NCBI RefSeq assembly: GCF_002892835.1
Contig: NZ_PJMB01000003.1
Span: 310,001 to 374,000, forward strand
DNA length: 64,000 nt
Reading direction: 5' to 3'
From: Arthrobacter sp. AFG7.2
GTDB taxonomy: Bacteria > Actinomycetota > Actinomycetes > Actinomycetales > Micrococcaceae
The notes beneath the pieces were generated by a model that was given only the letters and a program-made list of their open reading frames with translations, had not been told where the DNA came from and ran no database searches. Each line of letters begins with the position of its first letter. Within the stretch, counting starts at the first letter, position 1. Below, one piece after another: positions 1 to 64,000 of this stretch. The position numbers were made by a program, and so were the translations under genes.

Positions 1-299
1 CCTGCATGCTCCCGGTCAGGGGTGGCGATGATAATCCCATCGGCGGCAAGGCGGGTTGCAAGCATCGATTGCCAGTCGTCAAAAATCCCGTCGTCCGGAA
101 TTCCGAGCTCCGCCGCCAGGCGGTCACGCAGCACAGTCCGCGGCTCGGCAACGCCCACCACGATGGCCTGCCCGGTGGCGACGGCGAGACGGGCGTAGGC
201 GGCGCCCCTTGCGCCGGCACCGGCGATGAGGAGGCGCACCGGCAGGTGGTCCGCGGAGCCCAGGCGCCGGGGGGCGCCTGGCGGCGGCCGCGCCTCCAC
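1..299 (-). CDS. Gfo/Idh/MocA-family oxidoreductase, N-terminal part (cut by window edge)
   Basis: Reading the minus strand from about 299 gives a Rossmann-fold start with the dinucleotide-binding signature LLIAGAGARG, then VGVAEP and IIIATPDREHA, the usual N-terminal pattern of the NAD(P)-dependent Gfo/Idh/MocA sugar oxidoreductases. Only about 99 residues are inside the window; the C-terminal substrate domain lies beyond base 1. I place the start at the GTG at 299-297, four bases after the stop of the glucosylglycerate hydrolase gene; a second GTG at 239-237 lies only two residues before the glycine motif and is a possible alternative. As last visible gene of the sugar operon it probably oxidises a released sugar or sugar acid. 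The substrate is unknown. Confidence 0.75.
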   Translation of the reverse strand, partial: MEARPPPGAPRRLGSADHLPVRLLIAGAGARGAAYARLAVATGQAIVVGVAEPRTVLRDRLAAELGIPDDGIFDDWQSMLATRLAADGIIIATPDREHA

Positions 300-302
300 C
301 CG

Positions 303-1658
303 TCAGCCGTTCTCAGGATCGGCGAGCCATTCGAGCGCGACGGCCGCCGTCCATGACTGGTCCATGCTGCCCAGCGGTTCACCGGTGAAGGGTTCGTAGT
401 ACTCACCGAAGTGGCCCTCCATCAGCTGGGCGAGGGAGGCCTCGCGCAGCTGATGGTAGCGCTTCCCGTCGCCGCGCCTGCGCAGGCAGTGGGCCAGGTA
501 CCAGTTCATCACCGGCCACACCGGCCCCCGCCAATACTGGCGCGGCTTCAACCCTTCATAGGTGGTGGAGGTGGAGGCGGGCAGCGGGAAGGCCAGCCGC
601 GGGTCGCCTGTCCACTCCGGCCCCTCGAAGACCTCTAGCTGCCGTTCCAGGAGGGCCTGGTCCGTGGTGGAAATCAGGGGTGCGAAGCCGGCCATGGTGG
701 GTGGTCCGATCCATTCCCCGGTCAGCACATCCCGGTCCCGCGCGAGTCCGGTCCGTTCATCCACCGTAGCGTCAACACCCTCACAGAATTCCTGGGCCCA
801 CTGCCGCAGCCGGGGGGCTTCCTGTGGCCGGCCGAACTGCTCCGCCAGCACAGCAAGGTCCTCATTGGCTGTGGCAAAGATTGCAGACATGAAGACGTCC
901 TTGACCTGGAAGTCCATCACCCCCGGCAAGCGCTCGTCGTCGAATCCCACGTCAGCCATCTGCTGCACCAGCCACAGGTAGCGGCTGTATTCCTCGTCGC
1001 TGGGCCGCTGGCTGTGGTCTGTGATTTTCAGCGTGTCCGTGCGGACGAACGGCTCCATCTCCCCTGGCTGGACCCTTGAGTACGGGCCATCGAACCGCGG
1101 GGAGTTGTCCATGCCGGACTCCCAGCCGTGGTAGATCGTGAGCAGGCCTGAACCGTCCTCGGCCCGGCTGTTCCGCAGCCACGCGTGCCAGTCGATCCAG
1201 CGCGGCAACGTCCGCCGGACGAATTCATCGGCGAGCCTGGCATCCTCGCCGCCCGCCGTCGTCGCCCGTTCCACGATGCGGCGAAGCATTGTGGTGTGCA
1301 CCGGCGGCTGGCAGATGCCGCTGGACTGCACTCCCTCGGGCGAAGCGCCGCGGGTTCCCCACCGGTCCACGTCCGGGAAGTAGCCGGGGACGTCGGAGAA
1401 CACGATGTGCGGGATCATTCCGCTTTTCCACTGGGCCGCCAGCAGGTAGTCCAACTCCTGGAGTGCCCGCTCAATACTTATGGTGGACAGCCCCGTGGCG
1501 ACGAAGGCGGCGTCCCAGCTCCACATGTGCGGATACAGGTTCGGGGCGGCCGTCACCATGGTGCCAAGATCGTTGGCCGCTAGCACATCCCGTGCCCGGC
1601 TGCCGAGCTCCTCGAGGTCCTGGATGGGGTAGCTGTCCCCGTCCGGCGCCTGGCTCAT
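303..1658 (-). CDS. GH63-type glucosylglycerate hydrolase
   Basis: A 451-residue (alpha/alpha)6-barrel glycosidase. The stretch NDLGTMVTAAPNLYPHMWSW and the following WDAAFVATGL, WKSGMIPHIVF and DVDRW segments resemble the mycobacterial glucosylglycerate hydrolase (GgH) as I remember it, and the length fits (about 446-450 residues). That enzyme cleaves the compatible solute glucosylglycerate to glucose and glycerate. The probable catalytic acid is the Asp in WESGMDNSPR (about residue 184) and the base a Glu in EYYEPFTGEP (residue 419 or 422). No signal peptide, so cytoplasmic. Its ATG overlaps the stop of the ATPase gene (ATGA), so it is translated in the importer operon, which suggests that its substrate is what is imported. 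Mannosylglycerate is the main alternative substrate. Confidence 0.8.
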   Translation of the reverse strand: MSQAPDGDSYPIQDLEELGSRARDVLAANDLGTMVTAAPNLYPHMWSWDAAFVATGLSTISIERALQELDYLLAAQWKSGMIPHIVFSDVPGYFPDVDRWGTRGASPEGVQSSGICQPPVHTTMLRRIVERATTAGGEDARLADEFVRRTLPRWIDWHAWLRNSRAEDGSGLLTIYHGWESGMDNSPRFDGPYSRVQPGEMEPFVRTDTLKITDHSQRPSDEEYSRYLWLVQQMADVGFDDERLPGVMDFQVKDVFMSAIFATANEDLAVLAEQFGRPQEAPRLRQWAQEFCEGVDATVDERTGLARDRDVLTGEWIGPPTMAGFAPLISTTDQALLERQLEVFEGPEWTGDPRLAFPLPASTSTTYEGLKPRQYWRGPVWPVMNWYLAHCLRRRGDGKRYHQLREASLAQLMEGHFGEYYEPFTGEPLGSMDQSWTAAVALEWLADPENG

Positions 1659-2743
1659 GCCGTAAGCCCCAGCTGGGTCTCCGTATCAAAGAACCGGATG
1701 GCAGCCTGGTCGAACCGCAGGCCGACTTTTTCGGCCGGGGAAACCCGCACGGTGGAGGCAACCTGCACCTTGATGACCTGTCCGCCGAGGTCCACGGTCA
1801 GCAGTGTGGCATGGCCCAGCGGTTCCACCACGTCCACGGTGGCGTCCAGGGTCCCCGGCGCTCCGCGCTGCTCAATGTAGATGTTCTCCGCCCGGATTCC
1901 CACCATCACGGGCAGGCCGCCGGAACGTGCCGCGGAGCGGGCCAGGAATTCGGGCGCGTCCGTGCTTTGGCCGGCGACTTCCAGGGCGCCCTGCTGGGTG
2001 ACGCGGCCCTCCAGGAAGTTCATGGGCGGGGAACCGATGAACCCTCCGACGAAGCGGTCCGCCGGCTCCTCATACACGGTGATGGGGTGGCCCAGCTGCG
2101 CGATCTGGCCCTTCTTCATCACGGCCACCCGGTCCGACAGGCTCATGGCCTCCACCTGGTCGTGAGTGACGTAGAGCGTGGTGGAGCCGAGCTGCTGGAC
2201 GATCTTCTTCAGCTCCGCCCGGAAGTCGAGGCGCAGGAGGGCATCGAGGTTGGAGAGCGGCTCGTCCATGAGCAGCACGTCCGCGTCCATGACGATGGCC
2301 CGCGCGACGGCGACGCGCTGCCGCTGGCCGCCGGAAAGCTGGGCAGGATACCGGTCCAGGTAGGGGGTCAGCTGGAGCAGGTCGGCCGCCCAGGCGACTT
2401 TCTTCTCCAGCTCGTCCCGGGGAACCTTCTTCATCACCAGGCCGAACCCGATGTTGGTGCGGACTTTCCTATGCGGGAAGACAGCGTAGGACTGGAACAC
2501 CATGGAGAGGTTCCGGTCCTGGGGAGGCAGGTATGTCACATCCCTGCCTCCGATGGAAATGCTCCCCTCATCCGGAAAATCCAGCCCGGCCACCATGCGC
2601 AGCAGGGTGGTCTTTCCGCAGCCTGAGGGCCCCAGAAGCACCATGAACTCACCCTCGGCAACCTCGAGGGAGACGTTGTTCGTGGCGAGCTCCGTGCTGC
2701 CCGGGTAGGTCTTGTGAAGGCCCTTGATCGAGATGTCAGCCAT
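1655..2743 (-). CDS. Sugar ABC importer ATPase (MalK/UgpC type)
   Basis: A 362-residue nucleotide-binding subunit. Visible motifs are Walker A GPSGCGKTT, the Q-loop in VFQSYAVFPH, the ABC signature LSGGQRQRVAVARAI, Walker B VLLMDEPLSNLD and the switch His in LYVTHDQ. A C-terminal TOBE-like regulatory region of about 120 residues follows, as in the MalK/UgpC class. The start is the ATG at 2743, where homology begins (MADISIKGLHKTYPG) and AGAGAGG lies upstream; in-frame codons further upstream would run into the permease gene. It powers the two permeases encoded just upstream and overlaps the hydrolase gene by four bases. Confidence 0.93.
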   Translation of the reverse strand: MADISIKGLHKTYPGSTELATNNVSLEVAEGEFMVLLGPSGCGKTTLLRMVAGLDFPDEGSISIGGRDVTYLPPQDRNLSMVFQSYAVFPHRKVRTNIGFGLVMKKVPRDELEKKVAWAADLLQLTPYLDRYPAQLSGGQRQRVAVARAIVMDADVLLMDEPLSNLDALLRLDFRAELKKIVQQLGSTTLYVTHDQVEAMSLSDRVAVMKKGQIAQLGHPITVYEEPADRFVGGFIGSPPMNFLEGRVTQQGALEVAGQSTDAPEFLARSAARSGGLPVMVGIRAENIYIEQRGAPGTLDATVDVVEPLGHATLLTVDLGGQVIKVQVASTVRVSPAEKVGLRFDQAAIRFFDTETQLGLTA

Positions 2744-2766
2744 TGAACAGCCTCTCTGGAAAGCAC

Positions 2767-3651
2767 TCAGCGGATGGTGGAGCCCCACATGTTTGTGAGG
2801 TAGCGGCGCATGAAGAAGATGAAGATCAGTGCCGGGACCACCAGCAGGAAGCCGCCCGCGAACCGGTAGGCCAGGGGTGATTCGGCGAGTGAACTGAGAA
2901 CCTGGGCCGGCAGGGTCCGCTGGTTCAGGGTAAGGATGGACGCGCCCAGGACTTCGTTCCACGACATCACGAAAGTGAAAATCGACGCCGCGGCAATGCC
3001 GGGGATGGCCATGGGCATGACCACTTTGAGGAAGGCCTGCACAGGGCTGCAGCCGAAGATCCGGGCAGCCTCCTCCACATCGCGCGGCACGCCCAGGAAC
3101 ACTGAGGACGTGATCAGGATGGTGGTGGGCAGCGCCAGCGCTGTATGGAGCAGGACGACGGCGAGGATGCTGTCGTACAGCCCCGTCTGGAGGAAGAGCT
3201 GGGCCAGCGGAACGGACAGCACCACGATGGGGAGGGCACGGGTAAAGAGCAGGAAGAGCTGGTACGGGTCCCTGCCGGGGAAGGCAAAGCGGGCGACGGC
3301 GTACCCGGCCGGGACCCCGATGATCAGGGACAGCAGGAGGGTGAAGATGCCCACCTGGATGGAGTTGATGAGCCCGCCCAGGATGCCTGTGGACTGCAGG
3401 AACGTCTCCATGGTCTCCAGCGAGAAGTTGTTCGGGATAAAGCTCAGGGGGAACTCCTGCAGGGCCGCCCTGCTGGAAGTCGCCGAGAGGGCGATCAGGT
3501 AGATCGGAAGGGCCATGAACAGCGTGATCAGGACGCAGCCCACCTGGAGCAGAATCCTGTTGCGGCGCTGACGGGCGAGCGGCCTGCGGTCCACCTCCGG
3601 CTGTGGGCGGGATTCCGGAGACGTCGTCTTGTTGGTGGTGGCGTGGCTCAT
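2767..3651 (-). CDS. Sugar ABC importer permease (MalG-like)
   Basis: A 294-residue inner-membrane subunit with about six transmembrane helices and the cytoplasmic EAA loop, seen as EEAARIFGCSPVQAFLKVVMP, the coupling helix that contacts the ATPase. The first 35 residues are hydrophilic. The ATG at 3651 overlaps the TGA of the preceding permease gene (ATGA), which fixes the start and shows translational coupling. MalG/UgpE class by size and second position. Substrate inferred from the operon to be glucosylglycerate or a related glucoside. Confidence 0.9.
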   Translation of the reverse strand: MSHATTNKTTSPESRPQPEVDRRPLARQRRNRILLQVGCVLITLFMALPIYLIALSATSSRAALQEFPLSFIPNNFSLETMETFLQSTGILGGLINSIQVGIFTLLLSLIIGVPAGYAVARFAFPGRDPYQLFLLFTRALPIVVLSVPLAQLFLQTGLYDSILAVVLLHTALALPTTILITSSVFLGVPRDVEEAARIFGCSPVQAFLKVVMPMAIPGIAAASIFTFVMSWNEVLGASILTLNQRTLPAQVLSSLAESPLAYRFAGGFLLVVPALIFIFFMRRYLTNMWGSTIR

Positions 3652-4562
3652 CGTGGGGCCTCCGACTGGTCTCTCAGGAGCTTGAGGTATCCGATGGCCG
3701 TGACCATGGAAACTGCCATGACCACCAGAGCCAGGGCCGAAGCGACATTGGCGTCCTGGAGGCCGGTGTACCAGCGGTACGTCTCGCCGACCACGAGCGG
3801 GAAGTTCTGGCCGGTGAGGGCCAATGCCACGGCAAAGGTCTGGAAGGCGAGGATGGTCCGCAGGATCAGCGCCGTCTGGAGGCTGGGACGCAGCAGCGGA
3901 AGGGTCACGTGGAAAAGCCGGTCCCAAAATCCAGCTCCGAAGACGCTGGCGGCTTCCTCGTAGTCCTTCGGAATGGACTGCAGCCCGGCCACGACGATCA
4001 CGAACACGAGTGAGGTGGCACGCCAGACTTCCGCGATCAGCACGGCCATGAACATCGACGCGTAGTTGTCGTAGGCGAGCCAGGAGACCGGCTCCATGCC
4101 TACAGATGCCAGCACTGAGTTCAGGTACCCGCGGTCCGTGAAGACTGTCAGCCAGACCAGGCCGGCGGCAAGGTCGCTGACTGCCAGGGGTATGGCCCAG
4201 ATGTAGAAGTACACCGACGATCCCCGCGGTTTCGCCCGGATCAGCAGGGCCATGGCGAGCGCCAGGACGAACTGGATGGGAATCATCACCACGATCAGCA
4301 GCAGGGTGTTGCCCACCGAGGACCAGAAGTAGGGATCCTGCGCCATCCGGCTGAAGTTCGCCGTCGTCAATCCTTCGGGGCCGCCGAACGCCTGGAGGAC
4401 GCCACTCACCATTGGCCAGCCGAAGAGGAGCGTCATGAAGACAATGGACGGGGCAATCAGCAGCATTGCCGCCGAAGTGCTGCTCTTCCGCGGCGGCCGG
4501 CCCCGCGGGGCGGCGGGCCGGGGCCGGGGCCTGGCGGCCGCCGGAGCGTCGGGGGCTGCCAT
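3648..4562 (-). CDS. Sugar ABC importer permease (MalF-like)
   Basis: A 304-residue permease with a Pro/Arg-rich cytoplasmic N-terminus (about residues 1-30), six hydrophobic segments and the EAA motif YEEAASVFGAGFWDRLFHVTLP. The ATG at 4562 overlaps the binding-protein stop codon (TGATG), so I prefer it to the ATG 15 bases upstream. It forms the heterodimeric pore with the next permease. The positively charged tail shows no recognisable extra domain. Confidence 0.9.
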   Translation of the reverse strand: MAAPDAPAAARPRPRPAAPRGRPPRKSSTSAAMLLIAPSIVFMTLLFGWPMVSGVLQAFGGPEGLTTANFSRMAQDPYFWSSVGNTLLLIVVMIPIQFVLALAMALLIRAKPRGSSVYFYIWAIPLAVSDLAAGLVWLTVFTDRGYLNSVLASVGMEPVSWLAYDNYASMFMAVLIAEVWRATSLVFVIVVAGLQSIPKDYEEAASVFGAGFWDRLFHVTLPLLRPSLQTALILRTILAFQTFAVALALTGQNFPLVVGETYRWYTGLQDANVASALALVVMAVSMVTAIGYLKLLRDQSEAPR

Positions 4563-5890
4563 CACGCAACCCTGCACTGGTCGGCGTCGGGATCCGGGGC
4601 CCAGCAGGGAACGTTCAGCGTGTCCATGATGGAGGCGAGCTCTGCCCCCTGCTGGTCCAGCGTTGCCTTGATGTCAGCGTTGTTCAGGCAGATCTCCTGG
4701 AAGCAGTTCTTGAACAGCTGGGACACCTGCGGATCCTTGTCCCCCAGGCCCACCGGCGGCAGGGCCAGTACCGCGTCCGGGGCCTCCTGTTGCGCCTTGA
4801 CCGCTTTGGCCTCCAGGGCGATGCCGCCCGGCAGGTCGCCACCAATCTCCGTCTCCACCACGGGAAAGAAGGCGTTGGACTTCAGCGTCTCGATCTGCGC
4901 CTCGGGCTTTGAAAGGGCCTTGATCAGCTCGAATGCCTTGTCTTTCTCCGCCGACCCCTGCGGCACGGCCATTCCACCGACGACGAGCAGGTAGCCCTTG
5001 CCCTTCGGACCCGACGGGGCCGGAACCATCAGCCAGTCATCCGGCTTGTCCTGGACGGCGTTGATGAGGCGGGCAACGTGGTCCCAGGCCACCAGGACCT
5101 CGCCGTTGCCCAGCGGTTCCTGCATGAAGTCGTAATTGGCAGAGGCCGGATTCATGTTGGCCCACAGGTCCCGCATGTACGTCCAGGCTGTGACGGCGTC
5201 CGCATTCCGGAACGTGGTGATCTGCCCGCCGGTGAAGCTGGGGAGCAGGAAGCCCTGGTAGAAGCGGTGGTGGAGGCCCTTCGGGCCGGCAGGAATACCG
5301 AAGACGGGGCGTCCGTTCGCCTCCCTCGCGGCCTGCGCCCAGGCGAGGTAGTTTTCGTAGGTGAGGTTATTGACGTCAGCCCCCGAGGGGAGCCAGTCAA
5401 GGGCCTTCTTATTCACAGCTACGACGTAGGTTGCCTGGATCCACGGAATGTACCGGGGAACATCTGTGCCAAGCTTCGCCAGCTCCAACAGGTCGTCGGA
5501 GAAGCCCGCGGACGAGAGATCCCTGGTCAGGGAACTGAGATCCTCAAGCTGGGAAGCGAAGGGGATGAGATCGCTGTGCAGGCCCCCTGCGATGCCCACT
5601 TCCACTTTTCCGGCCCCAAGCTGGGATTTCAGGGTGGTATTGAAGACGCCGGTATCCACAGGGTTGTAGGCCACCTGGATGTCTCCGGCATGCTTCTTCA
5701 GCGTCGCCTCGTATTTCTGCCGCTCCTCCACGGGCGAGAACTGGGTGGACAGGAAGTTGACGGAGCCCTCTCCCCCGCTTCCGCTGGTATTCACGCCGCA
5801 GGCTGCGAGCAGCGGGCCGGTGGCCAGCGCCATCAGGCCCCCCTTGAGCAAGGTCCGCCGGCTGAGGTCATGATGGGCAAGATCCGACAT
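4562..5890 (-). CDS. Extracellular sugar-binding lipoprotein of the ABC importer
   Basis: A 442-residue family-1-type solute-binding protein. The N-terminus carries a twin-arginine motif (LSRRTLLKG), a hydrophobic stretch and the lipobox LLAAC, so it is probably exported by Tat and lipid-anchored outside the membrane. The mature part has the usual mixed two-lobe pattern. The start at 5890 is chosen because AGGAGG sits six bases upstream; an in-frame codon at 5908 has no such site. It is the first gene of the operon, divergent from the ROK regulator. The C-terminus has three Cys that might form a disulphide. Ligand inferred, not shown. Confidence 0.9.
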   Translation of the reverse strand: MSDLAHHDLSRRTLLKGGLMALATGPLLAACGVNTSGSGGEGSVNFLSTQFSPVEERQKYEATLKKHAGDIQVAYNPVDTGVFNTTLKSQLGAGKVEVGIAGGLHSDLIPFASQLEDLSSLTRDLSSAGFSDDLLELAKLGTDVPRYIPWIQATYVVAVNKKALDWLPSGADVNNLTYENYLAWAQAAREANGRPVFGIPAGPKGLHHRFYQGFLLPSFTGGQITTFRNADAVTAWTYMRDLWANMNPASANYDFMQEPLGNGEVLVAWDHVARLINAVQDKPDDWLMVPAPSGPKGKGYLLVVGGMAVPQGSAEKDKAFELIKALSKPEAQIETLKSNAFFPVVETEIGGDLPGGIALEAKAVKAQQEAPDAVLALPPVGLGDKDPQVSQLFKNCFQEICLNNADIKATLDQQGAELASIMDTLNVPCWAPDPDADQCRVA

Positions 5891-6016
5891 GGGAACCTCC
5901 TGCTGCAAGGGCAGATAGTATTTTTGTCTGATGGTCGATCATAATTGTGTGATACAGACCACGTCAATGATCGGGCAGCAGGGCATGCACCCGAAAAACC
6001 AGAAGGAGCCGGGCGG
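5891..6016. promoter_or_regulatory. Divergent promoter/operator region of the importer operon and the ROK regulator
   Basis: The minus strand has a -10-like TACTAT at 5920-5915 that would start the importer mRNA near 5908. Dyads lie just upstream of it: GTCTG (5926-5930) facing CAGAC (5955-5959), and ATCA (5938-5941) facing TGAT (5950-5953). This is where a ROK repressor would be expected to bind. No ROK consensus for this group is known to me, so the operator call is an inference. Confidence 0.4.
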
Positions 6017-7198
6017 ATGAGCCAACAAAGGACGCTCGTCGGCGGCCCGGGCCAACCTCCCGTCGGGCCTGCCACCAGCGCCGGCCACATACTCCAGCTC
6101 CTGCGCTCAAGCCCGGCGGGCTACAGCCGGGCAGACCTGCTTGACATCACCGGCATGGCGCGGTCCACCCTCTATGAGCGGCTGGATGCGCTTTTCGCCG
6201 CCGGCCTGGTTTACGAAGCCACGCCGCTGCGGTCCCAGCGCGGCCGTCCGCCCCGCGCCCTTCGCTTCGATGACCGGGACAAACTGGTCCTCGGCATCGA
6301 GATCGGGCATACCCACGCCGGCGTCCACCTTTTGTCCCTGAGCCGGGACATTGTGGCCTCACGCCGGTTGCCCATTGATATCGGCCAGCCCCAGGAGGAC
6401 GTGGTCAGCAGGCTCATGGAGCAGTCCCGCCAGCTGCTGGACGGGCGCCGGCCGGTAGGAGCAGGAGTGGGGCTGCCGGCCCCGGTGGACCCCCTCCACC
6501 GGCTGGGGCTGGAGCGCACCGTCCTGGCCCACTGGGACCTGCAGCGCCTGCAGGACGTTATGGAGGCAAGCCTCGACTGCCCGGTCCTGCTCGAAAACGA
6601 CGCCCGTTCGATGGCAGTCGGGGAGGTACGTCATCCCTTTGAGTCCCTTGTGGCGGTGAAGGTCAGTACCGGCGTCGGCTCAGGCATCATCGTCCGGGGA
6701 GCCCTGGTCCGTGGAGCGCACGGTGCTGCCGGTGACATCGGCCATGTGCGGGTTCCGGAAGCCGCAGGCCGGCTGTGCCGCTGTGGGAGGGATGGGTGCC
6801 TGGCGGCAATGGCGTCAGGCCGTGCCCTGCTTGCGGCTCCGCAGTTTGCCGCCTACCGGACTCTTCGGCAGCTCGTTGACGCGTATGACAGCGATCCTGA
6901 CGTGCGCCCTGCCGTTGCGGAAGCGGGACGAGTGCTTGGACGCGCGCTCGCAGCGATCATCGGGACGCTCAACCCCGGCCGGGTCGCAGTGGGCGGCCTG
7001 GTGGGCGTGCTCCCGGATTTCCTCCAGGCATGCCGCCGGCAGATCCTTGATGACGCCTTCGAACCCTCTTTGGTGGACCTTGAGGTTGTACCGGCGGACA
7101 GCCGCGCTGCCACCGCTGTTGGGCTGTGCAGGCTGGTGGAGGAGAGCCTCTACGCGCCGGAGCGGGTTGAGCAAATGCTGGTGCAGCAGGCCGGCTGA
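6017..7198 (+). CDS. ROK-family transcriptional regulator of the sugar operon
   Basis: A 393-residue NagC/XylR-like protein: an N-terminal winged helix-turn-helix (about residues 20-80, SAGHILQLLRSSPAGYSRADL..TGMARSTLYERL) followed by the ROK sugar-kinase-like fold. The zinc motif CRCGRDGC is present, with Ala where many members carry Glu after it. The glycine-rich pieces STGVGSGIIV and GAAGDIGH match the ROK signature. The start at 6017 follows AGAAGGAG at a good distance; in-frame codons from 5945 would extend into the operator region. Divergent placement makes it the likely repressor of the importer and hydrolase, released by a sugar ligand. Confidence 0.88.
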   Translation: MSQQRTLVGGPGQPPVGPATSAGHILQLLRSSPAGYSRADLLDITGMARSTLYERLDALFAAGLVYEATPLRSQRGRPPRALRFDDRDKLVLGIEIGHTHAGVHLLSLSRDIVASRRLPIDIGQPQEDVVSRLMEQSRQLLDGRRPVGAGVGLPAPVDPLHRLGLERTVLAHWDLQRLQDVMEASLDCPVLLENDARSMAVGEVRHPFESLVAVKVSTGVGSGIIVRGALVRGAHGAAGDIGHVRVPEAAGRLCRCGRDGCLAAMASGRALLAAPQFAAYRTLRQLVDAYDSDPDVRPAVAEAGRVLGRALAAIIGTLNPGRVAVGGLVGVLPDFLQACRRQILDDAFEPSLVDLEVVPADSRAATAVGLCRLVEESLYAPERVEQMLVQQAG

Positions 7199-7228
7199 CC
7201 GGACTGACGTGCACAAAGAGCTCCTGGC

Positions 7229-7243
7229 AGGAAAGGCTCGCCT
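7229..7243. promoter_or_regulatory. Weak candidate IdeR/DtxR iron box upstream of ferritin
   Basis: AGGAAAGGCTCGCCT agrees with the IdeR/DtxR core AGGTTAGGCTAACCT at 11 of 15 positions and contains the palindrome AAGGC-TC-GCCTT. The flanking bases of the 19-mer do not match. It sits about 60 bases before the ferritin start, a sensible place for iron control, but the score is low. Confidence 0.3.
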
Positions 7244-7289
7244 TGGGAAGCACAGCCTTCCCACACTGGTGGGCCGACTGCACCGTCCA

Positions 7290-7295
7290 TAAACT
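7290..7295 (+). promoter_or_regulatory. -10 element TAAACT, leaderless ferritin transcript
   Basis: TAAACT ends six bases before the ferritin ATG, which puts the predicted transcription start on the A of the start codon. No Shine-Dalgarno sequence lies in between. Confidence 0.55.
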
Positions 7296-7301
7296 CGGGC
7301 T

Positions 7302-7832
7302 ATGACCACTTCAACGTTCAATGCCCTCCTGTCCACCCAGATCGGCAACGAGTTTGCCGCCTCGCAGCAGTACATTGCCGTGGCCACCTGGTTCGCCAAC
7401 CAGGACCTCCCGCAGCTGGCGCGCTACTTCTACCGCCAGTCGGTGGAGGAGCGGAACCACGCGATGATGATGGTGCAGTACATGCTGGACCGGGATATCC
7501 CGTTCATCATTCCCGGCGTTCCGGCTGTCCGTAACGACTTCACCTCCGTCACAGAGCCGCTGGCCCTGGCCCTGCAGCAGGAAAAGGAAGTGACCCGCAA
7601 CATCGAGGACCTGTTCCGGGCGGCCCGCGGCGAAAACGACGCCCTGGGTGAGCAGTTCATGCTGTGGTTCCTCAAGGAGCAGGTGGAGGAAGTGGCGTCC
7701 ATGACCACGCTGCTGAACATCGCCGAGCGCGCGGACAACCTGTTCGACATCGAGAACTTTATCGCCCGGGAGACCATCGGCGACGGCGGCCGCGATTCGT
7801 CCGCGCCCGAGGCGGCCGGCGGCGTCCTGTAG
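7302..7832 (+). CDS. Ferritin (non-haem iron storage protein)
   Basis: A 176-residue four-helix-bundle ferritin of the BfrB/Ftn type. Di-iron ferroxidase ligands can be read as Glu17 (GNEF), Glu50 and His53 (SVEERNHAM), with further Glu residues in QQEKE and LKEQVEEVASM. It oxidises Fe(II) and stores it as a mineral core in a 24-subunit shell in the cytoplasm. There is no haem-binding Met at the bacterioferritin position that I can recognise. The last 20 residues are small and flexible. Single gene with its own apparent promoter. Confidence 0.92.
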   Translation: MTTSTFNALLSTQIGNEFAASQQYIAVATWFANQDLPQLARYFYRQSVEERNHAMMMVQYMLDRDIPFIIPGVPAVRNDFTSVTEPLALALQQEKEVTRNIEDLFRAARGENDALGEQFMLWFLKEQVEEVASMTTLLNIAERADNLFDIENFIARETIGDGGRDSSAPEAAGGVL

Positions 7833-7929
7833 CCTGCCCGGGGCTGGCGGTGGTGAGGTTCGGCACCATTGCTGGCCCGCCGTCGTCGTGCGTTGTTACG
7901 CTGGAAGTCAAGGTTCCGCAAACGGGCCT

Positions 7930-7970
7930 CCGGACGACGGTTCAGTACCCGGCACGCGACAAGACTGGCC
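7930..7970 (+). promoter_or_regulatory. Guanidine-III (ykkC-III) riboswitch aptamer
   Basis: The RNA starts CCGGACGA, has GUACCCGG in the middle and GCGACAAGAC near the end, the conserved blocks of the guanidine-III motif in the same order and spacing. The two CCGG runs (7930-7933 and 7949-7952) can form the pseudoknot, and GGTTCAGT (7939-7946) can pair with ACTGGCC (7964-7970), with a U bulge and a G-U pair. AAAGGA, the ribosome-binding site of the following SMR gene, begins directly at 7971, so ligand binding would act on translation. The downstream genes are of the type this riboswitch is known to control. Confidence 0.88.
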
Positions 7971-7982
7971 AAAGGATCTGTC

Positions 7983-8306
7983 ATGCCGTGGTTAATCCTC
8001 ATTCTTTCCGGCGCCCTTGAAGCCGTCTGGGCCGCAGCCCTGCACCGTGCCTTTCAGGCTTCCGGCCGGCGGCGCATCGCCCCCGCCGCCCTCTTCCTGG
8101 TCTCCGTGGCCGCCAGCACGGGCGGCCTCGCCATCGCCATGCAGTCCATTCCCACCGGCACCGCCTACGCGGTGTGGGTGGGCGTGGGCGTGGTGCTGAC
8201 CTCCGCCTACGCCATCGTCACCAAGGTGGAACGCCCGACGGCGGCACGCCTCCTGCTGTTGTCCGGCATTGCCGTGTGCGTGGTTGGCCTGAAGGTGGTG
8301 GCGTAA
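7983..8306 (+). CDS. SMR-family exporter subunit, guanidinium exporter type (first of pair)
   Basis: A 107-residue, four-helix small multidrug resistance protein with the essential membrane Glu at residue 13 (LSGALEAVWAAAL) and the GTAYAVWVGVG loop typical of the SugE/Gdx branch. SMR proteins work as antiparallel dimers; a pair of tandem genes usually forms a heterodimer, as in YkkCD. The guanidine-III aptamer in front indicates guanidinium as the physiological substrate, exported in exchange for protons. The ATG at 7983 is seven bases after AAAGGA. Its stop overlaps the next start. Confidence 0.9.
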   Translation: MPWLILILSGALEAVWAAALHRAFQASGRRRIAPAALFLVSVAASTGGLAIAMQSIPTGTAYAVWVGVGVVLTSAYAIVTKVERPTAARLLLLSGIAVCVVGLKVVA

Positions 8307-8683
8307 TGCTGCAGCGTTCACTCCCCTGGCTGGTGCTCCTGGTTTCAGCAGTCCTCGAAGCCGTGTGGGCCACCGCGCTGGGAATGTCCGACGGGTTCAG
8401 CAGGCCCGGCCCCACCGTCGTGTTCGCGGTCACGGCAACCCTCAGCATGCTGGGCCTCGGCTGGGCCATCCGCACCATACCGCTGGGCACTGCTTACGCC
8501 GTATGGGTGGGCATCGGCGCTGCCCTGACAGTCGCCTGGGCAATGGCCACCGGCGTCGAGACGTTCAGTGTGCTGAAGGTGCTGTTCATCGCCGGGATTG
8601 TTGGTTGCGCCGCGGGCCTGAAGGCACTGCCCAACGGGGCAGACGTCCACGAGCCGGAAACTGCCCGCTCAACCCGCCGCTGA
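8306..8683 (+). CDS. SMR-family exporter subunit, SugE/Gdx-like (second of pair)
   Basis: A 125-residue SMR protein with Glu18 in SAVLEAVWATAL, followed by GMSDGFSRPGPTVV and PLGTAYAVWVGIGAA, which closely follow the Gdx/SugE pattern. About 15 polar residues extend past the last helix. The start overlaps the previous stop (TAATG), so both subunits are made in a coupled way under the same riboswitch. Probable partner of the preceding subunit in a heterodimeric guanidinium/proton antiporter; broad quaternary-amine export is the alternative. Confidence 0.9.
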   Translation: MLQRSLPWLVLLVSAVLEAVWATALGMSDGFSRPGPTVVFAVTATLSMLGLGWAIRTIPLGTAYAVWVGIGAALTVAWAMATGVETFSVLKVLFIAGIVGCAAGLKALPNGADVHEPETARSTRR

Positions 8684-8696
8684 GCTGCGGGCAGTC

Positions 8697-8702
8697 TAGG
8701 CT
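8697..8702 (+). promoter_or_regulatory. -10 element TAGGCT, leaderless kinase transcript
   Basis: TAGGCT is followed by exactly six bases and then the ATG at 8709, so transcription is predicted to start on the start codon. Confidence 0.5.
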
Positions 8703-8708
8703 TTTGCC

Positions 8709-9335
<627 letters not shown>

Positions 9336-9371
9336 ACACCGGCACAGAAACCTCAACGAACAGGAGAACCC

Positions 9372-10364
9372 ATGGCACCACTGGTCCAGCTTGGTGACGG
9401 CTTCAACGTCAGCCCCCTCGGCTTCGGCGGAATGGCCCTGACACCCGTGTACGGAGAGGTGGACCCGTCGGACGCACTCCGGACGCTGCATCACGCGGTC
9501 GATTCCGGCGTCAGCTTCATCGACACGGCGGACATCTACGGCGGGGGCAGCAACGAGGAACTGATCGCGCAACTGTTGAAGGAGCGGCGGGATGAAATCC
9601 AATTGGCCACCAAGTTTGGGCTGGTGGGCACTCCGGCGGACGGCTATACGGACATCCGCGGTGACGCCGCGTACATCCGGCAGGCCGTGGACCGCAGCCT
9701 GCGACGGCTGGGAACCGACCACATTGACCTGTACTACATGCACCGCCGCGACCTCCGCGTTCCCATTGCGGAAACCGTGGAGGCCATGGCGGAACTTGTG
9801 CAGCAGGGCAAGGTCAGGCATCTGGGGCTGTCCGAGGTGACGGCCCAGGAACTGGAGGAAGCTTCCGCTGTCCACCCCATTGCGGCAGTCCAAAGTGAGT
9901 GGTCCATCTGGAGCCGCGACGTGGAGCGTAACGTGGTTCCGGCCGCGGCCGCCCTGGGAGTGGGTTTTGTGCCGTACTCGCCGCTGGGCCGGGGTTTCCT
10001 CACCGGCACCGTTGACGCGTCCAGCCTGGGTGAGAAGGATTTCCGACGCCGGATCCCCCGGTTTGCCCCCGATGCGGCGAGTGCCAACCAGGTTGTAGTG
10101 GACACGGTGAAGTCCGTCGCGGACGAGCTGAATGCCACGCCCGCGCAGGTCGCCCTGGCCTGGCTTCTTGCCCAGGGCACCCGGCTGGGCATGCCTGTCG
10201 TGCCCATTCCGGGGACGCGCAGGACGCACCGCATCGACGAAAACCTGGGTGCGCTTGCCCTCCACCTGACCGCGGCGCAACTGGACGCCCTGGGCGAAGC
10301 CTCGGACGCCGTCGTCGGCTCCCGCTCAGCGGATCCCAACTGGGTGTCCGAGGGGCGTGAATAG
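9372..10364 (+). CDS. Aldo/keto reductase (AKR)
   Basis: A 330-residue NADPH-dependent (alpha/beta)8 reductase. The catalytic tetrad can be read: Asp and Tyr in FIDTADIYGGG, Lys in LATKFG and His in YYMHRRD. The cofactor-binding end of the barrel is seen in VPIPGTRRTHRIDENL. It resembles the AKR13-type general aldehyde reductases (YakC/Tas-like). AGGAGA stands seven bases before the ATG, so this gene has a normal leader. Likely a detoxifying reductase of broad specificity; no partner genes. Confidence 0.88.
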   Translation: MAPLVQLGDGFNVSPLGFGGMALTPVYGEVDPSDALRTLHHAVDSGVSFIDTADIYGGGSNEELIAQLLKERRDEIQLATKFGLVGTPADGYTDIRGDAAYIRQAVDRSLRRLGTDHIDLYYMHRRDLRVPIAETVEAMAELVQQGKVRHLGLSEVTAQELEEASAVHPIAAVQSEWSIWSRDVERNVVPAAAALGVGFVPYSPLGRGFLTGTVDASSLGEKDFRRRIPRFAPDAASANQVVVDTVKSVADELNATPAQVALAWLLAQGTRLGMPVVPIPGTRRTHRIDENLGALALHLTAAQLDALGEASDAVVGSRSADPNWVSEGRE

Positions 10365-10367
10365 ACT
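10362..10367 (+). promoter_or_regulatory. -10 element TAGACT before the MBL-fold gene
   Basis: TAGACT ends seven bases before the ATG at 10375. This supports that ATG over an upstream GTG at 10357, which would lie before the predicted transcript start. Confidence 0.45.
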
Positions 10368-10374
10368 CAGTCGC

Positions 10375-11025
10375 ATGGAATCACTCATTCACGACCTTCC
10401 AGCCCTGACCATCCGCCGGATTTCCGTCAGCGAAATGGACAACAACGTCTACCTGCTGACCGCCAAGGCCAGCGGGCAGCAGGTGCTGATCGACGCTGCA
10501 GACGACCTTCAGGCCATTCATGGGCTGCTTGCCGATGCCGCCGGGGACACCGCCGCGGCGCCGAAGCTGGCCCTCGTTGCCACCACTCACCAGCACTGGG
10601 ACCATGTCCGGGCGCTGAAGGAGCTGGTGGCCGCCACAGGTGCGCCTGCCGCCGCAGGAACGGACGACGCCGACGCCTTGCCTGTTGCCGTGGACCGGCG
10701 GCTTGGGCACGGGGACACCGTAGCGGTGGATGGCTTCGAGCTGACGGCAGTCCACCTGCGCGGACATACACCTGGTTCTGTCGCCTTCGTTTATGAGGAC
10801 CCGGAAGGCCCGGCGCACATCTTCTCCGGCGATTCACTGTTCCCCGGCGGTGTAGGCAACACCCAGAACGATCCGCAGCGGTTCAGCCAGCTGATGGACG
10901 ACGTCACGGAACGGTTGTTTGGGGGCTATCCGGACTCCGCGGTCGTCCACCCGGGCCACGGCAAGCCAACCACCCTGGGTGTCGAGCGGCCGCATCTTGA
11001 GGAATGGCGCGCCCGCGGCTGGTGA
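10375..11025 (+). CDS. MBL-fold metallohydrolase (glyoxalase II-like)
   Basis: A 216-residue metallo-beta-lactamase-fold hydrolase. The metal motif reads THQHWDH (HxHxDH class), with further ligands in HLRGHTPGS, FSGDSLFPGG and HPGHGKPT. The GDSLFPGGVGNT segment is frequent in actinobacterial hydroxyacylglutathione hydrolase-like enzymes. It probably hydrolyses a thioester or similar small-molecule ester with one or two Zn/Fe ions. No mycothiol gene is near enough to name the substrate. Confidence 0.85.
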   Translation: MESLIHDLPALTIRRISVSEMDNNVYLLTAKASGQQVLIDAADDLQAIHGLLADAAGDTAAAPKLALVATTHQHWDHVRALKELVAATGAPAAAGTDDADALPVAVDRRLGHGDTVAVDGFELTAVHLRGHTPGSVAFVYEDPEGPAHIFSGDSLFPGGVGNTQNDPQRFSQLMDDVTERLFGGYPDSAVVHPGHGKPTTLGVERPHLEEWRARGW

Positions 11026-11052
11026 CCGCGAGCGGATATTCCGATTAAAAAG

Positions 11053-11086
11053 CGAAGGGCCCAACCGTTCCTGGTTGGGCCCTTCG
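11053..11086. terminator. Strong terminator between convergent MBL and DEAD-box genes
   Basis: A perfect 14-bp stem (11053-11066 with 11073-11086) and a six-base loop. On the minus strand it is followed by CTTTTTAAT, making it a typical intrinsic terminator for the helicase gene that ends at 11101. On the plus strand the tract after it (GACTTTG) is weaker but may also end the MBL transcript. Confidence 0.85.
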
Positions 11087-11100
11087 GACTTTGCTGGCGC

Positions 11101-12996
11101 TTAGCGGCTGCGGCGTTCGTTGGACGCCGGCGCCGAAGCACGGCGGGGCCCGCTGCGGGCGGGACGGCCGGAGCCGCCGCCGTTGCCTGCACCGTAGGAG
11201 CCACCGGAGGTACCACCGGTGTTGGAGGACCAGACTGCCTTGTTGCCGCCGCCGGCCGCAGCTGCACCTGCGGAGCGGCTGCCACCGGTCCGAGCACCTG
11301 CACCTGCTGCTGCGCGCTGGCCTGTTGCCGGGCGTCCGCTGCGCTGGCCGCCCGAAGCCGGACGGCCTGACGAAGCCGGACGGCCGGTGCCGCCACGCGG
11401 AGCGTCACTGCGGGTTACGCGTGACTCTGCACGGCCGTCCGAACCGCGGCCAGCCGATGCACGGCCACCTGCCGCGGGGACGTCGTTGCGGTGCGTGGAA
11501 GCGGTGCCGCGGCCACGGTTGTTACGCCGCGCAGCCGCTGCGGCAACAGCGCGGTCCTCGTTCTGCTCAGCCACGCGGTCGAAGGCTGCGCGGGCTTCGG
11601 TCCGGCCCTCGAAAGCAACGGCACGGCGCTCAGCGCGGGGAATGTCGGTACGGGTGGGCTCGGCCGAAACCTTGCCGCGACCGCCACGGCCGCCGCGGCC
11701 ACCGGTAGTGGGTGCAGCCTGGCGGCGTGCCCGCTTGCGCTCGGCGTTGGCGCCCGTGGAGGTGCCGCCGCCCTGCTGTGCTGCCTTCTTGGCCAGCAGC
11801 GCAGCGCGGGTGCGGGGATCAATTTTCTCAGCCATGTCGCCCACGAGCTCGGCAACCAGCGGGGAGTTGGCGGTGACGCGCTCGAAGTTCACTTCCACGC
11901 CGGCAGCCTTCATCAGCTTCTTCACGTCGCTCTGCTGCTCCGGGAGGGTCAGCGTCACCACGGTGCCGTCGGAACCGGCACGTGCTGTACGGCCCGAACG
12001 GTGCAGGTATGCCTTGTGCTCGGTGGGCGGGTCCACGTGGATAACCAGCTCGACGTCGTCCACATGGACGCCGCGGGCTGCGACGTCGGTGGCCACCAGG
12101 ACGCGGACGTCGCCGGAGGAGAACTCGGCGAGGTTGCGGTCACGGGCGTTCTGCGAGAGGTTGCCGTGGAGATCGACGGCGGGGATGCCGGCGTCGGTCA
12201 GGGTCTTGGCGAGCTTGCGGGCGTGGTGCTTGGTCCGCATGAACAGGACGCGGCGGCCGGCGCCGGAGGCGAGCTCAACAATCAGCTGCTTCTTGACCGT
12301 CTGGTCATTGACCACCAGGACGTGGTGCTCCATGGTGGTTACCGCTGCCTGCGGGTCGTCCACGGAGTGGGTCAGCGGGTTGGACAGGTAGCGCTGGACG
12401 ATCTTGTCCACGCCGTTGTCCAGGGTTGCCGAGAAGAGCAGCCGCTGGCCCTGGCTGGGCGTCATGTCCATGAGCTTCTTGACCACGGGGAGGAACCCGA
12501 GGTCAGCCATGTGGTCCGCCTCGTCCAGGACAGTGATTTCCACTGCCTCGAGGGTGAGGATGCGCTGGCGGATCAGGTCTTCCAGGCGGCCGGGGCAGGC
12601 GATGACAATGTCGACGCCGGCACGCAGCGCCTTTTCCTGGCGCGCCTGGGAGATGCCGCCGTAGATCACCGTGGTGTTCAGGCCGGCGGCCTTGGCCAGC
12701 GGCTCGATGGTGGCATTGATCTGGGTGGCCAGTTCACGGGTGGGTGCAAGGACCAGGCCCATGGGGCGTCCTGGCTTGCGGAAGTGCTTGGCTTCCCGCT
12801 CAGCGAGTCTTGCTACAAGCGGGATAGCGAAAGCGATGGTCTTACCGGAGCCGGTCCGGCCGCGGCCCAGGACGTCACGCCCGGACAGCGTGTCCGGGAG
12901 GGTCTTGACCTGGATGGGGAACGGCTCAACAATTCCCTGTGCGGTAAGGGTGTCTGCAAGGGCCTTGGGAGTACCGAGGGCAGCAAAAGTAGTCAT
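11101..12996 (-). CDS. DEAD-box RNA helicase (RhlE/CsdA-like)
   Basis: A 631-residue ATP-dependent RNA helicase. Motifs in order: FPIQVKTLPD (Q motif), GRTGSGKT (I), PTRELATQI (Ia), VLDEADHM (II), FSATL (III), VLVATDVAARGVHV (V) and HRSGRTARAG (VI). From about residue 420 the protein changes to a basic, Arg/Gly/Ala-rich low-complexity tail of roughly 200 residues, usual for actinobacterial cold-shock helicases and probably RNA-binding. It would remodel structured RNA in ribosome assembly or decay. The long upstream region with a folded element suggests post-transcriptional or cold control. Confidence 0.93.
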   Translation of the reverse strand: MTTFAALGTPKALADTLTAQGIVEPFPIQVKTLPDTLSGRDVLGRGRTGSGKTIAFAIPLVARLAEREAKHFRKPGRPMGLVLAPTRELATQINATIEPLAKAAGLNTTVIYGGISQARQEKALRAGVDIVIACPGRLEDLIRQRILTLEAVEITVLDEADHMADLGFLPVVKKLMDMTPSQGQRLLFSATLDNGVDKIVQRYLSNPLTHSVDDPQAAVTTMEHHVLVVNDQTVKKQLIVELASGAGRRVLFMRTKHHARKLAKTLTDAGIPAVDLHGNLSQNARDRNLAEFSSGDVRVLVATDVAARGVHVDDVELVIHVDPPTEHKAYLHRSGRTARAGSDGTVVTLTLPEQQSDVKKLMKAAGVEVNFERVTANSPLVAELVGDMAEKIDPRTRAALLAKKAAQQGGGTSTGANAERKRARRQAAPTTGGRGGRGGRGKVSAEPTRTDIPRAERRAVAFEGRTEARAAFDRVAEQNEDRAVAAAAARRNNRGRGTASTHRNDVPAAGGRASAGRGSDGRAESRVTRSDAPRGGTGRPASSGRPASGGQRSGRPATGQRAAAGAGARTGGSRSAGAAAAGGGNKAVWSSNTGGTSGGSYGAGNGGGSGRPARSGPRRASAPASNERRSR

Positions 12997-13175
12997 GTAT
13001 GTATACGGTCTTTCAGGCGGTATCCAGGCGGATATCGGCCCCCGATGCCGGTTGGACCAGGGGTTCGCCGAAGAAAAGTCAGGTGATCAACCGGGCCGCT
13101 GCAAATAAGGGGCAGCCGGCCGGGACCAAATGGAACGCGTTCATCGACGCAGGATGTGCCTCTCACATGAAAATA

Positions 13176-13222
13176 CCCACTTCCCGGTTCCGGGACTCCA
13201 GAAAACTCAGGAGAAAAGTGGG
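13176..13222 (-). other. Branched RNA-like element in the helicase leader
   Basis: CCCACTT (13176-13182) pairs with AAGTGGG (13216-13222); inside lie two further hairpins, CCGG/CCGG and CTCC/GGAG, giving a compact three-way shape. It lies just downstream of a -10-like TAGACT on the minus strand (13252-13247), so it would open the roughly 240-base helicase leader. The rest of 12997-13328 shows no convincing gene. Function unknown; inference only. Confidence 0.35.
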
Positions 13223-13328
13223 CATCACTGCACATCAAGTTCCCCCAGTCTAGCATCCCCCGCAGTTTCCCTTCTCCACCCCGTGCCCTGCCATTGCCCT
13301 GGCTGCCCGGGCGGGGCAGGCTTGAGGC

Positions 13329-14096
13329 ATGAATGAACACGCGGCCCACCAGCATGAAGCGCAGGACAGACAGCACGACGGCGGTCCGGGCCTTCCGGGC
13401 GGTACGCTCGCCGAAGGTGTGGCAATTCACGCCGGCGGGGCCGATGCCGCTGCCACTTGGGACGAGCGCTACCGGAGCAAACCGCAGCTGTGGAGCGGCA
13501 AACCTAACCCGCAACTGGTCCGGGAGGCCGGCGGCCTCCGCGCCGGGAAGGCACTGGACCTGGGTTGCGGTGAAGGAGCGGATGCCATCTGGCTTGCCCA
13601 ACAGGGCTGGACGGTGACCGCCGTCGACGTCTCAGAGGTGGCCCTGGACCGGGCCCGCTCCCATGAAAAGGCGGCACTGGCCCGGGAAAGCGTCCATGCG
13701 GCGGAAGGTGCCATCGGGAGCCGTATTACCTGGCAGCAGGCGGACCTTGGGCAGTGGGAGCCCGGAGACACCTTCGACCTGGTGACAGCACAGTTCCTGC
13801 ATTCGCAGGAGCTCGCCTGGCAGAAGCCGCTGCGCACGGCTGCAGGTGCGGTCAATCCCGGCGGCACGTTGCTGGTGGTGGGCCACCATCCGGACCGGCT
13901 GCCGCCGTGGGGCAGCGAGCACCATCACCACAGGGAGATGTTCTACACCGGCGCGGAGCTGGTCCGGGAGCTGGGACTGGACGGGCCCGATTGGCAGCTG
14001 GAGGTCCAGACCAGCCGGGAGCGGCCGGTCACCGGCCCGGACGGCCGGCATGCAACGATCGCCGACGTCGTGCTGCGGGCCACCCGGCTGGCCTGA
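13329..14096 (+). CDS. Class I SAM-dependent methyltransferase
   Basis: A 255-residue protein with the glycine-rich SAM motif LDLGCGEGADAIWLAQ (motif I), acidic TAVDVSEVALDRA (motif II) and FDLVTAQFLH (motif IV). The first 40 residues are His/Gly-rich and variable. The core resembles the thiopurine/tellurite-type small-molecule methyltransferases (WDERYRSKPQLWSGKPN near the start of the domain is typical). A HHHH stretch lies at about residue 198. Substrate not predictable. Divergent from the helicase gene. Confidence 0.85.
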   Translation: MNEHAAHQHEAQDRQHDGGPGLPGGTLAEGVAIHAGGADAAATWDERYRSKPQLWSGKPNPQLVREAGGLRAGKALDLGCGEGADAIWLAQQGWTVTAVDVSEVALDRARSHEKAALARESVHAAEGAIGSRITWQQADLGQWEPGDTFDLVTAQFLHSQELAWQKPLRTAAGAVNPGGTLLVVGHHPDRLPPWGSEHHHHREMFYTGAELVRELGLDGPDWQLEVQTSRERPVTGPDGRHATIADVVLRATRLA

Positions 14097-14174
14097 GCCC
14101 CGGCCGCGCCAGGCAGTTTTTGTTCCGCTAAGCAGACTTCGGAGGGCTTCAACCCTACTTATCCGGGCGAAAAC

Positions 14175-15560
14175 TCAGGGAGTTTTCACGGTGACCCGAG
14201 GTGCCACGATGGCCGCCGCAACGGCTACCACGGCGGCAAGGGCGAAGACCCCGGCGAAGGAGCCCGCCGTCGTCGTAAAGGCCGTGAACACAATGCCCGT
14301 GGTGGCGAGCGCAAGCGCCCCGCCCAGGGAATCCGCAATGGACATGGCGGAGCTGTTGAAGCCCTCGCTCTCCTTGGAGGACAACGCCAACGTCATGACG
14401 CTGAGCCGCGGGTACAGCAGCCCCATGCCGCCACCGGCGGAGATCCACCCCGCGATGGCCACTGCGGCAGGCCACCCGAGCGCCGTGGTGGCCAGGGCGA
14501 GGACCACCGCTGCGAAGACCATCACCGCCCCGATACTCACTGCGCCGCGGTGGGACAGCCTGGTACCGAGCCGTCCCTGAACCGCTGACCCGGCCGCCCA
14601 TGCCAGCGCACCGCCAGTCAGCGTAAGGCCCGCAAAGGTGGGTGAAAAGGCGTACTGCTCAATCAGCAGGTACGGCAGGTAAACCTCGGCACCAAAGAAC
14701 GCAGCCGACGCGAGCCCGCGCGTCAGGATCACGCTGGGCAGCCCGCGCCGGGCGGTGAGGGTGCCGCGCGGAACCAGTGGCCGGACGGCCAACAGCGCCA
14801 CGGCGACTGCGGCGACGGCAAGGGCACCGGACGCGGCCGGAACGCCGGGAAGACGCACCCCGGACGACAGGTTGAGCCCGAGCACCGCGGCAGCCGCCAG
14901 CCCCGCCCACCCCAGCCGGCCGACTGCCCACGGTGGCGAGGACTGGCTGGAGGGTTCACTGTCCAGCCCCCGCAGCACGGGGGCGATCATCAGCAGCGCC
15001 GGGACGACCAGGCCCACCACGCCCAGGAAAACCCAGTGCCAGCTGAAGACCTGGGCCACGATTCCGGCTGCGAACGGTCCCACCAGCGACGGAATAACCC
15101 ACGCCGCGGAGAAGGCCGCGAAAATCTTCGGGTGCAGCGCGCCGGGATAGATGCGGGCCACCAGCACATACAGCGAAACGGTCAACGCTCCCCCGCCCAG
15201 GCCCTGCACCAGGCGGCCTGCCACCAGCACCGACATGGACACGGCGGTTCCGGCGATCAGCAGGCCCAGCACAAACAGCGCCACCGAGGCATAGAGCGGG
15301 ACGGCGGGGCCGCGCCGGTCGGACCAGTTTCCGGCAGCAACCATGCCGATCACACCGGTTGCAAGGGGCCCGGCGAAGGCGAGCGCGTAGAGGTTGGCGC
15401 CGTCCAGTTCGCGGCTGACGAGGGGCATGATGGTGGTGACAGCAAGGGATTCGAAGGCGGCCAGGAACACCAGCGCGCACGTCCCCACCGTTACCCAGAG
15501 GTACGGGCCGCGGAGGATGCCGGCCGCCGGACGGGTGGCTGGGACAACAGAGTCCTGCAC
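14175..15560 (-). CDS. MFS transporter (drug exporter-like, 12-14 TM)
   Basis: A 461-residue major facilitator protein. The loop after helix 2 reads GNWSDRRGPAVPLY (motif A-like) and GRLVQGLGGGALTVSLYVL matches the motif B/C region of multidrug exporters. The start is taken at the GTG at 15560, 15 bases after the stop of the neighbouring MFS gene; the region upstream in the same frame belongs to that gene. Probably a proton-driven exporter of unknown substrate. Two MFS genes in a row on one strand suggest a shared transcript. Confidence 0.82.
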   Translation of the reverse strand: MQDSVVPATRPAAGILRGPYLWVTVGTCALVFLAAFESLAVTTIMPLVSRELDGANLYALAFAGPLATGVIGMVAAGNWSDRRGPAVPLYASVALFVLGLLIAGTAVSMSVLVAGRLVQGLGGGALTVSLYVLVARIYPGALHPKIFAAFSAAWVIPSLVGPFAAGIVAQVFSWHWVFLGVVGLVVPALLMIAPVLRGLDSEPSSQSSPPWAVGRLGWAGLAAAAVLGLNLSSGVRLPGVPAASGALAVAAVAVALLAVRPLVPRGTLTARRGLPSVILTRGLASAAFFGAEVYLPYLLIEQYAFSPTFAGLTLTGGALAWAAGSAVQGRLGTRLSHRGAVSIGAVMVFAAVVLALATTALGWPAAVAIAGWISAGGGMGLLYPRLSVMTLALSSKESEGFNSSAMSIADSLGGALALATTGIVFTAFTTTAGSFAGVFALAAVVAVAAAIVAPRVTVKTP

Positions 15561-15574
15561 GTTACGCGGGCCCT

Positions 15575-16891
15575 TCAGCTGACGTACCGGTCGCGGCCGG
15601 CACGGTATCCAAAGATGCCCGCCAGCAGCCCGACGGCAAGGAACAGGACACCTGCGGCAGTGAATGACCCGGTGGCCTGGTGCAGCTGGCCCACCATCAG
15701 CGTCCCGGTGGACCCCAGCCCGTACCCCACGCCCTGCATCATGCCGGAGAGGTGCGCCGCGGTATGGCCGTCGCGGGTCCGGAGCATGATCATGGTGAGG
15801 GCCACGGCGGTCAGGCTTCCCTGGCCAAGCCCAAGGAGGCCCGCCCACACCCACACGAGCTCCAGGGGACCGAAGATACTGAGGGCGAAGCCGGCTCCGG
15901 TCATCAGGGCAACCACAGTGTTGATGGCGCGCTGGTCGCGGAACCTGGCTGCGAGTGCCGGCGCGAACAGCGAGCCGAGCATCTGCAGCACGATGCACAT
16001 CGAGACGATGAGCCCGGCTGTTGCCCCGTCCACGCCCCTTTCCCGCAGGATAGGAGCCAGCCACGCGAAGACGCTGAAGGACATCATGGCCTGCAGCACC
16101 ATGAAAATGGTCACCTGCCAGGCAACCGGGGAGCGCCAGACGTTGACGCCGTCCTTGACCGGGTGATGCTGGATGCGGGGCTGGCGGACGGCCACCGGGA
16201 GGAAGAGCAGAAGGACGACGGCGGCAGGCACCACCCAGAACCACAGCGCCTGGGTCCATTCACCCGTCGCCTTGTAGACCGGGTATGTGAAGCCCGCCCC
16301 GAGCGCCGCCGAGGCGCAGATGGCGGTGGTGTAGAGCCCGCCCATCAGGCCCAGCCGGTGCGGGAAATCCCGTTTCACCAGTCCGGGGAGCAGCACGTTG
16401 CAGAGGGCGATCGCGGCGCCGCAGGCCGCAGTCCCGGCCAGGAGCGCCGGCAGGTGGCCGGCCCCTTGCCCGGTTCCCGGCAGCCCCACCGCAGCGGGGC
16501 GGAGCAGAAGCCCCGCGGTGAGCACTGCCATGGCAGCCAGGAGTACGCGTTCGGCGCCGAACCGCCGGGCCAGTACAGGAGCGAGCGGGGCGAACACACC
16601 CAGCAGGGTAACGGGCACGGTGGTCAGTACCACCACCGCCCAGCCGGGCAGGGCGGCCTGTGAGGTCACCTCGGGAAGGACGGCGGAGAAGCTGGAGAAG
16701 ACTGTGCGCAGGTTCAGCCCGATCAGGACCAGGCACAGTCCCAGGTACACGAGCTGCCGGCGGCTCCCAACGACGGTTGGCCCGGGTGCGGGCGCCTCAT
16801 CGACCTCGGCGTCCACCAGGGTGCCTTGGTTGTCCTTCGCCGCGGGTCCGCCGCCCCGCTGCTTCCTTGCCTCGGCGTTCGTCGCTTCCAT
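15575..16891 (-). CDS. MFS transporter, CynX/NimT family
   Basis: A 438-residue 12-helix transporter. LGLCLVLIGLNLRTVFSSFSAVLPEV near the N-terminus and ACGAAIALCNVLLPGLVKRDFP are characteristic of the CynX/NimT (cyanate/nitroimidazole) branch. The N-terminal 45 residues are polar and variable. The ATG at 16891 has a GGGCGGG run upstream; an earlier in-frame codon at 16933 is possible. Substrate unknown; members export small anions or drugs. Confidence 0.85.
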   Translation of the reverse strand: MEATNAEARKQRGGGPAAKDNQGTLVDAEVDEAPAPGPTVVGSRRQLVYLGLCLVLIGLNLRTVFSSFSAVLPEVTSQAALPGWAVVVLTTVPVTLLGVFAPLAPVLARRFGAERVLLAAMAVLTAGLLLRPAAVGLPGTGQGAGHLPALLAGTAACGAAIALCNVLLPGLVKRDFPHRLGLMGGLYTTAICASAALGAGFTYPVYKATGEWTQALWFWVVPAAVVLLLFLPVAVRQPRIQHHPVKDGVNVWRSPVAWQVTIFMVLQAMMSFSVFAWLAPILRERGVDGATAGLIVSMCIVLQMLGSLFAPALAARFRDQRAINTVVALMTGAGFALSIFGPLELVWVWAGLLGLGQGSLTAVALTMIMLRTRDGHTAAHLSGMMQGVGYGLGSTGTLMVGQLHQATGSFTAAGVLFLAVGLLAGIFGYRAGRDRYVS

Positions 16892-16972
16892 CACCCGCCC
16901 ATTCTTGCAGGACTTGTTTCTCCGGTTATCCACATAGAAGCAAGCGCCCTCCCGCTACCGCAGGTCCGGACC

Positions 16973-16978
16973 TAGCTT
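16973..16978 (+). promoter_or_regulatory. -10 element TAGCTT, leaderless small membrane protein gene
   Basis: TAGCTT, six bases, then the ATG at 16985: the predicted transcript begins at the start codon. Confidence 0.45.
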
Positions 16979-16984
16979 TGACGC

Positions 16985-17380
16985 ATGGGCAACATCCAGC
17001 CACCCGGGCCAAACATTCCAATATCCGATTCAGCGCCTCCAGCCGGGATCACTCGTTCTGCCACCTCCAGCCTGATGCTGGCCGTGATTGCCCCGGCCAG
17101 CATCTATCTCACCTTTCCTGTCGCGCTGATCGGAATTATGGGGGCCGCTGATGCGGGCGAGCACACTTTGTTCTCCTGGCTGGCCCCGTTAATCTTCTGG
17201 AGCCTTCCCGTGCCGCTGGGAGTCATCTCCATCTCCCTGGCTCTGTCCACCATCAGGAGGTTTGGGCCCGAGTCCGAAAATGGGCGCATCGCGGTGAAGT
17301 CATTGTGGATATCCAGCATTGTTTGCATCGTAGGATTCTTCGCCACACTGCGCTTCATGCACGGAATGCGGTACTTCTGA
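16985..17380 (+). CDS. Small membrane protein of unknown function
   Basis: A 131-residue protein: about 30 polar, Pro/Ser-rich residues, then three hydrophobic segments (about 31-55, 66-86, 108-126) separated by short loops. No family recognised. It lies between the CynX-like transporter and trmB and appears to have its own leaderless promoter. Base composition is slightly less GC-rich than its neighbours in the membrane part. Confidence 0.6.
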   Translation: MGNIQPPGPNIPISDSAPPAGITRSATSSLMLAVIAPASIYLTFPVALIGIMGAADAGEHTLFSWLAPLIFWSLPVPLGVISISLALSTIRRFGPESENGRIAVKSLWISSIVCIVGFFATLRFMHGMRYF

Positions 17381-17474
17381 AGCGCCCACCCCGGGCCGGA
17401 AGCGCTTCCATACGTCCGCGGCTGTCTGCCGCTGCTTTCTTCATCCATCTCCGTCCGCCGGTATTCTGGAAGGG

Positions 17475-18398
17475 ATGAGCGAATCCCCGGAAAACCCCCA
17501 GCAGCCGCATGTCCCGAGGCCCGTCACGCCCGGGACGCAGGCCTCCTTCGGCACATATGGCGGACGGCCGGTGAGCTTTGTCCGCCGCGGCACGCGCCTG
17601 CAGGGCCGGCGGCAGGCGGCATGGGAGGAGCACGCGGAACGGTGGGCTGTTGACGTCCCGCGGCACGTTGCCAACACCTCCGTGCACCCGGATTACACCT
17701 TCGACGCCGAAGCAGAGTTCGGCCGCAAGGCTCCCCTGATCGTGGAGATCGGCTCCGGCCTGGGTGATGCGGTGTGCCACGCCGCAGAGCAGAACCCCGA
17801 CGCTGATTTCCTGGCGGTTGAGGTCTACACCCCGGGCCTTGCCAACACCATTATCAAGATCAACAGCCGCGGACTGCGCAATGTCCGGGTGGTGGAGGCC
17901 AATGCACCAGAGGTTCTGGCCACCATGCTCCCGCCGGGTTCCGTCACCGAACTGTGGGTCTTCTTTCCAGATCCGTGGCACAAGTCGCGGCACCATAAAC
18001 GCCGGCTCATCCAGCCCGAGTTCGCGGACCTTGCAGCGCGTGCCCTGAAGCCCGGCGGGCTGTGGCGGGTAGCCACCGACTGGTCCAACTACGCGGTCCA
18101 CGTCCGCGACGTCCTGGCCGGCTCCGAGGATTTCGAGAACCTCCACACCGGCGAGCGGCGCGGCCTGGAAAGCCCCTTGACACAGGTGTGGCAGTCCGGC
18201 GTCGAGTCCGTGGTGGGCGGCGCCCCGGTGAGGGAGGGCCGGGCGCCTGTCAGCACAGCGCACACCGGGCCCAATGAAGGTATCGACGAAACGGGAGGCT
18301 GGGCGCCCCGGTTCGAAGGAAGAATCCGGACCAGCTTTGAAGCGAAAGCCCACGAAGCCGGGCGGCTGATCTTCGATCTCTGCTACCGCCGGCGTTAA
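17475..18398 (+). CDS. trmB: tRNA (guanine-N7-)-methyltransferase
   Basis: A 307-residue SAM-dependent enzyme that makes m7G46 in tRNA variable loops. Recognised by IVEIGSGLGDAV (SAM motif), ELWVFFPDPWHKSRHHKRRL (the TrmB signature with the catalytic Asp) and PGGLWRVATDWSNYA. The N-terminal 45 residues are an extension common in actinobacteria. Between about residues 235 and 285 there is a loop not found in the short E. coli enzyme. GGAAGGG precedes the ATG; a TATTCT -10 element also lies seven bases upstream. Confidence 0.93.
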   Translation: MSESPENPQQPHVPRPVTPGTQASFGTYGGRPVSFVRRGTRLQGRRQAAWEEHAERWAVDVPRHVANTSVHPDYTFDAEAEFGRKAPLIVEIGSGLGDAVCHAAEQNPDADFLAVEVYTPGLANTIIKINSRGLRNVRVVEANAPEVLATMLPPGSVTELWVFFPDPWHKSRHHKRRLIQPEFADLAARALKPGGLWRVATDWSNYAVHVRDVLAGSEDFENLHTGERRGLESPLTQVWQSGVESVVGGAPVREGRAPVSTAHTGPNEGIDETGGWAPRFEGRIRTSFEAKAHEAGRLIFDLCYRRR

Positions 18399-18459
18399 GC
18401 AGCGCCAGGGGCGGGCCGCCGAGCCCCGGCCGAACGCAGGAAGCAGGCTGCAGTCAGGA

Positions 18460-18909
18460 TCAGGTGAGGCTGATGCCGGCCACAATCTCCTTCAGCATGC
18501 CGAGCCTCGGTTCCACTGAAGGATCGGCGTACGGCCAGATGACCACCACGCCGATAAAGCGTCCGCTTTCCCATACGCCTACCGGGGCGGCAATCCTGGC
18601 CAGGCCCGTTTCGTCGTCGTTGTAACCCACCACTACGGCGTACGCGGCTTTGCCCGGAAGGTTCAGTTCGCCCTCGGTCAGGAGCGTGCCGCTCCGCTCG
18701 TTGAGGTAGAACTCCGACATCAGATGCGCCCACCCGTTTGCCTGAGGTGCGCCGTGCACGGAGACATCGTCCGTGATAACTGTCACCAGGACGTCCCCCA
18801 GCAGTCCGTACTGTTCAGTGTTGGGACCGGCTGTGGATTCCGCCAGAACCTGGGTGTGCTCGGGAAATTCTGCTGTAAACCCTAGCGGGGATTCGATGTG
18901 CACTGACAT
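18460..18909 (-). CDS. Hypothetical protein paired with the WXG100-like protein
   Basis: A 149-residue soluble protein without signal peptide or membrane helix, made of alternating hydrophobic strands (VLVTVITDDV, AAYAVVVGYND, RFIGVVVIWPYAD). The outline suggests a small alpha/beta fold of the PsbP/LpqN kind, but I cannot assign a family. It starts three bases after the stop of the WXG100-like gene, so the two are one operon. It may be a chaperone, an immunity protein or simply a partner. Function unknown. Confidence 0.6.
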   Translation of the reverse strand: MSVHIESPLGFTAEFPEHTQVLAESTAGPNTEQYGLLGDVLVTVITDDVSVHGAPQANGWAHLMSEFYLNERSGTLLTEGELNLPGKAAYAVVVGYNDDETGLARIAAPVGVWESGRFIGVVVIWPYADPSVEPRLGMLKEIVAGISLT

Positions 18910-18912
18910 GGG

Positions 18913-20496
18913 TCACAGCCTCTCGAGCTTGGTGTCGTTGGGCACCTTATAGTACGTGGACACGTTGGTGGTGGCCTGGCTCTCCGTACTGACCTCCACC
19001 TCGCCGGCCCTCACGTCAAGTCCTGCCTCATGGGAGGCGGTGATCACGCTGTTGACCTGGACGGTGGCGGAGCCGGCCTCGTACAGCTTTGCCGCGTCAC
19101 GGGCTGCACCGTGTTCGTTACCGAGGGCGATGTTCCGCAGGTAGCTGTCGATGACGGCCCTGTTTTCCGGGGAGTAGTCGACGTCGATCCTGACGGTGCC
19201 CTGGGTGCCCGCGCTGACCGAAGATTCGATCTTCGCCGCTTTGACGTCCGTACCAGCGGTGACGCCTTGGGCGACTGTTCCATCCATGGACACTGACACG
19301 GAGTCGATGTTGCTGTCCTTGTCCATGGTGACCTGCAGACCGCCCTTGCCCGAGGCTTCAAACACGCGTCCGTCCAGGTTGAGCTTCCCCTGCGCAGACA
19401 CCTCGCCGCTCGCCGTCGCGGTTCCGTCCGTCAGGTTCCGTTCGTACGCCAGGTCCAGCTTCGCGGAGCCGGCGGCTGCGCCTGCCTCTCCCTCGGCTTC
19501 CAGTGAAAGAGTGCCCTTCGCTTTGTCCACCTGGCCCGTGGAGCCGTTGTCATCCGCGGCTTCATTGATGGTGTCCAGAATGTACCCGGGCGGGTTACCG
19601 GCGACGTCCTTGATGTCGCCCACACTGTCCGGCGGCAGGTCCCGGTACATCTGTTCCCGGGCGGCCATGGCCTCCTCCACACTCCCGAACGTGTATTGGC
19701 GCGAGACTTCGCCGTTGAGCGTGACACCCGCAGCGCCGGTAGTGTCGTTGACGCCCAGCCCCATGTTGCCGTAGACCTTCATGGTGGCAGAGCCGTCAGC
19801 GTTTTCCACCACTTCCGTGCCCACTTCGGCGCCGCCGTGGACCCATGCGACCCGGGCTTCAATGGAAGCCGTGCCGGTCTCTGAGTAGACGGGGATGTCC
19901 GCCTTGGCGAGTTCCTGCAGGTGGCGCCGCGCCTGCTCCTGCACGGCCGCAGGGATCCCGCCATCCATACGCATGAGGTCCATGGCGAACGGTCCGTCGG
20001 CGTCGGCACCCTCCAGCAGGTACTTCCGGTCCGCTGCGGAAAGGCCGGCCCACCAGGCAGCCTGTTCTTCGGCCCCAGCCGCCAGCATGCGGTCCAGGTC
20101 CGCCTGCAGCTCCCGGCGGTGTTCTGCGTTCGCGGCGGCGGCAGCGGCCTGTTCCTTCAGCCAGTCCCGGGCCTGCTCGGCCAGCGACGTGATCGGGGCC
20201 CAGGGACTGTTGCCGCTGTTTCCGGCCGAGGACGACGAGGAGGATTTCTCCTGTTCCTCCGCATGCTGCAACAGGAGCTTCGAGTTTTCCCGCAGGCTGG
20301 ACACCACCTTTTCCAGGCTGGGGCGGTGGGTTCCGCTCCACTCCTGCCGGAAGCGTTCCCCGTCGCTGCCCTTCCACGGTGCCGAACGGATCTCGCTGTG
20401 CAGCGAACCCGCCCGCGTACTCAGCAAGGAGGCTGCCTGGTCCGCGGCCTTGGCCAGGGCCCGCAACTGACTGACGTCAGCGCCGTAAAAAGTCAT
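18913..20496 (-). CDS. Large protein with N-terminal WXG100-like helical hairpin
   Basis: A 527-residue protein. Residues 1-90 look like a WXG100/ESAT-6 helical hairpin with Trp41-Lys42-Gly43 at the turn (RSAPWKGSDGERFRQEW). Then comes a Ser/Asn-rich linker, a long helical, Ala/Glu-rich part (about 105-215), and from about 215 on a strand-rich region with repeated short Gly/Thr/Asp patterns (ATMKVYGNMGLGV, GTLSLEAEGEAGAA, GKGGLQVTMDKD). No signal peptide. The head suggests export by a type VII (ESX) system, but no secretion genes are nearby. GGGGGAA precedes the ATG at 20496. No toxin active site recognised. Confidence 0.75.
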   Translation of the reverse strand: MTFYGADVSQLRALAKAADQAASLLSTRAGSLHSEIRSAPWKGSDGERFRQEWSGTHRPSLEKVVSSLRENSKLLLQHAEEQEKSSSSSSAGNSGNSPWAPITSLAEQARDWLKEQAAAAAANAEHRRELQADLDRMLAAGAEEQAAWWAGLSAADRKYLLEGADADGPFAMDLMRMDGGIPAAVQEQARRHLQELAKADIPVYSETGTASIEARVAWVHGGAEVGTEVVENADGSATMKVYGNMGLGVNDTTGAAGVTLNGEVSRQYTFGSVEEAMAAREQMYRDLPPDSVGDIKDVAGNPPGYILDTINEAADDNGSTGQVDKAKGTLSLEAEGEAGAAAGSAKLDLAYERNLTDGTATASGEVSAQGKLNLDGRVFEASGKGGLQVTMDKDSNIDSVSVSMDGTVAQGVTAGTDVKAAKIESSVSAGTQGTVRIDVDYSPENRAVIDSYLRNIALGNEHGAARDAAKLYEAGSATVQVNSVITASHEAGLDVRAGEVEVSTESQATTNVSTYYKVPNDTKLERL

Positions 20497-20568
20497 GCTG
20501 TTCCCCCGGGAGATTTTCGCGGTGCGTGTCCAATGCTGGTCCATATCCTTGCACAGCAGCTGTTACCG

Positions 20569-20594
20569 GGCGATGGGGATTCCTCCCCATCGCC
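20569..20594. repeat. Perfect 11-bp hairpin in the divergent spacer
   Basis: GGCGATGGGGA (20569-20579) is the exact reverse complement of 20584-20594, with loop TTCC. It lies about 75 bases before the WXG100-like start. No T-tract follows on either strand, so it is not a simple terminator. Confidence 0.7.
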
Positions 20595-20615
20595 TGCGTG
20601 GTCTGAGTCCCGCAT

Positions 20616-20636
20616 CCGCGGCTGCTCGAGCCGCGG
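20616..20636. repeat. Perfect 8-bp GC hairpin in the divergent spacer
   Basis: CCGCGGCT (20616-20623) pairs with AGCCGCGG (20629-20636), loop GCTCG. Together with the hairpin at 20569-20594 it makes a structured block in the 20497-20748 spacer. Two direct copies of GGCACCCGGCC follow within the next 50 bases. Role unknown. Confidence 0.6.
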
Positions 20637-20748
20637 ACCCCGGGCCGCGGCACCCGGCCCTGTGGCTGGCGGCACCCGGCCACTGTCCCGGACGGCCCCG
20701 GCGTGGCACGATTGCCCTTGTGTGCAGCGGCGCACTCCGGGACAGCAC

Positions 20749-21597
20749 TTGCACAGAGGAACGGCCATCAAAAGAGAACTTAAGCAGGCCGTTGACACGG
20801 CGGAGAACGTCACCAACTCGCGGACGCTGGAACTGCTGGCCAGGGCGGGCTTCGCGGCAAGCGGGATCCTGCATCTGCTCGTGGGTGCGATAGCCATCCG
20901 GTTGGCTTTCACCGGAACGGGCAATGCGGACTTCAGCGGAGCGGTGGCAGAGCTTGCGGGCCAGCCGGCCGGACCGTTCCTCCTGTGGGCGAGTTTCGCG
21001 GCTTGTGCTGCGCTCGCGTTGTGGCAGCTCAGCGACACCATCTTCGACTACAACCGCCTGCCCATGAAGGAAAAGGCCGGGAAGAAAGCCAAAGCAGGCG
21101 CACAGGCGCTCGTCTTCACCGGGCTCGCGTTGACGCTGATGTCCTTTGCCACGGGGACGGGCTCGGGCGGGGACAACCAAGAGACCGCCAGCGACCTGAC
21201 CGTCTCCCTCATCAAGGCGCCCGGCGGCGTAGCCCTGCTGGTCCTGGCAGGATTCGCCATCGCCGTGACAGGGGTGGTGTACGGCATCCGCGGGGTCAAG
21301 AAAAAGTTTGAGAAGCATCTGGTCATGCCGGCGTCCTCCTCAGCCCGGACGGCCGTGACGGTCCTCGGCGTGACAGGGTACGTGGCCAAAGGAACGGTAC
21401 TGCTCCTGACGGGCCTGCTGATTGCCATCGCCACCCTGCAGGCCCATCCCGAGGACTCGACCGGGCTCGACGGCGGGCTGCGCGCGCTGCGTGACCAGCC
21501 TTTCGGCATCTATCTCCTGGCCGCGGTAGGCGCCGGGCTCATTTGTTATGGCGTCTTCATGATGGTGCGGGCGAAGCTCGGAAAAATGAACCGCTAG
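20749..21597 (+). CDS. DUF1206 integral membrane protein
   Basis: About 282 residues with six to seven hydrophobic helices in three similar blocks, each opening with an ARAGFAASGILHLLVGAIA-like or GVTGYVAKGTVLLLTGLLI-like segment, the three-fold repeat of DUF1206 proteins. A basic loop NRLPMKEKAGKKAKAGAQA lies between blocks. The start is uncertain: GTG at 20722, TTG at 20749 and ATC at 20767 are all in frame, and the best ribosome-binding site (AGAGGA) is six bases before the ATC. There is no in-frame ATG near the family start. Function unknown; found widely in actinobacteria. Confidence 0.8.
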   Translation: MHRGTAIKRELKQAVDTAENVTNSRTLELLARAGFAASGILHLLVGAIAIRLAFTGTGNADFSGAVAELAGQPAGPFLLWASFAACAALALWQLSDTIFDYNRLPMKEKAGKKAKAGAQALVFTGLALTLMSFATGTGSGGDNQETASDLTVSLIKAPGGVALLVLAGFAIAVTGVVYGIRGVKKKFEKHLVMPASSSARTAVTVLGVTGYVAKGTVLLLTGLLIAIATLQAHPEDSTGLDGGLRALRDQPFGIYLLAAVGAGLICYGVFMMVRAKLGKMNR

Positions 21598-21602
21598 AAC
21601 CA

Positions 21603-22265
21603 TCAGGGCACGGTGACTACCGCCACCGCCTGCTGGGTGCCGTCGCGCAGCTCCACGCTCGAGATGCTCGCCAGCTGGATGGGCGTTGCCCCGGTGACTT
21701 TGACCCGGCCGCTGGGGGTGGCGGTCCACGCGCACGCACGGTCTACCCCGCCGGCCCGGTCCCTGACCCACAATGACAACGTCCCGTCCTGCGGCAGGCT
21801 GCTTCCATTCACGGCCAGCTCGGTTCCCCACGTTTTCCTGGCAAGGTCGATGCTGAACTGGAGCCCGCCGGCTGACTGCACCGAGTAGCTGGCGTCGGGC
21901 TGGGGAGACCGGGCCAGCAGCGGCCCTGCGGCCAGGCCCGCGGCGAGGCAAGCGGCGGCCGCGGCCCCCGCGAGCGCCGTCCACCGCCGTCGTAATGCCC
22001 GACGGCGGCCGGCCAGTTCGCGCAGCAGCGGCGCGGGAACGGACCGGGGCAGCGGATCGGACACCACCCCATGAACCACCGTGAGGGCGACAGCGTCCGG
22101 CACCGGAAGAGCGTCCAGCATCAACGGCATCTTCGCCAGGCCGGCAAGCTCATCCCGGCACGGTCCGCACTCCTGGAGATGGGCCTCGAAGGATGCCAGG
22201 TCCGCCGCGTCCAGTCCGCCCAGGAGGTACGCGCCCAGCAAGCGGTGCTGTTCAGCGCTGTTCAC
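21603..22265 (-). CDS. Anti-sigma factor, RskA/ZAS type
   Basis: A 220-residue single-pass membrane protein. The cytoplasmic N-terminus holds the zinc-binding anti-sigma motif HLQECGPCRDEL (HxxxCxxC), followed by a membrane helix at about residues 95-118 and an extracellular domain of the RskA type. It binds and silences the ECF sigma factor encoded immediately upstream and releases it after regulated proteolysis. The start is the GTG at 22265, overlapping the sigma stop (GTGA), so both are made in fixed ratio. Confidence 0.9.
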   Translation of the reverse strand: MNSAEQHRLLGAYLLGGLDAADLASFEAHLQECGPCRDELAGLAKMPLMLDALPVPDAVALTVVHGVVSDPLPRSVPAPLLRELAGRRRALRRRWTALAGAAAAACLAAGLAAGPLLARSPQPDASYSVQSAGGLQFSIDLARKTWGTELAVNGSSLPQDGTLSLWVRDRAGGVDRACAWTATPSGRVKVTGATPIQLASISSVELRDGTQQAVAVVTVP

Positions 22266-22762
22266 TGCTCCACCCCCATCTCGTCCAGGATTGTCCGCAG
22301 GGCCCGCACGGCGTAATAAGCCCGCGACTTGACCGTTCCGCTGGGAATGTTGAGCTGGACAGCCGCCTCGTTTACCGTGAACCGGCGGTAGTGCAGTGCC
22401 ACCAGGACCTCGCGGTGTTCCTTGCTCAGCCGCAGCAGGGCCTCCTCCACCAGCACCCGGTTGAGCATCTCGTCCACCCTCTCCGGAACAGCGGCCTGCT
22501 CCGTAAGGCCGCCGTCCAGGGCTTCCGCCGGCCGGCGCCGTGCCCTTCGGTAGTTGTCGATCATGATGTTCCGCGCCGTCCGGTACAGGTAGCTGCGGAG
22601 ACTGCCGGTAATCTCGGGTGTCTGTTGCCAGACGCGCAGGACGGTTTCCTGGACGACGTCCTCCGCAAGCTGCGGATCGCGGGTTGCGCTGAGCACGAAA
22701 CGGCGCAGGGCGGCACCGTGGTCGCGGTAGATGGACGCCACCACGTCCTCATCGAGCGGCAT
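22262..22762 (-). CDS. ECF-type RNA polymerase sigma factor
   Basis: A 166-residue sigma-70 family factor with only regions 2 (YRDHGAALRRFVLSATRDPQ, AEDVVQETVLRVW) and 4 (LSKEHREVLVALHYRRFTV..IPSGTVKSRAYYAVRALR), as in the SigK/SigL group. The start at 22762 is preferred: GGGAGGG lies six bases upstream, and the predicted autoregulated promoter at 22837-22813 would place the transcript start after the alternative ATG at 22810. It forms an operon with its anti-sigma factor and probably also drives the divergent lipoprotein gene. Confidence 0.92.
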   Translation of the reverse strand: MPLDEDVVASIYRDHGAALRRFVLSATRDPQLAEDVVQETVLRVWQQTPEITGSLRSYLYRTARNIMIDNYRRARRRPAEALDGGLTEQAAVPERVDEMLNRVLVEEALLRLSKEHREVLVALHYRRFTVNEAAVQLNIPSGTVKSRAYYAVRALRTILDEMGVEQ

Positions 22763-22812
22763 GCCGTCCCTCCCGCCGGGGCTCTGTCCCGCGTTGCTGC
22801 TGACGACCATAA

Positions 22813-22837
22813 GACGCCGTCCGGGGGAAAATAGTTC
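22813..22837 (-). promoter_or_regulatory. ECF promoter of the sigma/anti-sigma operon (GAAC-N17-CGTC)
   Basis: On the minus strand GAAC (22837-22834) and CGTC (22816-22813) are separated by 17 bases, the classic ECF -35/-10 pattern. It points at the sigma gene and fits autoregulation. Confidence 0.65.
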
Positions 22838-22857
22838 ACCTGCAGGCGGCCTGGTGT

Positions 22858-22882
22858 GAACCATTCTTCACCCGCATACGTC
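22858..22882 (+). promoter_or_regulatory. ECF promoter of the secreted-repeat lipoprotein gene (GAAC-N17-CGTC)
   Basis: GAAC (22858-22861), 17 bases, CGTC (22879-22882), identical in both boxes and spacing to the promoter facing the other way 20 bases upstream. It places the lipoprotein under the same sigma factor. Confidence 0.65.
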
Positions 22883-22934
22883 GTAGGGGTTAGCGTCCGG
22901 TGATCCGACGCCGGGCCCAGCCAAGGAGCAACCC

Positions 22935-23498
22935 ATGAAACACCATTTGGGCGCAGGCCTCGCAGTCCTGGCCCTGGCCGCAGCGCTGACTGCCTGCGGC
23001 GGCAGCACCGGAACGGCACCGGCAACAGACAGCCCCGAAGTCACCACAGGCGCGCCGCCCACATCCGCAACCGCCCCCGCCGCCTCCGTTTCCCCGCCCT
23101 CCGCAACGTCCTCCTCAACGATGGGTGCCGCCGTCGACCTTAAGACAGCGTCCTCAGACGCCGGCACCATTGTGGTGGATGGCGAAGGCATGAGCGTTTA
23201 TTTCTTCACCAAAGACGTAAAGGACTCGGGCACCAGCGCCTGCATGGACGCCTGCCTTGCCGCGTGGCCCCCGGTCACCACCACGGCTGACGAGCCGCGG
23301 GTTGAAGGGGTCACGGGAACCGTGGGCACCATCACGACGCCGGACGGTGCGCAGCAGGTCACCCTGAACGGCCTTCCGCTGTACTACTTCGCCAAGGACA
23401 CCAAGGCCGGCGACACCCTCGGCCAAGGGGTCAACGATGCCTGGTACCTCGCGGATCCGTCCGGAGAAATGATCAGGACGGGCGCAGCCGGCTCCTGA
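22935..23498 (+). CDS. Secreted-repeat lipoprotein (COG4315-like)
   Basis: A 187-residue lipoprotein: signal peptide with lipobox ALTAC (Cys21), a Thr/Ser/Pro/Ala-rich spacer to about residue 68, then two copies of the short secreted repeat, seen as GEGMSVYFFTKDV..CMDACLAAWPPV and LNGLPLYYFAKDTKAGD..DAWYLADPSG. Such proteins sit outside the membrane; their biochemical role is not established, although the family often accompanies stress or redox sigma factors. AAGGAG precedes the ATG. Divergent from the ECF operon with a matching promoter. Confidence 0.88.
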   Translation: MKHHLGAGLAVLALAAALTACGGSTGTAPATDSPEVTTGAPPTSATAPAASVSPPSATSSSTMGAAVDLKTASSDAGTIVVDGEGMSVYFFTKDVKDSGTSACMDACLAAWPPVTTTADEPRVEGVTGTVGTITTPDGAQQVTLNGLPLYYFAKDTKAGDTLGQGVNDAWYLADPSGEMIRTGAAGS

Positions 23499-23656
23499 GC
23501 GCCAGGCTTTCCCGGCCGGGCGCAGGAAGGGCTACGGGAGCGGAACGGCCGGAAGCGTTTCTGGCAGTGGAACCGGCGGCGCAGCCGGCACTTCCGGTGC
23601 TTTGCCGCCAGGACTCCGGCGGCGACGTTGCTGGTGGCGGGAACGGTGAACAACGA
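23384..23656 (-). CDS. Possible small cationic protein (doubtful)
   Basis: From the ATG at 23656 the minus strand encodes about 90 residues beginning MSLFTVPATSNVAAGVLAA, then a strikingly basic, Cys-containing run rich in Arg. A plausible site (TTGGAG) stands six bases before the ATG. The reading frame runs antisense into the 3' end of the lipoprotein gene, which argues against it; a shorter real peptide or no gene at all are both possible. No family recognised. Confidence 0.25.
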   Translation of the reverse strand, partial: SLFTVPATSNVAAGVLAAKHRKCRLRRRFHCQKRFRPFRSRSPSCARPGKPGAQEPAAPVLIISPDGSARYQASLTPWPRVSPALVSLAK

Positions 23657-23813
23657 CATGTAGTACTCCAAGAAACCTGGACAACATATCGGGGATTGGG
23701 CCTGCGCGGCAGGCCCGTCACCTCCTACATCGCAGGGGTGGGCTGAAAGGTTACGGGTGCCCGGAGATCTTTTTTAGCGGACCCGGCCCGGCTGGCCGCA
23801 TTACGATCGATGC
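23499..23813. other. Spacer with hairpin and anti-Shine-Dalgarno-like sequence
   Basis: About 315 bases without a confident gene. GGGCCTGC (23698-23705) and GCAGGCCC (23709-23716) form a perfect 8-bp stem with a 3-base loop. TCACCTCCT at 23718-23726 equals the anti-Shine-Dalgarno end of 16S rRNA. Near 23773 there is TTTTTT after a weak GC stem, which may end the lipoprotein transcript on the plus strand. A -10-like TACGAT at 23802 serves the next gene. Confidence 0.4.
23802..23807 (+). promoter_or_regulatory. -10 element TACGAT, leaderless DUF4287 gene
   Basis: TACGAT, six bases, then ATG at 23814; no ribosome-binding site. Predicted leaderless. Confidence 0.5.
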
Positions 23814-24434
23814 ATGCCCAGCGACCAGCCCCAGCAGCCCGAAGAGCAAAGCCCTCACCCGACGAAGAAGGCCGGTACCTGGCAAAGCATGGTGGACAGC
23901 AATAAGGCCCTGCTGCTGCGGAAGACCGGCAAGGACACCGCCCACTGGGCAGCGCAGGCCCGCGCCGCGGGCATCACCAGTGACAGCGGGCTCCGCGCCT
24001 GGATGCGTGACGGCTTCGGGGTGACGGGGTACGCGCAGTACGCCGTGTCCTGGGAGATGTTCGGCTACCCGGAATTCATGCTGCGGGACGCGGATGAGCT
24101 GATCGACGGCCAGTACGCCAACCACCCGGGGCTGCGGCCCATCGCGGACGCCCTCCTGGGCTGGGCATCTTCAGCCGAAGGCGTGGAGATCCAGATGCGG
24201 AAGGGCTATGTGTCGCTCCACAGCCCGCGGCGCAAGTTCGCCCAGGTCACGCGGACCACCAACACGGCGGTGGACGTGATCCTCCGGCTCGATGCCCCTG
24301 CGGAAGGCCGGATTGAAACAGTAAGGACGCGCGCGGACGACCCCTTCACCCGGAGGGTCCGCCTGACGTCCATGGAGCAGGTGGACGACGAACTGCTGGA
24401 CATCCTGGTGGCCGCGCTGGAGCAGAACAGCTAG
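23814..24434 (+). CDS. DUF4287/DUF5655 domain protein
   Basis: A 206-residue cytoplasmic protein. After a polar 20-residue tail, residues 22-75 (WQSMVDSNKALLLRKTGKDTAHWAAQAR..LRAWMRDGFGVTGYAQYAV) match the DUF4287 pattern; residues 90-205 (ELIDGQYANHPGLRPIADALLGWA, GYVSLHSPRRKFAQVTRTT) fit DUF5655, thought of as a transport- or binding-type domain without proven function. Single gene. Confidence 0.75.
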   Translation: MPSDQPQQPEEQSPHPTKKAGTWQSMVDSNKALLLRKTGKDTAHWAAQARAAGITSDSGLRAWMRDGFGVTGYAQYAVSWEMFGYPEFMLRDADELIDGQYANHPGLRPIADALLGWASSAEGVEIQMRKGYVSLHSPRRKFAQVTRTTNTAVDVILRLDAPAEGRIETVRTRADDPFTRRVRLTSMEQVDDELLDILVAALEQNS

Positions 24435-24446
24435 GCAATACCGGCG

Positions 24447-25385
24447 TCAGTTAACCAGGCCCGCATTCCCGCCCGCAGCCAGGGGCAGCACACGTTCCCA
24501 GAATTCTTCCGGGATGCTCCACCGGGCAAGGCGGGCAGTCCCGGGTACACGGTCCGGTTCCGCCATGCCAACGATGGTTGATGTGATGCGGGGGTCGCGC
24601 GTGGAGAACTGCAGGGCGGCGGCGGCAAGCGGCACCGCGTATTCGCTGCAGAGGTCCTGCATCTTCCGCACCCGGCCCAGCACCTCGGCGCTGGCCGGCC
24701 GGTAACAGTAGTTGGTGGTCACGTCCGGGCCCTTCACCAGCATGCCGCCGCCAAAAGGCGCGGCGTTCATGAAGGCAACGCCCCGCCGTCGCGCATCCTC
24801 GATGAGTGGTTCCGCGCTCTGGTCCACCAGCGTGTACCGGTTGTGGCTGATCACGACGTCGAAGACTTCCGTGGCCAGGTACTTCAGTTCCAGCCCGATG
24901 GGTCCGCCGGCCACACCCAGGTGCCCGATCATCCCCTGGTCCCGCAGGTCAACAAGAGCTTCCAGCGGCCCGCCGGCCCCGACTCCCTCCTCGAAGCTGA
25001 TTTTTTCCGGATCGTGAAGGTGGACCAGCGGCAGCGTGTCCAGCCCCAGCCGTTCCAGGCTTTCCTCGACGCTGCGCCGGACACGGTCACCGGAATAGTC
25101 GGCCGTCCCCACAACGGGATCCACTTTCGTGGACAGAACGAAGCCCTCCGGCAGCCCGCCCGCCTCCCGGAGCGCCTGCCCGATCCACCGTTCGCTCCCG
25201 CCGTCGTGCCCGTATTCGTTGGAGGTGTCCAGAAAGTTGAAGGGACCGGCCAGGGCGGCGCGGACGGCGGCCACTGCAGCCTCCGTCCGCTCCGCCGCGC
25301 TGCCGTGACGGGGGTGGTTTCCCAGCGAGCTGGTGCCGACGCACACGTCCGTCACCGGGAAGCCGGTGCGGCCCAGGGTCTTCAT
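24447..25385 (-). CDS. Aldo/keto reductase (aldose 1-dehydrogenase-like)
   Basis: A 312-residue AKR barrel: catalytic Asp/Tyr in FLDTSNEYGHDGG, Lys in VLSTKVD and His in PLVHLHDP; cofactor region STIVGMAEPDRV. It resembles D-threo-aldose/L-fucose 1-dehydrogenases, which oxidise or reduce free sugars. The start at 25385 fits the family and has AAGGAG ten bases upstream; an ATG at 25421 overlapping the alpha-xylosidase stop (TGATG) is the alternative. Operon context suggests work on a monosaccharide released by the neighbouring glycosidases. Confidence 0.85.
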   Translation of the reverse strand: MKTLGRTGFPVTDVCVGTSSLGNHPRHGSAAERTEAAVAAVRAALAGPFNFLDTSNEYGHDGGSERWIGQALREAGGLPEGFVLSTKVDPVVGTADYSGDRVRRSVEESLERLGLDTLPLVHLHDPEKISFEEGVGAGGPLEALVDLRDQGMIGHLGVAGGPIGLELKYLATEVFDVVISHNRYTLVDQSAEPLIEDARRRGVAFMNAAPFGGGMLVKGPDVTTNYCYRPASAEVLGRVRKMQDLCSEYAVPLAAAALQFSTRDPRITSTIVGMAEPDRVPGTARLARWSIPEEFWERVLPLAAGGNAGLVN

Positions 25386-25420
25386 TGCTGTGGCACTCCT
25401 TGCCTCGGTAGTGCGTTCCA

Positions 25421-27595
25421 TCAAACCACGACGGCGGACACGTCGCCGCCGCTGACGGTCACTTCGAAGGCCGTGCTGGAACCGTCCGGCGAGGGCACTT
25501 CAATGCGGCGCGTTCCGTCCGGCGCGGCGAAGGCCTGGAACTGCATCTCCTGCGCCCAGTTGTAGTCCGGCCGGTCCGACACAGTGCCGATGGGCAGCAC
25601 AGCGCCTTCACGGACCCAGGTGGCAGCCTGCATCACCGAATACTCCTTGCGGTGCCAGCGCGGGCCGGCCAGCTGCTCCCCCGTCTGGAGGTGCGTCCAG
25701 GTGCCCTCCGGCAGGTAGAAGGACACTGTTCCGGACGGGTCCATGACGGGCGCCACCAGCAGGTCCGGCCCCAGCATGTACTGCCGGTCAAGGTGTGCAC
25801 AGCCCGGGTCCTCCGGGAACTCCATAAAAAGCGGGCGCATCAGGGGAATGCCTTCCGAGTAGGCCTGCTCAGCTGCGATCTGCAGGTAGGGCATCAGCCG
25901 CATCTTCTGCTCGGTGAAGTGCCGGAGCACATCCACGGATTCCTCGTCCACCAGCCAGGGCACACGGTAGGAGTTGGAGCCGTGCAGCCTCGAGTGCGAG
26001 GACAGCAGGCCGAAAGCGATCCACCGCTTGAAGATCTCCGGTTCGGGGGTGCCCTCGAAGCCGCCGATGTCGTGGCTCCAGAAGGAGAAGCCTGACGAGG
26101 CCAGGGACAGTCCGCCGCGCAGTGATTCGGCCATCGCAGCGAACGTGGATTCGCAGTCACCGCCCCAGTGCACGGGCATTGTCTGGCCGCCGGCCGTGGC
26201 GGAGCGGGCGAAGACCACGGCTTCGCCTTCGCCCAGTTCCTTGGACAACAGGTCGAAAACCGTCCTGTTGTACAGCTGCGCGTAGTAGTTGTGCATCCTG
26301 TCGGGGTCAGAACCGTCGTGCCACACCACATCGGTGGGGATGCGTTCGCCGAAATCGGTCTTGAAGGAGTCCACGCCCTGGCCCAGCAGGCCGCGGAGCT
26401 TGTCCTGGTACCAGAGCACGGCGTCGGGGTTGGTGAAGTCCACCAGTCCCATGCCCGCCTGCCACATGTCCCACTGCCACACGGAACCGTCCGCCCGTTT
26501 GACCAGGAAGCCGCGCTCCACGCCTTCCCGGAACAGGTGCGAACGCTGCGCAATGTACGGGTTGATCCAGACGCACACCTTCAGCCCGCGGTCGTGCAGC
26601 CGGGCCAGCATGCCCTCGGGGTCCGGGAACGTTGCCGGGTCCCAGACGAAGTCGCTCCAGTGGAAGGACCTCATCCAGTGGCAGTCGAAGTGGAAGACGG
26701 ACAGGGGCAGGTTCCGCTCCTCCATGCCGTCAATGAAGGAGTTGACAGTCTTTTCATCGTAGTCCGTGGTGAAGGAGGTGGAGAGCCACAGCCCGTAGGA
26801 CCAGGCCGGGATCCGGGACGGCCGGCCGGTCAGCTCGGTGTACCGCCGGATGATGTCCTTGGGTGTGGGCCCGTGGATGATGAAGTACTGGAGCTTCTGG
26901 CCTTCCACGCTGAACTGGGTCCGGGACACCACCTCGGAACCCACCTCGAAGGACACCTTCTCCGGGTGGTTCACGAACACCCCGTATCCGTCATTGGTGA
27001 TGAAGAACGGCACGTTCTTGTAGGCGAGGTCGCTGGAGGTGCCGCCGTCCTCGTTCCAGATGTCCACGGACTGGCCGTTCTTCACGAACGCGCCGAAGCG
27101 TTCGCCCAGGCCGTACACGTTGGTTCCCACGCCCAGGCTGAGCTGTTCGTGCACAAAGGTCCGCCCGCCGTCGTCCGTGATAACGCCGACGCTGCGTGGA
27201 GTGGACGTGGTCAGCAGCCGCCCGTTCCCGAGGAAGTCCACCCCCCAGTCACCGCCCGTGCTGATCCGTGCCGTGAGTCCGCCCGAGGTGATGCTGGCCG
27301 TGCCCTCGTCGCGGCTGAACTGCGGTGCCGGTCCTGCCCGGTTCACGTCAAAGTGCGGTCCGTTGTCCAGCCCGCCCTGGAAGTGCTCGATGGTCACGCC
27401 GATGACGTCCGGCAGGGGCGCGTCGAAGGTCACCGTCAGCTGGGGAAGGTTGAGGGCGTCCCCGCGGGAGTTGATGCGCTTGGTGGGCGCGTAAACGGTG
27501 AGGCTTCGCTCGTCCGTCACCACGTCCGACACGTCGCGCGGGTGCAGCGCCGAAAAGCCTTTGCGGTACAGCCAGTAGCCGTCGGTGAATTTCAT
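25421..27595 (-). CDS. yicI: GH31 alpha-xylosidase
   Basis: A 724-residue glycoside hydrolase with the YicI layout: N-terminal beta-sandwich, catalytic barrel and C-terminal sheet domains. The nucleophile Asp is in FKTDFGERIPTDVVWHDG, where GERIP is diagnostic of alpha-xylosidases within GH31, and the acid/base Asp in HWGGDCESTF. FWSHDIGGFEGTP also matches YicI. It removes alpha-1,6-xylose from the non-reducing end of xyloglucan oligosaccharides or isoprimeverose. No signal peptide, so intracellular. Second gene of a GH42-GH31-AKR operon. Confidence 0.93.
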   Translation of the reverse strand: MKFTDGYWLYRKGFSALHPRDVSDVVTDERSLTVYAPTKRINSRGDALNLPQLTVTFDAPLPDVIGVTIEHFQGGLDNGPHFDVNRAGPAPQFSRDEGTASITSGGLTARISTGGDWGVDFLGNGRLLTTSTPRSVGVITDDGGRTFVHEQLSLGVGTNVYGLGERFGAFVKNGQSVDIWNEDGGTSSDLAYKNVPFFITNDGYGVFVNHPEKVSFEVGSEVVSRTQFSVEGQKLQYFIIHGPTPKDIIRRYTELTGRPSRIPAWSYGLWLSTSFTTDYDEKTVNSFIDGMEERNLPLSVFHFDCHWMRSFHWSDFVWDPATFPDPEGMLARLHDRGLKVCVWINPYIAQRSHLFREGVERGFLVKRADGSVWQWDMWQAGMGLVDFTNPDAVLWYQDKLRGLLGQGVDSFKTDFGERIPTDVVWHDGSDPDRMHNYYAQLYNRTVFDLLSKELGEGEAVVFARSATAGGQTMPVHWGGDCESTFAAMAESLRGGLSLASSGFSFWSHDIGGFEGTPEPEIFKRWIAFGLLSSHSRLHGSNSYRVPWLVDEESVDVLRHFTEQKMRLMPYLQIAAEQAYSEGIPLMRPLFMEFPEDPGCAHLDRQYMLGPDLLVAPVMDPSGTVSFYLPEGTWTHLQTGEQLAGPRWHRKEYSVMQAATWVREGAVLPIGTVSDRPDYNWAQEMQFQAFAAPDGTRRIEVPSPDGSSTAFEVTVSGGDVSAVVV

Positions 27596-27601
27596 GGGGT
27601 G

Positions 27602-29665
27602 TCAGTTTCCGTTCTCAAGAGGGGCAGAGCTGTCTTTGAGGACCAGGGCGCCGTACGGTTCCAGGGTCAGGTGGGGCCCGTGGGCCTCTCCGGTGAGCAC
27701 GTCCACGGACTGCTCGGTGAGCGCCACGGTGCGTGGTTCCGGGCTGTGGTTCAGCAGGAAGTGGTAGCCGGCGCGGGTGGCGAGTTCGACGTCGTCGGGC
27801 AGCGTTCCTGCCACCGGTGAGGTGATGCGGGCTGCCGCCAGGGCGGTCCCGATGATGCTGTCCAGCGCGGGGCCGGGCAGATCGCAGCCTGCGTACCAGG
27901 CGGTGCCGCGGCCGTGGCTGTTGCGCACGACTGCCGGTTGTCCGGCCAGGGCTCCGGCGGCAAACGTGGCCACGGCAGAAGCGCCGGCACCGTGGAGGCG
28001 CAGGTCCTCGGACCAGACGGAGGCTTCGAGGCCGGCCGGGAACCCGGGGGAAGCGCCGCCCGGACCCCGCTCTGCACCATCGAGGCCCACCGCGCCGGCC
28101 AGCGGGCGCCATTCCTCTCCGCTGACGCCCAGCAGGTCAGCCAGGACCGACGGGAAACGCCCCTGGCGGAGGTGGCCGTTACTGTCCGCCACCCCGGTGA
28201 AGGGTCCGACGACGGCCGTCCCGCCGCGGTGCACCCATCCGGTCAGCGCCCCGGCGTGGTCTTCCTTCAGGAGGAAGAGGCTGGGGACGAGGACCATGTC
28301 GAAACGGTCCAGCGCAGCGGAGGGGTGCACCACTTCGACGGAAAGTCCGCGCCGCAGCAGCGGCCGGTAGTAGGCCTGCAGCTGGTCCAGGACGCCGAGC
28401 CGGTCCGTGGGGCAGTCCGGGGACTCCGCCGCCCACCAGCTGTTCCAGTCGAACAGGATGGCAATCCGGGACGGTGCGGGGGTACCGGCGAGGAGCCGCA
28501 GGTCCTGCAGCCGGGAGCCGAGGTCCGCGACTTCCCGGAACACACGCGTGTCCTCCCCCGCCAGCGGCACCACGGCCGAGTGGAACCGTTCAGCCCCAAA
28601 GGCGGACTGGCGGAACTGGAAGAAGCAGATGCCGTCCGAGCCCCTGGCCAGGGCGGACAGCGAGTCCACCCGCAGCGCCCCGGGTTCCTTGGCACTGTTG
28701 TGGGGCCGCCAGTTCACGGCGGAGGCAGCGGATTCCATCAGGAGCCACGGTTGGCCCCCGGCGAGTCCCCGGCACAGGTCGTGGGTGAGGGCGCCAAGTT
28801 CCCAGGTCTGCGGCTGGGCCGGATCCATGTACCAGTTGTTGCCTACCAGGTCCGTCTCCCCCGCGAAGCTGAAGTAGTCAGCGCCGCGGAAGAACCCCAT
28901 GAGGTTGGTGGTGACCGGGACATCCGGGGAGTGCCGGCGGATGATGTCGCGTTCCGCGGTGAAGAGCTTGAGCAGTGACTCGGAGGTGAAGCGCTTGAAG
29001 TCCAGGACCTGGGTGGGGTTGTGCAGGTACGGCGCCGTCCGCGGCGGCAGGATCTCCTCCCAGGTGCTGTAGCCCTGGCTCCAGAAGGTGGTCCCCCAGG
29101 CTGAGTTCAGGTTCTCGAGGGAGCCGTAGCGGCGCAGCAGCCAGGTGCGGAACGCGCCGGCCGTTTCGTCGTCGTAGCTGATCTGTCCCAGCTCGTTGCC
29201 CACGTGCCACATCACCACGGCCGGGTGTTTGCCGTAGCGCTCCGCCAGCGCTGCGGTAACCTGCCGGGCGGCATTGCGGTACACGGCCGACGACGGCGAG
29301 AACTGGTTGCGCGATCCGTACCACAGCGTTGTCCCGGCTGCGTCCGTGGGCAGGGTGCTGGGATAGCGGTGCCCCAGCCAGGGGGGCGGCGATGCGGTGG
29401 GCGTGGCCAGGCAGACCTTGATGTTGCCTTCCTCCAGCAGGGCAAGGATCCTGTCCAGCCAGCCGAAGTCCCAGGTGCCCTCGGTGGGCTGCAGCCGCGC
29501 CCAGCTGAACACGCCAAGGGTCACCAGGTTAATGCCCGCCTGCTGCATGAGGCGGATGTCCTCGGCCCAGCTTTCCTCCGGCCATTGCTCAGGGTTGTAG
29601 TCGGCGCCGAAGAGCAACCCGGCCTGCTCTGTCACGGCGTTCAGGCCGTGGCTTCGAGAATGCAT
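27602..29665 (-). CDS. GH42 beta-galactosidase
   Basis: A 687-residue family 42 enzyme: LFGADYNPEQWPE at the start of the barrel, acid/base Glu158 in WHVGNELG, nucleophile Glu311 in LLMESAASAVNW, then the trimerisation (Rossmann-like, TRLGVLDQLQAYYRPLLRRG) and small C-terminal domains. It releases terminal beta-galactose; cytoplasmic, no signal. AAGGA precedes the ATG at 29665. It lies divergent from and only 25 bases from the LacI-type regulator, and six bases before the alpha-xylosidase gene, so both are co-transcribed. Confidence 0.93.
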   Translation of the reverse strand: MHSRSHGLNAVTEQAGLLFGADYNPEQWPEESWAEDIRLMQQAGINLVTLGVFSWARLQPTEGTWDFGWLDRILALLEEGNIKVCLATPTASPPPWLGHRYPSTLPTDAAGTTLWYGSRNQFSPSSAVYRNAARQVTAALAERYGKHPAVVMWHVGNELGQISYDDETAGAFRTWLLRRYGSLENLNSAWGTTFWSQGYSTWEEILPPRTAPYLHNPTQVLDFKRFTSESLLKLFTAERDIIRRHSPDVPVTTNLMGFFRGADYFSFAGETDLVGNNWYMDPAQPQTWELGALTHDLCRGLAGGQPWLLMESAASAVNWRPHNSAKEPGALRVDSLSALARGSDGICFFQFRQSAFGAERFHSAVVPLAGEDTRVFREVADLGSRLQDLRLLAGTPAPSRIAILFDWNSWWAAESPDCPTDRLGVLDQLQAYYRPLLRRGLSVEVVHPSAALDRFDMVLVPSLFLLKEDHAGALTGWVHRGGTAVVGPFTGVADSNGHLRQGRFPSVLADLLGVSGEEWRPLAGAVGLDGAERGPGGASPGFPAGLEASVWSEDLRLHGAGASAVATFAAGALAGQPAVVRNSHGRGTAWYAGCDLPGPALDSIIGTALAAARITSPVAGTLPDDVELATRAGYHFLLNHSPEPRTVALTEQSVDVLTGEAHGPHLTLEPYGALVLKDSSAPLENGN

Positions 29666-29690
29666 GGAATTCCTTGGTTAAATGATGGAT

Positions 29691-30716
29691 ATGAGTAATC
29701 GAAAGGCTTCAACTGCGGCCACCATTAGTGACGTGGCCAAAGAGGCCGGGGTTTCCACAAGTACCGTGTCCTACGTGATGAGCGGGAACCGCCCCATATC
29801 GAAAGAAACCCGGGAAATCGTCGAAGCAGCGATGCGTCGGCTCAAGTACAGCCCCCGGTCCAGTGCCCGCGCCCTGGCCTCCAGCCGGTCCAATGTGCTG
29901 GGACTGGTGGTGCCTTTGCGGGCGGACGTCAACGTGGGCGTGGTGATGCAGTTCGTCACCGCAGTGGTCACCACGGCCCGGACGTTCAACCAGGACGTCC
30001 TCCTCCTGACCCAGGATGACGCCGGAAGCATCGAGCGGGTGACGTCTCAGTCCATGGTGGACGGGCTGGTGATGATGGACATCGAGGCCCGGGATCCCCG
30101 GATCCCCGTGCTGGCCAAGCTGGACAAGCCCGCGGTGCTTATTGGCATGCCTGACGATCCCCGCGGCCTCAGCTGCGTTGACTTCGACTTCGCCGGCGCT
30201 TCCCGTACCGCTGTGCGGCACCTGGCGGAATCGGGCCACCGCGGCATCGCCTTCATCGGCTCCCCGCCCGCCTCCCTGCGACGGCACGCCACCTATGCGG
30301 ACCGTGCCCTGAGGGGCTTCGAGGAGGCATGCCGGGAAGGTGGAATCACCCATGTCGCGGTTGCCTGCGAGGCGAATTCCAAGGACCTGGCCCGGGCGCT
30401 GGACAAGGTCTTTTCCGGACCCGATGCCGTCACTGCCCTCCTGGTGCACAACGAGGGACTCCTGCCTATCCTGCGCGAGAACCTTGCTGCGCATGGCCTG
30501 TCCGTCCCGGAGGACATCTCGGTGGTGGTCATCGCTCCGGCCGATGTGGCCACAGCCGCCGTCCGGCCGTGGACGGCGGTGTCCATCCCGGCGATGGACA
30601 TCGGCCGCGCCGCCGTGGAGATGGTGATGGACCGGCTGAGCCTTGCCAAGCCTGCCGAGCTGCGGCTCATCGCCCCGACCCTCAGCGTGGGGACCACCAC
30701 CGCGGCGGTCCGCTAA
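29691..30716 (+). CDS. LacI-family transcriptional regulator
   Basis: A 341-residue repressor. The N-terminal helix-turn-helix and hinge read TISDVAKEAGVSTSTVSYVMSGNRPISKETREIVEAAMRRLKYSP, followed by a periplasmic-binding-protein-like ligand domain. The start at 29691 is favoured by a TTAAAT element seven bases upstream; an ATG at 29682 would add three residues. It stands between the glycosidase operon and the Lpl-type importer and probably controls both, answering to a sugar from the imported oligosaccharide. Confidence 0.9.
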   Translation: MSNRKASTAATISDVAKEAGVSTSTVSYVMSGNRPISKETREIVEAAMRRLKYSPRSSARALASSRSNVLGLVVPLRADVNVGVVMQFVTAVVTTARTFNQDVLLLTQDDAGSIERVTSQSMVDGLVMMDIEARDPRIPVLAKLDKPAVLIGMPDDPRGLSCVDFDFAGASRTAVRHLAESGHRGIAFIGSPPASLRRHATYADRALRGFEEACREGGITHVAVACEANSKDLARALDKVFSGPDAVTALLVHNEGLLPILRENLAAHGLSVPEDISVVVIAPADVATAAVRPWTAVSIPAMDIGRAAVEMVMDRLSLAKPAELRLIAPTLSVGTTTAAVR

Positions 30717-30745
30717 GGCCTCCGGGCTGACCGGAACCAGGCAGC

Positions 30746-31699
30746 TCATCCCTTGACCGCGCCGATCATCACGCCCTTGGTGAAGTGCTTCTGCACAAAG
30801 GGGTACACGATCAGGATGGGGATCATGGCGAGTACGATGACGGCCATCTGAAGCGCCGGACCGGCCGCCGCGCCGGTTCCAACATCCACCTGGCCGGGAA
30901 CCGAGACGCCCTGGAGCACGTAGGACCGGAGCACCACCTGCAGCGGGTTCATGGAGCTGTCGTTGATGTAGAGGATGGCGTTGAAGAACGCGTTCCAGTA
31001 GCCCACCCCGTAGAACAGCGCGATGACGGCCGTGACGGCCTTGGACATCGGCAGCACAATCTGGGTCAGGGTGCGCCATTCGCTGGCCCCATCGATCCTG
31101 GCGCTGTCCAGGATCCCCCGGTCGATGCCCATAAAGAAGCCGCGGAGGATGATGATGTTGAACACCGAGATGCAGCTGGGCAGGATGAGGGCCCAGTAGG
31201 TGTTGATCAGGCCCAGCCCGGACACCAGCAGGTACGCCGGGATGATGCCGGCACTGAAGAACATGGTGATCAGCAGGGTGAACAGGATGGGCGTGTGGGC
31301 GAAGGAGCCCGGCCGGGAGAGTCCGTAGGCGCAGAGGATGGACACCACCATGCTGATGGCGGTACCGGTGGCGGTGACACCCACGCTGACCAGCACCGCT
31401 TTAGTGACCACGCCCCCGCTGAGGATCTGCTGGTACGCGGCGAAGGAGATCTCGCCCGGGACCAGGACCAGCCCGCCGGCCTGCGTGATGGTCGCCTGCG
31501 AGGAGATGCTGGTCAGCACGATGGTGTACAGCGGCCCCAGGACGGCAAGGACGACGACGGCGAGCACCACGATCTTGCCCGCCTTCGCCACGGCTCCGGG
31601 TTCTTCGTCCCAGATGGGGCGTTCCGGTTTGATGCGCGGCTGCCGGGGCGGCCTGGCGGGGCCGGTGGCGACGGGCGCCTTGTTGGTTAGTGTGCTCAT
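30746..31699 (-). CDS. Oligosaccharide ABC importer permease (LplC-like)
   Basis: A 317-residue permease, six helices after a polar Pro/Arg-rich 40-residue tail. The EAA loop reads ILDSARIDGASEWRTLTQIVLP. IPAYLLVSGLGLINTYWALILP and YWNAFFNAILYIND are typical of the LplC/YtcP group of plant-polysaccharide importers. Its start overlaps the stop of the other permease (ATGA). Ends with the usual FTKGVMIGAVKG tail. Confidence 0.92.
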   Translation of the reverse strand: MSTLTNKAPVATGPARPPRQPRIKPERPIWDEEPGAVAKAGKIVVLAVVVLAVLGPLYTIVLTSISSQATITQAGGLVLVPGEISFAAYQQILSGGVVTKAVLVSVGVTATGTAISMVVSILCAYGLSRPGSFAHTPILFTLLITMFFSAGIIPAYLLVSGLGLINTYWALILPSCISVFNIIILRGFFMGIDRGILDSARIDGASEWRTLTQIVLPMSKAVTAVIALFYGVGYWNAFFNAILYINDSSMNPLQVVLRSYVLQGVSVPGQVDVGTGAAAGPALQMAVIVLAMIPILIVYPFVQKHFTKGVMIGAVKG

Positions 31700-32766
31700 T
31701 TGGAGTAGACACCGCTCTCACCGAAGATGTGGGCAACTTTGTTGGCAGTCAGGATCAGGGCCAGGCTCACCAGGCCCTTGATGAGGCCGGCGGCGGCAGC
31801 GTAGCTCCAGTCGCCGTTCTGCACGCCGGTGTAGTACACGAAGGTGTCCAGGACTTCCGAGGCCTCGGCCCCGACGGCGTCCCGCTGCAGGATCATCTGC
31901 TCGAAGCCGACCGTCAGGGAGTCCCCCAGCCGCAGGATCAGCAGCAGCACAATGACGCTGCGGAGGCCGGGAAGCGTGACGTGCCACATCCGCTTCCACC
32001 GGTTTGCCCCGTCCACGGCCGCTGCTTCGTACTGCGCGGGATCGATGGCGCTGAGGGCTGCCAGGAACACGATGATGCCCCAGCCTGCGTCCTTCCAGAC
32101 GGCCTGGGAGGTGAGCAGGAACAGGAAGGTGTCCGGGTTGGTCATGACGTCTACGGCCTGCCAGCCGTTGGCGCGCAGTGACTGGTTCAGCAGCCCGGCG
32201 CCGCCGAAGATCTGCTGGAAGACCGAGACCACCAGGACCCAGGAGAAGAAGTGCGGCAGGTACACCACGGCCTGGATGGCGGCCCGAAGCCGTGGATTGA
32301 CCAGGGAGTTGAGCAGCATGGCCAGGGCGATGGGAATGGGGAAGAAGAACACCAGCTGGAATGCCGTGATCACCAGGGTGTTCTTCACGGCGAGCCAGAA
32401 GTCGGGGTCAGCCAGCACCCGGGTGAAGTTCTCCATCCCCACCCAGGGGCTGTCCGGGATCCCGATGTACGGGGAGTAATCCTGGAAGGCCACCACGTTG
32501 CCCAGCATGGGAAGGTACGCGAAGACGGCCAGCAGGATGACGGCCGGGAGCGCCATGAACACCAGGGACCGGTCCCGGTTGAACCGCACCTTGAGGTTGG
32601 CCTTGGGCCTCAGCGTGGGGGCGGTTGTGCCGGCCGCCGGGCCCTTGCCAGCCGCACCGCCGGCACCCGCGCCGCGGTCCGTCGTCGTACGTCCTGCCAG
32701 CGTCCCGCTGTGCGGCGTGGCAACTTCCTGCCGCGGCGCCGCAGTGCGCTCTGTTCCAGTGCTCAT
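31696..32766 (-). CDS. Oligosaccharide ABC importer permease (LplB-like)
   Basis: About 356 residues: a long polar N-terminal tail (about 65 residues, Thr/Ala/Gly-rich), then six helices with FAYLPMLGNVVAFQDYSPYIGI and the EAA loop EAAAVDGANRWKRMWHVTLPGL, as in LplB/YteP. The ATG at 32766 sits nine bases after AGGGG; an ATG at 32775 is in frame but too close to that site. It couples translationally to the following permease. Confidence 0.9.
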   Translation of the reverse strand: MSTGTERTAAPRQEVATPHSGTLAGRTTTDRGAGAGGAAGKGPAAGTTAPTLRPKANLKVRFNRDRSLVFMALPAVILLAVFAYLPMLGNVVAFQDYSPYIGIPDSPWVGMENFTRVLADPDFWLAVKNTLVITAFQLVFFFPIPIALAMLLNSLVNPRLRAAIQAVVYLPHFFSWVLVVSVFQQIFGGAGLLNQSLRANGWQAVDVMTNPDTFLFLLTSQAVWKDAGWGIIVFLAALSAIDPAQYEAAAVDGANRWKRMWHVTLPGLRSVIVLLLILRLGDSLTVGFEQMILQRDAVGAEASEVLDTFVYYTGVQNGDWSYAAAAGLIKGLVSLALILTANKVAHIFGESGVYSK

Positions 32767-32778
32767 CCGTGCCATCCC

Positions 32779-34479
32779 CTAGGCCAGGAAACCGGCGTAG
32801 AAGTCGCGAAGTTCGTCGCCGCCCTTGCTCTTCCAGCTGGCGAGTTCGGCGTCGAGGTCCTTCATGCTCTTGCGTCCCCGGATGATGTCCTTGGCGAGGT
32901 CGTCAAACGGCTTGGACAGCGAACCGAATTTGGCCGGCTCCTGGATCTGCATGCCGAAGAAGGCATCTTCAACGACGTTCGGGGCCTGGCGCGCCTCCCA
33001 CTCGGACTGGGACTGGACGAGACCCGGGTATTGGACCATGGAGTTCACGATCGGGGCGTTCACCAGGAACGCGTAGGTGCTGGTGACCTCCTCGGTGCCC
33101 TTGGCAGTGGCCTTCGGGATGCCCTGGGCATCGCGGGTGAAGTGCACGCCTTCCACGCCGTTGTTGATCAGCACGTTCTCCTCGGTGCCGAACGGGGCGG
33201 CCATGAAGTTGGCCAGCGCCAGCATCTCCTCCACCTTCTTGGGGTCGGCCTTCTTGATGAAGCTGAAGATCGCTGCCGGCTGTGCACGGAACAGCGTGGG
33301 CTTGCCGCCATCGGGGGCGAAGTAGTCCATGGGCTGCATGTTGAACTTCGGGTTGGACGGAAGGACCCGTGCCAGCGCCTCGTGCCAGGAGCCCATGCCG
33401 TCAGAGGCCATCAGGGAGGCTCCGGATTCGAAGCGCTGCTTGGACTGCTGGGAGTTGCCGGCCACGGCGTCGGGGTGGACCGAGCCGTCGGCGAACAGTT
33501 TGGCGGTCCACTCCAGGGCCGCCCGGTACTCCTCGGTTTCAACCTTGTTCTGCAGCTTGCCGTCCACTTCCTTCCACTTGGGGACAACGCCGTGCATGAT
33601 CTGCGCGCCGGTCCAGACGTCTTCGGACCCCCAGCGGTTCTTGGACGCGTCCGTGAGTTCCTTGGCCAGGGTGCGGTATTCGTCGGCGTTTTTGGGCGGC
33701 TTTACACCGAGTTCCTCGAAGAGGTCTGCGCGGTAGAAGATGGCGTCGGAAATCAGGGCACCGGGATAAGGCAGCCCGTAGAGGCCCCCTTCGAAGCAGC
33801 CCATCTTCCACGCCGCCGTCGGAATGTTGGCGAGGTTGGGATACTTGTTGACCTTGTCTCCGGCAATGAATTCGGAGAGGTCCTGGAAAACGCCGGCTGC
33901 CGCCTGCCCGAACCGGGGCGGCAGGTTCCAGCCGGGAATGACCATCCAGTCCGGAACGTCCTTGGGTGAGGCCAGGACGGTCTGGACCTTGTCCGCGTAC
34001 GCGTTGCCGTCATTGACCTGGAAGTTGATGGTGGCGCCCAGCTTTTCGTTGACCGCCTTGTAGTAGCTGTTCTCAGGCAGTGCAGGCGGGACAGCCCACC
34101 AGGCGGGGGTCATGGCGGTGTAGGTTCCGCCGCTTCCGGGGGGCGTGGGCACGGATTTGACCAGCGAGGAGGGAATGCTAGTGAAGCCCGGCGTGGAGCC
34201 CTTCACCGAAGGGATGTCAGGCTTGACCAGCTCCAGCGGCTTGTAGGCGGGCACCAGTTTGGCCACCGTTTCCGCCAGGCTCCCGGAAGTGGCTGCCTGG
34301 GGCGCGGGGCCGCTGGAGCACGCCGTCAGTGCAGCCGGGGCGGCCGCGAGGAATACTGCCCCGCTGAGGATGCCGAGGAAGGAGCGGCGGTTGACGCCGG
34401 CGGATGATGCCTCGTTGAGCAGGCGGCGGGCGGATTTGTGGGGGCGACCCTGGGACGGGTCTACCGGGGAACCGAGCAT
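32779..34479 (-). CDS. Oligosaccharide-binding lipoprotein (LplA-like)
   Basis: A 566-residue solute-binding protein, longer than usual family-1 members and typical of the LplA/YtcQ type. The N-terminus has a twin-arginine motif (VNRRSFLGI), a hydrophobic stretch and lipobox ALTAC, so Tat export and lipid anchoring are expected. Ligand-domain pieces such as MVIPGWNLPPRF and GLYGLPYPGALISDAIFYRADLFEELG follow. First gene of the importer operon; no ATPase gene is present, so a shared MsmX-type ATPase elsewhere is expected. Divergent from the GH3 gene. Confidence 0.92.
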   Translation of the reverse strand: MLGSPVDPSQGRPHKSARRLLNEASSAGVNRRSFLGILSGAVFLAAAPAALTACSSGPAPQAATSGSLAETVAKLVPAYKPLELVKPDIPSVKGSTPGFTSIPSSLVKSVPTPPGSGGTYTAMTPAWWAVPPALPENSYYKAVNEKLGATINFQVNDGNAYADKVQTVLASPKDVPDWMVIPGWNLPPRFGQAAAGVFQDLSEFIAGDKVNKYPNLANIPTAAWKMGCFEGGLYGLPYPGALISDAIFYRADLFEELGVKPPKNADEYRTLAKELTDASKNRWGSEDVWTGAQIMHGVVPKWKEVDGKLQNKVETEEYRAALEWTAKLFADGSVHPDAVAGNSQQSKQRFESGASLMASDGMGSWHEALARVLPSNPKFNMQPMDYFAPDGGKPTLFRAQPAAIFSFIKKADPKKVEEMLALANFMAAPFGTEENVLINNGVEGVHFTRDAQGIPKATAKGTEEVTSTYAFLVNAPIVNSMVQYPGLVQSQSEWEARQAPNVVEDAFFGMQIQEPAKFGSLSKPFDDLAKDIIRGRKSMKDLDAELASWKSKGGDELRDFYAGFLA

Positions 34480-34526
34480 GACAGCACTCCTTTGTGTGAG
34501 CCAATGGGAGAAGATTCAATGATTCA

Positions 34527-34540
34527 TCGAACCGATTCGA
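34527..34540. promoter_or_regulatory. Operator-like inverted repeat TCGAA-CCGA-TTCGA
   Basis: A perfect 5-bp inverted repeat about 50 bases before the binding-protein start on the minus strand. It contains AACCGATTCGA (34530-34540), which recurs with one change at 34641-34651. LacI-family operators are of this size and have a central CG; the regulator at 29691-30716 is the natural candidate. Confidence 0.45.
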
Positions 34541-34640
34541 CTTGGATCAGGGTATGACACCAGCGCATCATCCGGCAAGGGCAAAACGTGTTGCGTCTCA
34601 CAATTGCGGATGCAACACTGGGGGTCGCCAGAATTTGTAT

Positions 34641-34651
34641 AAGCGATTCGA
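34641..34651. promoter_or_regulatory. Second operator-like copy, AAGCGATTCGA
   Basis: Ten of eleven bases equal the copy at 34530-34540; start-to-start distance 111 bases. It lies about 20 bases before the GH3 start, where bound repressor would block that gene. Confidence 0.4.
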
Positions 34652-34671
34652 TAACCGCTGATTGGACTGCC

Positions 34672-37650
34672 GTGCGCCACCAAGCCGATGCCCTTGCCTT
34701 GCCTTCCGTTGACACTGCCGGTGATGCGCGTGATTCTGCCGCCGACGCCAGCGAACCTGCCACCGGCGGACAGCCCGCAGACCTGGCGCGCCGGATCCTC
34801 CGCTCCCTGTCACTGGAGCAGAAGGTGGCCATGCTCCACCAGCACGCGCCGGCCGTACCCGAACTGGGGCTGGCACCTTTCCACACGGGGGCGGAGGCTG
34901 CGCACGGTGTTGCCTGGCTGGGCCCGGCGACCGTCTTTCCGCAACCTGTGGGCATGGCTGCCACCTGGGACGCCGACCTGATCGAGCGGCTGGGCGAGGC
35001 CACGGGCCGCGAGCTTCGGGGGAAGAAGGCAGGGGACTCCTCCGTGGGCCTGAACGCCTGGGCGCCGGTGGTGAACCCGCTCCGGCATCCGCTGTGGGGG
35101 CGGAACGAGGAAGGCTTCTCAGAGGACCCGCACCTGACGGCGGAGCTGGCGGGCGCCTACTGCCGGGGGCTGAAGGGCCGGGACCCTCACACCTGGCTGA
35201 CGGTTCCCACCCTCAAACACTTCCTGGCCTACAACAACGAGCTGGACAGGAACGTCACCTCCAGCAACCTCAGCCCCCGGGTCCTTCATGAATATGAGCT
35301 CCCGGCGTACCGCTCTCCTATCGAGGAAGGCGTGGCCGGGGCCGTAATGCTCTCCTACAACCTGGTGAACGGCCGGCCCGCCCACGTCTCCGACCTTGTG
35401 CAGTCCGAATTGCGGCAGTGGCGCAACGGCGATTCCTTGACAATCGTGACGGACGCCGGCGCCCCCGGCTCCCTTTTCCGGGCGGAGAAATATTTCGACG
35501 ACGGCCCGGCAGCCTACGCGGCTGCCCTGCACGCCGGTGTGGACAGCTTCACGGACGACGGCGACAACCCGGCACCGTCCATCGGCTACCTTCAGGAGGC
35601 GCTGAAGCAGCAGCTCATCAATGAAGCCGACGTTGACCGGGCGGTCCTGCGGCTGCTGACACTCCGGGCCAGGACAGGCGAGTTCACTCCGGACCGCGAC
35701 CCCTATGCCTCCATCGGAACCGATGTCATCGGCGCGCCGGCACACGTCGGCCTGGCACGGGAAGCTGCCGCTAAGTCGGTGGTGGTGCTCCGCAACGACC
35801 CCGAAGGAGGCCTCCTCCCGCTGGGCAGCAGCCCGGGAAGCATCGCCGTCATTGGCACCCTCGGCTCGCGGGTCTTGAGCGACTGGTACAGCGGAACACT
35901 CCAGGACGAGGTGAGCATTGCGGAGGGCCTCACCCGCCGCTACGGAGGGGACGAGGGTGCCGGCGTCACCATTGAGGAAGGTGCGGACGTCGTGTCGCTG
36001 CGGAGTGTCCGGACCGGAGGTTACCTGGGCGGTGACGGGACGGCCGTCCTCACCACGCAGGCCACAGTTCCGGGTGAGGCGGAACGGTTTGTCCTCAAGG
36101 ACTGGGGCAAGGGCGAGCTGACGCTCCAATCGGCACTGACCGGGAAGTTCGTAACGGACAGCGGGGACGGGTACCTTCGCGCCGCCGCTGACCGCGTGGG
36201 CGGCTGGGTGGTCCAGGAAACGTTCCGGCTGGACTATTCTTCCGACGGGACGGCAGCGCTGCAGCACATAGGGACCAGGAAGTGGGTCCGGGTGGAAACC
36301 GGAACGGCGAGCGCCGCCCTTGTCCCCGACGCCCGCACCGCAGACCGCTTCGTGCTCCGCACACTCACGTCCGGCCACGAGGCAGCCCGGCAGGCAGCGG
36401 CTGCTGCCCACACCGCCGTCGTGGTGGTGGGAAACGATCCCCACCTGGGCGGCCGGGAAACGCTGGATCGCAACACGCTGGAACTCCCGCTGGCCGATCA
36501 GGAGCTGGTCCGCATCGTGCGCGAGGCCAACCCGCGCACTGTACTGGTCATCGTGTCCTCCTACCCTTACGCCCTGGGAGCGCTAGCGGATACACCGGCC
36601 GTAGTGTGGACCTCCCATGGCGGCCAGGAGCTGGGCAATGGTGTCGCCGACATCCTGAGCGGCGACACCGGGCCCACCGGACGCCTGCCGCAGACCTGGT
36701 TCCGCAGGGATGAGGACCTGGCCGGCATCCTTGACTACGACATCATCACGTCACGCTCCACCTACCTGTACAGCCGGGCGGAACCGCTGTTTGCCCTGGG
36801 TCACGGCCTGACCTACGGCCAGGTCCGGTACGAGTCGGTGGTCCTGCGGGAACTGCCCGGCGAAGGAGCCTTGCGTGCGGATTCGGCAGAACTGACGGTG
36901 GAACTGCGCAACACCGGCAGCCGTGCGGCGGCTGAGCTCGTGCAGGTGTACGCGTCTGCTCCCGGCCACCGGTTCGAATTCCCCCGCCGCCTGCTGGTGG
37001 GACACCAGCGGGTGGAGGTTCCGGCAGGCGGCACCGCCACGGCGAGGGTTACTGTTTCCCTGGACCGGTTGGCAACGTACAGCGTGGTGGAGGAAAGGCT
37101 GCTCGTGGAACCGGGCACCTACCAGCTGCTGGTGGGGGCCTCAGCCGAGGACCTTCCCTTGGCAGTACCGCTCGAGGTGCCGGGAACCCCGGGACCGGGC
37201 CGCCGGACAGGCCAGTGGTTCCGCGCCGAAAATTTCGACTCCTGCCACAATCTTGCACTGGTGCCGGAAACCCCGCTGGCCGGCACGGCCATCGCCCCTG
37301 CTGATGCCGCCCGCCTGGGCTGGACCCTCTACCGGGGCTGGAACGCAGTCCCCGCGGACGGCGGGCACGCGGTTCTGCTGGACATGGTTGCCGGCCCTGC
37401 CAGGGGAGCCGCCGGCAACGTCCGGGTCCAGGTGCCCGGCCCTGCGGACACCTGGAACACCGTGGGCAGCGCCAGGATAACCCCCGGCTTCCGGGGTGAG
37501 CTCGAGATCCGGATGGGCTCCGGCACTGCGCCTGCCGGTGCTGGGCCGTCCGGTGCTAGGCCGTCCCGTGCTGCAACTCCCAGCGACGGCGGCGCGTTCC
37601 GCCTGGTCCTTGAAGGCGCCGTCGCGGTCAGCCGGGTACAGCTGACGTAG
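34672..37650 (+). CDS. GH3 beta-glucosidase with inserted beta-trefoil-like domain
   Basis: About 992 residues. A GH3 barrel comes first (HGVAWLGPATVFPQ, EDPHLTAELAG, KHFLAYNNE) with nucleophile Asp261 in SLTIVTDAGA, then the second GH3 domain. Between about residues 438 and 565 this second domain is interrupted by strands with a beta-trefoil/fascin look (RSVRTGGYLGGDGTAVL, GELTLQSALTGKFVTDSGDG). A fibronectin-III-like domain (about 775-870) and a C-terminal sandwich resembling a CBM6 follow. No signal peptide. The GTG at 34672 is chosen because upstream codons cross the operator-like site; other starts are possible. Likely removes backbone beta-glucose from imported oligosaccharides. Confidence 0.85.
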   Translation: MRHQADALALPSVDTAGDARDSAADASEPATGGQPADLARRILRSLSLEQKVAMLHQHAPAVPELGLAPFHTGAEAAHGVAWLGPATVFPQPVGMAATWDADLIERLGEATGRELRGKKAGDSSVGLNAWAPVVNPLRHPLWGRNEEGFSEDPHLTAELAGAYCRGLKGRDPHTWLTVPTLKHFLAYNNELDRNVTSSNLSPRVLHEYELPAYRSPIEEGVAGAVMLSYNLVNGRPAHVSDLVQSELRQWRNGDSLTIVTDAGAPGSLFRAEKYFDDGPAAYAAALHAGVDSFTDDGDNPAPSIGYLQEALKQQLINEADVDRAVLRLLTLRARTGEFTPDRDPYASIGTDVIGAPAHVGLAREAAAKSVVVLRNDPEGGLLPLGSSPGSIAVIGTLGSRVLSDWYSGTLQDEVSIAEGLTRRYGGDEGAGVTIEEGADVVSLRSVRTGGYLGGDGTAVLTTQATVPGEAERFVLKDWGKGELTLQSALTGKFVTDSGDGYLRAAADRVGGWVVQETFRLDYSSDGTAALQHIGTRKWVRVETGTASAALVPDARTADRFVLRTLTSGHEAARQAAAAAHTAVVVVGNDPHLGGRETLDRNTLELPLADQELVRIVREANPRTVLVIVSSYPYALGALADTPAVVWTSHGGQELGNGVADILSGDTGPTGRLPQTWFRRDEDLAGILDYDIITSRSTYLYSRAEPLFALGHGLTYGQVRYESVVLRELPGEGALRADSAELTVELRNTGSRAAAELVQVYASAPGHRFEFPRRLLVGHQRVEVPAGGTATARVTVSLDRLATYSVVEERLLVEPGTYQLLVGASAEDLPLAVPLEVPGTPGPGRRTGQWFRAENFDSCHNLALVPETPLAGTAIAPADAARLGWTLYRGWNAVPADGGHAVLLDMVAGPARGAAGNVRVQVPGPADTWNTVGSARITPGFRGELEIRMGSGTAPAGAGPSGARPSRAATPSDGGAFRLVLEGAVAVSRVQLT

Positions 37651-37685
37651 CCAGGCCGGCCGGAGCCAGCCGGGCACCGGCCGTC

Positions 37686-38534
37686 CTAGGCATCGATCAT
37701 CTCGTCAGCCTCTTCGAACTCCACGGCGGCCACGATTTCCCGGGTTTCGGGGTTAATCATGAAGGCTTCGTCGTCCTCCTCGACCATCAGGAAGTCGCCG
37801 TGATCCGTGGAGAAGTGCCACGCCAGGGTCTTTTCGCCGTCGTGCACGAAGTTGGGGTCACCCATGGTGACCCTGATGAGTTCGTATCCGGCCACGCTGC
37901 ACAGTTCACGGATGATGATTTCAAAGTCCGGGGCGTCCTCCAGGGCTTCCGCGGCAACCTGTGCCTGGCGGGCCGGCAGGTCCGGGATTTGTGCCGTGAG
38001 CCGCTCGATGTAGGCGCCCAGCTCCACGTCGTCGAGTACCAACAGTTCAGGCTGTCCGCGCAGCCATGCTGCATTCAGGGCCGTAATGTTTTCCCGCTCC
38101 AGCAGCTCCTCAAACTCGCCGTCGAGCTCCTCCATCCGGAGGACGGCGTCGGGGGTGTCTTCCGGTCCGTCCAGGCCGCCGTCGAGATAGTGCTCCTCGT
38201 CCCCTTCGGAGAGGCCGTCGAACGCGGACACGGACCGGTTGAAGAGGTCAAGGTGGGCGTTGGCGCCCATTCCGGCCATACCTTCACGGATCAGGGTGTC
38301 AGTCTCCGAGCGGTCGCCGGCGGTGAATACGTACTGGGCAAAGCCACCCTCCAGCACCTGGGTGAGATAGAAGTCCACGTAGTAGCTGCGGACGGCGACG
38401 GCAGACATCTCCCCGCTGCGGAGCAGGGCGGTATGCATGGCATCGACGACGCTGACGTTGGCCTCTACGACGTCCTCGTCGCTGGATTCGATGCTGCTGC
38501 TTGTCAGGACGACGGGCTGTTGGCTGGTGATCAT
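37686..38534 (-). CDS. DMP19/DUF4375-like acidic protein
   Basis: A 282-residue very acidic cytoplasmic protein. Residues about 50-170 (YYVDFYLTQVLEGGFAQYVFTAGDRSETDTLIREGMAGMGANAHLDLF, split by short acidic loops) match the DMP19-type pattern in which a GGFxQ motif is conserved. The C-terminal 80 residues (GYELIRVTMGDPNFVHDGEKTLAWHFSTDHGDFLMVEE) form a separate strand-rich unit. The start at 38534 follows GAGGA. No functional neighbour; DMP19 proteins have been linked to DNA mimicry in Neisseria, but that role is not shown here. Confidence 0.7.
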   Translation of the reverse strand: MITSQQPVVLTSSSIESSDEDVVEANVSVVDAMHTALLRSGEMSAVAVRSYYVDFYLTQVLEGGFAQYVFTAGDRSETDTLIREGMAGMGANAHLDLFNRSVSAFDGLSEGDEEHYLDGGLDGPEDTPDAVLRMEELDGEFEELLERENITALNAAWLRGQPELLVLDDVELGAYIERLTAQIPDLPARQAQVAAEALEDAPDFEIIIRELCSVAGYELIRVTMGDPNFVHDGEKTLAWHFSTDHGDFLMVEEDDEAFMINPETREIVAAVEFEEADEMIDA

Positions 38535-38759
38535 GGCAATCCTCACGGCTTGTGGCGGATGGAGCACGGAACGATTTCACGCTACGTGGGCAGGGGCGAC
38601 GCGCCGCCGAGGAGGAAGTGAACGTCCGGCGAAGTTTGCGGGGCGGGCGGGTTTGCCAGTAGCGGCGGCACGCCCTCCCCCTCCGGCGAACTAAGATGGA
38701 TCAGATAACCAACCACCGGCCGGGGCTCTGCCGCGGCCTGCTGAAAGTAGCGCGCACCC
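38535..38759. other. Spacer before the SNF2 helicase gene
   Basis: A 225-base divergent spacer. I find no gene, no long repeat and no clear promoter besides TAGCGC six bases before the ATG at 38760, which would be a poor -10 element. Confidence 0.4.
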
Positions 38760-41700
38760 ATGCCATCCCAACCGGACGAGAGTGCGGCACTGGCAATACA
38801 GACTCCCGCCATTAACGACCGTTCCCTGGCGGCGGGGCTGGCGTATGCCATGGGAAGCCGCGTCTCGGGCATTTCGTTCGACGCCGCCACCGGGCTCATG
38901 CTGGGCAAGGTCCGCGGTGGAGCGGACGTGCCCTACTCCACCACCGCCAAGCTGGTCCGCAAAGGCGGCGGATGGAGCTGCACTGTGGGCGTGTGCAGCT
39001 GTCCGGTCCGCAAGGACTGCAAGCATGTGGCGGCGTTGCTCTTCGCCGCCGAGGACAGCCCGGCCATCCGGGTCCAGCTGCTCACGCCGTCCACGGCCAC
39101 CCAGCTCTCCCGCAACCCTTCCGGCGCCGCCCTGTCCGACTGGGAGCAAGCCCTCAGCCCGCTGATTTCCCAGCCCGGAACCACCCCCTCCACCACCGGT
39201 GTTCCGCTGGCGCTCCAGTTCGAGGTTGAAGAACCGGCCCCGCACTTTTCCTACACCGGCCGGCGTGATCCGCAGCGGAGCGTCCGCCAGCTCAAAGCCC
39301 GGCCCGTCATCATGGGCGCCAAGGGCAAGTGGATCCGCGGGGATGTCTCCTGGAACACGCTGAATTACCTGAACTTCCGGCGCGAGTGCAACCCCGCGCA
39401 CGTGGAGTGGATGCAGGAGTTCCTGGCCGCGCATTCAGCCGCGGCCGGGCGGTCGTTCAACTCTTCCGGCCTCTGGCTCGGCCTGAATTCCTATTCCGGT
39501 AAGAACCTGTGGAGCCTGCTGGCCGATGCCCGAAAAATCGGCCTTGCGCTGGTGCACTCACGCGGCACCGAGCCGGTCCGGCTCGCCGAGTCACCTGCCG
39601 CCGTCGGCCTTAACCTGAGCCGTTACGGCTCGCCGGTGAGTGAGCCTTCCGCGGCGGATTCGGCTGCTTCGGCTGAACCGGCTGCACCGGGCAAGGACCA
39701 GGCGTCCGACGGCGGGTTGGAGCTTTCGCCCACCATCGCCGTGGAGGGTGTGGACATTGATCCAGCTTCTGTGGGTACCATCGGCCGCCCCGCGCATGGC
39801 ATCTTTTTCACCGCCGGGGAGGCGGCTTTGCCCGGCGTCCCGGACCCGGACGGGGTCATCACGCTGGCACCGCTGGAGAACGGCCTGAGCGAGGAGCTGC
39901 TGACGTTTGTGACGGCCGGCAGTACCCTGCACATCCCGGCCAGGGATGAGTCCCGTTTCCTGACGGGCTTTTATCCCAAGCTGAAGCAGACTGCCCGGGT
40001 CACTGCCCGCGACGAGTCCGTGGAGCTCCCCGCCCTGGCTGTCCCCACCCTGTCCCTGCTGGCGAATTACGGGGCTGACCACAGGGTCCGGCTGCATTGG
40101 GAGTGGCACTACAAGAGCGGAAACCTGGTCACCGCGCAGCCGCTGTGGCGGCACCCCGGCGACCACGGCTACCGCGATGACACCGCCGAGGCCCGCATCC
40201 TGGAGGGCATCGGCCAGCCCTGGGACGTGGTTCCTGCCCTGGGCGAATCGGCGACCGGCGGCTGGGGCACTCCCCGCCTCGCTGCGTCCGCGGAACTTAA
40301 GGGCCTGGATACCCTGGCCTTCACCGAGGAAGTCCTGCCCCGGCTGCGCGAAGCCCGGGACGTCGAGGTGGACACCGTTGGCGAGATCGCCGACTACCGG
40401 GAGGCCGAGGAAGCGCCGGTGGTGTCCATCTCCACCAAGGCCACCGAGCAGCGCGACTGGTTCGACCTCGGCATCCAGATCTCCCTGGAGGGCCAGCCGG
40501 TGTCCTTCGCCGCGGTGTTCTCCGCGCTGGCGTCCGGCCAGACCAAGATGCTGCTGCCCAGCGGCGCCTACTTCTCCCTGGACCTTCCCGAGCTGCACCA
40601 GCTGCGGGCACTGATCGAGGAAGCCCGCTCGCTGCAGGACAATAAGGACGCACCCCTGCAGATCAGCCGGTTCCAGGCCGGGCTGTGGGACGAACTGGCC
40701 CAGCTGGGAATCGTGGACGAGCAGGCGGCGGCCTGGCGCTCCGCTGTGGGCGGCCTCCTGGAAGGCGGCGTGGACGGACTGCCGCTTCCGGCCACCCTCA
40801 ACGCGGAGCTTCGCCCGTACCAGCTGGAAGGCTTCAACTGGCTGACCTTCCTCTACCGGCACAGCCTGGGCGGGATCCTCGCCGATGACATGGGCCTCGG
40901 CAAGACCGTACAGGCCCTCGCCCTGATGTGCGCGGCCAAAGAACTCTCGCTGGCTGCGGCAGATGCTGCACCAAGCCGGCCCGACGCCGTCGCCCGCGAC
41001 ACCGGTGACAGCCCCACCGGCGCCACCGCCGCTATCAGCCAGCCCGACGCCGTCGCCCCCTTTTTGGTGGTCGCCCCTACCAGCGTCGTGGGCAACTGGG
41101 CAGCGGAAGCGGCGCGTTTTGCTCCCGGTCTGAAAGTCCACGCCGTCAGCGAAACCTTCGCCAAAAGCAACCAGGCCCCGGCCGAAGCACTGGCCGGCGC
41201 CGACATAGTCATCACGTCCTATGCGCTGTTCCGGATCGACTACGAGGCCTACGCGTCCCGCACCTGGTCCGGCCTGGTGCTGGACGAGGCGCAGTTCGTG
41301 AAGAACCACCAGTCCAAGGCCTACCAGTGCGCCCGGAAGCTGCCGGCCGCTTTCAAGCTCGCCATCACAGGCACGCCGCTGGAGAACAACCTCATGGAGT
41401 TCTGGGCGCTCACGTCGATCGTGGCACCGGGGCTGTTTTCCAGTCCGAAGAGGTTTGCCGAGTACTACCAAAAGCCGGTGGAAAAGAACGGCGACAAGGG
41501 GCAGCTGGACAAGCTCCGCCGTCGGGTCCGCCCCCTCATGATGCGCCGCACCAAGGACCAGGTCATCAAGGACCTGCCGCCCAAGCAGGAGCAAATCCTG
41601 GAAGTGGTGCTGAACCCGCGGCACCAGAAGGTCTACCAGACGCACCTGCAGCGCGAACGGCAGAAGATCCTGGGCCTGATCGAGGACGTGAACAAGAACC

Positions 41701-42293
41701 GGTTCACCATCTTCCAGTCCCTCACCCTGCTGCGCCAGCTCAGTTTGGACGCCTCTCTCGTGGACCCTGCGTTGACGGCCGTGCGGTCCAGCAAGCTCGA
41801 CGTGCTGTTCGAGCAGCTGGAGGACCTGGTGGCGGAAGGCCACCGCGCCCTGATCTTCAGCCAGTTCACCGGGTTCCTGGGGAAGGTCCGGGAGCGGCTG
41901 GACGAGGAGAAGATTGAGTACTGCTACCTCGACGGCGGCACGCGCAACCGTGCCGACGTGGTCAACGAGTTCAAGAACGGCAGCGCTCCGGTGTTCCTGA
42001 TTTCACTGAAGGCCGGCGGATTTGGGTTGAACCTCACCGAGGCCGACTACGTGTTCCTGCTGGATCCCTGGTGGAACCCCGCGTCGGAGGCGCAGGCCGT
42101 GGACCGGACCCACCGGATCGGGCAGGCCAGGAACGTGATGGTCTACCGGCTCGTGGCCAAGGACACCATCGAGGAAAAAGTTATGGCGCTCAAGGCCCGC
42201 AAGTCCCAGCTGTTTTCCGACGTCATGGAAGGGGATGCCCTTGCGGGCGGCGCCATCACGGCGGAAGACCTCGCGGGGCTGTTCAAGGAATAG
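38760..42293 (+). CDS. SWIM zinc-finger SNF2/RapA-like DNA translocase
   Basis: A 1177-residue ATPase. An N-terminal SWIM zinc finger (CSCPVRKDCKH, about residues 80-90) is followed by the bacterial SNF2-associated region, then the SNF2 motor from about residue 680: LRPYQLEGFNWLTFL, Walker A DDMGLGKT (about 708), LDEAQFVKN (about 840), ITGTPLENNLMEFW, and helicase C with IFSQFTGFLGKVR, LISLKAGGFGLNLTEAD and RTHRIGQARNV. A low-complexity Ala/Asp-rich insert lies near residue 735. Such proteins move along double-stranded DNA or act on RNA polymerase; partners unknown. Single gene. Confidence 0.92.
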   Translation: MPSQPDESAALAIQTPAINDRSLAAGLAYAMGSRVSGISFDAATGLMLGKVRGGADVPYSTTAKLVRKGGGWSCTVGVCSCPVRKDCKHVAALLFAAEDSPAIRVQLLTPSTATQLSRNPSGAALSDWEQALSPLISQPGTTPSTTGVPLALQFEVEEPAPHFSYTGRRDPQRSVRQLKARPVIMGAKGKWIRGDVSWNTLNYLNFRRECNPAHVEWMQEFLAAHSAAAGRSFNSSGLWLGLNSYSGKNLWSLLADARKIGLALVHSRGTEPVRLAESPAAVGLNLSRYGSPVSEPSAADSAASAEPAAPGKDQASDGGLELSPTIAVEGVDIDPASVGTIGRPAHGIFFTAGEAALPGVPDPDGVITLAPLENGLSEELLTFVTAGSTLHIPARDESRFLTGFYPKLKQTARVTARDESVELPALAVPTLSLLANYGADHRVRLHWEWHYKSGNLVTAQPLWRHPGDHGYRDDTAEARILEGIGQPWDVVPALGESATGGWGTPRLAASAELKGLDTLAFTEEVLPRLREARDVEVDTVGEIADYREAEEAPVVSISTKATEQRDWFDLGIQISLEGQPVSFAAVFSALASGQTKMLLPSGAYFSLDLPELHQLRALIEEARSLQDNKDAPLQISRFQAGLWDELAQLGIVDEQAAAWRSAVGGLLEGGVDGLPLPATLNAELRPYQLEGFNWLTFLYRHSLGGILADDMGLGKTVQALALMCAAKELSLAAADAAPSRPDAVARDTGDSPTGATAAISQPDAVAPFLVVAPTSVVGNWAAEAARFAPGLKVHAVSETFAKSNQAPAEALAGADIVITSYALFRIDYEAYASRTWSGLVLDEAQFVKNHQSKAYQCARKLPAAFKLAITGTPLENNLMEFWALTSIVAPGLFSSPKRFAEYYQKPVEKNGDKGQLDKLRRRVRPLMMRRTKDQVIKDLPPKQEQILEVVLNPRHQKVYQTHLQRERQKILGLIEDVNKNRFTIFQSLTLLRQLSLDASLVDPALTAVRSSKLDVLFEQLEDLVAEGHRALIFSQFTGFLGKVRERLDEEKIEYCYLDGGTRNRADVVNEFKNGSAPVFLISLKAGGFGLNLTEADYVFLLDPWWNPASEAQAVDRTHRIGQARNVMVYRLVAKDTIEEKVMALKARKSQLFSDVMEGDALAGGAITAEDLAGLFKE

Positions 42294-42443
42294 CGGGTAC
42301 TCCTGAAGCCTTTCGCACCGCGGGCTCTTTGGACTGGGGCCCGTTGACTATGGGCCTGCACTTTGCGCAGGTCTAAGAGACAGCAACAGCGTGGCGGCGC
42401 TGCACCGCAGGTTGCCTTGAGCGGTGCCCTGCCAGCTGAAAAT

Positions 42444-44213
42444 CTAGGTAAGTGCCGGGTCTCGGCGCATGCTCTGGTCCTGGGCAAGTATGGCCGGCAG
42501 GGCATAGAAGTCCTCCCACAGTCCGTCATCCGCCGGCAGGTCGTCCGGGTTCACGAGGTTCTCATCCTCGGGTTCCTCGGCTGGAGGATCCTCGACTGGA
42601 AATTCCAGGTGCAGGAGGTCTTCGGCAGGGCAGGTTTGGGCAGCGGGCATCGGCGGATAGGGCAGCACGCCGCGGACCTGCCCGTGCTGATGCTCCTCCG
42701 GTTTCAACCGCGGCAAGGTCGGCAGGACAAATCCCGGCAAGTGGGGTGGTTCCCAGTCCTGGTGTTCGCTTTTGTAGTGCCGCCCGGTGGGTGAGATCCA
42801 GCCAGGCGGTTGGTCCTTGGTGGCCGGAGTGGGTCTCCAGCCGCTGGTATGCCGGAGCCGATGATGTCTCGGGCATGGTTGCCCGAGGTTGCTGATTCCG
42901 GTGGTCCCGCCTTTGTGCCAGGCGAGGAGATGGTCTGCTTCGTTGTCCAGGGAGTGGTTGTTGCAGCCGGGGAAGGGGCATTTACCGTCCCGCAGCCGGA
43001 GCCAGTTCCGCATGGCTTTGGTGACCCGGTAGCTGGTCCGGCCGATTTCCAGTGGCGCCCCGTCACGCGGGTCCACCAGCACGCGGTGGAACGAATCGGC
43101 GCCGTCCGCGACCAGCTGGCGGGCCATGGACGGCGGGATCGGGCCAAACCCGTCCAGCATGGCGGGCTCATCGGTTAAGCCCATGAGGGCGAACACCGGC
43201 ACGGTGACGAGCACCTGCGCCCGGATCGTCGACGACGGGGTGGGATCCGTTCCTGCGCCCGTCCCGTCGGTACTACCCGCCCCGTCGCCGCTTCCTGCCC
43301 CGTCGCCGTAGCCGCCGTAGCCGTTACCCGCCCGGTTGCCGGAGCTGGTCCCTGCATGGACGCCGGAACTGTTACCACTCCCGCGACTGGTACCGCCATT
43401 GGTGCCGCTGGTGAGGATTGCTGCGGCGAAGTGGTCGGCCCGGAGTTGGGTGAGGGTGCGGGGCTCGTCGGGTCCTTGTGCGGCTCGGGCGAGGGCGGTG
43501 AGCCGGTTCCAGCCTGCCAGTGCCTGGTCGGCGGGGAGGTAGGCGGAGAGCCAGGCCATGCCGTCCTGGTCCGGCCGGCATTCGACGCGCCGGTCTGCCG
43601 CGGCTTTGGTGTGGTGTTTCTCGATGGACTCTGCGTGGTGGCGTTCGCGCCAGGTGCGGGCTTTGTGCCGGAGCCGGTGTGCGGGTATTTCCCCGATCGT
43701 TGCCGCCGTTCCCGGCCTGGGTGTGTCCGGGTTCAGGAAGTGGGCCTCCAGGGCCGCGGCTCCGGCCGGGTCGAGGGTGGCTGCCTCGTCCACGATGGCC
43801 AGGGCATGCTGCCAGGAGATTGTCCCGGCCTGCAGGGCCGAGAGGGTCAGCGGCAGGGTCTTGTCCAGGGCCTGCGACGCGGCCAGGAACGCGCTTGCGG
43901 CCCGCGGCCCGAGAGCCAGCACACACCCGACCTCCGCGGCGACAGCCATCTCCTGCGCCCGCGCCGGCATGTCCGGCGCCAGGGCTTGAGCTATGTCGGC
44001 GTACTTCACGGCAGCACGGGCTTTCAAGCCTGCGAACCCGGCTTCCGCCTCCTTGGCTCCGGCGAGAATGTCCAGGGTCCCATCCGCCAGCCCGGCCAAC
44101 GGATCAGCAGCCGAAAACGGCTCCGAACCACACCCGTCCACCTCAGCATTGAGCACAGCAAGGGCAGCCTTGATATCCGCAAACGCCTTCTCCACCGCTT
44201 CGCTGCCCATCAA
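42444..44213 (-). CDS. DUF222/HNH endonuclease domain protein (13E12 family)
   Basis: A 589-residue protein. Residues about 30-260 are the helical DUF222 region (GFAGLKARAAVKYADIA, LDKTLPLTLSALQAGTISWQHALAIVDEA). A Gly/Ser/Thr-only low-complexity stretch spans about 270-320. The HNH nuclease motif is near 410-455: CPFPGC, ADHLLAWHKGGTT, NLGQPCPRHHRLRH. Many actinobacteria carry several copies. The role is not settled; mobile-element or damage-response functions have been proposed. The acidic Pro-rich C-terminus is variable. The gene is preceded by a perfect inverted repeat (44230-44246). Confidence 0.88.
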   Translation of the reverse strand: MMGSEAVEKAFADIKAALAVLNAEVDGCGSEPFSAADPLAGLADGTLDILAGAKEAEAGFAGLKARAAVKYADIAQALAPDMPARAQEMAVAAEVGCVLALGPRAASAFLAASQALDKTLPLTLSALQAGTISWQHALAIVDEAATLDPAGAAALEAHFLNPDTPRPGTAATIGEIPAHRLRHKARTWRERHHAESIEKHHTKAAADRRVECRPDQDGMAWLSAYLPADQALAGWNRLTALARAAQGPDEPRTLTQLRADHFAAAILTSGTNGGTSRGSGNSSGVHAGTSSGNRAGNGYGGYGDGAGSGDGAGSTDGTGAGTDPTPSSTIRAQVLVTVPVFALMGLTDEPAMLDGFGPIPPSMARQLVADGADSFHRVLVDPRDGAPLEIGRTSYRVTKAMRNWLRLRDGKCPFPGCNNHSLDNEADHLLAWHKGGTTGISNLGQPCPRHHRLRHTSGWRPTPATKDQPPGWISPTGRHYKSEHQDWEPPHLPGFVLPTLPRLKPEEHQHGQVRGVLPYPPMPAAQTCPAEDLLHLEFPVEDPPAEEPEDENLVNPDDLPADDGLWEDFYALPAILAQDQSMRRDPALT

Positions 44214-44229
44214 CCCATCATGGCAAGGG

Positions 44230-44246
44230 GGTCTGACATTCAGACC
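44230..44246. repeat. Perfect inverted repeat GGTCTGA-CAT-TCAGACC
   Basis: Seven-base arms with a 3-base centre, 17 bases upstream of the DUF222/HNH start. It could be an operator or form a small hairpin in the mRNA leader. It does not resemble a LexA box. Confidence 0.45.
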
Positions 44247-44296
44247 TCATGCAGCCGGACCGCGCTGAGCGACGCCCACGAGTACGGTTTTGTGCC

Positions 44297-44563
44297 CTAC
44301 CCCCCGGCGAAGGGAGGTAGCACGTCCACAACATCGCCTGCTTTTAACACAACTGAGTGGTCACGCACCGCCACCTCATTGAGCAGGAAGCTGCTCCGGG
44401 ACAGGATGCGGGGAAGCGGGGGAGTGCCGGCAGGAGGCTCAGGACGCTGCACGGACAAAACAGCTCCAAGCAGATCCGCAACGGTGGCGCCCGGCCGCAG
44501 GTCAAAGGTTTCTTCGTCCTGGCCTGCCGCTGCGCGCGCGGCAGCGAAGTATCGTACGTTCAA
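44297..44563 (-). CDS. moaD: Molybdopterin synthase small subunit MoaD (ubiquitin-like)
   Basis: An 88-residue beta-grasp protein ending in the required Gly-Gly (PPFAGG). Its thiocarboxylated C-terminus gives sulphur to precursor Z in the MoaD/MoaE synthase. The frame starts with TTG at 44563 (there is no in-frame ATG), a few bases after the moaA stop, with GGGGG upstream; so it is co-transcribed with moaA. MoaE is encoded in the divergent operon at 49805. Confidence 0.85.
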   Translation of the reverse strand: MNVRYFAAARAAAGQDEETFDLRPGATVADLLGAVLSVQRPEPPAGTPPLPRILSRSSFLLNEVAVRDHSVVLKAGDVVDVLPPFAGG

Positions 44564-44568
44564 GAGAT

Positions 44569-45696
44569 TCAGCCCCCGATGGCGCTCATGCTGCGGTCCG
44601 GCTGGACGAAGTCCGGAGCGTCCAGTCCCACGTGGTCCATTCCGTGAGCCTTAGGTTTGATCCACATCGCATCCTGCCACCGCCGGGCAAGGGCATCGTC
44701 ACCGGCTCCTGAACGCAGGAGCCCCAGCAGGTCGAATTCTTCCCGGGAGAAGAGGCAGCTCATGATTTTGCCCTCGGCCGTAATCCTGGTCCTGCGGCAG
44801 TCTGAACAGAATGGCTCCGTGACCGAGGCAATAATCCCCACGGTGCCCAGCACAGGGCCGGACGCTTCCGCGGAGCCGGCCGCCCGCCGTCGTACTTCAA
44901 AACGCTCCGCCGGGGCGCCGTCCCGTGCCCGGGGGTCGGGGTTGAGCACAAACTCCGAGGAAAGCAGTTCACGGATTTCGGCAGCTGTGATCATGTTCCG
45001 CCGTGTCCAGCCGTGGTCCGCGTCCAGCGGCATCTGCTCGATGAAACGCAGTTCGTAGCCGCGTCCGAGCGCCCAGGCAAGCAGCGAAGGCGCCTCGACA
45101 TCGTTGATGCCGCGCATCAGGACTGCGTTGAGCTTGACAGGGCCAAGGCCTGCGGCCCAGGCGGCGTCCACACCGGCCAGCACCTGGTTCAGGAACGGCC
45201 GGCGGGTCAACTGGGTGAACGTTTCCTCGTGCAGGGAGTCCAGAGACACATTGATGCGGGTCAGCCCCGCAGCTTTCAACGCCGCCGCCTTCTTCGCCAG
45301 GCCTACAGCGTTGGTGGTCATGGAGATCGGCAGATCCGGGTGGTTGCGGCGAAGGGCAGCGATGATGTCCACCAGGTCGTGGCGCACCAAGGGTTCGCCG
45401 CCCGTCAGCCGCAGTTCGCGGACTCCCAACTGCTCCACACCGATGCGCACGATGCGGACAATTTCCTCCGCAGACATCACCGCCTGCTTCGCGAGCCATT
45501 CCAGGCCTTCCGCGGGCATGCAATATGTGCAGCGCAGGTTGCATTTGTCCGTCAGCGACAGCCTCATGTCTGTGGCCCGCCGACCGTACCGGTCCGCGAG
45601 CCCGGCTGGCGCGCCGGCGGGGCGGGCTGCCGGAACTGACGGCAGGGATGCGGCTGCTTCCTCCCGTGGCTGCGGCATGCCTAGCTGGACACTCAT
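44569..45696 (-). CDS. moaA: GTP 3',8-cyclase (radical SAM), first step of Moco synthesis
   Basis: A 375-residue radical-SAM enzyme. The N-terminal 4Fe-4S cluster motif is CNLRCTYC (Cys52, 56, 59); the second cluster is formed by CSDC and the Cys in GKIMSCLF. It ends in Gly-Gly, needed for activity. LTGGEPLVR is the usual SAM-binding segment. The extra 40 residues at the N-terminus are Ala/Pro-rich. It makes 3',8-cyclo-GTP, which MoaC converts. Predicted leaderless from TAGCCT at 45708-45703. Confidence 0.95.
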   Translation of the reverse strand: MSVQLGMPQPREEAAASLPSVPAARPAGAPAGLADRYGRRATDMRLSLTDKCNLRCTYCMPAEGLEWLAKQAVMSAEEIVRIVRIGVEQLGVRELRLTGGEPLVRHDLVDIIAALRRNHPDLPISMTTNAVGLAKKAAALKAAGLTRINVSLDSLHEETFTQLTRRPFLNQVLAGVDAAWAAGLGPVKLNAVLMRGINDVEAPSLLAWALGRGYELRFIEQMPLDADHGWTRRNMITAAEIRELLSSEFVLNPDPRARDGAPAERFEVRRRAAGSAEASGPVLGTVGIIASVTEPFCSDCRRTRITAEGKIMSCLFSREEFDLLGLLRSGAGDDALARRWQDAMWIKPKAHGMDHVGLDAPDFVQPDRSMSAIGG

Positions 45697-45702
45697 GAAT
45701 TC

Positions 45703-45708
45703 AGGCTA
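45703..45708 (-). promoter_or_regulatory. -10 element TAGCCT, leaderless moaA transcript
   Basis: On the minus strand TAGCCT is followed by six bases (GAATTC) and the moaA ATG at 45696. Predicted start on the A of ATG. Confidence 0.55.
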
Positions 45709-45798
45709 CGCCACCTTGGGGTGCGCATCACACCCATTGCAGTGCGAATGACAACAGCAGATGCGTGCAGGAGCGGCAGCGGAGGTACTCCGCGAATC

Positions 45799-45804
45799 TA
45801 TGCT
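45799..45804 (+). promoter_or_regulatory. -10 element TATGCT, leaderless oxidoreductase transcript
   Basis: TATGCT, six bases, GTG at 45811. This supports the GTG start over an ATG at 45748 that would lie upstream of the transcript. Confidence 0.55.
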
Positions 45805-45810
45805 GGAGGT

Positions 45811-47508
45811 GTGAGCAGCTCCGGACCAGGGCAGGCAGGGCAGGCAGGGCACGACGGCGGGGCGCCGGTGCCGGAGCCGGCGCCGCCTTCGCTGCCGGGC
45901 CAGGCAGCGGTGGTCACGCCCGTAGAGCAGACGCCATGGACGCAGCAGCCGGCACCGGGTCCGCCCTTGCCCCGGCCCCCTGCCAGGCTGGCGGCAGCCG
46001 CAGGCATGGTGGCGGTAGGCAGCGCCGCAGTGCTGGGGGAGCTCCTGGCAGGCTTCTTCAGTCCAGCATTGTCACCCGTAACTGCTGTTGGCGGTGCCGT
46101 CATCGACGCGGTTCCTCCCGGGGTCAAGGACTGGGCCGTGGCGCTGTTCGGTACCGCGGACAAGGTGGCACTCCTGGCCGGAATGGCCCTGGTGATTGCT
46201 GTCCTGGGCGCGGTGGCAGGAACCATGGAGTACCGCAGGCGTTTCGCCGGTGTTGCCCTGGTTGGCGTCTTTGGCCTGGTGGGCCTGGCAGCCGTTCTGA
46301 CGCGTGCCCAGGCCAATGCCGCCGCAGTACTGCTGGCGGCCCTGACCGCTGCTGCTGCCGGCATTCTACTCAGGCTCCTGGTCGGGAGACTCGGGAATTG
46401 GAGGACGCTCCCGCCGGAACCGGCCAACGGTGCTGCGCCTGCCCGCCGCCGGTTTCTCCAGGCGCTGGCAGGTGGAGCCGTTTTCACCGTGATGGGTGGC
46501 GCGGTGGCGGCAATATGGCGGGGTGCGGCCGCCGTCGCCACCGAAGCCCGGAGCCGGATAACCCTGCCGGCTCCCGCCTCACCCGCAGCGGCCATACCTG
46601 CAGGCGCCGAGGCGGGTTTCGCCGGCATGCAACCGCTGGTCACCCCGAACGGGGATTTCTACCGCATCGACACCGCACTCACGGTGCCGGTCGTCGATCC
46701 TGCCACGTGGGTCCTGAAAGTCACCGGGATGGTGGAGAGGGAAGTGGAGCTGACCTTTACCGATCTCCTGGCCAAGCCCTTGACCGAACGCCACATCACC
46801 ATTGCCTGCGTGTCCAATACCGTGGGCGGCGACCTCATCGGGAACGCCCTCTGGCTGGGCTGGCCCGTCCAAGAGCTGCTGGAACTGGCAGGGCCTAAGC
46901 CAGGCGCAGACATGGTGGTGTCCAGGAGCGTGGACGGCTGGACTGCCGGCACGCCGCTTGAGGTGCTGCAGGACGGCAGGGACGCGCTGCTCGCCGTCGG
47001 AATGAACGGCGAACCACTGCCCCTGGAGCATGGCTTCCCAGTGCGGCTGGTCGTGCCGGGGCTCTATGGCTACGTCTCGGCAACCAAGTGGGTCACGGAG
47101 CTCAACATCACCAAATTCGCGGACGACACCGCCTACTGGACCCCCCGGGGCTGGTCGGAACGTGGTCCCATCAAGATCTCGTCGAGGATCGACGTACCGC
47201 GGACCGGGCGCCCGGTGAAGGCCGGAACCCTGATGTTTGCAGGTGTTGCGTGGGCGCAGCACACGGGCATCGGGACAGTGGAGCTCCGGGTGAACCGCGG
47301 GCCGTGGCAGAGGACGGAACTGGCCGAGGGCATCTCGCCGGACACGTGGTACCAGTGGAAACTGGGCGTAGACATGACGGAGGGGCAGTACGAAGTCCAG
47401 GTCCGCGCCACAGACCTCGCCGGCGAGGTGCAGGACGGGCAGGTCAGGCCTGTCGCTCCGGACGGAGCCACGGGGTTCCACACCATTAGAGTGGACGTGA
47501 CACCCTGA
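45811..47508 (+). CDS. Membrane-anchored molybdopterin oxidoreductase (sulfite oxidase family)
   Basis: A 565-residue protein. Residues 1-55 are Pro/Ala/Gln-rich; about five hydrophobic segments follow between 60 and 245 (the last one after RRRFLQALAGG looks like an uncleaved Tat-type anchor). The outer domain is of the sulfite oxidase/YedY type: WVLKVTGMVEREVELTF, the Mo-ligand Cys in ITIACVSNTVGGDLIGNALW, and the C-terminal dimerisation sandwich (PVKAGTLMFAGVAWAQHTGIGTVE). It would oxidise or reduce a small S- or N-oxide outside the membrane. It heads the moeA-moaC-mog-moaE run, so it probably is a main user of the cofactor. Substrate unknown. Confidence 0.88.
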   Translation: MSSSGPGQAGQAGHDGGAPVPEPAPPSLPGQAAVVTPVEQTPWTQQPAPGPPLPRPPARLAAAAGMVAVGSAAVLGELLAGFFSPALSPVTAVGGAVIDAVPPGVKDWAVALFGTADKVALLAGMALVIAVLGAVAGTMEYRRRFAGVALVGVFGLVGLAAVLTRAQANAAAVLLAALTAAAAGILLRLLVGRLGNWRTLPPEPANGAAPARRRFLQALAGGAVFTVMGGAVAAIWRGAAAVATEARSRITLPAPASPAAAIPAGAEAGFAGMQPLVTPNGDFYRIDTALTVPVVDPATWVLKVTGMVEREVELTFTDLLAKPLTERHITIACVSNTVGGDLIGNALWLGWPVQELLELAGPKPGADMVVSRSVDGWTAGTPLEVLQDGRDALLAVGMNGEPLPLEHGFPVRLVVPGLYGYVSATKWVTELNITKFADDTAYWTPRGWSERGPIKISSRIDVPRTGRPVKAGTLMFAGVAWAQHTGIGTVELRVNRGPWQRTELAEGISPDTWYQWKLGVDMTEGQYEVQVRATDLAGEVQDGQVRPVAPDGATGFHTIRVDVTP

Positions 47509-47531
47509 CGGCTCAAACTGAAGGCGGAACC

Positions 47532-48806
47532 ATGGCCAGCCCGCACCCTCGTGGAACGTCCGCGGAGCCAGACCGGCACGAGCGGCACCAGCCAAAGCAT
47601 CAGGCACGGTCCGTCGCTGAGCATGCCGCCGCCGTCGCGAACTTGCTGCAGCCACTGCAGTCACCGGAGCGGACCGAACGGCTGCCCCTGCACGAAGCGC
47701 TGGGCAGGGGACTGGTCCACGACCTCCTCGCCCCCATCAGCCTGCCGCCCTTCGCCAACTCCCAAATGGACGGCTACGCCATCCGTTCCGCTGACGTGCC
47801 CGACGGCGGAGCGGAGTTGCGCGTTATGCCTCCCGTCCCAGCGGGCGCACGTCCCGCCGCACTTCAGCCTGGGAGCGCCGCTCCCATCATGACCGGGGCG
47901 ATGCTCCCAGCGGGGGCGGACGCCGTCGTCCCTATTGAACGGGCGGCCCCGGACCGCTTCCTGCCACCCAGCGAAAACGCCACCGTGTGGCTGCCGCCAG
48001 CCGCGCCCGGCACGTTCGTCCGGGCGGCAGGCAGCGACGTGGACGCCGGCGGGACAGCGCTGGCCTCCGGCACCTTCCTCGGTCCGGCCCAGCTGGGTCT
48101 CCTGGCAGCGCTCGGCATCCCGGACGTGACTGTCCGCCAGGCCGTTTCAATCCTGCTGGTCACCACCGGCGACGAGGTGGTGGAGCCAGGCCGGCAGCTC
48201 CCGCCCGGCAAGATCTACGACTCCAACGGAACTCTCCTGGAAGCTGCCATGACGCAGGCAGGATTGCGCGTCCGCCGTGCCGGCATTGCCACGGACAACC
48301 CGGACAGGCTCCGGCAGTTGCTGCGGGGCGAGGGCGCCGGCACGGACCTGATCGTCACCACCGGCGGGGTCAGCAAGGGCGCGTACGAGGTGGTGCGGCA
48401 GGCGATGGCCGACCAGCCGGTCGAGTTCCTGCATGTGGCCATGCAGCCGGGGGGCCCGCAGGGGATCGGCACCTTCGAAGGCCGGCCCTTCCTGGGGTTC
48501 CCGGGGAACCCTGTCAGTTGCCTGGTGTCCTTTGAAATGTTCCTCCGCCCCGTCCTCGCCGGGCTGCTGGGCACGCCGGCGCCGCGCCTGCCAGTCCGCG
48601 CCCGCCTCAGCCAGCCGCTGACCTCTCCGGAGCACAAGCACCAGGTCCGCCGCGGCACCCTGAAGCCGGACGGAACAGTTGAGTTGAACGGCGGGGAAAG
48701 TTCACATCTGATGCACGCGCTCGCAGGCGCAAACGTGCTGGTTCATGTCCCGGAAGGAGCGGCCGCGCTCGCGGCAGGGGCGGAGGTGGAAGTATGGATG
48801 CTGTGA
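47532..48806 (+). CDS. moeA: Molybdopterin molybdotransferase MoeA
   Basis: A 424-residue enzyme inserting molybdate into adenylylated molybdopterin. Recognised by [60 protein letters not shown] and [16 protein letters not shown]. The N-terminal 25 residues are a variable His-rich tail. GAAGGCGGA precedes the ATG. It overlaps moaC by 13 bases. Confidence 0.95.
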
Positions 48807-49288
48807 ATGCAGAACAATCCCCGGCCGCGCTGACGCACCTGCGCCAGGACGGCAGCGCCCAGATGGTGGACGTCTCCGCCAAAGCAGAAACCACCCGTGA
48901 GGCCACTGCCACCGCCACCGTCCACACCACCGCCGAAGTGATGGGGCTGCTTGGTTCAGGCGGTCTGCCCAAGGGGGACGCTCTGGCCGTGGCGAGGGTT
49001 GCCGGCATCATGGCCGCCAAGAAGACCCCCGAACTGATACCGCTGTGCCATCCGCTGCCGCTCTCCAAGGTCACCGTGGACTTCGAGCTTGGAACGGAGT
49101 CCGTCGCCATCCTGGCCACGGTCAAGACCCGCGGCGTCACTGGCGTTGAAATGGAAGCGCTCACCGCAGCCTCCGTCGCGGCTCTGAGCGTGTACGACAT
49201 GATCAAGGCCGTGGACAAACACGCCATCCTGAATGACATCAAGGTGCTGGCCAAAAGCGGCGGCAAGAGCGGGGACTGGACGTTATGA
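48794..49288 (+). CDS. moaC: Cyclic pyranopterin monophosphate synthase MoaC
   Basis: A 164-residue enzyme. [46 protein letters not shown] (catalytic Lys and His region), [26 protein letters not shown] and [10 protein letters not shown]-like ending are all diagnostic. It converts the MoaA product into cyclic pyranopterin. Overlaps moeA upstream and mog downstream (ATGA). Confidence 0.95.
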
Positions 49289-49815
49289 GCAGCCCCGGCA
49301 CCCTGAGCGCCCCCGAACCCCACCGCCACGGCGACGTGCAGGGCCGGAAGGCCGGCGTCGTCATTGCCTCCACCCGGGCCGCCGCCGGAATCTATGACGA
49401 CGAGACCGGCCCCGTGATCACCGACTGGCTGACTGAACACGGCTTTGACGTCTTCCCGGCCATGGTGGTTCCCGACGGCGAACCCGTGGGCGCAGCCCTC
49501 CGCGCCCTCCTGACCCAGCGCCCCGCCGTCGTCATCACCAGCGGCGGCACGGGCCTCAGCCCGGACGACCGGACCCCGGACGTCACGCTGCCGCTGCTGG
49601 ACCGCGAAATCCCCGGCGTCATGGAAGCGGTCCGCCGTGCCGGTGCCGCCAAGACCCCGCTGGCTGCGCTCAGCCGCGGTTACGCAGGCGCGGCCGGCAG
49701 CACCTTCATCATCAACCTGCCCGGATCACCGAAAGGCGTGATGGACGGGCTCACCGTCCTGGACCCGGTGATCGGGCATCTTTGCGACCAGTTGGAAGGC
49801 GGACATGGGCACTGA
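49285..49815 (+). CDS. mog: Molybdenum cofactor biosynthesis protein MoaB/Mog
   Basis: A 176-residue molybdopterin adenylyltransferase-type protein: [37 protein letters not shown] and [12 protein letters not shown]. It adenylylates molybdopterin before MoeA acts. About 20 extra N-terminal residues. Its end overlaps moaE by 11 bases. Confidence 0.92.
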
Positions 49816-50290
49816 GGCAGCATTCGAGGTAGTCAACGCCGTCCTGAGCGCGGAGCCCATCTCCGTTGACCAGGCCATCGCTGCGGTGGAAAGTGACACC
49901 GCCGGCGCCGTAGTCAGCTTCAGTGGCGTTGTGCGAAACCACGACGGCGGCAAGGCGGTTGAGCGCCTCAGCTACAGCGCGCACCCCACGGCACACCAGG
50001 TGATGGCCGACGTCGTTGCGCGCCTTGCAGCGGAACAGCAGGCGGCAGGGGAGGGGGACGGCGCCGCCTCCGGTTCCTCCCCCCAGCCGGTGCGGATTTG
50101 GGCAGCGCACCGGATTGGCCTGCTGGAGATCGGGGATCCCGCGCTGGTGTGTGCCGTCTCCGCAGCCCACCGTGGCCAGGCCTTTGCCGTGTGCTTAGAG
50201 CTGGTGGACAGGATCAAGGAACAGGTGCCCATTTGGAAAGAACAGTTCTTCGCCGACGGCACCGTGGAATGGGTTGGCGCGGGCAGCTGA
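49805..50290 (+). CDS. moaE: Molybdopterin synthase large subunit MoaE
   Basis: A 161-residue subunit with GAVVSFSGVVRNHDGGKAVERLSY, the central AAHRIGLLEIGDPALVCAVSAAHRGQAF and the C-terminal VPIWKEQFFADGTVEW containing the catalytic Lys. A Gly/Ser-rich insert lies near residue 82-98. It joins with MoaD, encoded on the opposite strand at 44297-44563. Confidence 0.95.
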   Translation: MGTEAAFEVVNAVLSAEPISVDQAIAAVESDTAGAVVSFSGVVRNHDGGKAVERLSYSAHPTAHQVMADVVARLAAEQQAAGEGDGAASGSSPQPVRIWAAHRIGLLEIGDPALVCAVSAAHRGQAFAVCLELVDRIKEQVPIWKEQFFADGTVEWVGAGS

Positions 50291-50386
50291 GGCTGGTGCC
50301 CGGCTGCCTGGCCCGTGACCCGTTCCGCCCCGCTTCCTGCGAGGTAACGCACAGTCCCTGGTTCCCGGGCGCCCCGGGCCCACCGG

Positions 50387-50392
50387 TAGGCT
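50387..50392 (+). promoter_or_regulatory. -10 element TAGGCT before dapB
   Basis: TAGGCT ends seven bases before the dapB ATG at 50400, and no ribosome-binding site fits between. Leaderless or nearly so. The rest of 50291-50386 is GC-rich with no other visible element. Confidence 0.5.
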
Positions 50393-50399
50393 TAACTCC

Positions 50400-51170
50400 A
50401 TGACCGAACAACTCCCTGCTCCCATGCCCGTTGCCGTGCTGGGCGCGAACGGGCGCATGGGCGCCGAAGCCGTCAAAGCCATTGAAGCAGCGGCAGACAT
50501 GAAGCTCGTAGCCGCCCTGGGCAGGGGTGACTCGCTGGACCAGGTGACTGCTGCCGGTGCCCGCTATGTGGTGGACCTGACCGTGCCGGAAAGCACTGAA
50601 GCGAACGTCCGCTTCGCCGTCGACAACGGAATCCACGCTGTGGTGGGAACCACCGGCTGGGACGCGGACCGCCTGGCCGCGCTGGAAACCCTGCTGTCCG
50701 GCCACCCGGAAACGGGCGTCCTGATCGCCCCCAACTTCGCCCTCGGGTCGGTGCTGGCCTCCGCCTTCGCAGCGAAGGCGTCCAAGTACTTTGAATCGGT
50801 GGAAATCATCGAGCTCCACCACCCGGACAAGGTGGACGCCCCCTCCGGCACTGCCGTCCGCACCGCGCAGCTGATCGCGGCCGAGCGCAACGCCGCCCAG
50901 GTGCCGCCCAGCCCCGACGCCACAACCAGCGAACGCACGGGAGCCCGGGGCTGCGAGGTTGACGGCGTGCGCGTGCACAGTGTCCGCCTCCGCGGGCTGG
51001 TGGCGCATCAGGAAGTCCTGCTGGGCGGCCCGGGTGAGCAGCTGACGCTGCGCCACGACTCCTTCGACCGGGCTTCCTTCATGCCGGGCGTGCTTCTTGG
51101 CGTGCGAAATGTAGCGGCCCACCCGGGACTGACGGTGGGCCTTGACGGCTACCTGGACCTGGGGCTCTAG
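50400..51170 (+). CDS. dapB: 4-hydroxy-tetrahydrodipicolinate reductase
   Basis: A 256-residue enzyme of lysine/diaminopimelate synthesis. NAD(P)-binding VAVLGANGRMGAEAVKA, the substrate-binding ELHHPDKVDAPSGTA (catalytic His-His and Lys) and DSFDRASFMPGVLLGVR are diagnostic. Acts on the DapA product. Followed after three bases by a small membrane protein gene. Confidence 0.95.
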   Translation: MTEQLPAPMPVAVLGANGRMGAEAVKAIEAAADMKLVAALGRGDSLDQVTAAGARYVVDLTVPESTEANVRFAVDNGIHAVVGTTGWDADRLAALETLLSGHPETGVLIAPNFALGSVLASAFAAKASKYFESVEIIELHHPDKVDAPSGTAVRTAQLIAAERNAAQVPPSPDATTSERTGARGCEVDGVRVHSVRLRGLVAHQEVLLGGPGEQLTLRHDSFDRASFMPGVLLGVRNVAAHPGLTVGLDGYLDLGL

Positions 51171-51173
51171 GCG

Positions 51174-51653
51174 ATGAACGGACTGCCGGCTGCGTTCCGC
51201 AAGAACCGCACCAAGATCTGGGTAGGGGCCGTGACGCTGCTGCTGGTCTTTTACCTGGTGGTCTCCTTCCAGCGCTCCATCCTCCTGCTGACGGACAGCA
51301 ATCCCGCGGCCCAGGCCATCGGGGCTGCCTACCTCGTGCTCCCCGTCATCGGTGCCTGGGCCATGGTCAGGGAACTGATGTTTGGAGCCAGGACCGAGCA
51401 GATGGCGAAGGTGCTGGAGGCTGAGGGCGGGCTGCCGGTGGATGAACTGCCGCGCACCCCCGCCGGCCGGATCGTCCGCTCTGCAGCGGATGCGGAGTTC
51501 GAGAAGTACAAAGCCGAGGCCGAGGCCGCCCCGGACGACTGGCGCTCCTGGTTCAGGTTGAGCTGCGCCTATGACGCCGCGGGGGACCGTAAGCGCGCCC
51601 GGGCGTCAATGCGCGACGCCGTCAGGCTCTTCCAGGGCAAAGTTACCGCCTAG
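51174..51653 (+). CDS. Membrane protein with a TPR-like tail
   Basis: A 159-residue protein: two hydrophobic helices (about 14-34 and 45-66), a polar linker and a C-terminal helical pair (DDWRSWFRLSCAYDAAGDRKRARASMRDAVRLF) that fits one tetratricopeptide repeat. It is co-transcribed with dapB. Function unknown. Confidence 0.75.
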   Translation: MNGLPAAFRKNRTKIWVGAVTLLLVFYLVVSFQRSILLLTDSNPAAQAIGAAYLVLPVIGAWAMVRELMFGARTEQMAKVLEAEGGLPVDELPRTPAGRIVRSAADAEFEKYKAEAEAAPDDWRSWFRLSCAYDAAGDRKRARASMRDAVRLFQGKVTA

Positions 51654-51674
51654 GAGCCCCGGTGCCGGAGGGCA

Positions 51675-52910
51675 CTACCGGACGCCCTTGACCTGGCCGC
51701 GCCCCACCTGGTTGGCCGCGTGGCCCAGCCACTCCAGCGGTCCGCGCCACTTCAGCAGCACGAACACCATGCCCACAATGATGGCAGCGGCGGCCTGCGC
51801 AAAGTACATCCCGTCCTCTGTCCACCCGGCAGGCAAGGGCTTGAGGTAGAACCCGGACACCACCCAGACGTGGACGGTGTACAGGGTCAGGGTCATTGCA
51901 CCCGCCCCGCGCAGGGGCAGCAGCAGGTCCAGATCCACCCATTCGGCCAGCCTGCCCAGCAGGAGGCAGACTCCGATGACTGCCACGGCCACGGCCGACG
52001 TGTGCAGCAGGTCCAGGGACGTTGCCGAGTGCGGTGCCGCGGACGCCAGCCACCACCAGGACCCCTCCTGCGGGATACCCGTCAGGTTGACCTGCAGCAC
52101 GCTGTCCAGCGGGTACCCGGGGGAGTTAAGGACCTTCTCCAGGGCTGCCCGGCCGCCCCAGCTTTCCATTGCCGTAACACCCAGGGTTTTGGCCAGGACG
52201 GCAAGGACCGAACCGGCCACCAGCAGCACCACCGGGACCATCGCCCTGCTTAGCACCAGCCGGCCCACGATGAGTCCCACCAGCAGGTATGAAAGCCACT
52301 GGAACACGGGGTAGTAGCCGGTGAAGAACAGGTCAGCCAGCAGCCGTGACGGGGTGCCGAGATCCTCCCACGACGGATTGTGCCCCAGCTTAAGCGGCGG
52401 TTCGGCGGCCAGGAGCCACGGCCGCAGCAGGTAAGCCAGGACCGGTGAGCCCAGGATCCAGCCGCCGGCCCAGGCGCAGAGCCGCTTCAGGCCCATCCCC
52501 AGGAAGGGAAGCACGCACAGGAACAGTACGGCGTAGTGGACCAGGATGATGGCAAGGTTGACTTCCAGTCCGCCAACGGTGAGTCCGACGGCGGCAATCA
52601 CCAGGGCGCGCACAGTGATGCCCCGGCGGGCGGCGGAGAGGTCAGGACCCTGCAGCGGCTTGTGCTTTCCGGTGGACAGGGCCAGGCCCACCCCGGCCAG
52701 GACAGCGAACAGCGCAGCTGCCCGGCCCGAAAACGTGAGCCCGATCCAGGTGGGAGTCAGGCCGGCATTCGCTTCGAAGGTGGGGAGCAGGTGGGTGGCC
52801 ATCATGCCCAAAAGGGCAAGCCCACGGGCAGCGTCGATGCCATGGAGGCGCCCCATGGCTGGCCGCCCGGCGGTTTTACGGGACGTGCTGGCCGGGTTAC
52901 GGGACGTCAT
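51675..52910 (-). CDS. HGSNAT/DUF418-type multi-helix membrane protein
   Basis: A 411-residue protein with about ten hydrophobic helices. GRLHGIDAARGLALLGMMATH near the N-terminus is the signature of the DUF1624/heparan-glucosaminide-acetyltransferase-like group, and the C-terminal half (YTVHVWVV) fits DUF418. Members move acyl groups across membranes or are unassigned. On the minus strand, GACGAT stands six bases before the ATG, a possible leaderless start. It breaks the dapB-dapA neighbourhood. Confidence 0.8.
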   Translation of the reverse strand: MTSRNPASTSRKTAGRPAMGRLHGIDAARGLALLGMMATHLLPTFEANAGLTPTWIGLTFSGRAAALFAVLAGVGLALSTGKHKPLQGPDLSAARRGITVRALVIAAVGLTVGGLEVNLAIILVHYAVLFLCVLPFLGMGLKRLCAWAGGWILGSPVLAYLLRPWLLAAEPPLKLGHNPSWEDLGTPSRLLADLFFTGYYPVFQWLSYLLVGLIVGRLVLSRAMVPVVLLVAGSVLAVLAKTLGVTAMESWGGRAALEKVLNSPGYPLDSVLQVNLTGIPQEGSWWWLASAAPHSATSLDLLHTSAVAVAVIGVCLLLGRLAEWVDLDLLLPLRGAGAMTLTLYTVHVWVVSGFYLKPLPAGWTEDGMYFAQAAAAIIVGMVFVLLKWRGPLEWLGHAANQVGRGQVKGVR

Positions 52911-52967
52911 GACCAGATCGTCTCACACCTGACGGTGTGGCGGAGGCAAAGAAGCCGCCCTTGTCTT

Positions 52968-52981
52968 CGAATATATGTTCG
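52968..52981. promoter_or_regulatory. LexA (SOS) box CGAATATATGTTCG
   Basis: It differs from the palindromic actinobacterial/Bacillus SOS box CGAACATATGTTCG at one base. It lies seven bases before the ATG at 52988 and overlaps a -10-like TATGTT, ideal for LexA repression. The recA box at 61847-61860 has the same CGAAT-N4-GTTCG form. Confidence 0.75.
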
Positions 52982-52987
52982 AATAAC

Positions 52988-53356
52988 ATGGTCCGCATGC
53001 ACACATCATCATCCGGAATACCAGCCGGCGAGTCCGGCGCTACCGGGCTGGCGAAGGCCATGAGTCCGGGCGTCGTGGATTACCTCTTCCGCCAGCTCGT
53101 CGCCGGACGTCCGCCCGAGGATGTCCAGTGGGAGCAGGAGGGCATCAGCCTGGCAGCCCAGCCCGAGGGGGCGGAGCTGGCCCGCCGTCTCGCCGAAACC
53201 GACATTGACGCCCTGACCCCCGTGGAGCTGTTCCACTACGTCAGGGCCGCGCAGCGGCTGTCATCATGGGCGGAGGACCTGCGCCAGGCCGCCGTCGGCA
53301 GGTACTGTCACCCGCCGGCGGAGGTGCAACGCTCCGCCGGCCACCGCACCCCCTGA
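52988..53356 (+). pseudogene. Short SOS-controlled DUF222-like N-terminal fragment
   Basis: A 122-residue open frame. Residues about 65-105 (AETDIDALTPVELFHYVRAAQRLSSWAEDLRQAAVGRY) look like the start of DUF222/HNH proteins, which often carry a LexA box; the frame then ends after about 17 unrelated residues. No HNH part is found downstream in any frame before dapA. I read it as the remains of a full-length gene, but a short functional protein cannot be excluded. Confidence 0.5.
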
Positions 53357-53397
53357 CGGGCGGCCTGCGCGGTGGCTGTGACGAAGGAGTGCCCTAC

Positions 53398-53460
53398 GTG
53401 ACGGACCCCACAAGACAAAGCGGTCATTTGACGTGCATCACGGCCACGGCATTGTCCTAA
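53398..53460 (+). CDS. Possible 20-residue leader peptide before dapA
   Basis: A GTG at 53398 has a strong site (GAAGGAG) eight bases upstream and encodes VTDPTRQSGHLTCITATALS, with five Thr and one Ile, ending 29 bases before dapA. TTGTCC and GGACAG can pair around the stop, and GTTTTTTCC follows directly before the dapA ATG. This looks like an attenuation or coupling leader, but no family is known to me. Confidence 0.35.
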   Translation: MTDPTRQSGHLTCITATALS

Positions 53461-53489
53461 CCAGCCGCGGACAGGGTAACGTTTTTTCC

Positions 53490-54398
53490 ATGGCTGACAA
53501 TTCCGCGCATCTCCCTGCCCTTGGTACTCTTCTGACCGCCATGGTCACGCCGTTCACCAAGGACGGCGCAGTGGATTATGAGCAGGCAGGCGCACTGGCC
53601 ACGAAGCTGGTGGACGACGGCTGCGACGGGCTGGTAGTCACCGGAACCACAGGCGAAACGTCCACGCTGACCGACGAAGAAAACCTCGGCATGTTCCGCG
53701 CCGTCAAGGACGCGGTCGGCGGCCGGGCCGCCATCATCGCGGGTACCGGCACCAACGACACCGCCCACTCGGTCCACCTTTCCCGGCAGGCAGCAGCCCT
53801 CGGCGTCGACGGCCTCCTCCTGGTGACGCCTTACTACAACAAGCCCAGCCAGACCGGCGTCCGTGCACACTTCGAAACGATCGCCTCCGCCGTCGACGTG
53901 CCGGTCATGCTGTACGACATCCCCGGCCGCTCCTCAATTCCCATCGAGCCCGAGACGATGATCTGGCTGGCGCAGCACCCGAATATCGTGGCGGTCAAGG
54001 ATGCCAAGGCGGACTTCGTTGCAGCCACCCGCGTCATGGCCGAGACGGACCTCCTTTTCTATTCAGGCGACGACGGTCTGACCCTGCCCTGGATGGCACT
54101 GGGCGCCGTCGGCCTGGTTGGTGTCACGACGCACGTGGCCACCCGCCGTTTCCGCGAACTCATCGACGCCGTCAACGCCAACGACCTCAGCACTGCCCGC
54201 AAGATCAACTTTGAACTCCAGCCCGTGGTGCGTGCCACCATGACCCGGGTCCAGGGTGCCGTTGCGGCCAAACAGATTCTTAAATGGCAGGGAGTCCTGC
54301 CCAACTCGATTGTCCGTTTGCCCCTCGTGGAGCCGGACGAAGCCGAGATCGAAACCATCCGCGGGGATTTGGCGGAAGCGGGGCTGGTCTTTTCCTGA
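53490..54398 (+). CDS. dapA: 4-hydroxy-tetrahydrodipicolinate synthase
   Basis: A 302-residue aldolase. LLTAMVTPFTKDGAVDY, VVTGTTGETSTL, LLVTPYYNKPSQ (proton-relay Tyr) and the Schiff-base Lys in IVAVKDAKAD identify it. It condenses pyruvate with aspartate semialdehyde. The start at 53490 gives the family N-terminus; no good ribosome-binding site stands before it, only a T-run. Confidence 0.95.
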   Translation: MADNSAHLPALGTLLTAMVTPFTKDGAVDYEQAGALATKLVDDGCDGLVVTGTTGETSTLTDEENLGMFRAVKDAVGGRAAIIAGTGTNDTAHSVHLSRQAAALGVDGLLLVTPYYNKPSQTGVRAHFETIASAVDVPVMLYDIPGRSSIPIEPETMIWLAQHPNIVAVKDAKADFVAATRVMAETDLLFYSGDDGLTLPWMALGAVGLVGVTTHVATRRFRELIDAVNANDLSTARKINFELQPVVRATMTRVQGAVAAKQILKWQGVLPNSIVRLPLVEPDEAEIETIRGDLAEAGLVFS

Positions 54399-54439
54399 GG
54401 ACTAAGACCAGCAGCCTTCCGCCTGGAAAGTAGTGCAAT

Positions 54440-56131
54440 ATGACCCAAACCGCCCTCACCGGCCTTGTCACCCCACCCCGCCTGCCGCAGGGAACGCTCC
54501 GGATTGTTCCGCTGGGCGGGCTGGGGGAGATCGGCCGGAACATGGCCGTGTTCGAAATCGACGGCAAGCTGCTGATCGTGGACTGCGGCGTCCTCTTCCC
54601 GGAGGAAACCCAGCCCGGCGTCGACCTGATCCTGCCTGATTTCTCCTACATCGAGGACCGGCTGGACGACATCGTGGCCGTGGTGCTCACCCATGGCCAC
54701 GAAGACCACATCGGCGCCGTTCCGTACCTGCTGCGCCGCCGCAACGACATCCCGCTGGTGGGCTCGCAGCTCACCCTCGCCCTGATCGAAGCGAAACTGC
54801 AGGAACACCGCATCCGGCCGTACACCCTGACGGTGGAGGAAGGGCAGGTGGAAAAGTTCGGCCCGTTCGAGTGTGAATTCGTGGCCGTCAACCACTCCAT
54901 CCCCGACGCCCTGGCCGTGTTCATCCGGACAGCCGGCGGCACCGTCCTGCACACCGGCGACTTCAAAATGGACCAGCTTCCGCTGGATGGCCGGATCACG
55001 GACCTGCGGCACTTCGCCAAGCTCGGCGAAGAGGGCGTGGATCTCTTCATGTCCGATTCCACGAACGCCGACGTTCCCGGCTTCACCACGGCCGAGAAGG
55101 AAATCGGCCCCACGCTGGAACGGCTTTTCGGTCAGGCCAGCAAGCGCATCATCGTCGCGTCCTTCTCCTCGCACGTGCACCGCGTGCAGCAGGTGCTGGA
55201 CGCGGCGGCGAAGCACAACCGCAAGGTGGCCTTCGTGGGCCGGTCCATGGTCCGCAACATGGCCATTGCGGAGAAGCTCGGCTACCTGGACGTCCCGCCG
55301 GGCCTGATCGTCGATATCAAAAACATCGACAACCTGCCGGACAACCGCGTGGTGCTGATGTCCACCGGTTCGCAGGGCGAGCCCATGGCCGCGCTGTCGC
55401 GGATGGCCAACGGCGACCACCGGGTGGTGGTGGGCGAAGGTGACACCGTCATCCTTGCCTCGAGCCTGATCCCCGGCAACGAAAACGCCGTCTTCCGGAT
55501 CATCAATGGCCTGCTCAAGCTGGGCGCCGACGTGATCCACAAGGGCAACGCCAAGGTGCACGTCTCCGGCCACGCCGCCGCGGGTGAGCTCCTCTACTGC
55601 TACAACATCCTCGAACCGCTCAACGCCATGCCGGTGCACGGTGAAACCCGGCACCTCATCGCCAACGGCAAGATCGCCATCGAGTCCGGCGTACCCGAGG
55701 CCAGCGTGATCCTCGCGGACAACGGCACAGTGATCGACTTGAAGGACCACCGTGCGGACGTGGTGGGACAGGTCGAAGTGGGCTTCATCTACGTGGACGG
55801 CTCCAGCGTGGGCGAGATCACCGACGCCGACCTCAAGGACCGCCGGATCCTCGGCGACGAGGGCTTCATCTCCATCATCACGGTCATCCACCGCGCTACC
55901 GGCAAGGTGGTATCAGGCCCCGAAATCCACGCCCGCGGCGTGGCCGAGGACGATTCCGTATTCGATGACATCATCCCGAAGATCAATGCTGCGCTGGAGG
56001 AAGCGGTCCTCAACCATGCGGACCACACGAGCCACCAGCTCCAGCAGGTGGTCCGCCGGGTGGTAGGCACGTGGGTGAACCGAAAGCTTCGCCGCAAGCC
56101 CATGATCATTCCCGTAGTGCTTGAGGCGTAA
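54440..56131 (+). CDS. rnj: Ribonuclease J
   Basis: A 563-residue beta-CASP metallo-RNase. The metal motif is THGHEDHIGA (residues 84-93), followed by HTGDFKMD, DSTNADVPG and the beta-CASP pieces VGRSMVRNM, STGSQGEPMAALSRM and HVSGHAAAGEL. It is a 5'-3' exo- and endonuclease of mRNA decay and rRNA maturation. GGAAAG precedes the ATG. A hairpin follows at 56150-56182. Confidence 0.96.
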   Translation: MTQTALTGLVTPPRLPQGTLRIVPLGGLGEIGRNMAVFEIDGKLLIVDCGVLFPEETQPGVDLILPDFSYIEDRLDDIVAVVLTHGHEDHIGAVPYLLRRRNDIPLVGSQLTLALIEAKLQEHRIRPYTLTVEEGQVEKFGPFECEFVAVNHSIPDALAVFIRTAGGTVLHTGDFKMDQLPLDGRITDLRHFAKLGEEGVDLFMSDSTNADVPGFTTAEKEIGPTLERLFGQASKRIIVASFSSHVHRVQQVLDAAAKHNRKVAFVGRSMVRNMAIAEKLGYLDVPPGLIVDIKNIDNLPDNRVVLMSTGSQGEPMAALSRMANGDHRVVVGEGDTVILASSLIPGNENAVFRIINGLLKLGADVIHKGNAKVHVSGHAAAGELLYCYNILEPLNAMPVHGETRHLIANGKIAIESGVPEASVILADNGTVIDLKDHRADVVGQVEVGFIYVDGSSVGEITDADLKDRRILGDEGFISIITVIHRATGKVVSGPEIHARGVAEDDSVFDDIIPKINAALEEAVLNHADHTSHQLQQVVRRVVGTWVNRKLRRKPMIIPVVLEA

Positions 56132-56149
56132 CAGCCGAGTGCCGGTTCC

Positions 56150-56182
56150 GGCCCGTGTTCCCGTACCCCGGGACCGCGGGCC
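56150..56182 (+). terminator. Hairpin after rnj, likely terminator
   Basis: GGCCCG (56150-56155) pairs with CGGGCC (56177-56182) and an inner TCCCG/CGGGA stem extends it. No T-run follows, so it may be a Rho-independent stop of the actinobacterial type or only a 3'-end stabiliser. Confidence 0.4.
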
Positions 56183-56266
56183 GGAGGCGTTTAACGGCTG
56201 CGAACCGGAGGATCCGCAGGGGCCAAATCCCCGGAATACCAGCGCTGCTCCGGTACCGTGGCTAGT

Positions 56267-59185
56267 ATGGCCACTCGTACTACTTCCGCGCCCAATGGAC
56301 CCAGCAGGAGCCGCGCCGGCAGCAAAACCGGCAGCACCTCCAGCCGCGGTGGAAGCTCCACGGCGGCCAAATCCGGGCGTTCCGCCGGCTCCTCCAGCAC
56401 AGCACGCACCCGCCAGCTGCCCGCCGTCGAACACCACCAGCCGTGGCTGCTGCGCGTGGTGGGTGGAGCCTGGCTGGGCGTCGGCCACCTGGTGGGCGGG
56501 GGAGTCCGGCGCATTGGCCATGACGTCAGTGACCTGCCCGCCGAAGAGCGCCGTGATGGCGCCGCCTTGTTCAACCTGGCCCTTGGGATCTTCATCGCCA
56601 CGTTCGCCTGGTGGGGCCTGACCGGCTGGTTCCCGGACGCCGTCCATGCAGTTGTCAACGGCACCTTCGGCTGGATATCGCTGCTGCTGCCGCTGATGCT
56701 GTTTGCCTGCGCGTTCCGGCTCTTCCGCCAGCCCTCAGACGGCCGAGGCAACAACAGGGTAGGCATCGGCTTCCTCATCATGACGTTCGCCGGCTGCGGG
56801 CTCGCGCATATCCTGGGCGGACAGCCCACCGTGGCCCAGGGCTTTGACGGCCTCCGCGAGGCGGGCGGCATGCTCGGTTTCCTCGCAGCGTCACCCCTGG
56901 CCGCCATCCACGCCGCCGTTCCCCTGACTGTTTACTCCCTGCTGGCGTTCGTTTCCCTGCTGATCATCACGGCCACCCCGTTCACCGCCATTCCGCGCCG
57001 GCTGCGCGGCGCTTACGAGCACCTCATGGGCATCGACCTGATAGATGAACAGGAGCGGGACAAGCACGACCGCAGCTACCTGGAACGGACTGCTCCCGCC
57101 GCGCCCCCGAAGAGTCCAAAGAAGAAGAAGCGGCGCTTCTTCGGAAAGGACGAGGAGGATAACGACGCCGGGCTGGAAGGCTATGTGGGCGACGAAGCTT
57201 TCGAGCACGCCGTCATCGACGACGACGATCCGAAGCCGCCCCGTCCCGCTCCCGGTGTCCGCCGGCCCACCCAGGCGGAAATCGCCGTCGAGAAGATCAA
57301 GGCCGCCCAGGGACTGGGCGCCGGTGCCTCCCCGGCGCCCGTGGAGAACGCCACCGAAGCGATCCCCATGATCACTCCCGGAATGTCCGCTCCTGCCGGC
57401 CAGGCGGCACAGGCTGCCCCGTCGGTACCGACCGTGCCCTCAAACCCGGTGGCCCCCGCGCCGCCGCCTGTTCCCATCCCGCAGCGTACCGAACAGCTGT
57501 CCCTTGCCGGTGACGTCACCTATACGCTTCCTGCCTCGGACTACCTGACCCCGGGATCCATCCCGAAAGAGCGCACAGAAGCCAACGACGCCGTCGTTGC
57601 CGCCCTGACCGACACCCTGCAGCAGTTCAACGTGGACGCCACCGTGACCGGCTTCAGCCGTGGCCCCACCGTGACCCGGTACGAGATTGAACTCGCGCCG
57701 GGAACCAAAGTGGAACGCGTGACGGCGTTGTCCAAGAACATCTCCTACGCCGTGGCGTCCAGCGACGTGCGCATCCTCAGCCCCATCCCGGGCAAGTCGG
57801 CCATCGGCATCGAGATCCCCAACACGGACCGTGAGACAGTCTCGCTGGGTGACGTGCTGCGCAGCCAGAACGCCCGCCGGACTGACCATCCCATGGTCAT
57901 GGGCGTGGGCAAGGACGTGGAGGGCGGCTACGTGGTGGCCAACCTCGCCAAGATGCCCCACCTGCTGGTGGCGGGCGCCACCGGTGCCGGCAAGTCGTCC
58001 TTCGTGAACTCGATGATCACGTCCATCCTGATGCGCGCCACCCCTGACGAGGTGCGCATGGTGATGGTGGACCCCAAGCGCGTGGAGCTCACGGCCTATG
58101 AAGGCGTCCCGCACCTGATCACCCCCATCATCACCAACCCCAAGAAGGCGGCCGAGGCGCTGCAGTGGGTGGTCCGCGAAATGGATGCCCGGTACGACGA
58201 TCTCGCCAATTACGGTTTCAAGCACATTGACGACTTCAACAAGGCGGTGCGTGCCGGCAAGGTCCAGCCGCCGGTTGATTCGAAGCGGGTCATCCGTCCC
58301 TACCCCTACCTGCTGGTGATCGTGGACGAGCTCGCCGACCTCATGATGGTCGCCCCCCGCGACGTCGAAGACTCGATCGTCCGCATCACCCAGCTTGCCC
58401 GTGCTGCCGGCATCCACCTGGTCCTGGCCACCCAGCGGCCTTCCGTGGACGTTGTCACCGGCCTGATCAAGGCCAACGTGCCCTCCCGCATGGCGTTCGC
58501 CACCTCCTCGGTGACAGACTCACGGGTGGTCCTGGACCAGCCGGGCGCCGAAAAGCTCATCGGCCAGGGTGACGCGCTCTTCCTGCCGATGGGCGCTTCC
58601 AAGGCCATGCGTGTCCAGGGTGCCTGGGTCACTGAATCCGAAATCCATAAAGTGGTGGAGCACGTCAAGGGACAGCTGCAGGCGTCCTACCGCGACGACG
58701 TCGCCGCCGAAGCACCAAAGAAGCAGATCGACGACGACATCGGGGACGACCTCGAAGTCCTGCTCCAGGCCACCGAACTTGTTGTCACAACGCAGTTCGG
58801 CTCCACCTCCATGCTGCAGCGCAAGCTTCGCGTCGGCTTCGCCAAGGCCGGACGCCTGATGGACCTGCTGGAATCCCGGGGCGTGGTTGGCCCGTCCGAG
58901 GGTTCCAAAGCCCGCGACGTCCTGGTGAAGCCGGACGACCTTGCTCCGGTCCTGGCTGCCATGAAGGGCCAGGAGGCCCCGAAGGCACCTGATTCGCAGA
59001 CGGCAGCCCTCAGCGACAACGCGAACGCCAACATCCCACAGGGCGGTTACGCGGAGGACCTCGTGGCGGCGGACCTGGACCAGCGGAAGCAGAACGTGGA
59101 ATATTACGACGGCTCGGATTCGCCGCCTGGCGGGTATGACGATGAAGACGGGTCGGAAGACGCCTGGTCCCTCACCGGACGCTAG
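56267..59185 (+). CDS. ftsK: DNA translocase FtsK/SpoIIIE
   Basis: A 972-residue motor for chromosome segregation at the division septum. A Ser/Gly/Arg-rich N-terminus (1-60) is followed by about four membrane helices (about 95-245), an acidic/Pro-rich linker (about 260-420), the alpha/beta motor with Walker A GATGAGKSS (about 570) and Walker B VIVDELADLMM (about 684), and a C-terminal gamma winged helix (about 825-890). TACCGT seven bases before the ATG suggests a nearly leaderless start. Confidence 0.95.
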   Translation: MATRTTSAPNGPSRSRAGSKTGSTSSRGGSSTAAKSGRSAGSSSTARTRQLPAVEHHQPWLLRVVGGAWLGVGHLVGGGVRRIGHDVSDLPAEERRDGAALFNLALGIFIATFAWWGLTGWFPDAVHAVVNGTFGWISLLLPLMLFACAFRLFRQPSDGRGNNRVGIGFLIMTFAGCGLAHILGGQPTVAQGFDGLREAGGMLGFLAASPLAAIHAAVPLTVYSLLAFVSLLIITATPFTAIPRRLRGAYEHLMGIDLIDEQERDKHDRSYLERTAPAAPPKSPKKKKRRFFGKDEEDNDAGLEGYVGDEAFEHAVIDDDDPKPPRPAPGVRRPTQAEIAVEKIKAAQGLGAGASPAPVENATEAIPMITPGMSAPAGQAAQAAPSVPTVPSNPVAPAPPPVPIPQRTEQLSLAGDVTYTLPASDYLTPGSIPKERTEANDAVVAALTDTLQQFNVDATVTGFSRGPTVTRYEIELAPGTKVERVTALSKNISYAVASSDVRILSPIPGKSAIGIEIPNTDRETVSLGDVLRSQNARRTDHPMVMGVGKDVEGGYVVANLAKMPHLLVAGATGAGKSSFVNSMITSILMRATPDEVRMVMVDPKRVELTAYEGVPHLITPIITNPKKAAEALQWVVREMDARYDDLANYGFKHIDDFNKAVRAGKVQPPVDSKRVIRPYPYLLVIVDELADLMMVAPRDVEDSIVRITQLARAAGIHLVLATQRPSVDVVTGLIKANVPSRMAFATSSVTDSRVVLDQPGAEKLIGQGDALFLPMGASKAMRVQGAWVTESEIHKVVEHVKGQLQASYRDDVAAEAPKKQIDDDIGDDLEVLLQATELVVTTQFGSTSMLQRKLRVGFAKAGRLMDLLESRGVVGPSEGSKARDVLVKPDDLAPVLAAMKGQEAPKAPDSQTAALSDNANANIPQGGYAEDLVAADLDQRKQNVEYYDGSDSPPGGYDDEDGSEDAWSLTGR

Positions 59186-59196
59186 CCCGCGGCCTG

Positions 59197-59202
59197 TAGC
59201 CT
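59197..59202 (+). promoter_or_regulatory. -10 element TAGCCT, leaderless pgsA transcript
   Basis: TAGCCT, six bases, GTG at 59209. It gives pgsA-cinA their own promoter only 11 bases after the ftsK stop. Confidence 0.5.
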
Positions 59203-59208
59203 AGAAAC

Positions 59209-59853
59209 GTGACTAGCACTGATGCAACCGCCGCCGGCCAGGGCCGTGCCGGCGTCTGGAACCTTCCCAATGTCCTGACCATGCTCCGCATCGCGCTGGT
59301 CCCGTTTTTTGTCTGGTTCCTCGTTGCGGACGCCCCCGGGCTGCAGAGCCAGGCAGGGCCGTGGCGGTGGGCGGCGGTCGTCGCGTTCGCGGTCGCCATC
59401 TACACGGACAAGCTCGACGGCGATATCGCCAGGAGCCGCAACCTTGTGACGGACTTCGGCAAGATCGCCGATCCCATCGCGGACAAACTGCTCATCGGTT
59501 CGGCGTTGGTGATGCTGTCCGTACTGGGCGAACTGCCATGGTGGGTCACCCTGGTCATCCTGGTCCGCGAATGGGGCATCACCGCCCTCCGTTTCTTCGT
59601 CATCCGCTACGGTGTGATCCCTGCCTCGCGCGGCGGAAAGCTCAAGACGGTTGTGCAGACCGCGGCGATCTTCCTCTACCTCCTGCCGCTTGGCTCATTC
59701 GCTCCCTGGCTGGTGTGGGTGGCGTTCGCAGTGATGATGGCGGCTGTGGTGATCACGGTGTGGACGGGCGTGGAGTACGTGGTGGAAGCACTGCGGCTCA
59801 GGGCCAAGGGAAAGCTGCAGGCGCGCGGCGACAACGGGCAGGAGCCTGCATGA
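59209..59853 (+). CDS. pgsA: CDP-diacylglycerol-glycerol-3-phosphate 3-phosphatidyltransferase
   Basis: A 214-residue membrane enzyme of phosphatidylglycerol synthesis. The CDP-alcohol phosphotransferase signature is complete: DKLDGDIAR..GKIADPIADK (D-x2-D-G-x2-A-R-x8-G-x3-D-x3-D). Five to six helices. Its TGA overlaps the cinA start (ATGA). Confidence 0.93.
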   Translation: MTSTDATAAGQGRAGVWNLPNVLTMLRIALVPFFVWFLVADAPGLQSQAGPWRWAAVVAFAVAIYTDKLDGDIARSRNLVTDFGKIADPIADKLLIGSALVMLSVLGELPWWVTLVILVREWGITALRFFVIRYGVIPASRGGKLKTVVQTAAIFLYLLPLGSFAPWLVWVAFAVMMAAVVITVWTGVEYVVEALRLRAKGKLQARGDNGQEPA

Positions 59854-60341
59854 CAAACCACCATCTTTCGCTCCACCACCTTTCCGAACAGGCAGTGCGG
59901 AAGGCCCTTGAACTTCAGCGGACCGTGGCGACGGCCGAGTCCCTGACCGCCGGGATGGTGTCCGCCGTCCTCGCGGACACTCCGGGCGCCTCCGGCATGC
60001 TCCAGGGCGGCGTGGTGGCTTACCAGAACTCCGTCAAGGAATCCGTCCTGGGTGTCCCCTCCGCGCTGCTGGCCGACGCGGGATCCGTTGACGGCCAGGT
60101 CGCGGCGGCCATGGCCGCAGGGGCCAGGGCGGCCCTGGGATCCGATATTGGGGTGGCAACTACCGGCGTCGCCGGACCCGAAGCACACGACGGGAAACCG
60201 GTTGGAACTGTGTACATCGGCATCGCTACCGCGGCGGGAACAAACGGCTTCGAATACCTGTTTTCAGGAAGCAGGGCAGAAATCCGCGGGCAGGCCTGCG
60301 GTGCCGCGCTGGAACGCCTGCTCGAAGCCCTGGCCTCCTGA
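59850..60341 (+). CDS. cinA: CinA C-terminal domain protein (NMN amidohydrolase type)
   Basis: A 163-residue single-domain CinA: TVATAESLTAGMVSAVLADTPGASGMLQGGVVAYQNSVK, VATTGVAGPEAHDGKPVGTVYIG. It probably deamidates nicotinamide mononucleotide; the N-terminal COG1058 domain of longer CinA proteins is absent, as is common in actinobacteria. Start overlaps the pgsA stop. Confidence 0.9.
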   Translation: MTNHHLSLHHLSEQAVRKALELQRTVATAESLTAGMVSAVLADTPGASGMLQGGVVAYQNSVKESVLGVPSALLADAGSVDGQVAAAMAAGARAALGSDIGVATTGVAGPEAHDGKPVGTVYIGIATAAGTNGFEYLFSGSRAEIRGQACGAALERLLEALAS

Positions 60342-60446
60342 AGTTACCGCGCGTAAAGTTGCCGGGAACAAAAGCCGGTACCGATTAGTTATTACATTGT
60401 GTCGCTTCCGAAGAGCGGGGGCGCCTAGGATGAAATGACCACGACG

Positions 60447-60463
60447 GTTCGCTTTACGGCGGA
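60447..60463 (+). promoter_or_regulatory. ClgR-box-like site before clgR
   Basis: GTTCGC-TTTACG-GCGGA resembles the ClgR operator GTTCGC-N5-GCG but with a spacer one base longer. Autoregulation of clgR is known in related actinobacteria, so the site is plausible. Confidence 0.35.
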
Positions 60464-60493
60464 CCTGACCAATGAGGGAGCAAGGCGATACAG

Positions 60494-60946
60494 ATGGTAA
60501 AGCAGCCCGTATCCGTAAACGGCGTTGTCCGCTGGAAGGATGTGGGCCTCGCCGATCAGGGTAAGAGCGAACAGAAGGAGCGCAAGATGGTTGTACTTCG
60601 TCACGAAATCGGTGATGTCCTGCGCGATGTCCGCCAGCGTCAAGGGCGTACGCTCCGTGAAGTTTCGCACAGTGCCCGCGTTTCCCTGGGTTACCTCAGT
60701 GAAGTGGAACGCGGCCAGAAGGAAGCGTCCTCAGAGCTCCTGTCTTCGATCTGCTCGGCCCTGGACGTTCCGTTGTCCAGCATGCTCCGCGAAGTGAGCG
60801 ACCGTGTAGCAGTGGCGGAAGGTGTTGCCGTTCCGGACACCGTTCCCCAGGAATTCTCCCAGCGTTATGGCCGCGACCTTGAGCGCGACCTGAACACTGA
60901 ACTCAACGACGAACTATCCACAGGCCTTCTCTCCGGCGCCCGGTAG
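60494..60946 (+). CDS. clgR: XRE-type regulator ClgR
   Basis: A 150-residue DNA-binding protein. The helix-turn-helix reads [52 protein letters not shown]; the tail is acidic and Leu-rich. In actinobacteria ClgR activates clp protease and other proteostasis genes. The order pgsA - cinA - clgR before recA matches that of other actinobacteria. The first 31 residues (to MVVLRHE at 60587) may be an over-extension. Confidence 0.85.
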
Positions 60947-60988
60947 GGATTTCCGCCGCAAGGCTGGTCTTGGAACCGTTCATGCAAT

Positions 60989-61016
60989 GAAGCCCCCGGC
61001 CCCGGCCGGGGGCTTC
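60989..61016. terminator. Bidirectional terminator hairpin between clgR and the MarR gene
   Basis: GAAGCCCCCGGCC (60989-61001) is the reverse complement of 61004-61016, a 13-bp GC-rich stem between convergent genes. T-runs are short, so termination rests on the strong stem. Confidence 0.7.
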
Positions 61017-61028
61017 ACTGCGTTCCGG

Positions 61029-61550
61029 CTACGTACCTTCCGCCGTGTCCTCTTTCGGGAATCCGTCGCGTTCGTACGTGGCGTTGAGTTTGGCCATGGA
61101 GCGGGCCAGTTCCTCCAACTCTTCGACCGGCCATTCGCCAAGGCGTTCACGGAACACCTGACGGCGGGCATCCTGGACCTGGTGCATCTTCTCCTCGCCC
61201 TTGGGCGTCAGTCTGATCGCCTGGGCCCGCCCATCCGAGGGATCGGCCTCCTTGGACACGAGCCCGAGGCTTTCCAGGAATGCGATCTGGCGGCTGACGG
61301 ACGGCTTTCCGACCCCGATATTCATTGCCAGATCAGTGAGCCGGATGGGACCCTCCCGTCGGATGACCGCCATCAGGCCATATGCTGCGGGTTCCATGTC
61401 CGGGTGGACCTGGCGGGAGAGCTGGTTGGAGATTGACCGTGCGCGCCGCCAGAAAAGGCTGATCTGGTGTTCCACGTTCTGCACCGCGGCGTCCACTGTC
61501 TCTTCGTCACGGCGCCCCGCCAAAGAGGGGTCGCCAGGGGAGTTGCTCAT
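61029..61550 (-). CDS. MarR-family transcriptional regulator
   Basis: A 173-residue winged-helix protein: helices YGLMAVIRREGPIRLTDLAMNIGVGKPSVSRQIAFLESLGLVSKEADPSDGRAQAIRLTPKG form the DNA-binding wing of MarR proteins. The start at 61550 follows TAGAAT (61563-61558) by seven bases, so the mRNA is nearly leaderless. Divergent from the DUF3046 gene. Ligand unknown. Confidence 0.88.
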   Translation of the reverse strand: MSNSPGDPSLAGRRDEETVDAAVQNVEHQISLFWRRARSISNQLSRQVHPDMEPAAYGLMAVIRREGPIRLTDLAMNIGVGKPSVSRQIAFLESLGLVSKEADPSDGRAQAIRLTPKGEEKMHQVQDARRQVFRERLGEWPVEELEELARSMAKLNATYERDGFPKEDTAEGT

Positions 61551-61591
61551 GGCAACAATTCTAGGGTGCGGGATCATGAGAGACTTTTCTC

Positions 61592-61816
61592 GTGCGAATC
61601 AGCGATTATTGGCGGCTCATGGACGACGAATTCGGCGCCGGGTACTCGCGGGTCCTCAGCAGCAGCCTGGTTCTGGCAGGTGTGGGCGGGCGCACTGCGG
61701 ACCAGGCCCTTGCTGCCGGCATCGAGCCCCGACGGGTGTGGCTGGCCGTGTGCGATGTGCAGGACGTTCCGCCGGAGCGCCGGCTGGGCCGCGACGTCAA
61801 GCCCCGCGCCGACTAG
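61592..61816 (+). CDS. DUF3046 small protein
   Basis: A 74-residue protein, MRISDYWRLMDDEFGAGYSRVL..VWLAVCDVQDVPPERRLG, matching DUF3046, a small family conserved just upstream of recA in actinobacteria. GTG start; GAGACT stands six bases upstream. Function unknown. Confidence 0.85.
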   Translation: MRISDYWRLMDDEFGAGYSRVLSSSLVLAGVGGRTADQALAAGIEPRRVWLAVCDVQDVPPERRLGRDVKPRAD

Positions 61817-61846
61817 CCTGCATCCCTGACACGCCGCGCGATTGTT

Positions 61847-61860
61847 CGAATACCTGTTCG
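61847..61860. promoter_or_regulatory. LexA (SOS) box of recA, CGAATACCTGTTCG
   Basis: Matches the SOS box with CGAA and GTTCG arms. It overlaps the likely -35 region of a promoter whose -10 is TATGCT at 61869-61874. LexA would block recA here. A leader of about 125 bases follows. Confidence 0.85.
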
Positions 61861-62005
61861 GATAAAGCTATGCTTTTCCTAGCGGGTTTTCCACATAGCC
61901 GCCCTCATCCGGCCGGAATGTCAGTGGGTCCCATTAGCGTCAGAGATGACCAAGAAGCGGCCGCTGAGGCCACTCCAAAGCGAGAAAGCATTAGAGGTGT
62001 GAACC

Positions 62006-63061
62006 ATGGCGGCAGCCCCGGATCGTGCAAAAGCGCTCGAAGCAGCGCTGGCCCAGATCGACAAGCAGTTCGGTAAAGGCTCGGTCATGCGGCTCGGGGA
62101 CGAAGTCCGCGCCCCGATCGAAGTCATTCCTACCGGATCCATTGCGTTGGACGTGGCCCTGGGAATTGGCGGCCTGCCCCGTGGCCGCGTTGTTGAAATT
62201 TATGGGCCGGAGTCCTCCGGTAAGACCACCGTGGCCCTCCACGCCGTGGCCAATGCCCAGCGCCTGGGCGGCATCGCCGCCTTCATCGACGCCGAGCACG
62301 CCCTCGATCCGGAGTACGCTGCCAAGCTCGGTGTGGACACGGATGCGCTCCTGGTCTCCCAGCCGGACACCGGTGAGCAGGCCCTGGAAATCATGGACAT
62401 GCTGGTTGGTTCAGGCTCCCTGGACGTCATCGTGATCGACTCCGTTGCAGCGCTGGTGCCGCGCGCCGAAATCGAAGGCGACATGGGCGACAGCCACGTG
62501 GGTCTGCAGGCCCGCCTCATGAGCCAGGCCCTGCGTAAGATTACCGGCCGACTGAGCCAGACCAAGACCACCGCGATCTTCATCAACCAGCTCCGCGAAA
62601 AGATCGGCGTCTTCTTCGGCTCACCGGAAACCACCACGGGCGGTAAGGCACTGAAGTTCTACGCCTCCATCCGTATCGACGTGCGGCGCATCCAGACCCT
62701 GAAGGAAGGCGCCGATTCGGTCGGCAACCGGACCAAGGCGAAGATCGTTAAGAACAAGATGGCCCCGCCCTTCAAGGTGGCCGAATTCGACATCATCTAC
62801 GGCCAGGGCATCTCCCGCGAGGGCGGCATCATTGACATGGGCGTGGAGCACGGGATCATCAAGAAGTCCGGCTCGTGGTTCACCTATGACGGCGACCAGC
62901 TCGGCCAGGGCATGGAGAACTCGCGCCGGTTCCTCCGGGATAATCCTGAGCTTGCTGCCGAACTCGAACGTCTGATCAAGGAAAAGCTCGGCGTGGGCGT
63001 CAAGCCGGCAGAGCCGGAGTCCAAAGACTCGCCGAAGCTCAAGGCCGTCGACGGGTTCTAG
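62006..63061 (+). CDS. recA: Recombinase RecA
   Basis: A 351-residue recombinase: Walker [10 protein letters not shown] (residues 67-75), [41 protein letters not shown] (Walker B, loop 1), [29 protein letters not shown]. It coats single-stranded DNA, pairs homologues and triggers LexA cleavage. No intein. recX follows after three bases. Confidence 0.98.
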
Positions 63062-63064
63062 GCG

Positions 63065-63703
63065 TTGAGCAGTACTGAAAGTGCGCGTCCCCGCCGGGCC
63101 AGGACCGGCGGGCGGCGCGCTGCTTCATATACGGATGACTTCCAGGACGGTCCGGATCAGGATTCGCCGGTTGCCGGTGACGCTGAAGCGGATCCTGTAT
63201 CGGTCGCCCAGGCCATCGTGTACCGGCAGCTGGCAGCATCGGCGAAAAGCCGGCTTCAGCTTGCCCGCAAACTTGCCGAGCGGAACATACCGGAGCACGT
63301 CGCAGAGGCGGTACTGGACAAGTTCCAGGAAGCGCGGCTCATTGACGACGCCGAATTCGCCGATATGTGGGTGCGAAGCCGGTCGCAGTCCAGGAAGCTG
63401 GCCAAGGGCGCACTACGACGGGAACTCGCCGAGAAGGGCGTCGATCAGGAAACCGCCGCCGCAGCCCTGGAGCAGCTCTCCGACGCTGACGAGGAGGCTG
63501 CCGCGCGAGGCTTGGTGGAGCGGAAGCTGCGTCCCGGAACAGACCTTGGGGACAGGCCGGACCGCGACAAAACCGTACGCCGGCTGGCGTCCATGCTGGC
63601 CCGCAAGGGCTACCAGCCGTCCCTGGCTTTTCGCATTGTCAATGAAGTCCTTGATGCCCACGCTGCTCCCGACACCGACGAGTCCCCCAACGGGTACCCT
63701 TAA
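63065..63703 (+). CDS. recX: RecA regulator RecX
   Basis: A 212-residue helical-repeat protein: LAASAKSRLQLARKLAERNIPEHVAEAVLDKFQEARLIDDAEFADMWVRSR fits RecX repeat 1, with further repeats up to LASMLARKGYQPSLAFRIVNEVL. It limits RecA filaments. TTG start four bases after the recA stop, so translation depends on coupling. The N-terminal 45 residues are polar and variable. Confidence 0.92.
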   Translation: MSSTESARPRRARTGGRRAASYTDDFQDGPDQDSPVAGDAEADPVSVAQAIVYRQLAASAKSRLQLARKLAERNIPEHVAEAVLDKFQEARLIDDAEFADMWVRSRSQSRKLAKGALRRELAEKGVDQETAAAALEQLSDADEEAAARGLVERKLRPGTDLGDRPDRDKTVRRLASMLARKGYQPSLAFRIVNEVLDAHAAPDTDESPNGYP

Positions 63704-63706
63704 CAG

Positions 63707-64000
63707 GTGAGTTTTACCATCCCTTCCCCCCTTTCCGGTACCAGCCCCTCCGCAGACGCCGCTGCAGCCCCGCGGGCCGCCGCACAGACGTCCCGGACGT
63801 ATCAGGTGCGGACATTTGGCTGCCAGATGAACGTCCATGACTCAGAGCGCATGGCGGGAATGCTGGAAGACGCAGGGTATGTGCCGGCTGAGGGTGAGCA
63901 GGCCGACGTCGTGGTGTTCAACACGTGCGCGGTCCGGGAGAACGCCGACAACAAGCTCTACGGCAACCTGGGAATGCTGGCTCCCGTCAAGGCGGCCAAT
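63707..64000 (+). CDS. miaB: tRNA-2-methylthio-N6-dimethylallyladenosine synthase, N-terminal part
   Basis: The first 98 residues are in the window. After a variable 33-residue tail, [28 protein letters not shown] and [22 protein letters not shown] match the MTTase (UPF0004) domain with its conserved Cys residues; the radical-SAM and TRAM domains lie beyond base 64000. GTG start at 63707, three bases after the recX stop. Confidence 0.93.

Follow-up and report, generated by a model that had tools for sequence, protein, structure and literature searches.

Two adjacent SMR genes of Arthrobacter sp. AFG7.2, preceded by a short structured RNA, raise the question of which RNA this is, what the genes behind it export and how the one might act on the other. 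The locus lies in a window of 64 kb, by which we mean the whole stretch of DNA that was analysed. A preliminary description of this DNA had proposed a guanidine-III riboswitch in front of a pair of SMR exporter genes. This identification was confirmed by a match to the Rfam family RF01763 (50.7 bits), by matches of both predicted proteins to PF00893 (62.2 and 65.0 bits) and by the presence of residues characteristic of the Gdx type. In all likelihood, judging from the sequence, the riboswitch controls a two-gene operon encoding a heterodimeric Gdx-type guanidinium/H+ antiporter. The combination of riboswitch and exporter pair is real, well conserved and ordinary for its group, and the literature already describes SMR exporters under guanidine-III control as well as heterodimeric Gdx pairs.

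The aptamer and its setting

The covariance-model check that had been proposed for the aptamer gave a result above threshold. Scanning against Rfam identified a match to RF01763 (Guanidine-III) at 7910-7973 on the forward strand, covering model positions 1-67, with a score of 50.7 bits against a gathering threshold of 36 and an E-value of 1.5e-7 (64 kb searched with 4227 families). It was the sole gathering-level Rfam match in the whole window. A genome-wide search (4.05 Mb, with the window on contig 17) revealed no second guanidine-III match elsewhere in the genome, and guanidine-I and guanidine-II gave no match across the same genome. Since the RF01763 match starts at 7910, the aptamer begins about 11 bases 5' of the position 7921 given previously and takes in a short 5' hairpin. 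The leader contains the following parts.

7910..7973 (+): guanidine-III (ykkC-III) riboswitch aptamer, entire Rfam match (RF01763, 50.7 bits)
7915..7926 (+): short 5' hairpin of the Rfam model with four pairs and the loop CAAA (U7915-C7923 region); pairs assigned by eye from the cmscan alignment
7930..7933 (+): 5' strand of the pseudoknot helix, CCGG (P1 of Huang et al., naming after PMC5696562), from the sequence
7939..7946 (+): 5' strand of P2 (G7939, G7940 and U7942-U7946) with bulged U7941, from the helix reading; bulged in 148/149 parsed genus loci
7949..7952 (+): 3' strand of the pseudoknot helix, CCGG (P1 of Huang et al.), from the sequence
7958..7965 (+): conserved core strand GACAAGAC, the end of which is the beginning of the P2 3' strand; complementary to 7980-7987 at 6/8 positions
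7964..7970 (+): 3' strand of P2, ACUGGCC, from the helix reading
7971..7976 (+): Shine-Dalgarno sequence AAAGGA, starting at the base directly after P2
7980..7987 (+): start-codon region GUC-AUG-CC, complementary to the core strand and a possible masking site (sequence and register scoring)

The H-type pseudoknot, P2 with its one bulge and the conserved ACGA, GUACC and GACAAGAC all fall within 7930-7970. The three sequence blocks named in the preliminary description were found in place (CCGGACGA at 7930-7937, GUACCCGG at 7945-7952 and GACAAGAC at 7958-7965), its CCGG/CCGG pseudoknot corresponds to pairing of 7930-7933 with 7949-7952, and AAAGGA does adjoin the final P2 base at 7970. The position of the aptamer is fixed next to the Shine-Dalgarno sequence and the start codon of the first SMR gene.

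The element resembles RF01763 and the riboswitch of T. fusca (5NWQ) in its full-length model match, its CCGG/CCGG pseudoknot and its core of ACGA, GUACC and GACAAGAC, and like the latter it belongs to an actinobacterium and precedes an SMR gene. Unlike that of T. fusca, P2 in the window contains a bulged U, and its pairs are weaker; this form is fixed within the genus and often found outside it. In addition, the Shine-Dalgarno sequence follows directly after P2, whereas the 3' end of the T. fusca riboswitch lies 16 nt from the ribosome-binding site (PMC5696562). A simple scan for a promoter identified no sigma-70-like element, and a terminator scan was likewise empty.

Conservation, helix form and linker length

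RF01763 was detected in 147 of the 150 genus genomes searched (own genome included), in 166 of the 347 order genomes, representing 60 of 104 genera, and in 38 of 296 phylum genomes, some of which belong to the same genus or order. Named loci retrieved with subunit 2 (n=80) contained RF01763 in 67 cases and guanidine-II in two; here the switch was located about 400 bases 5' of the subunit-2 homologue if another SMR gene intervened and about 70 if the homologue was alone. Two SMR reading frames followed the RNA in 145 of 149 genus loci parsed by pattern (150 given), and those scored as single include L247, the sequence of which was cut short, and L213, in which the frames are merged. Parsing by pattern left 22 of 340 loci unparsed. 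The counts are not independent of one another, owing to overlap between the sets and relatedness among the loci. The nearest named relatives of subunit 2 were from Pseudarthrobacter and Arthrobacter (P. oxydans, 88% over 110 residues; Arthrobacter sp. Alg241-R88, 83% over 125 residues), which points to a soil actinobacterium among these genera as the source.

A search for plasmid copies returned seven records partly similar in DNA, none of which covered 80% of 7900-8700. On a Kocuria rosea plasmid (L343), an SMR gene at 27940-28254 on the reverse strand has a guanidine-III-like sequence, recognised by eye, on its 5' side, so the switch and its exporter can be plasmid-borne. In two loci from Microbacterium relatives (L083, 319-365; L117, 2125-2171), guanidine-II replaces guanidine-III before the SMR pair, so that the class of switch has changed on an operon of like make-up. 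A locus from Propionibacteriaceae (L085, approximately 2140-2185) has an SMR pair for which no RF01763 match at gathering level was obtained, and contains CAAAGACTGACTC and GTC before the ATG; this is perhaps a diverged guanidine-III leader.

Nucleotides 12-18/35-41 of guanidine-III are termed P2 in the crystal-structure paper (Huang et al., PMC5696562), and P2 of the window reads GG(U)UCAGU/ACUGGCC with a bulged U7941 and a U7942-G7968 pair. The preliminary description had noted a bulge and a G-U pair, both of which exist, in a helix that it called P1 and that is P2 in the naming of that paper. It had also regarded the helix as a natural variant worth recording, and this did not hold: seven pairs with one bulge were found in 148 of the 149 parsed genus loci, with identity in every letter in 133, as against a straight 7-bp P2 in 0/149. 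Among the best 30 order loci by score, P2 was bulged in 20 and straight in nine; for the named loci (66 parsed of 80 given, some of the same genus) the numbers were 33 and 13. With the bulged form present throughout the genus and common outside it, the helix is not peculiar to this locus, and its reading as a special variant was rejected.

The linker between ACGA and GUACC measured 7 nt in 208 two-SMR loci and 6 to 9 nt in singles (L001-L341). After removal of duplicates, of the genus set and of the genus-type loci L062-L087, a 7-nt linker was present in 38/38 pairs vs 36/102 singles. A functional tie between linker length and operon type was rejected, because few linker motifs cover all pairs and the figures ignore ancestry; on the same grounds the 7-nt linker of two-SMR operons is read as probably a matter of shared descent and not of function.

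The paired SMR genes

The two SMR genes and their neighbours are arranged as follows.

5945-7198: ROK-family gene, upstream
7302-7832: ferritin-like gene, upstream
7983..8306 (+), stop included: SMR subunit 1, 107 aa, Gdx-type (PF00893, 62.2 bits; 6wk5_B, E 2e-12; Lys/Arg bias -4)
8306..8683 (+), stop included: SMR subunit 2, 125 aa, Gdx-type (PF00893, 65.0 bits; 6wk5_B, E 2.7e-15; Lys/Arg bias +5)
downstream of the SMR pair: nucleoside kinase-family gene and aldo/keto reductase

The PF00893 cut-off is 23.7. The ATG of subunit 2 overlaps the stop codon of subunit 1 by one base (TAATG), and this spacing (-1) was the commonest among genus pairs (73), followed by +2 (48). From this anatomy, the overlap would couple translation of subunit 2 to that of subunit 1, in which case a single switch at the first start codon would set both halves in equal amounts.

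Both subunits retain residues equivalent to E13, W16, S42, Y59 and W62 of Gdx-Clo as well as the GxG of TM3, the network and motif that make up the Gdx substrate site in Gdx-Clo (PMC9574504). With the NCBIfam SugE/Gdx equivalog NF008512 the proteins scored 69.5 and 63.6 bits, short of the cut-off of 126, and it was still the best family by bits for both; being an equivalog model for one exporter group, it was not taken as defining for Gdx. A pair of drug (Qac-type) exporters that stands behind the switch by chance is a very improbable alternative. The SMR families are alike and both proteins gave weak matches to EmrE/Qac models, but in a PDB sequence search Gdx-Clo (6wk5_B) was ahead of EmrE for both, the best EmrE chain (7jk8_A) reaching 9.5e-7 and 9.4e-6, and the Gdx tryptophan W16 is found in both subunits. 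Further points against Qac-type exporters are the place behind a guanidine switch, kept in 145/149 parsed genus loci, and the fact that another SMR pair of this genome lacks both that tryptophan and a nearby guanidine-III match. The pump behind the switch very probably expels toxic guanidinium.

The other SMR pair of this genome (L376, 1501-2174; contig 17, 218804-219435) has no guanidine-III match nearby. Inspection by eye indicated that neither of its proteins has the Gdx tryptophan and that the first has Ala at the position of the central Glu (ILSAVTAS vs ILTEVTAT), so that only one central Glu is left in this SMR pair.

Lys/Arg bias was calculated with a published formula (PMC9574504). The loops were delimited by aligning the sequences with Gdx-Clo, a control for which the calculation gave -1 instead of 0. 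The opposite values of the two subunits (-4 and +5) are as expected of a fixed antiparallel heterodimer, and paired SMRs are expected to have values of opposite sign that cluster around +4 and -4 (PMC9574504). The first protein was negative and the second positive in 196/196 two-SMR loci scored (208 seen, of which 12 were dropped since no start could be picked), and single-gene loci outside the genus set ranged from -1 to +1 (n=105 scored). At the position of G10, subunit 1 had Gly in all 196 scored pairs, and subunit 2 had Ala in 193 and Ser in three. The window proteins thus share with Gdx-Clo (6WK5/6WK9) the central network of Glu, Trp, Ser, Tyr and Trp and the TM3 GxG in both subunits; they differ from it in having Ala in place of G10 in subunit 2 and in being encoded by two genes, each with a fixed topology opposite to that of the other, where Gdx-Clo has a single dual-topology gene. 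With the paired heterodimeric SMRs covered in a JBC 2022 review they have in common adjacent genes and opposite Lys/Arg bias, and nothing differs beyond the riboswitch and the one-base overlap. Approximately 20% of Gdx are paired and >95% of adjacent pairs are oppositely biased (PMC9574504), figures by which the arrangement in the window is ordinary. The preliminary description had predicted that the 7983 and 8306 proteins form a heterodimeric SMR pair, in agreement with the opposite biases, the conserved Gdx residues and the one-base overlap; the features of the two products fit an obligate antiparallel heterodimer.

A possible route from guanidinium binding to translation

Guanidine-III is described as a translational ON switch with an added role in shielding mRNA from RNase E (PMC12186494), and exposure of the ribosome-binding site was called probable in the crystal-structure paper (PMC5696562). 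Going by this literature, binding of guanidinium would stabilise the pseudoknot and so turn expression on. In the predicted free fold of the window leader, the 3' pseudoknot strand and GACA are placed on the start region (UGUC before and UGCC across the start). The unpaired value of the Shine-Dalgarno sequence changed from 0.52 in the free RNA to 0.04 with the aptamer locked, and the median of 212 leaders from 0.55 to 0.31, in a folding model that omits pseudoknot, triplex and ligand energies. The window leader with P2 enforced folded at -26.2 kcal/mol vs -41.7 kcal/mol for the free fold. In this simple folding, sequestration of the Shine-Dalgarno sequence was not seen, nor its freeing, the induction step proposed in the preliminary description, as the model leaves it no more open once the aptamer is locked.

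The complementarity between GACAAGAC and the start region, which is 7/8 for the consensus at -3..+5 (GUC followed by AUGUC) and 6/8 in the window leader, suggests a different step, namely masking of the start codon rather than hiding of the Shine-Dalgarno sequence. Without guanidine, GACAAGAC would pair with GUC-AUG-UC around the start, leaving the Shine-Dalgarno sequence in a loop, and guanidine would lock GACAAGAC in the pseudoknot and expose the start. We regard this as possible but rather unlikely. In 212 unique leaders (order and named sets) the mean was 6.1/8 Watson-Crick pairs in register -3..+5, with 15 other registers lower. At least six pairs were formed in 165/212 leaders vs 4/97 annotated CDS, and GTC was present at -3..-1 in 131/212 vs 6/97 annotated CDS and 5/123. 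The CDS background came from two Micrococcaceae plasmids (L342, L343), for which 99 of 102 annotated features were used and 97 were usable, two cut features and the plasmid SMR gene being left out. Taking one leader per P2 type, 37/55 had at least six pairs and 30/55 had GTC. The start region folded on the core strand (p>0.3) in 144/212 leaders and in 79/212 once positions -6..-1 were shuffled, and U7984 and G7985 are nearly always paired in the free fold of the window leader. Against masking, the phylum sample (26 loci, of which 11 lacked a scorable start or aptamer) had a mean of 4.27 pairs and GTC in 5/15, so that its support is only partial, and Streptomyces-like long leaders do not fit. 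Of 12 SMR loci without RF01763 that were inspected (a thirteenth, L091, near a contig end, was left out), at least three also have GTC before ATG (L085, L116, L141), and a search for covariation between core strand and start-region flank within leader types gave no signal beyond independence. In the folding model, locking the aptamer raised the median AUG openness of the 212 leaders from 0.34 to 0.57 but opened the AUG by >0.3 in only 66/212 and closed it in 11, the window leader moving from 0.34 to 0.42; free AUG openness was barely altered in shuffled leaders (0.37 vs 0.34), and the window leader pairs at 6/8, not 7/8. Start-codon masking is not described in the parts searched of the ykkC-III/guanidine-III literature, including PMC2864571, PMC7266159 and PMC7736828; no claim is made that it is unpublished.

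A further alternative, that the RNA mainly shields the mRNA from RNase E with translation secondary, appears highly unlikely: guanidine-III also protects mRNA according to a review (PMC12186494), but the tight spacing of Shine-Dalgarno sequence and start across the genus leaders suggests a translational role. Control of a Gdx pair by a guanidine-III switch remains the preferred reading, and the exporter genes are best named a Gdx pair, not drug efflux. For compact leaders of Micrococcales and some relatives, it can be proposed tentatively, and with more doubt than confidence, that GACAAGAC is an anti-start element, such that the ligand-binding nucleotides would themselves serve as expression platform and the sequence around the start, codon 2 included, would have been shaped to match them. 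If true, masking would give guanidine-III switches a concrete expression platform that is easy to mutate.
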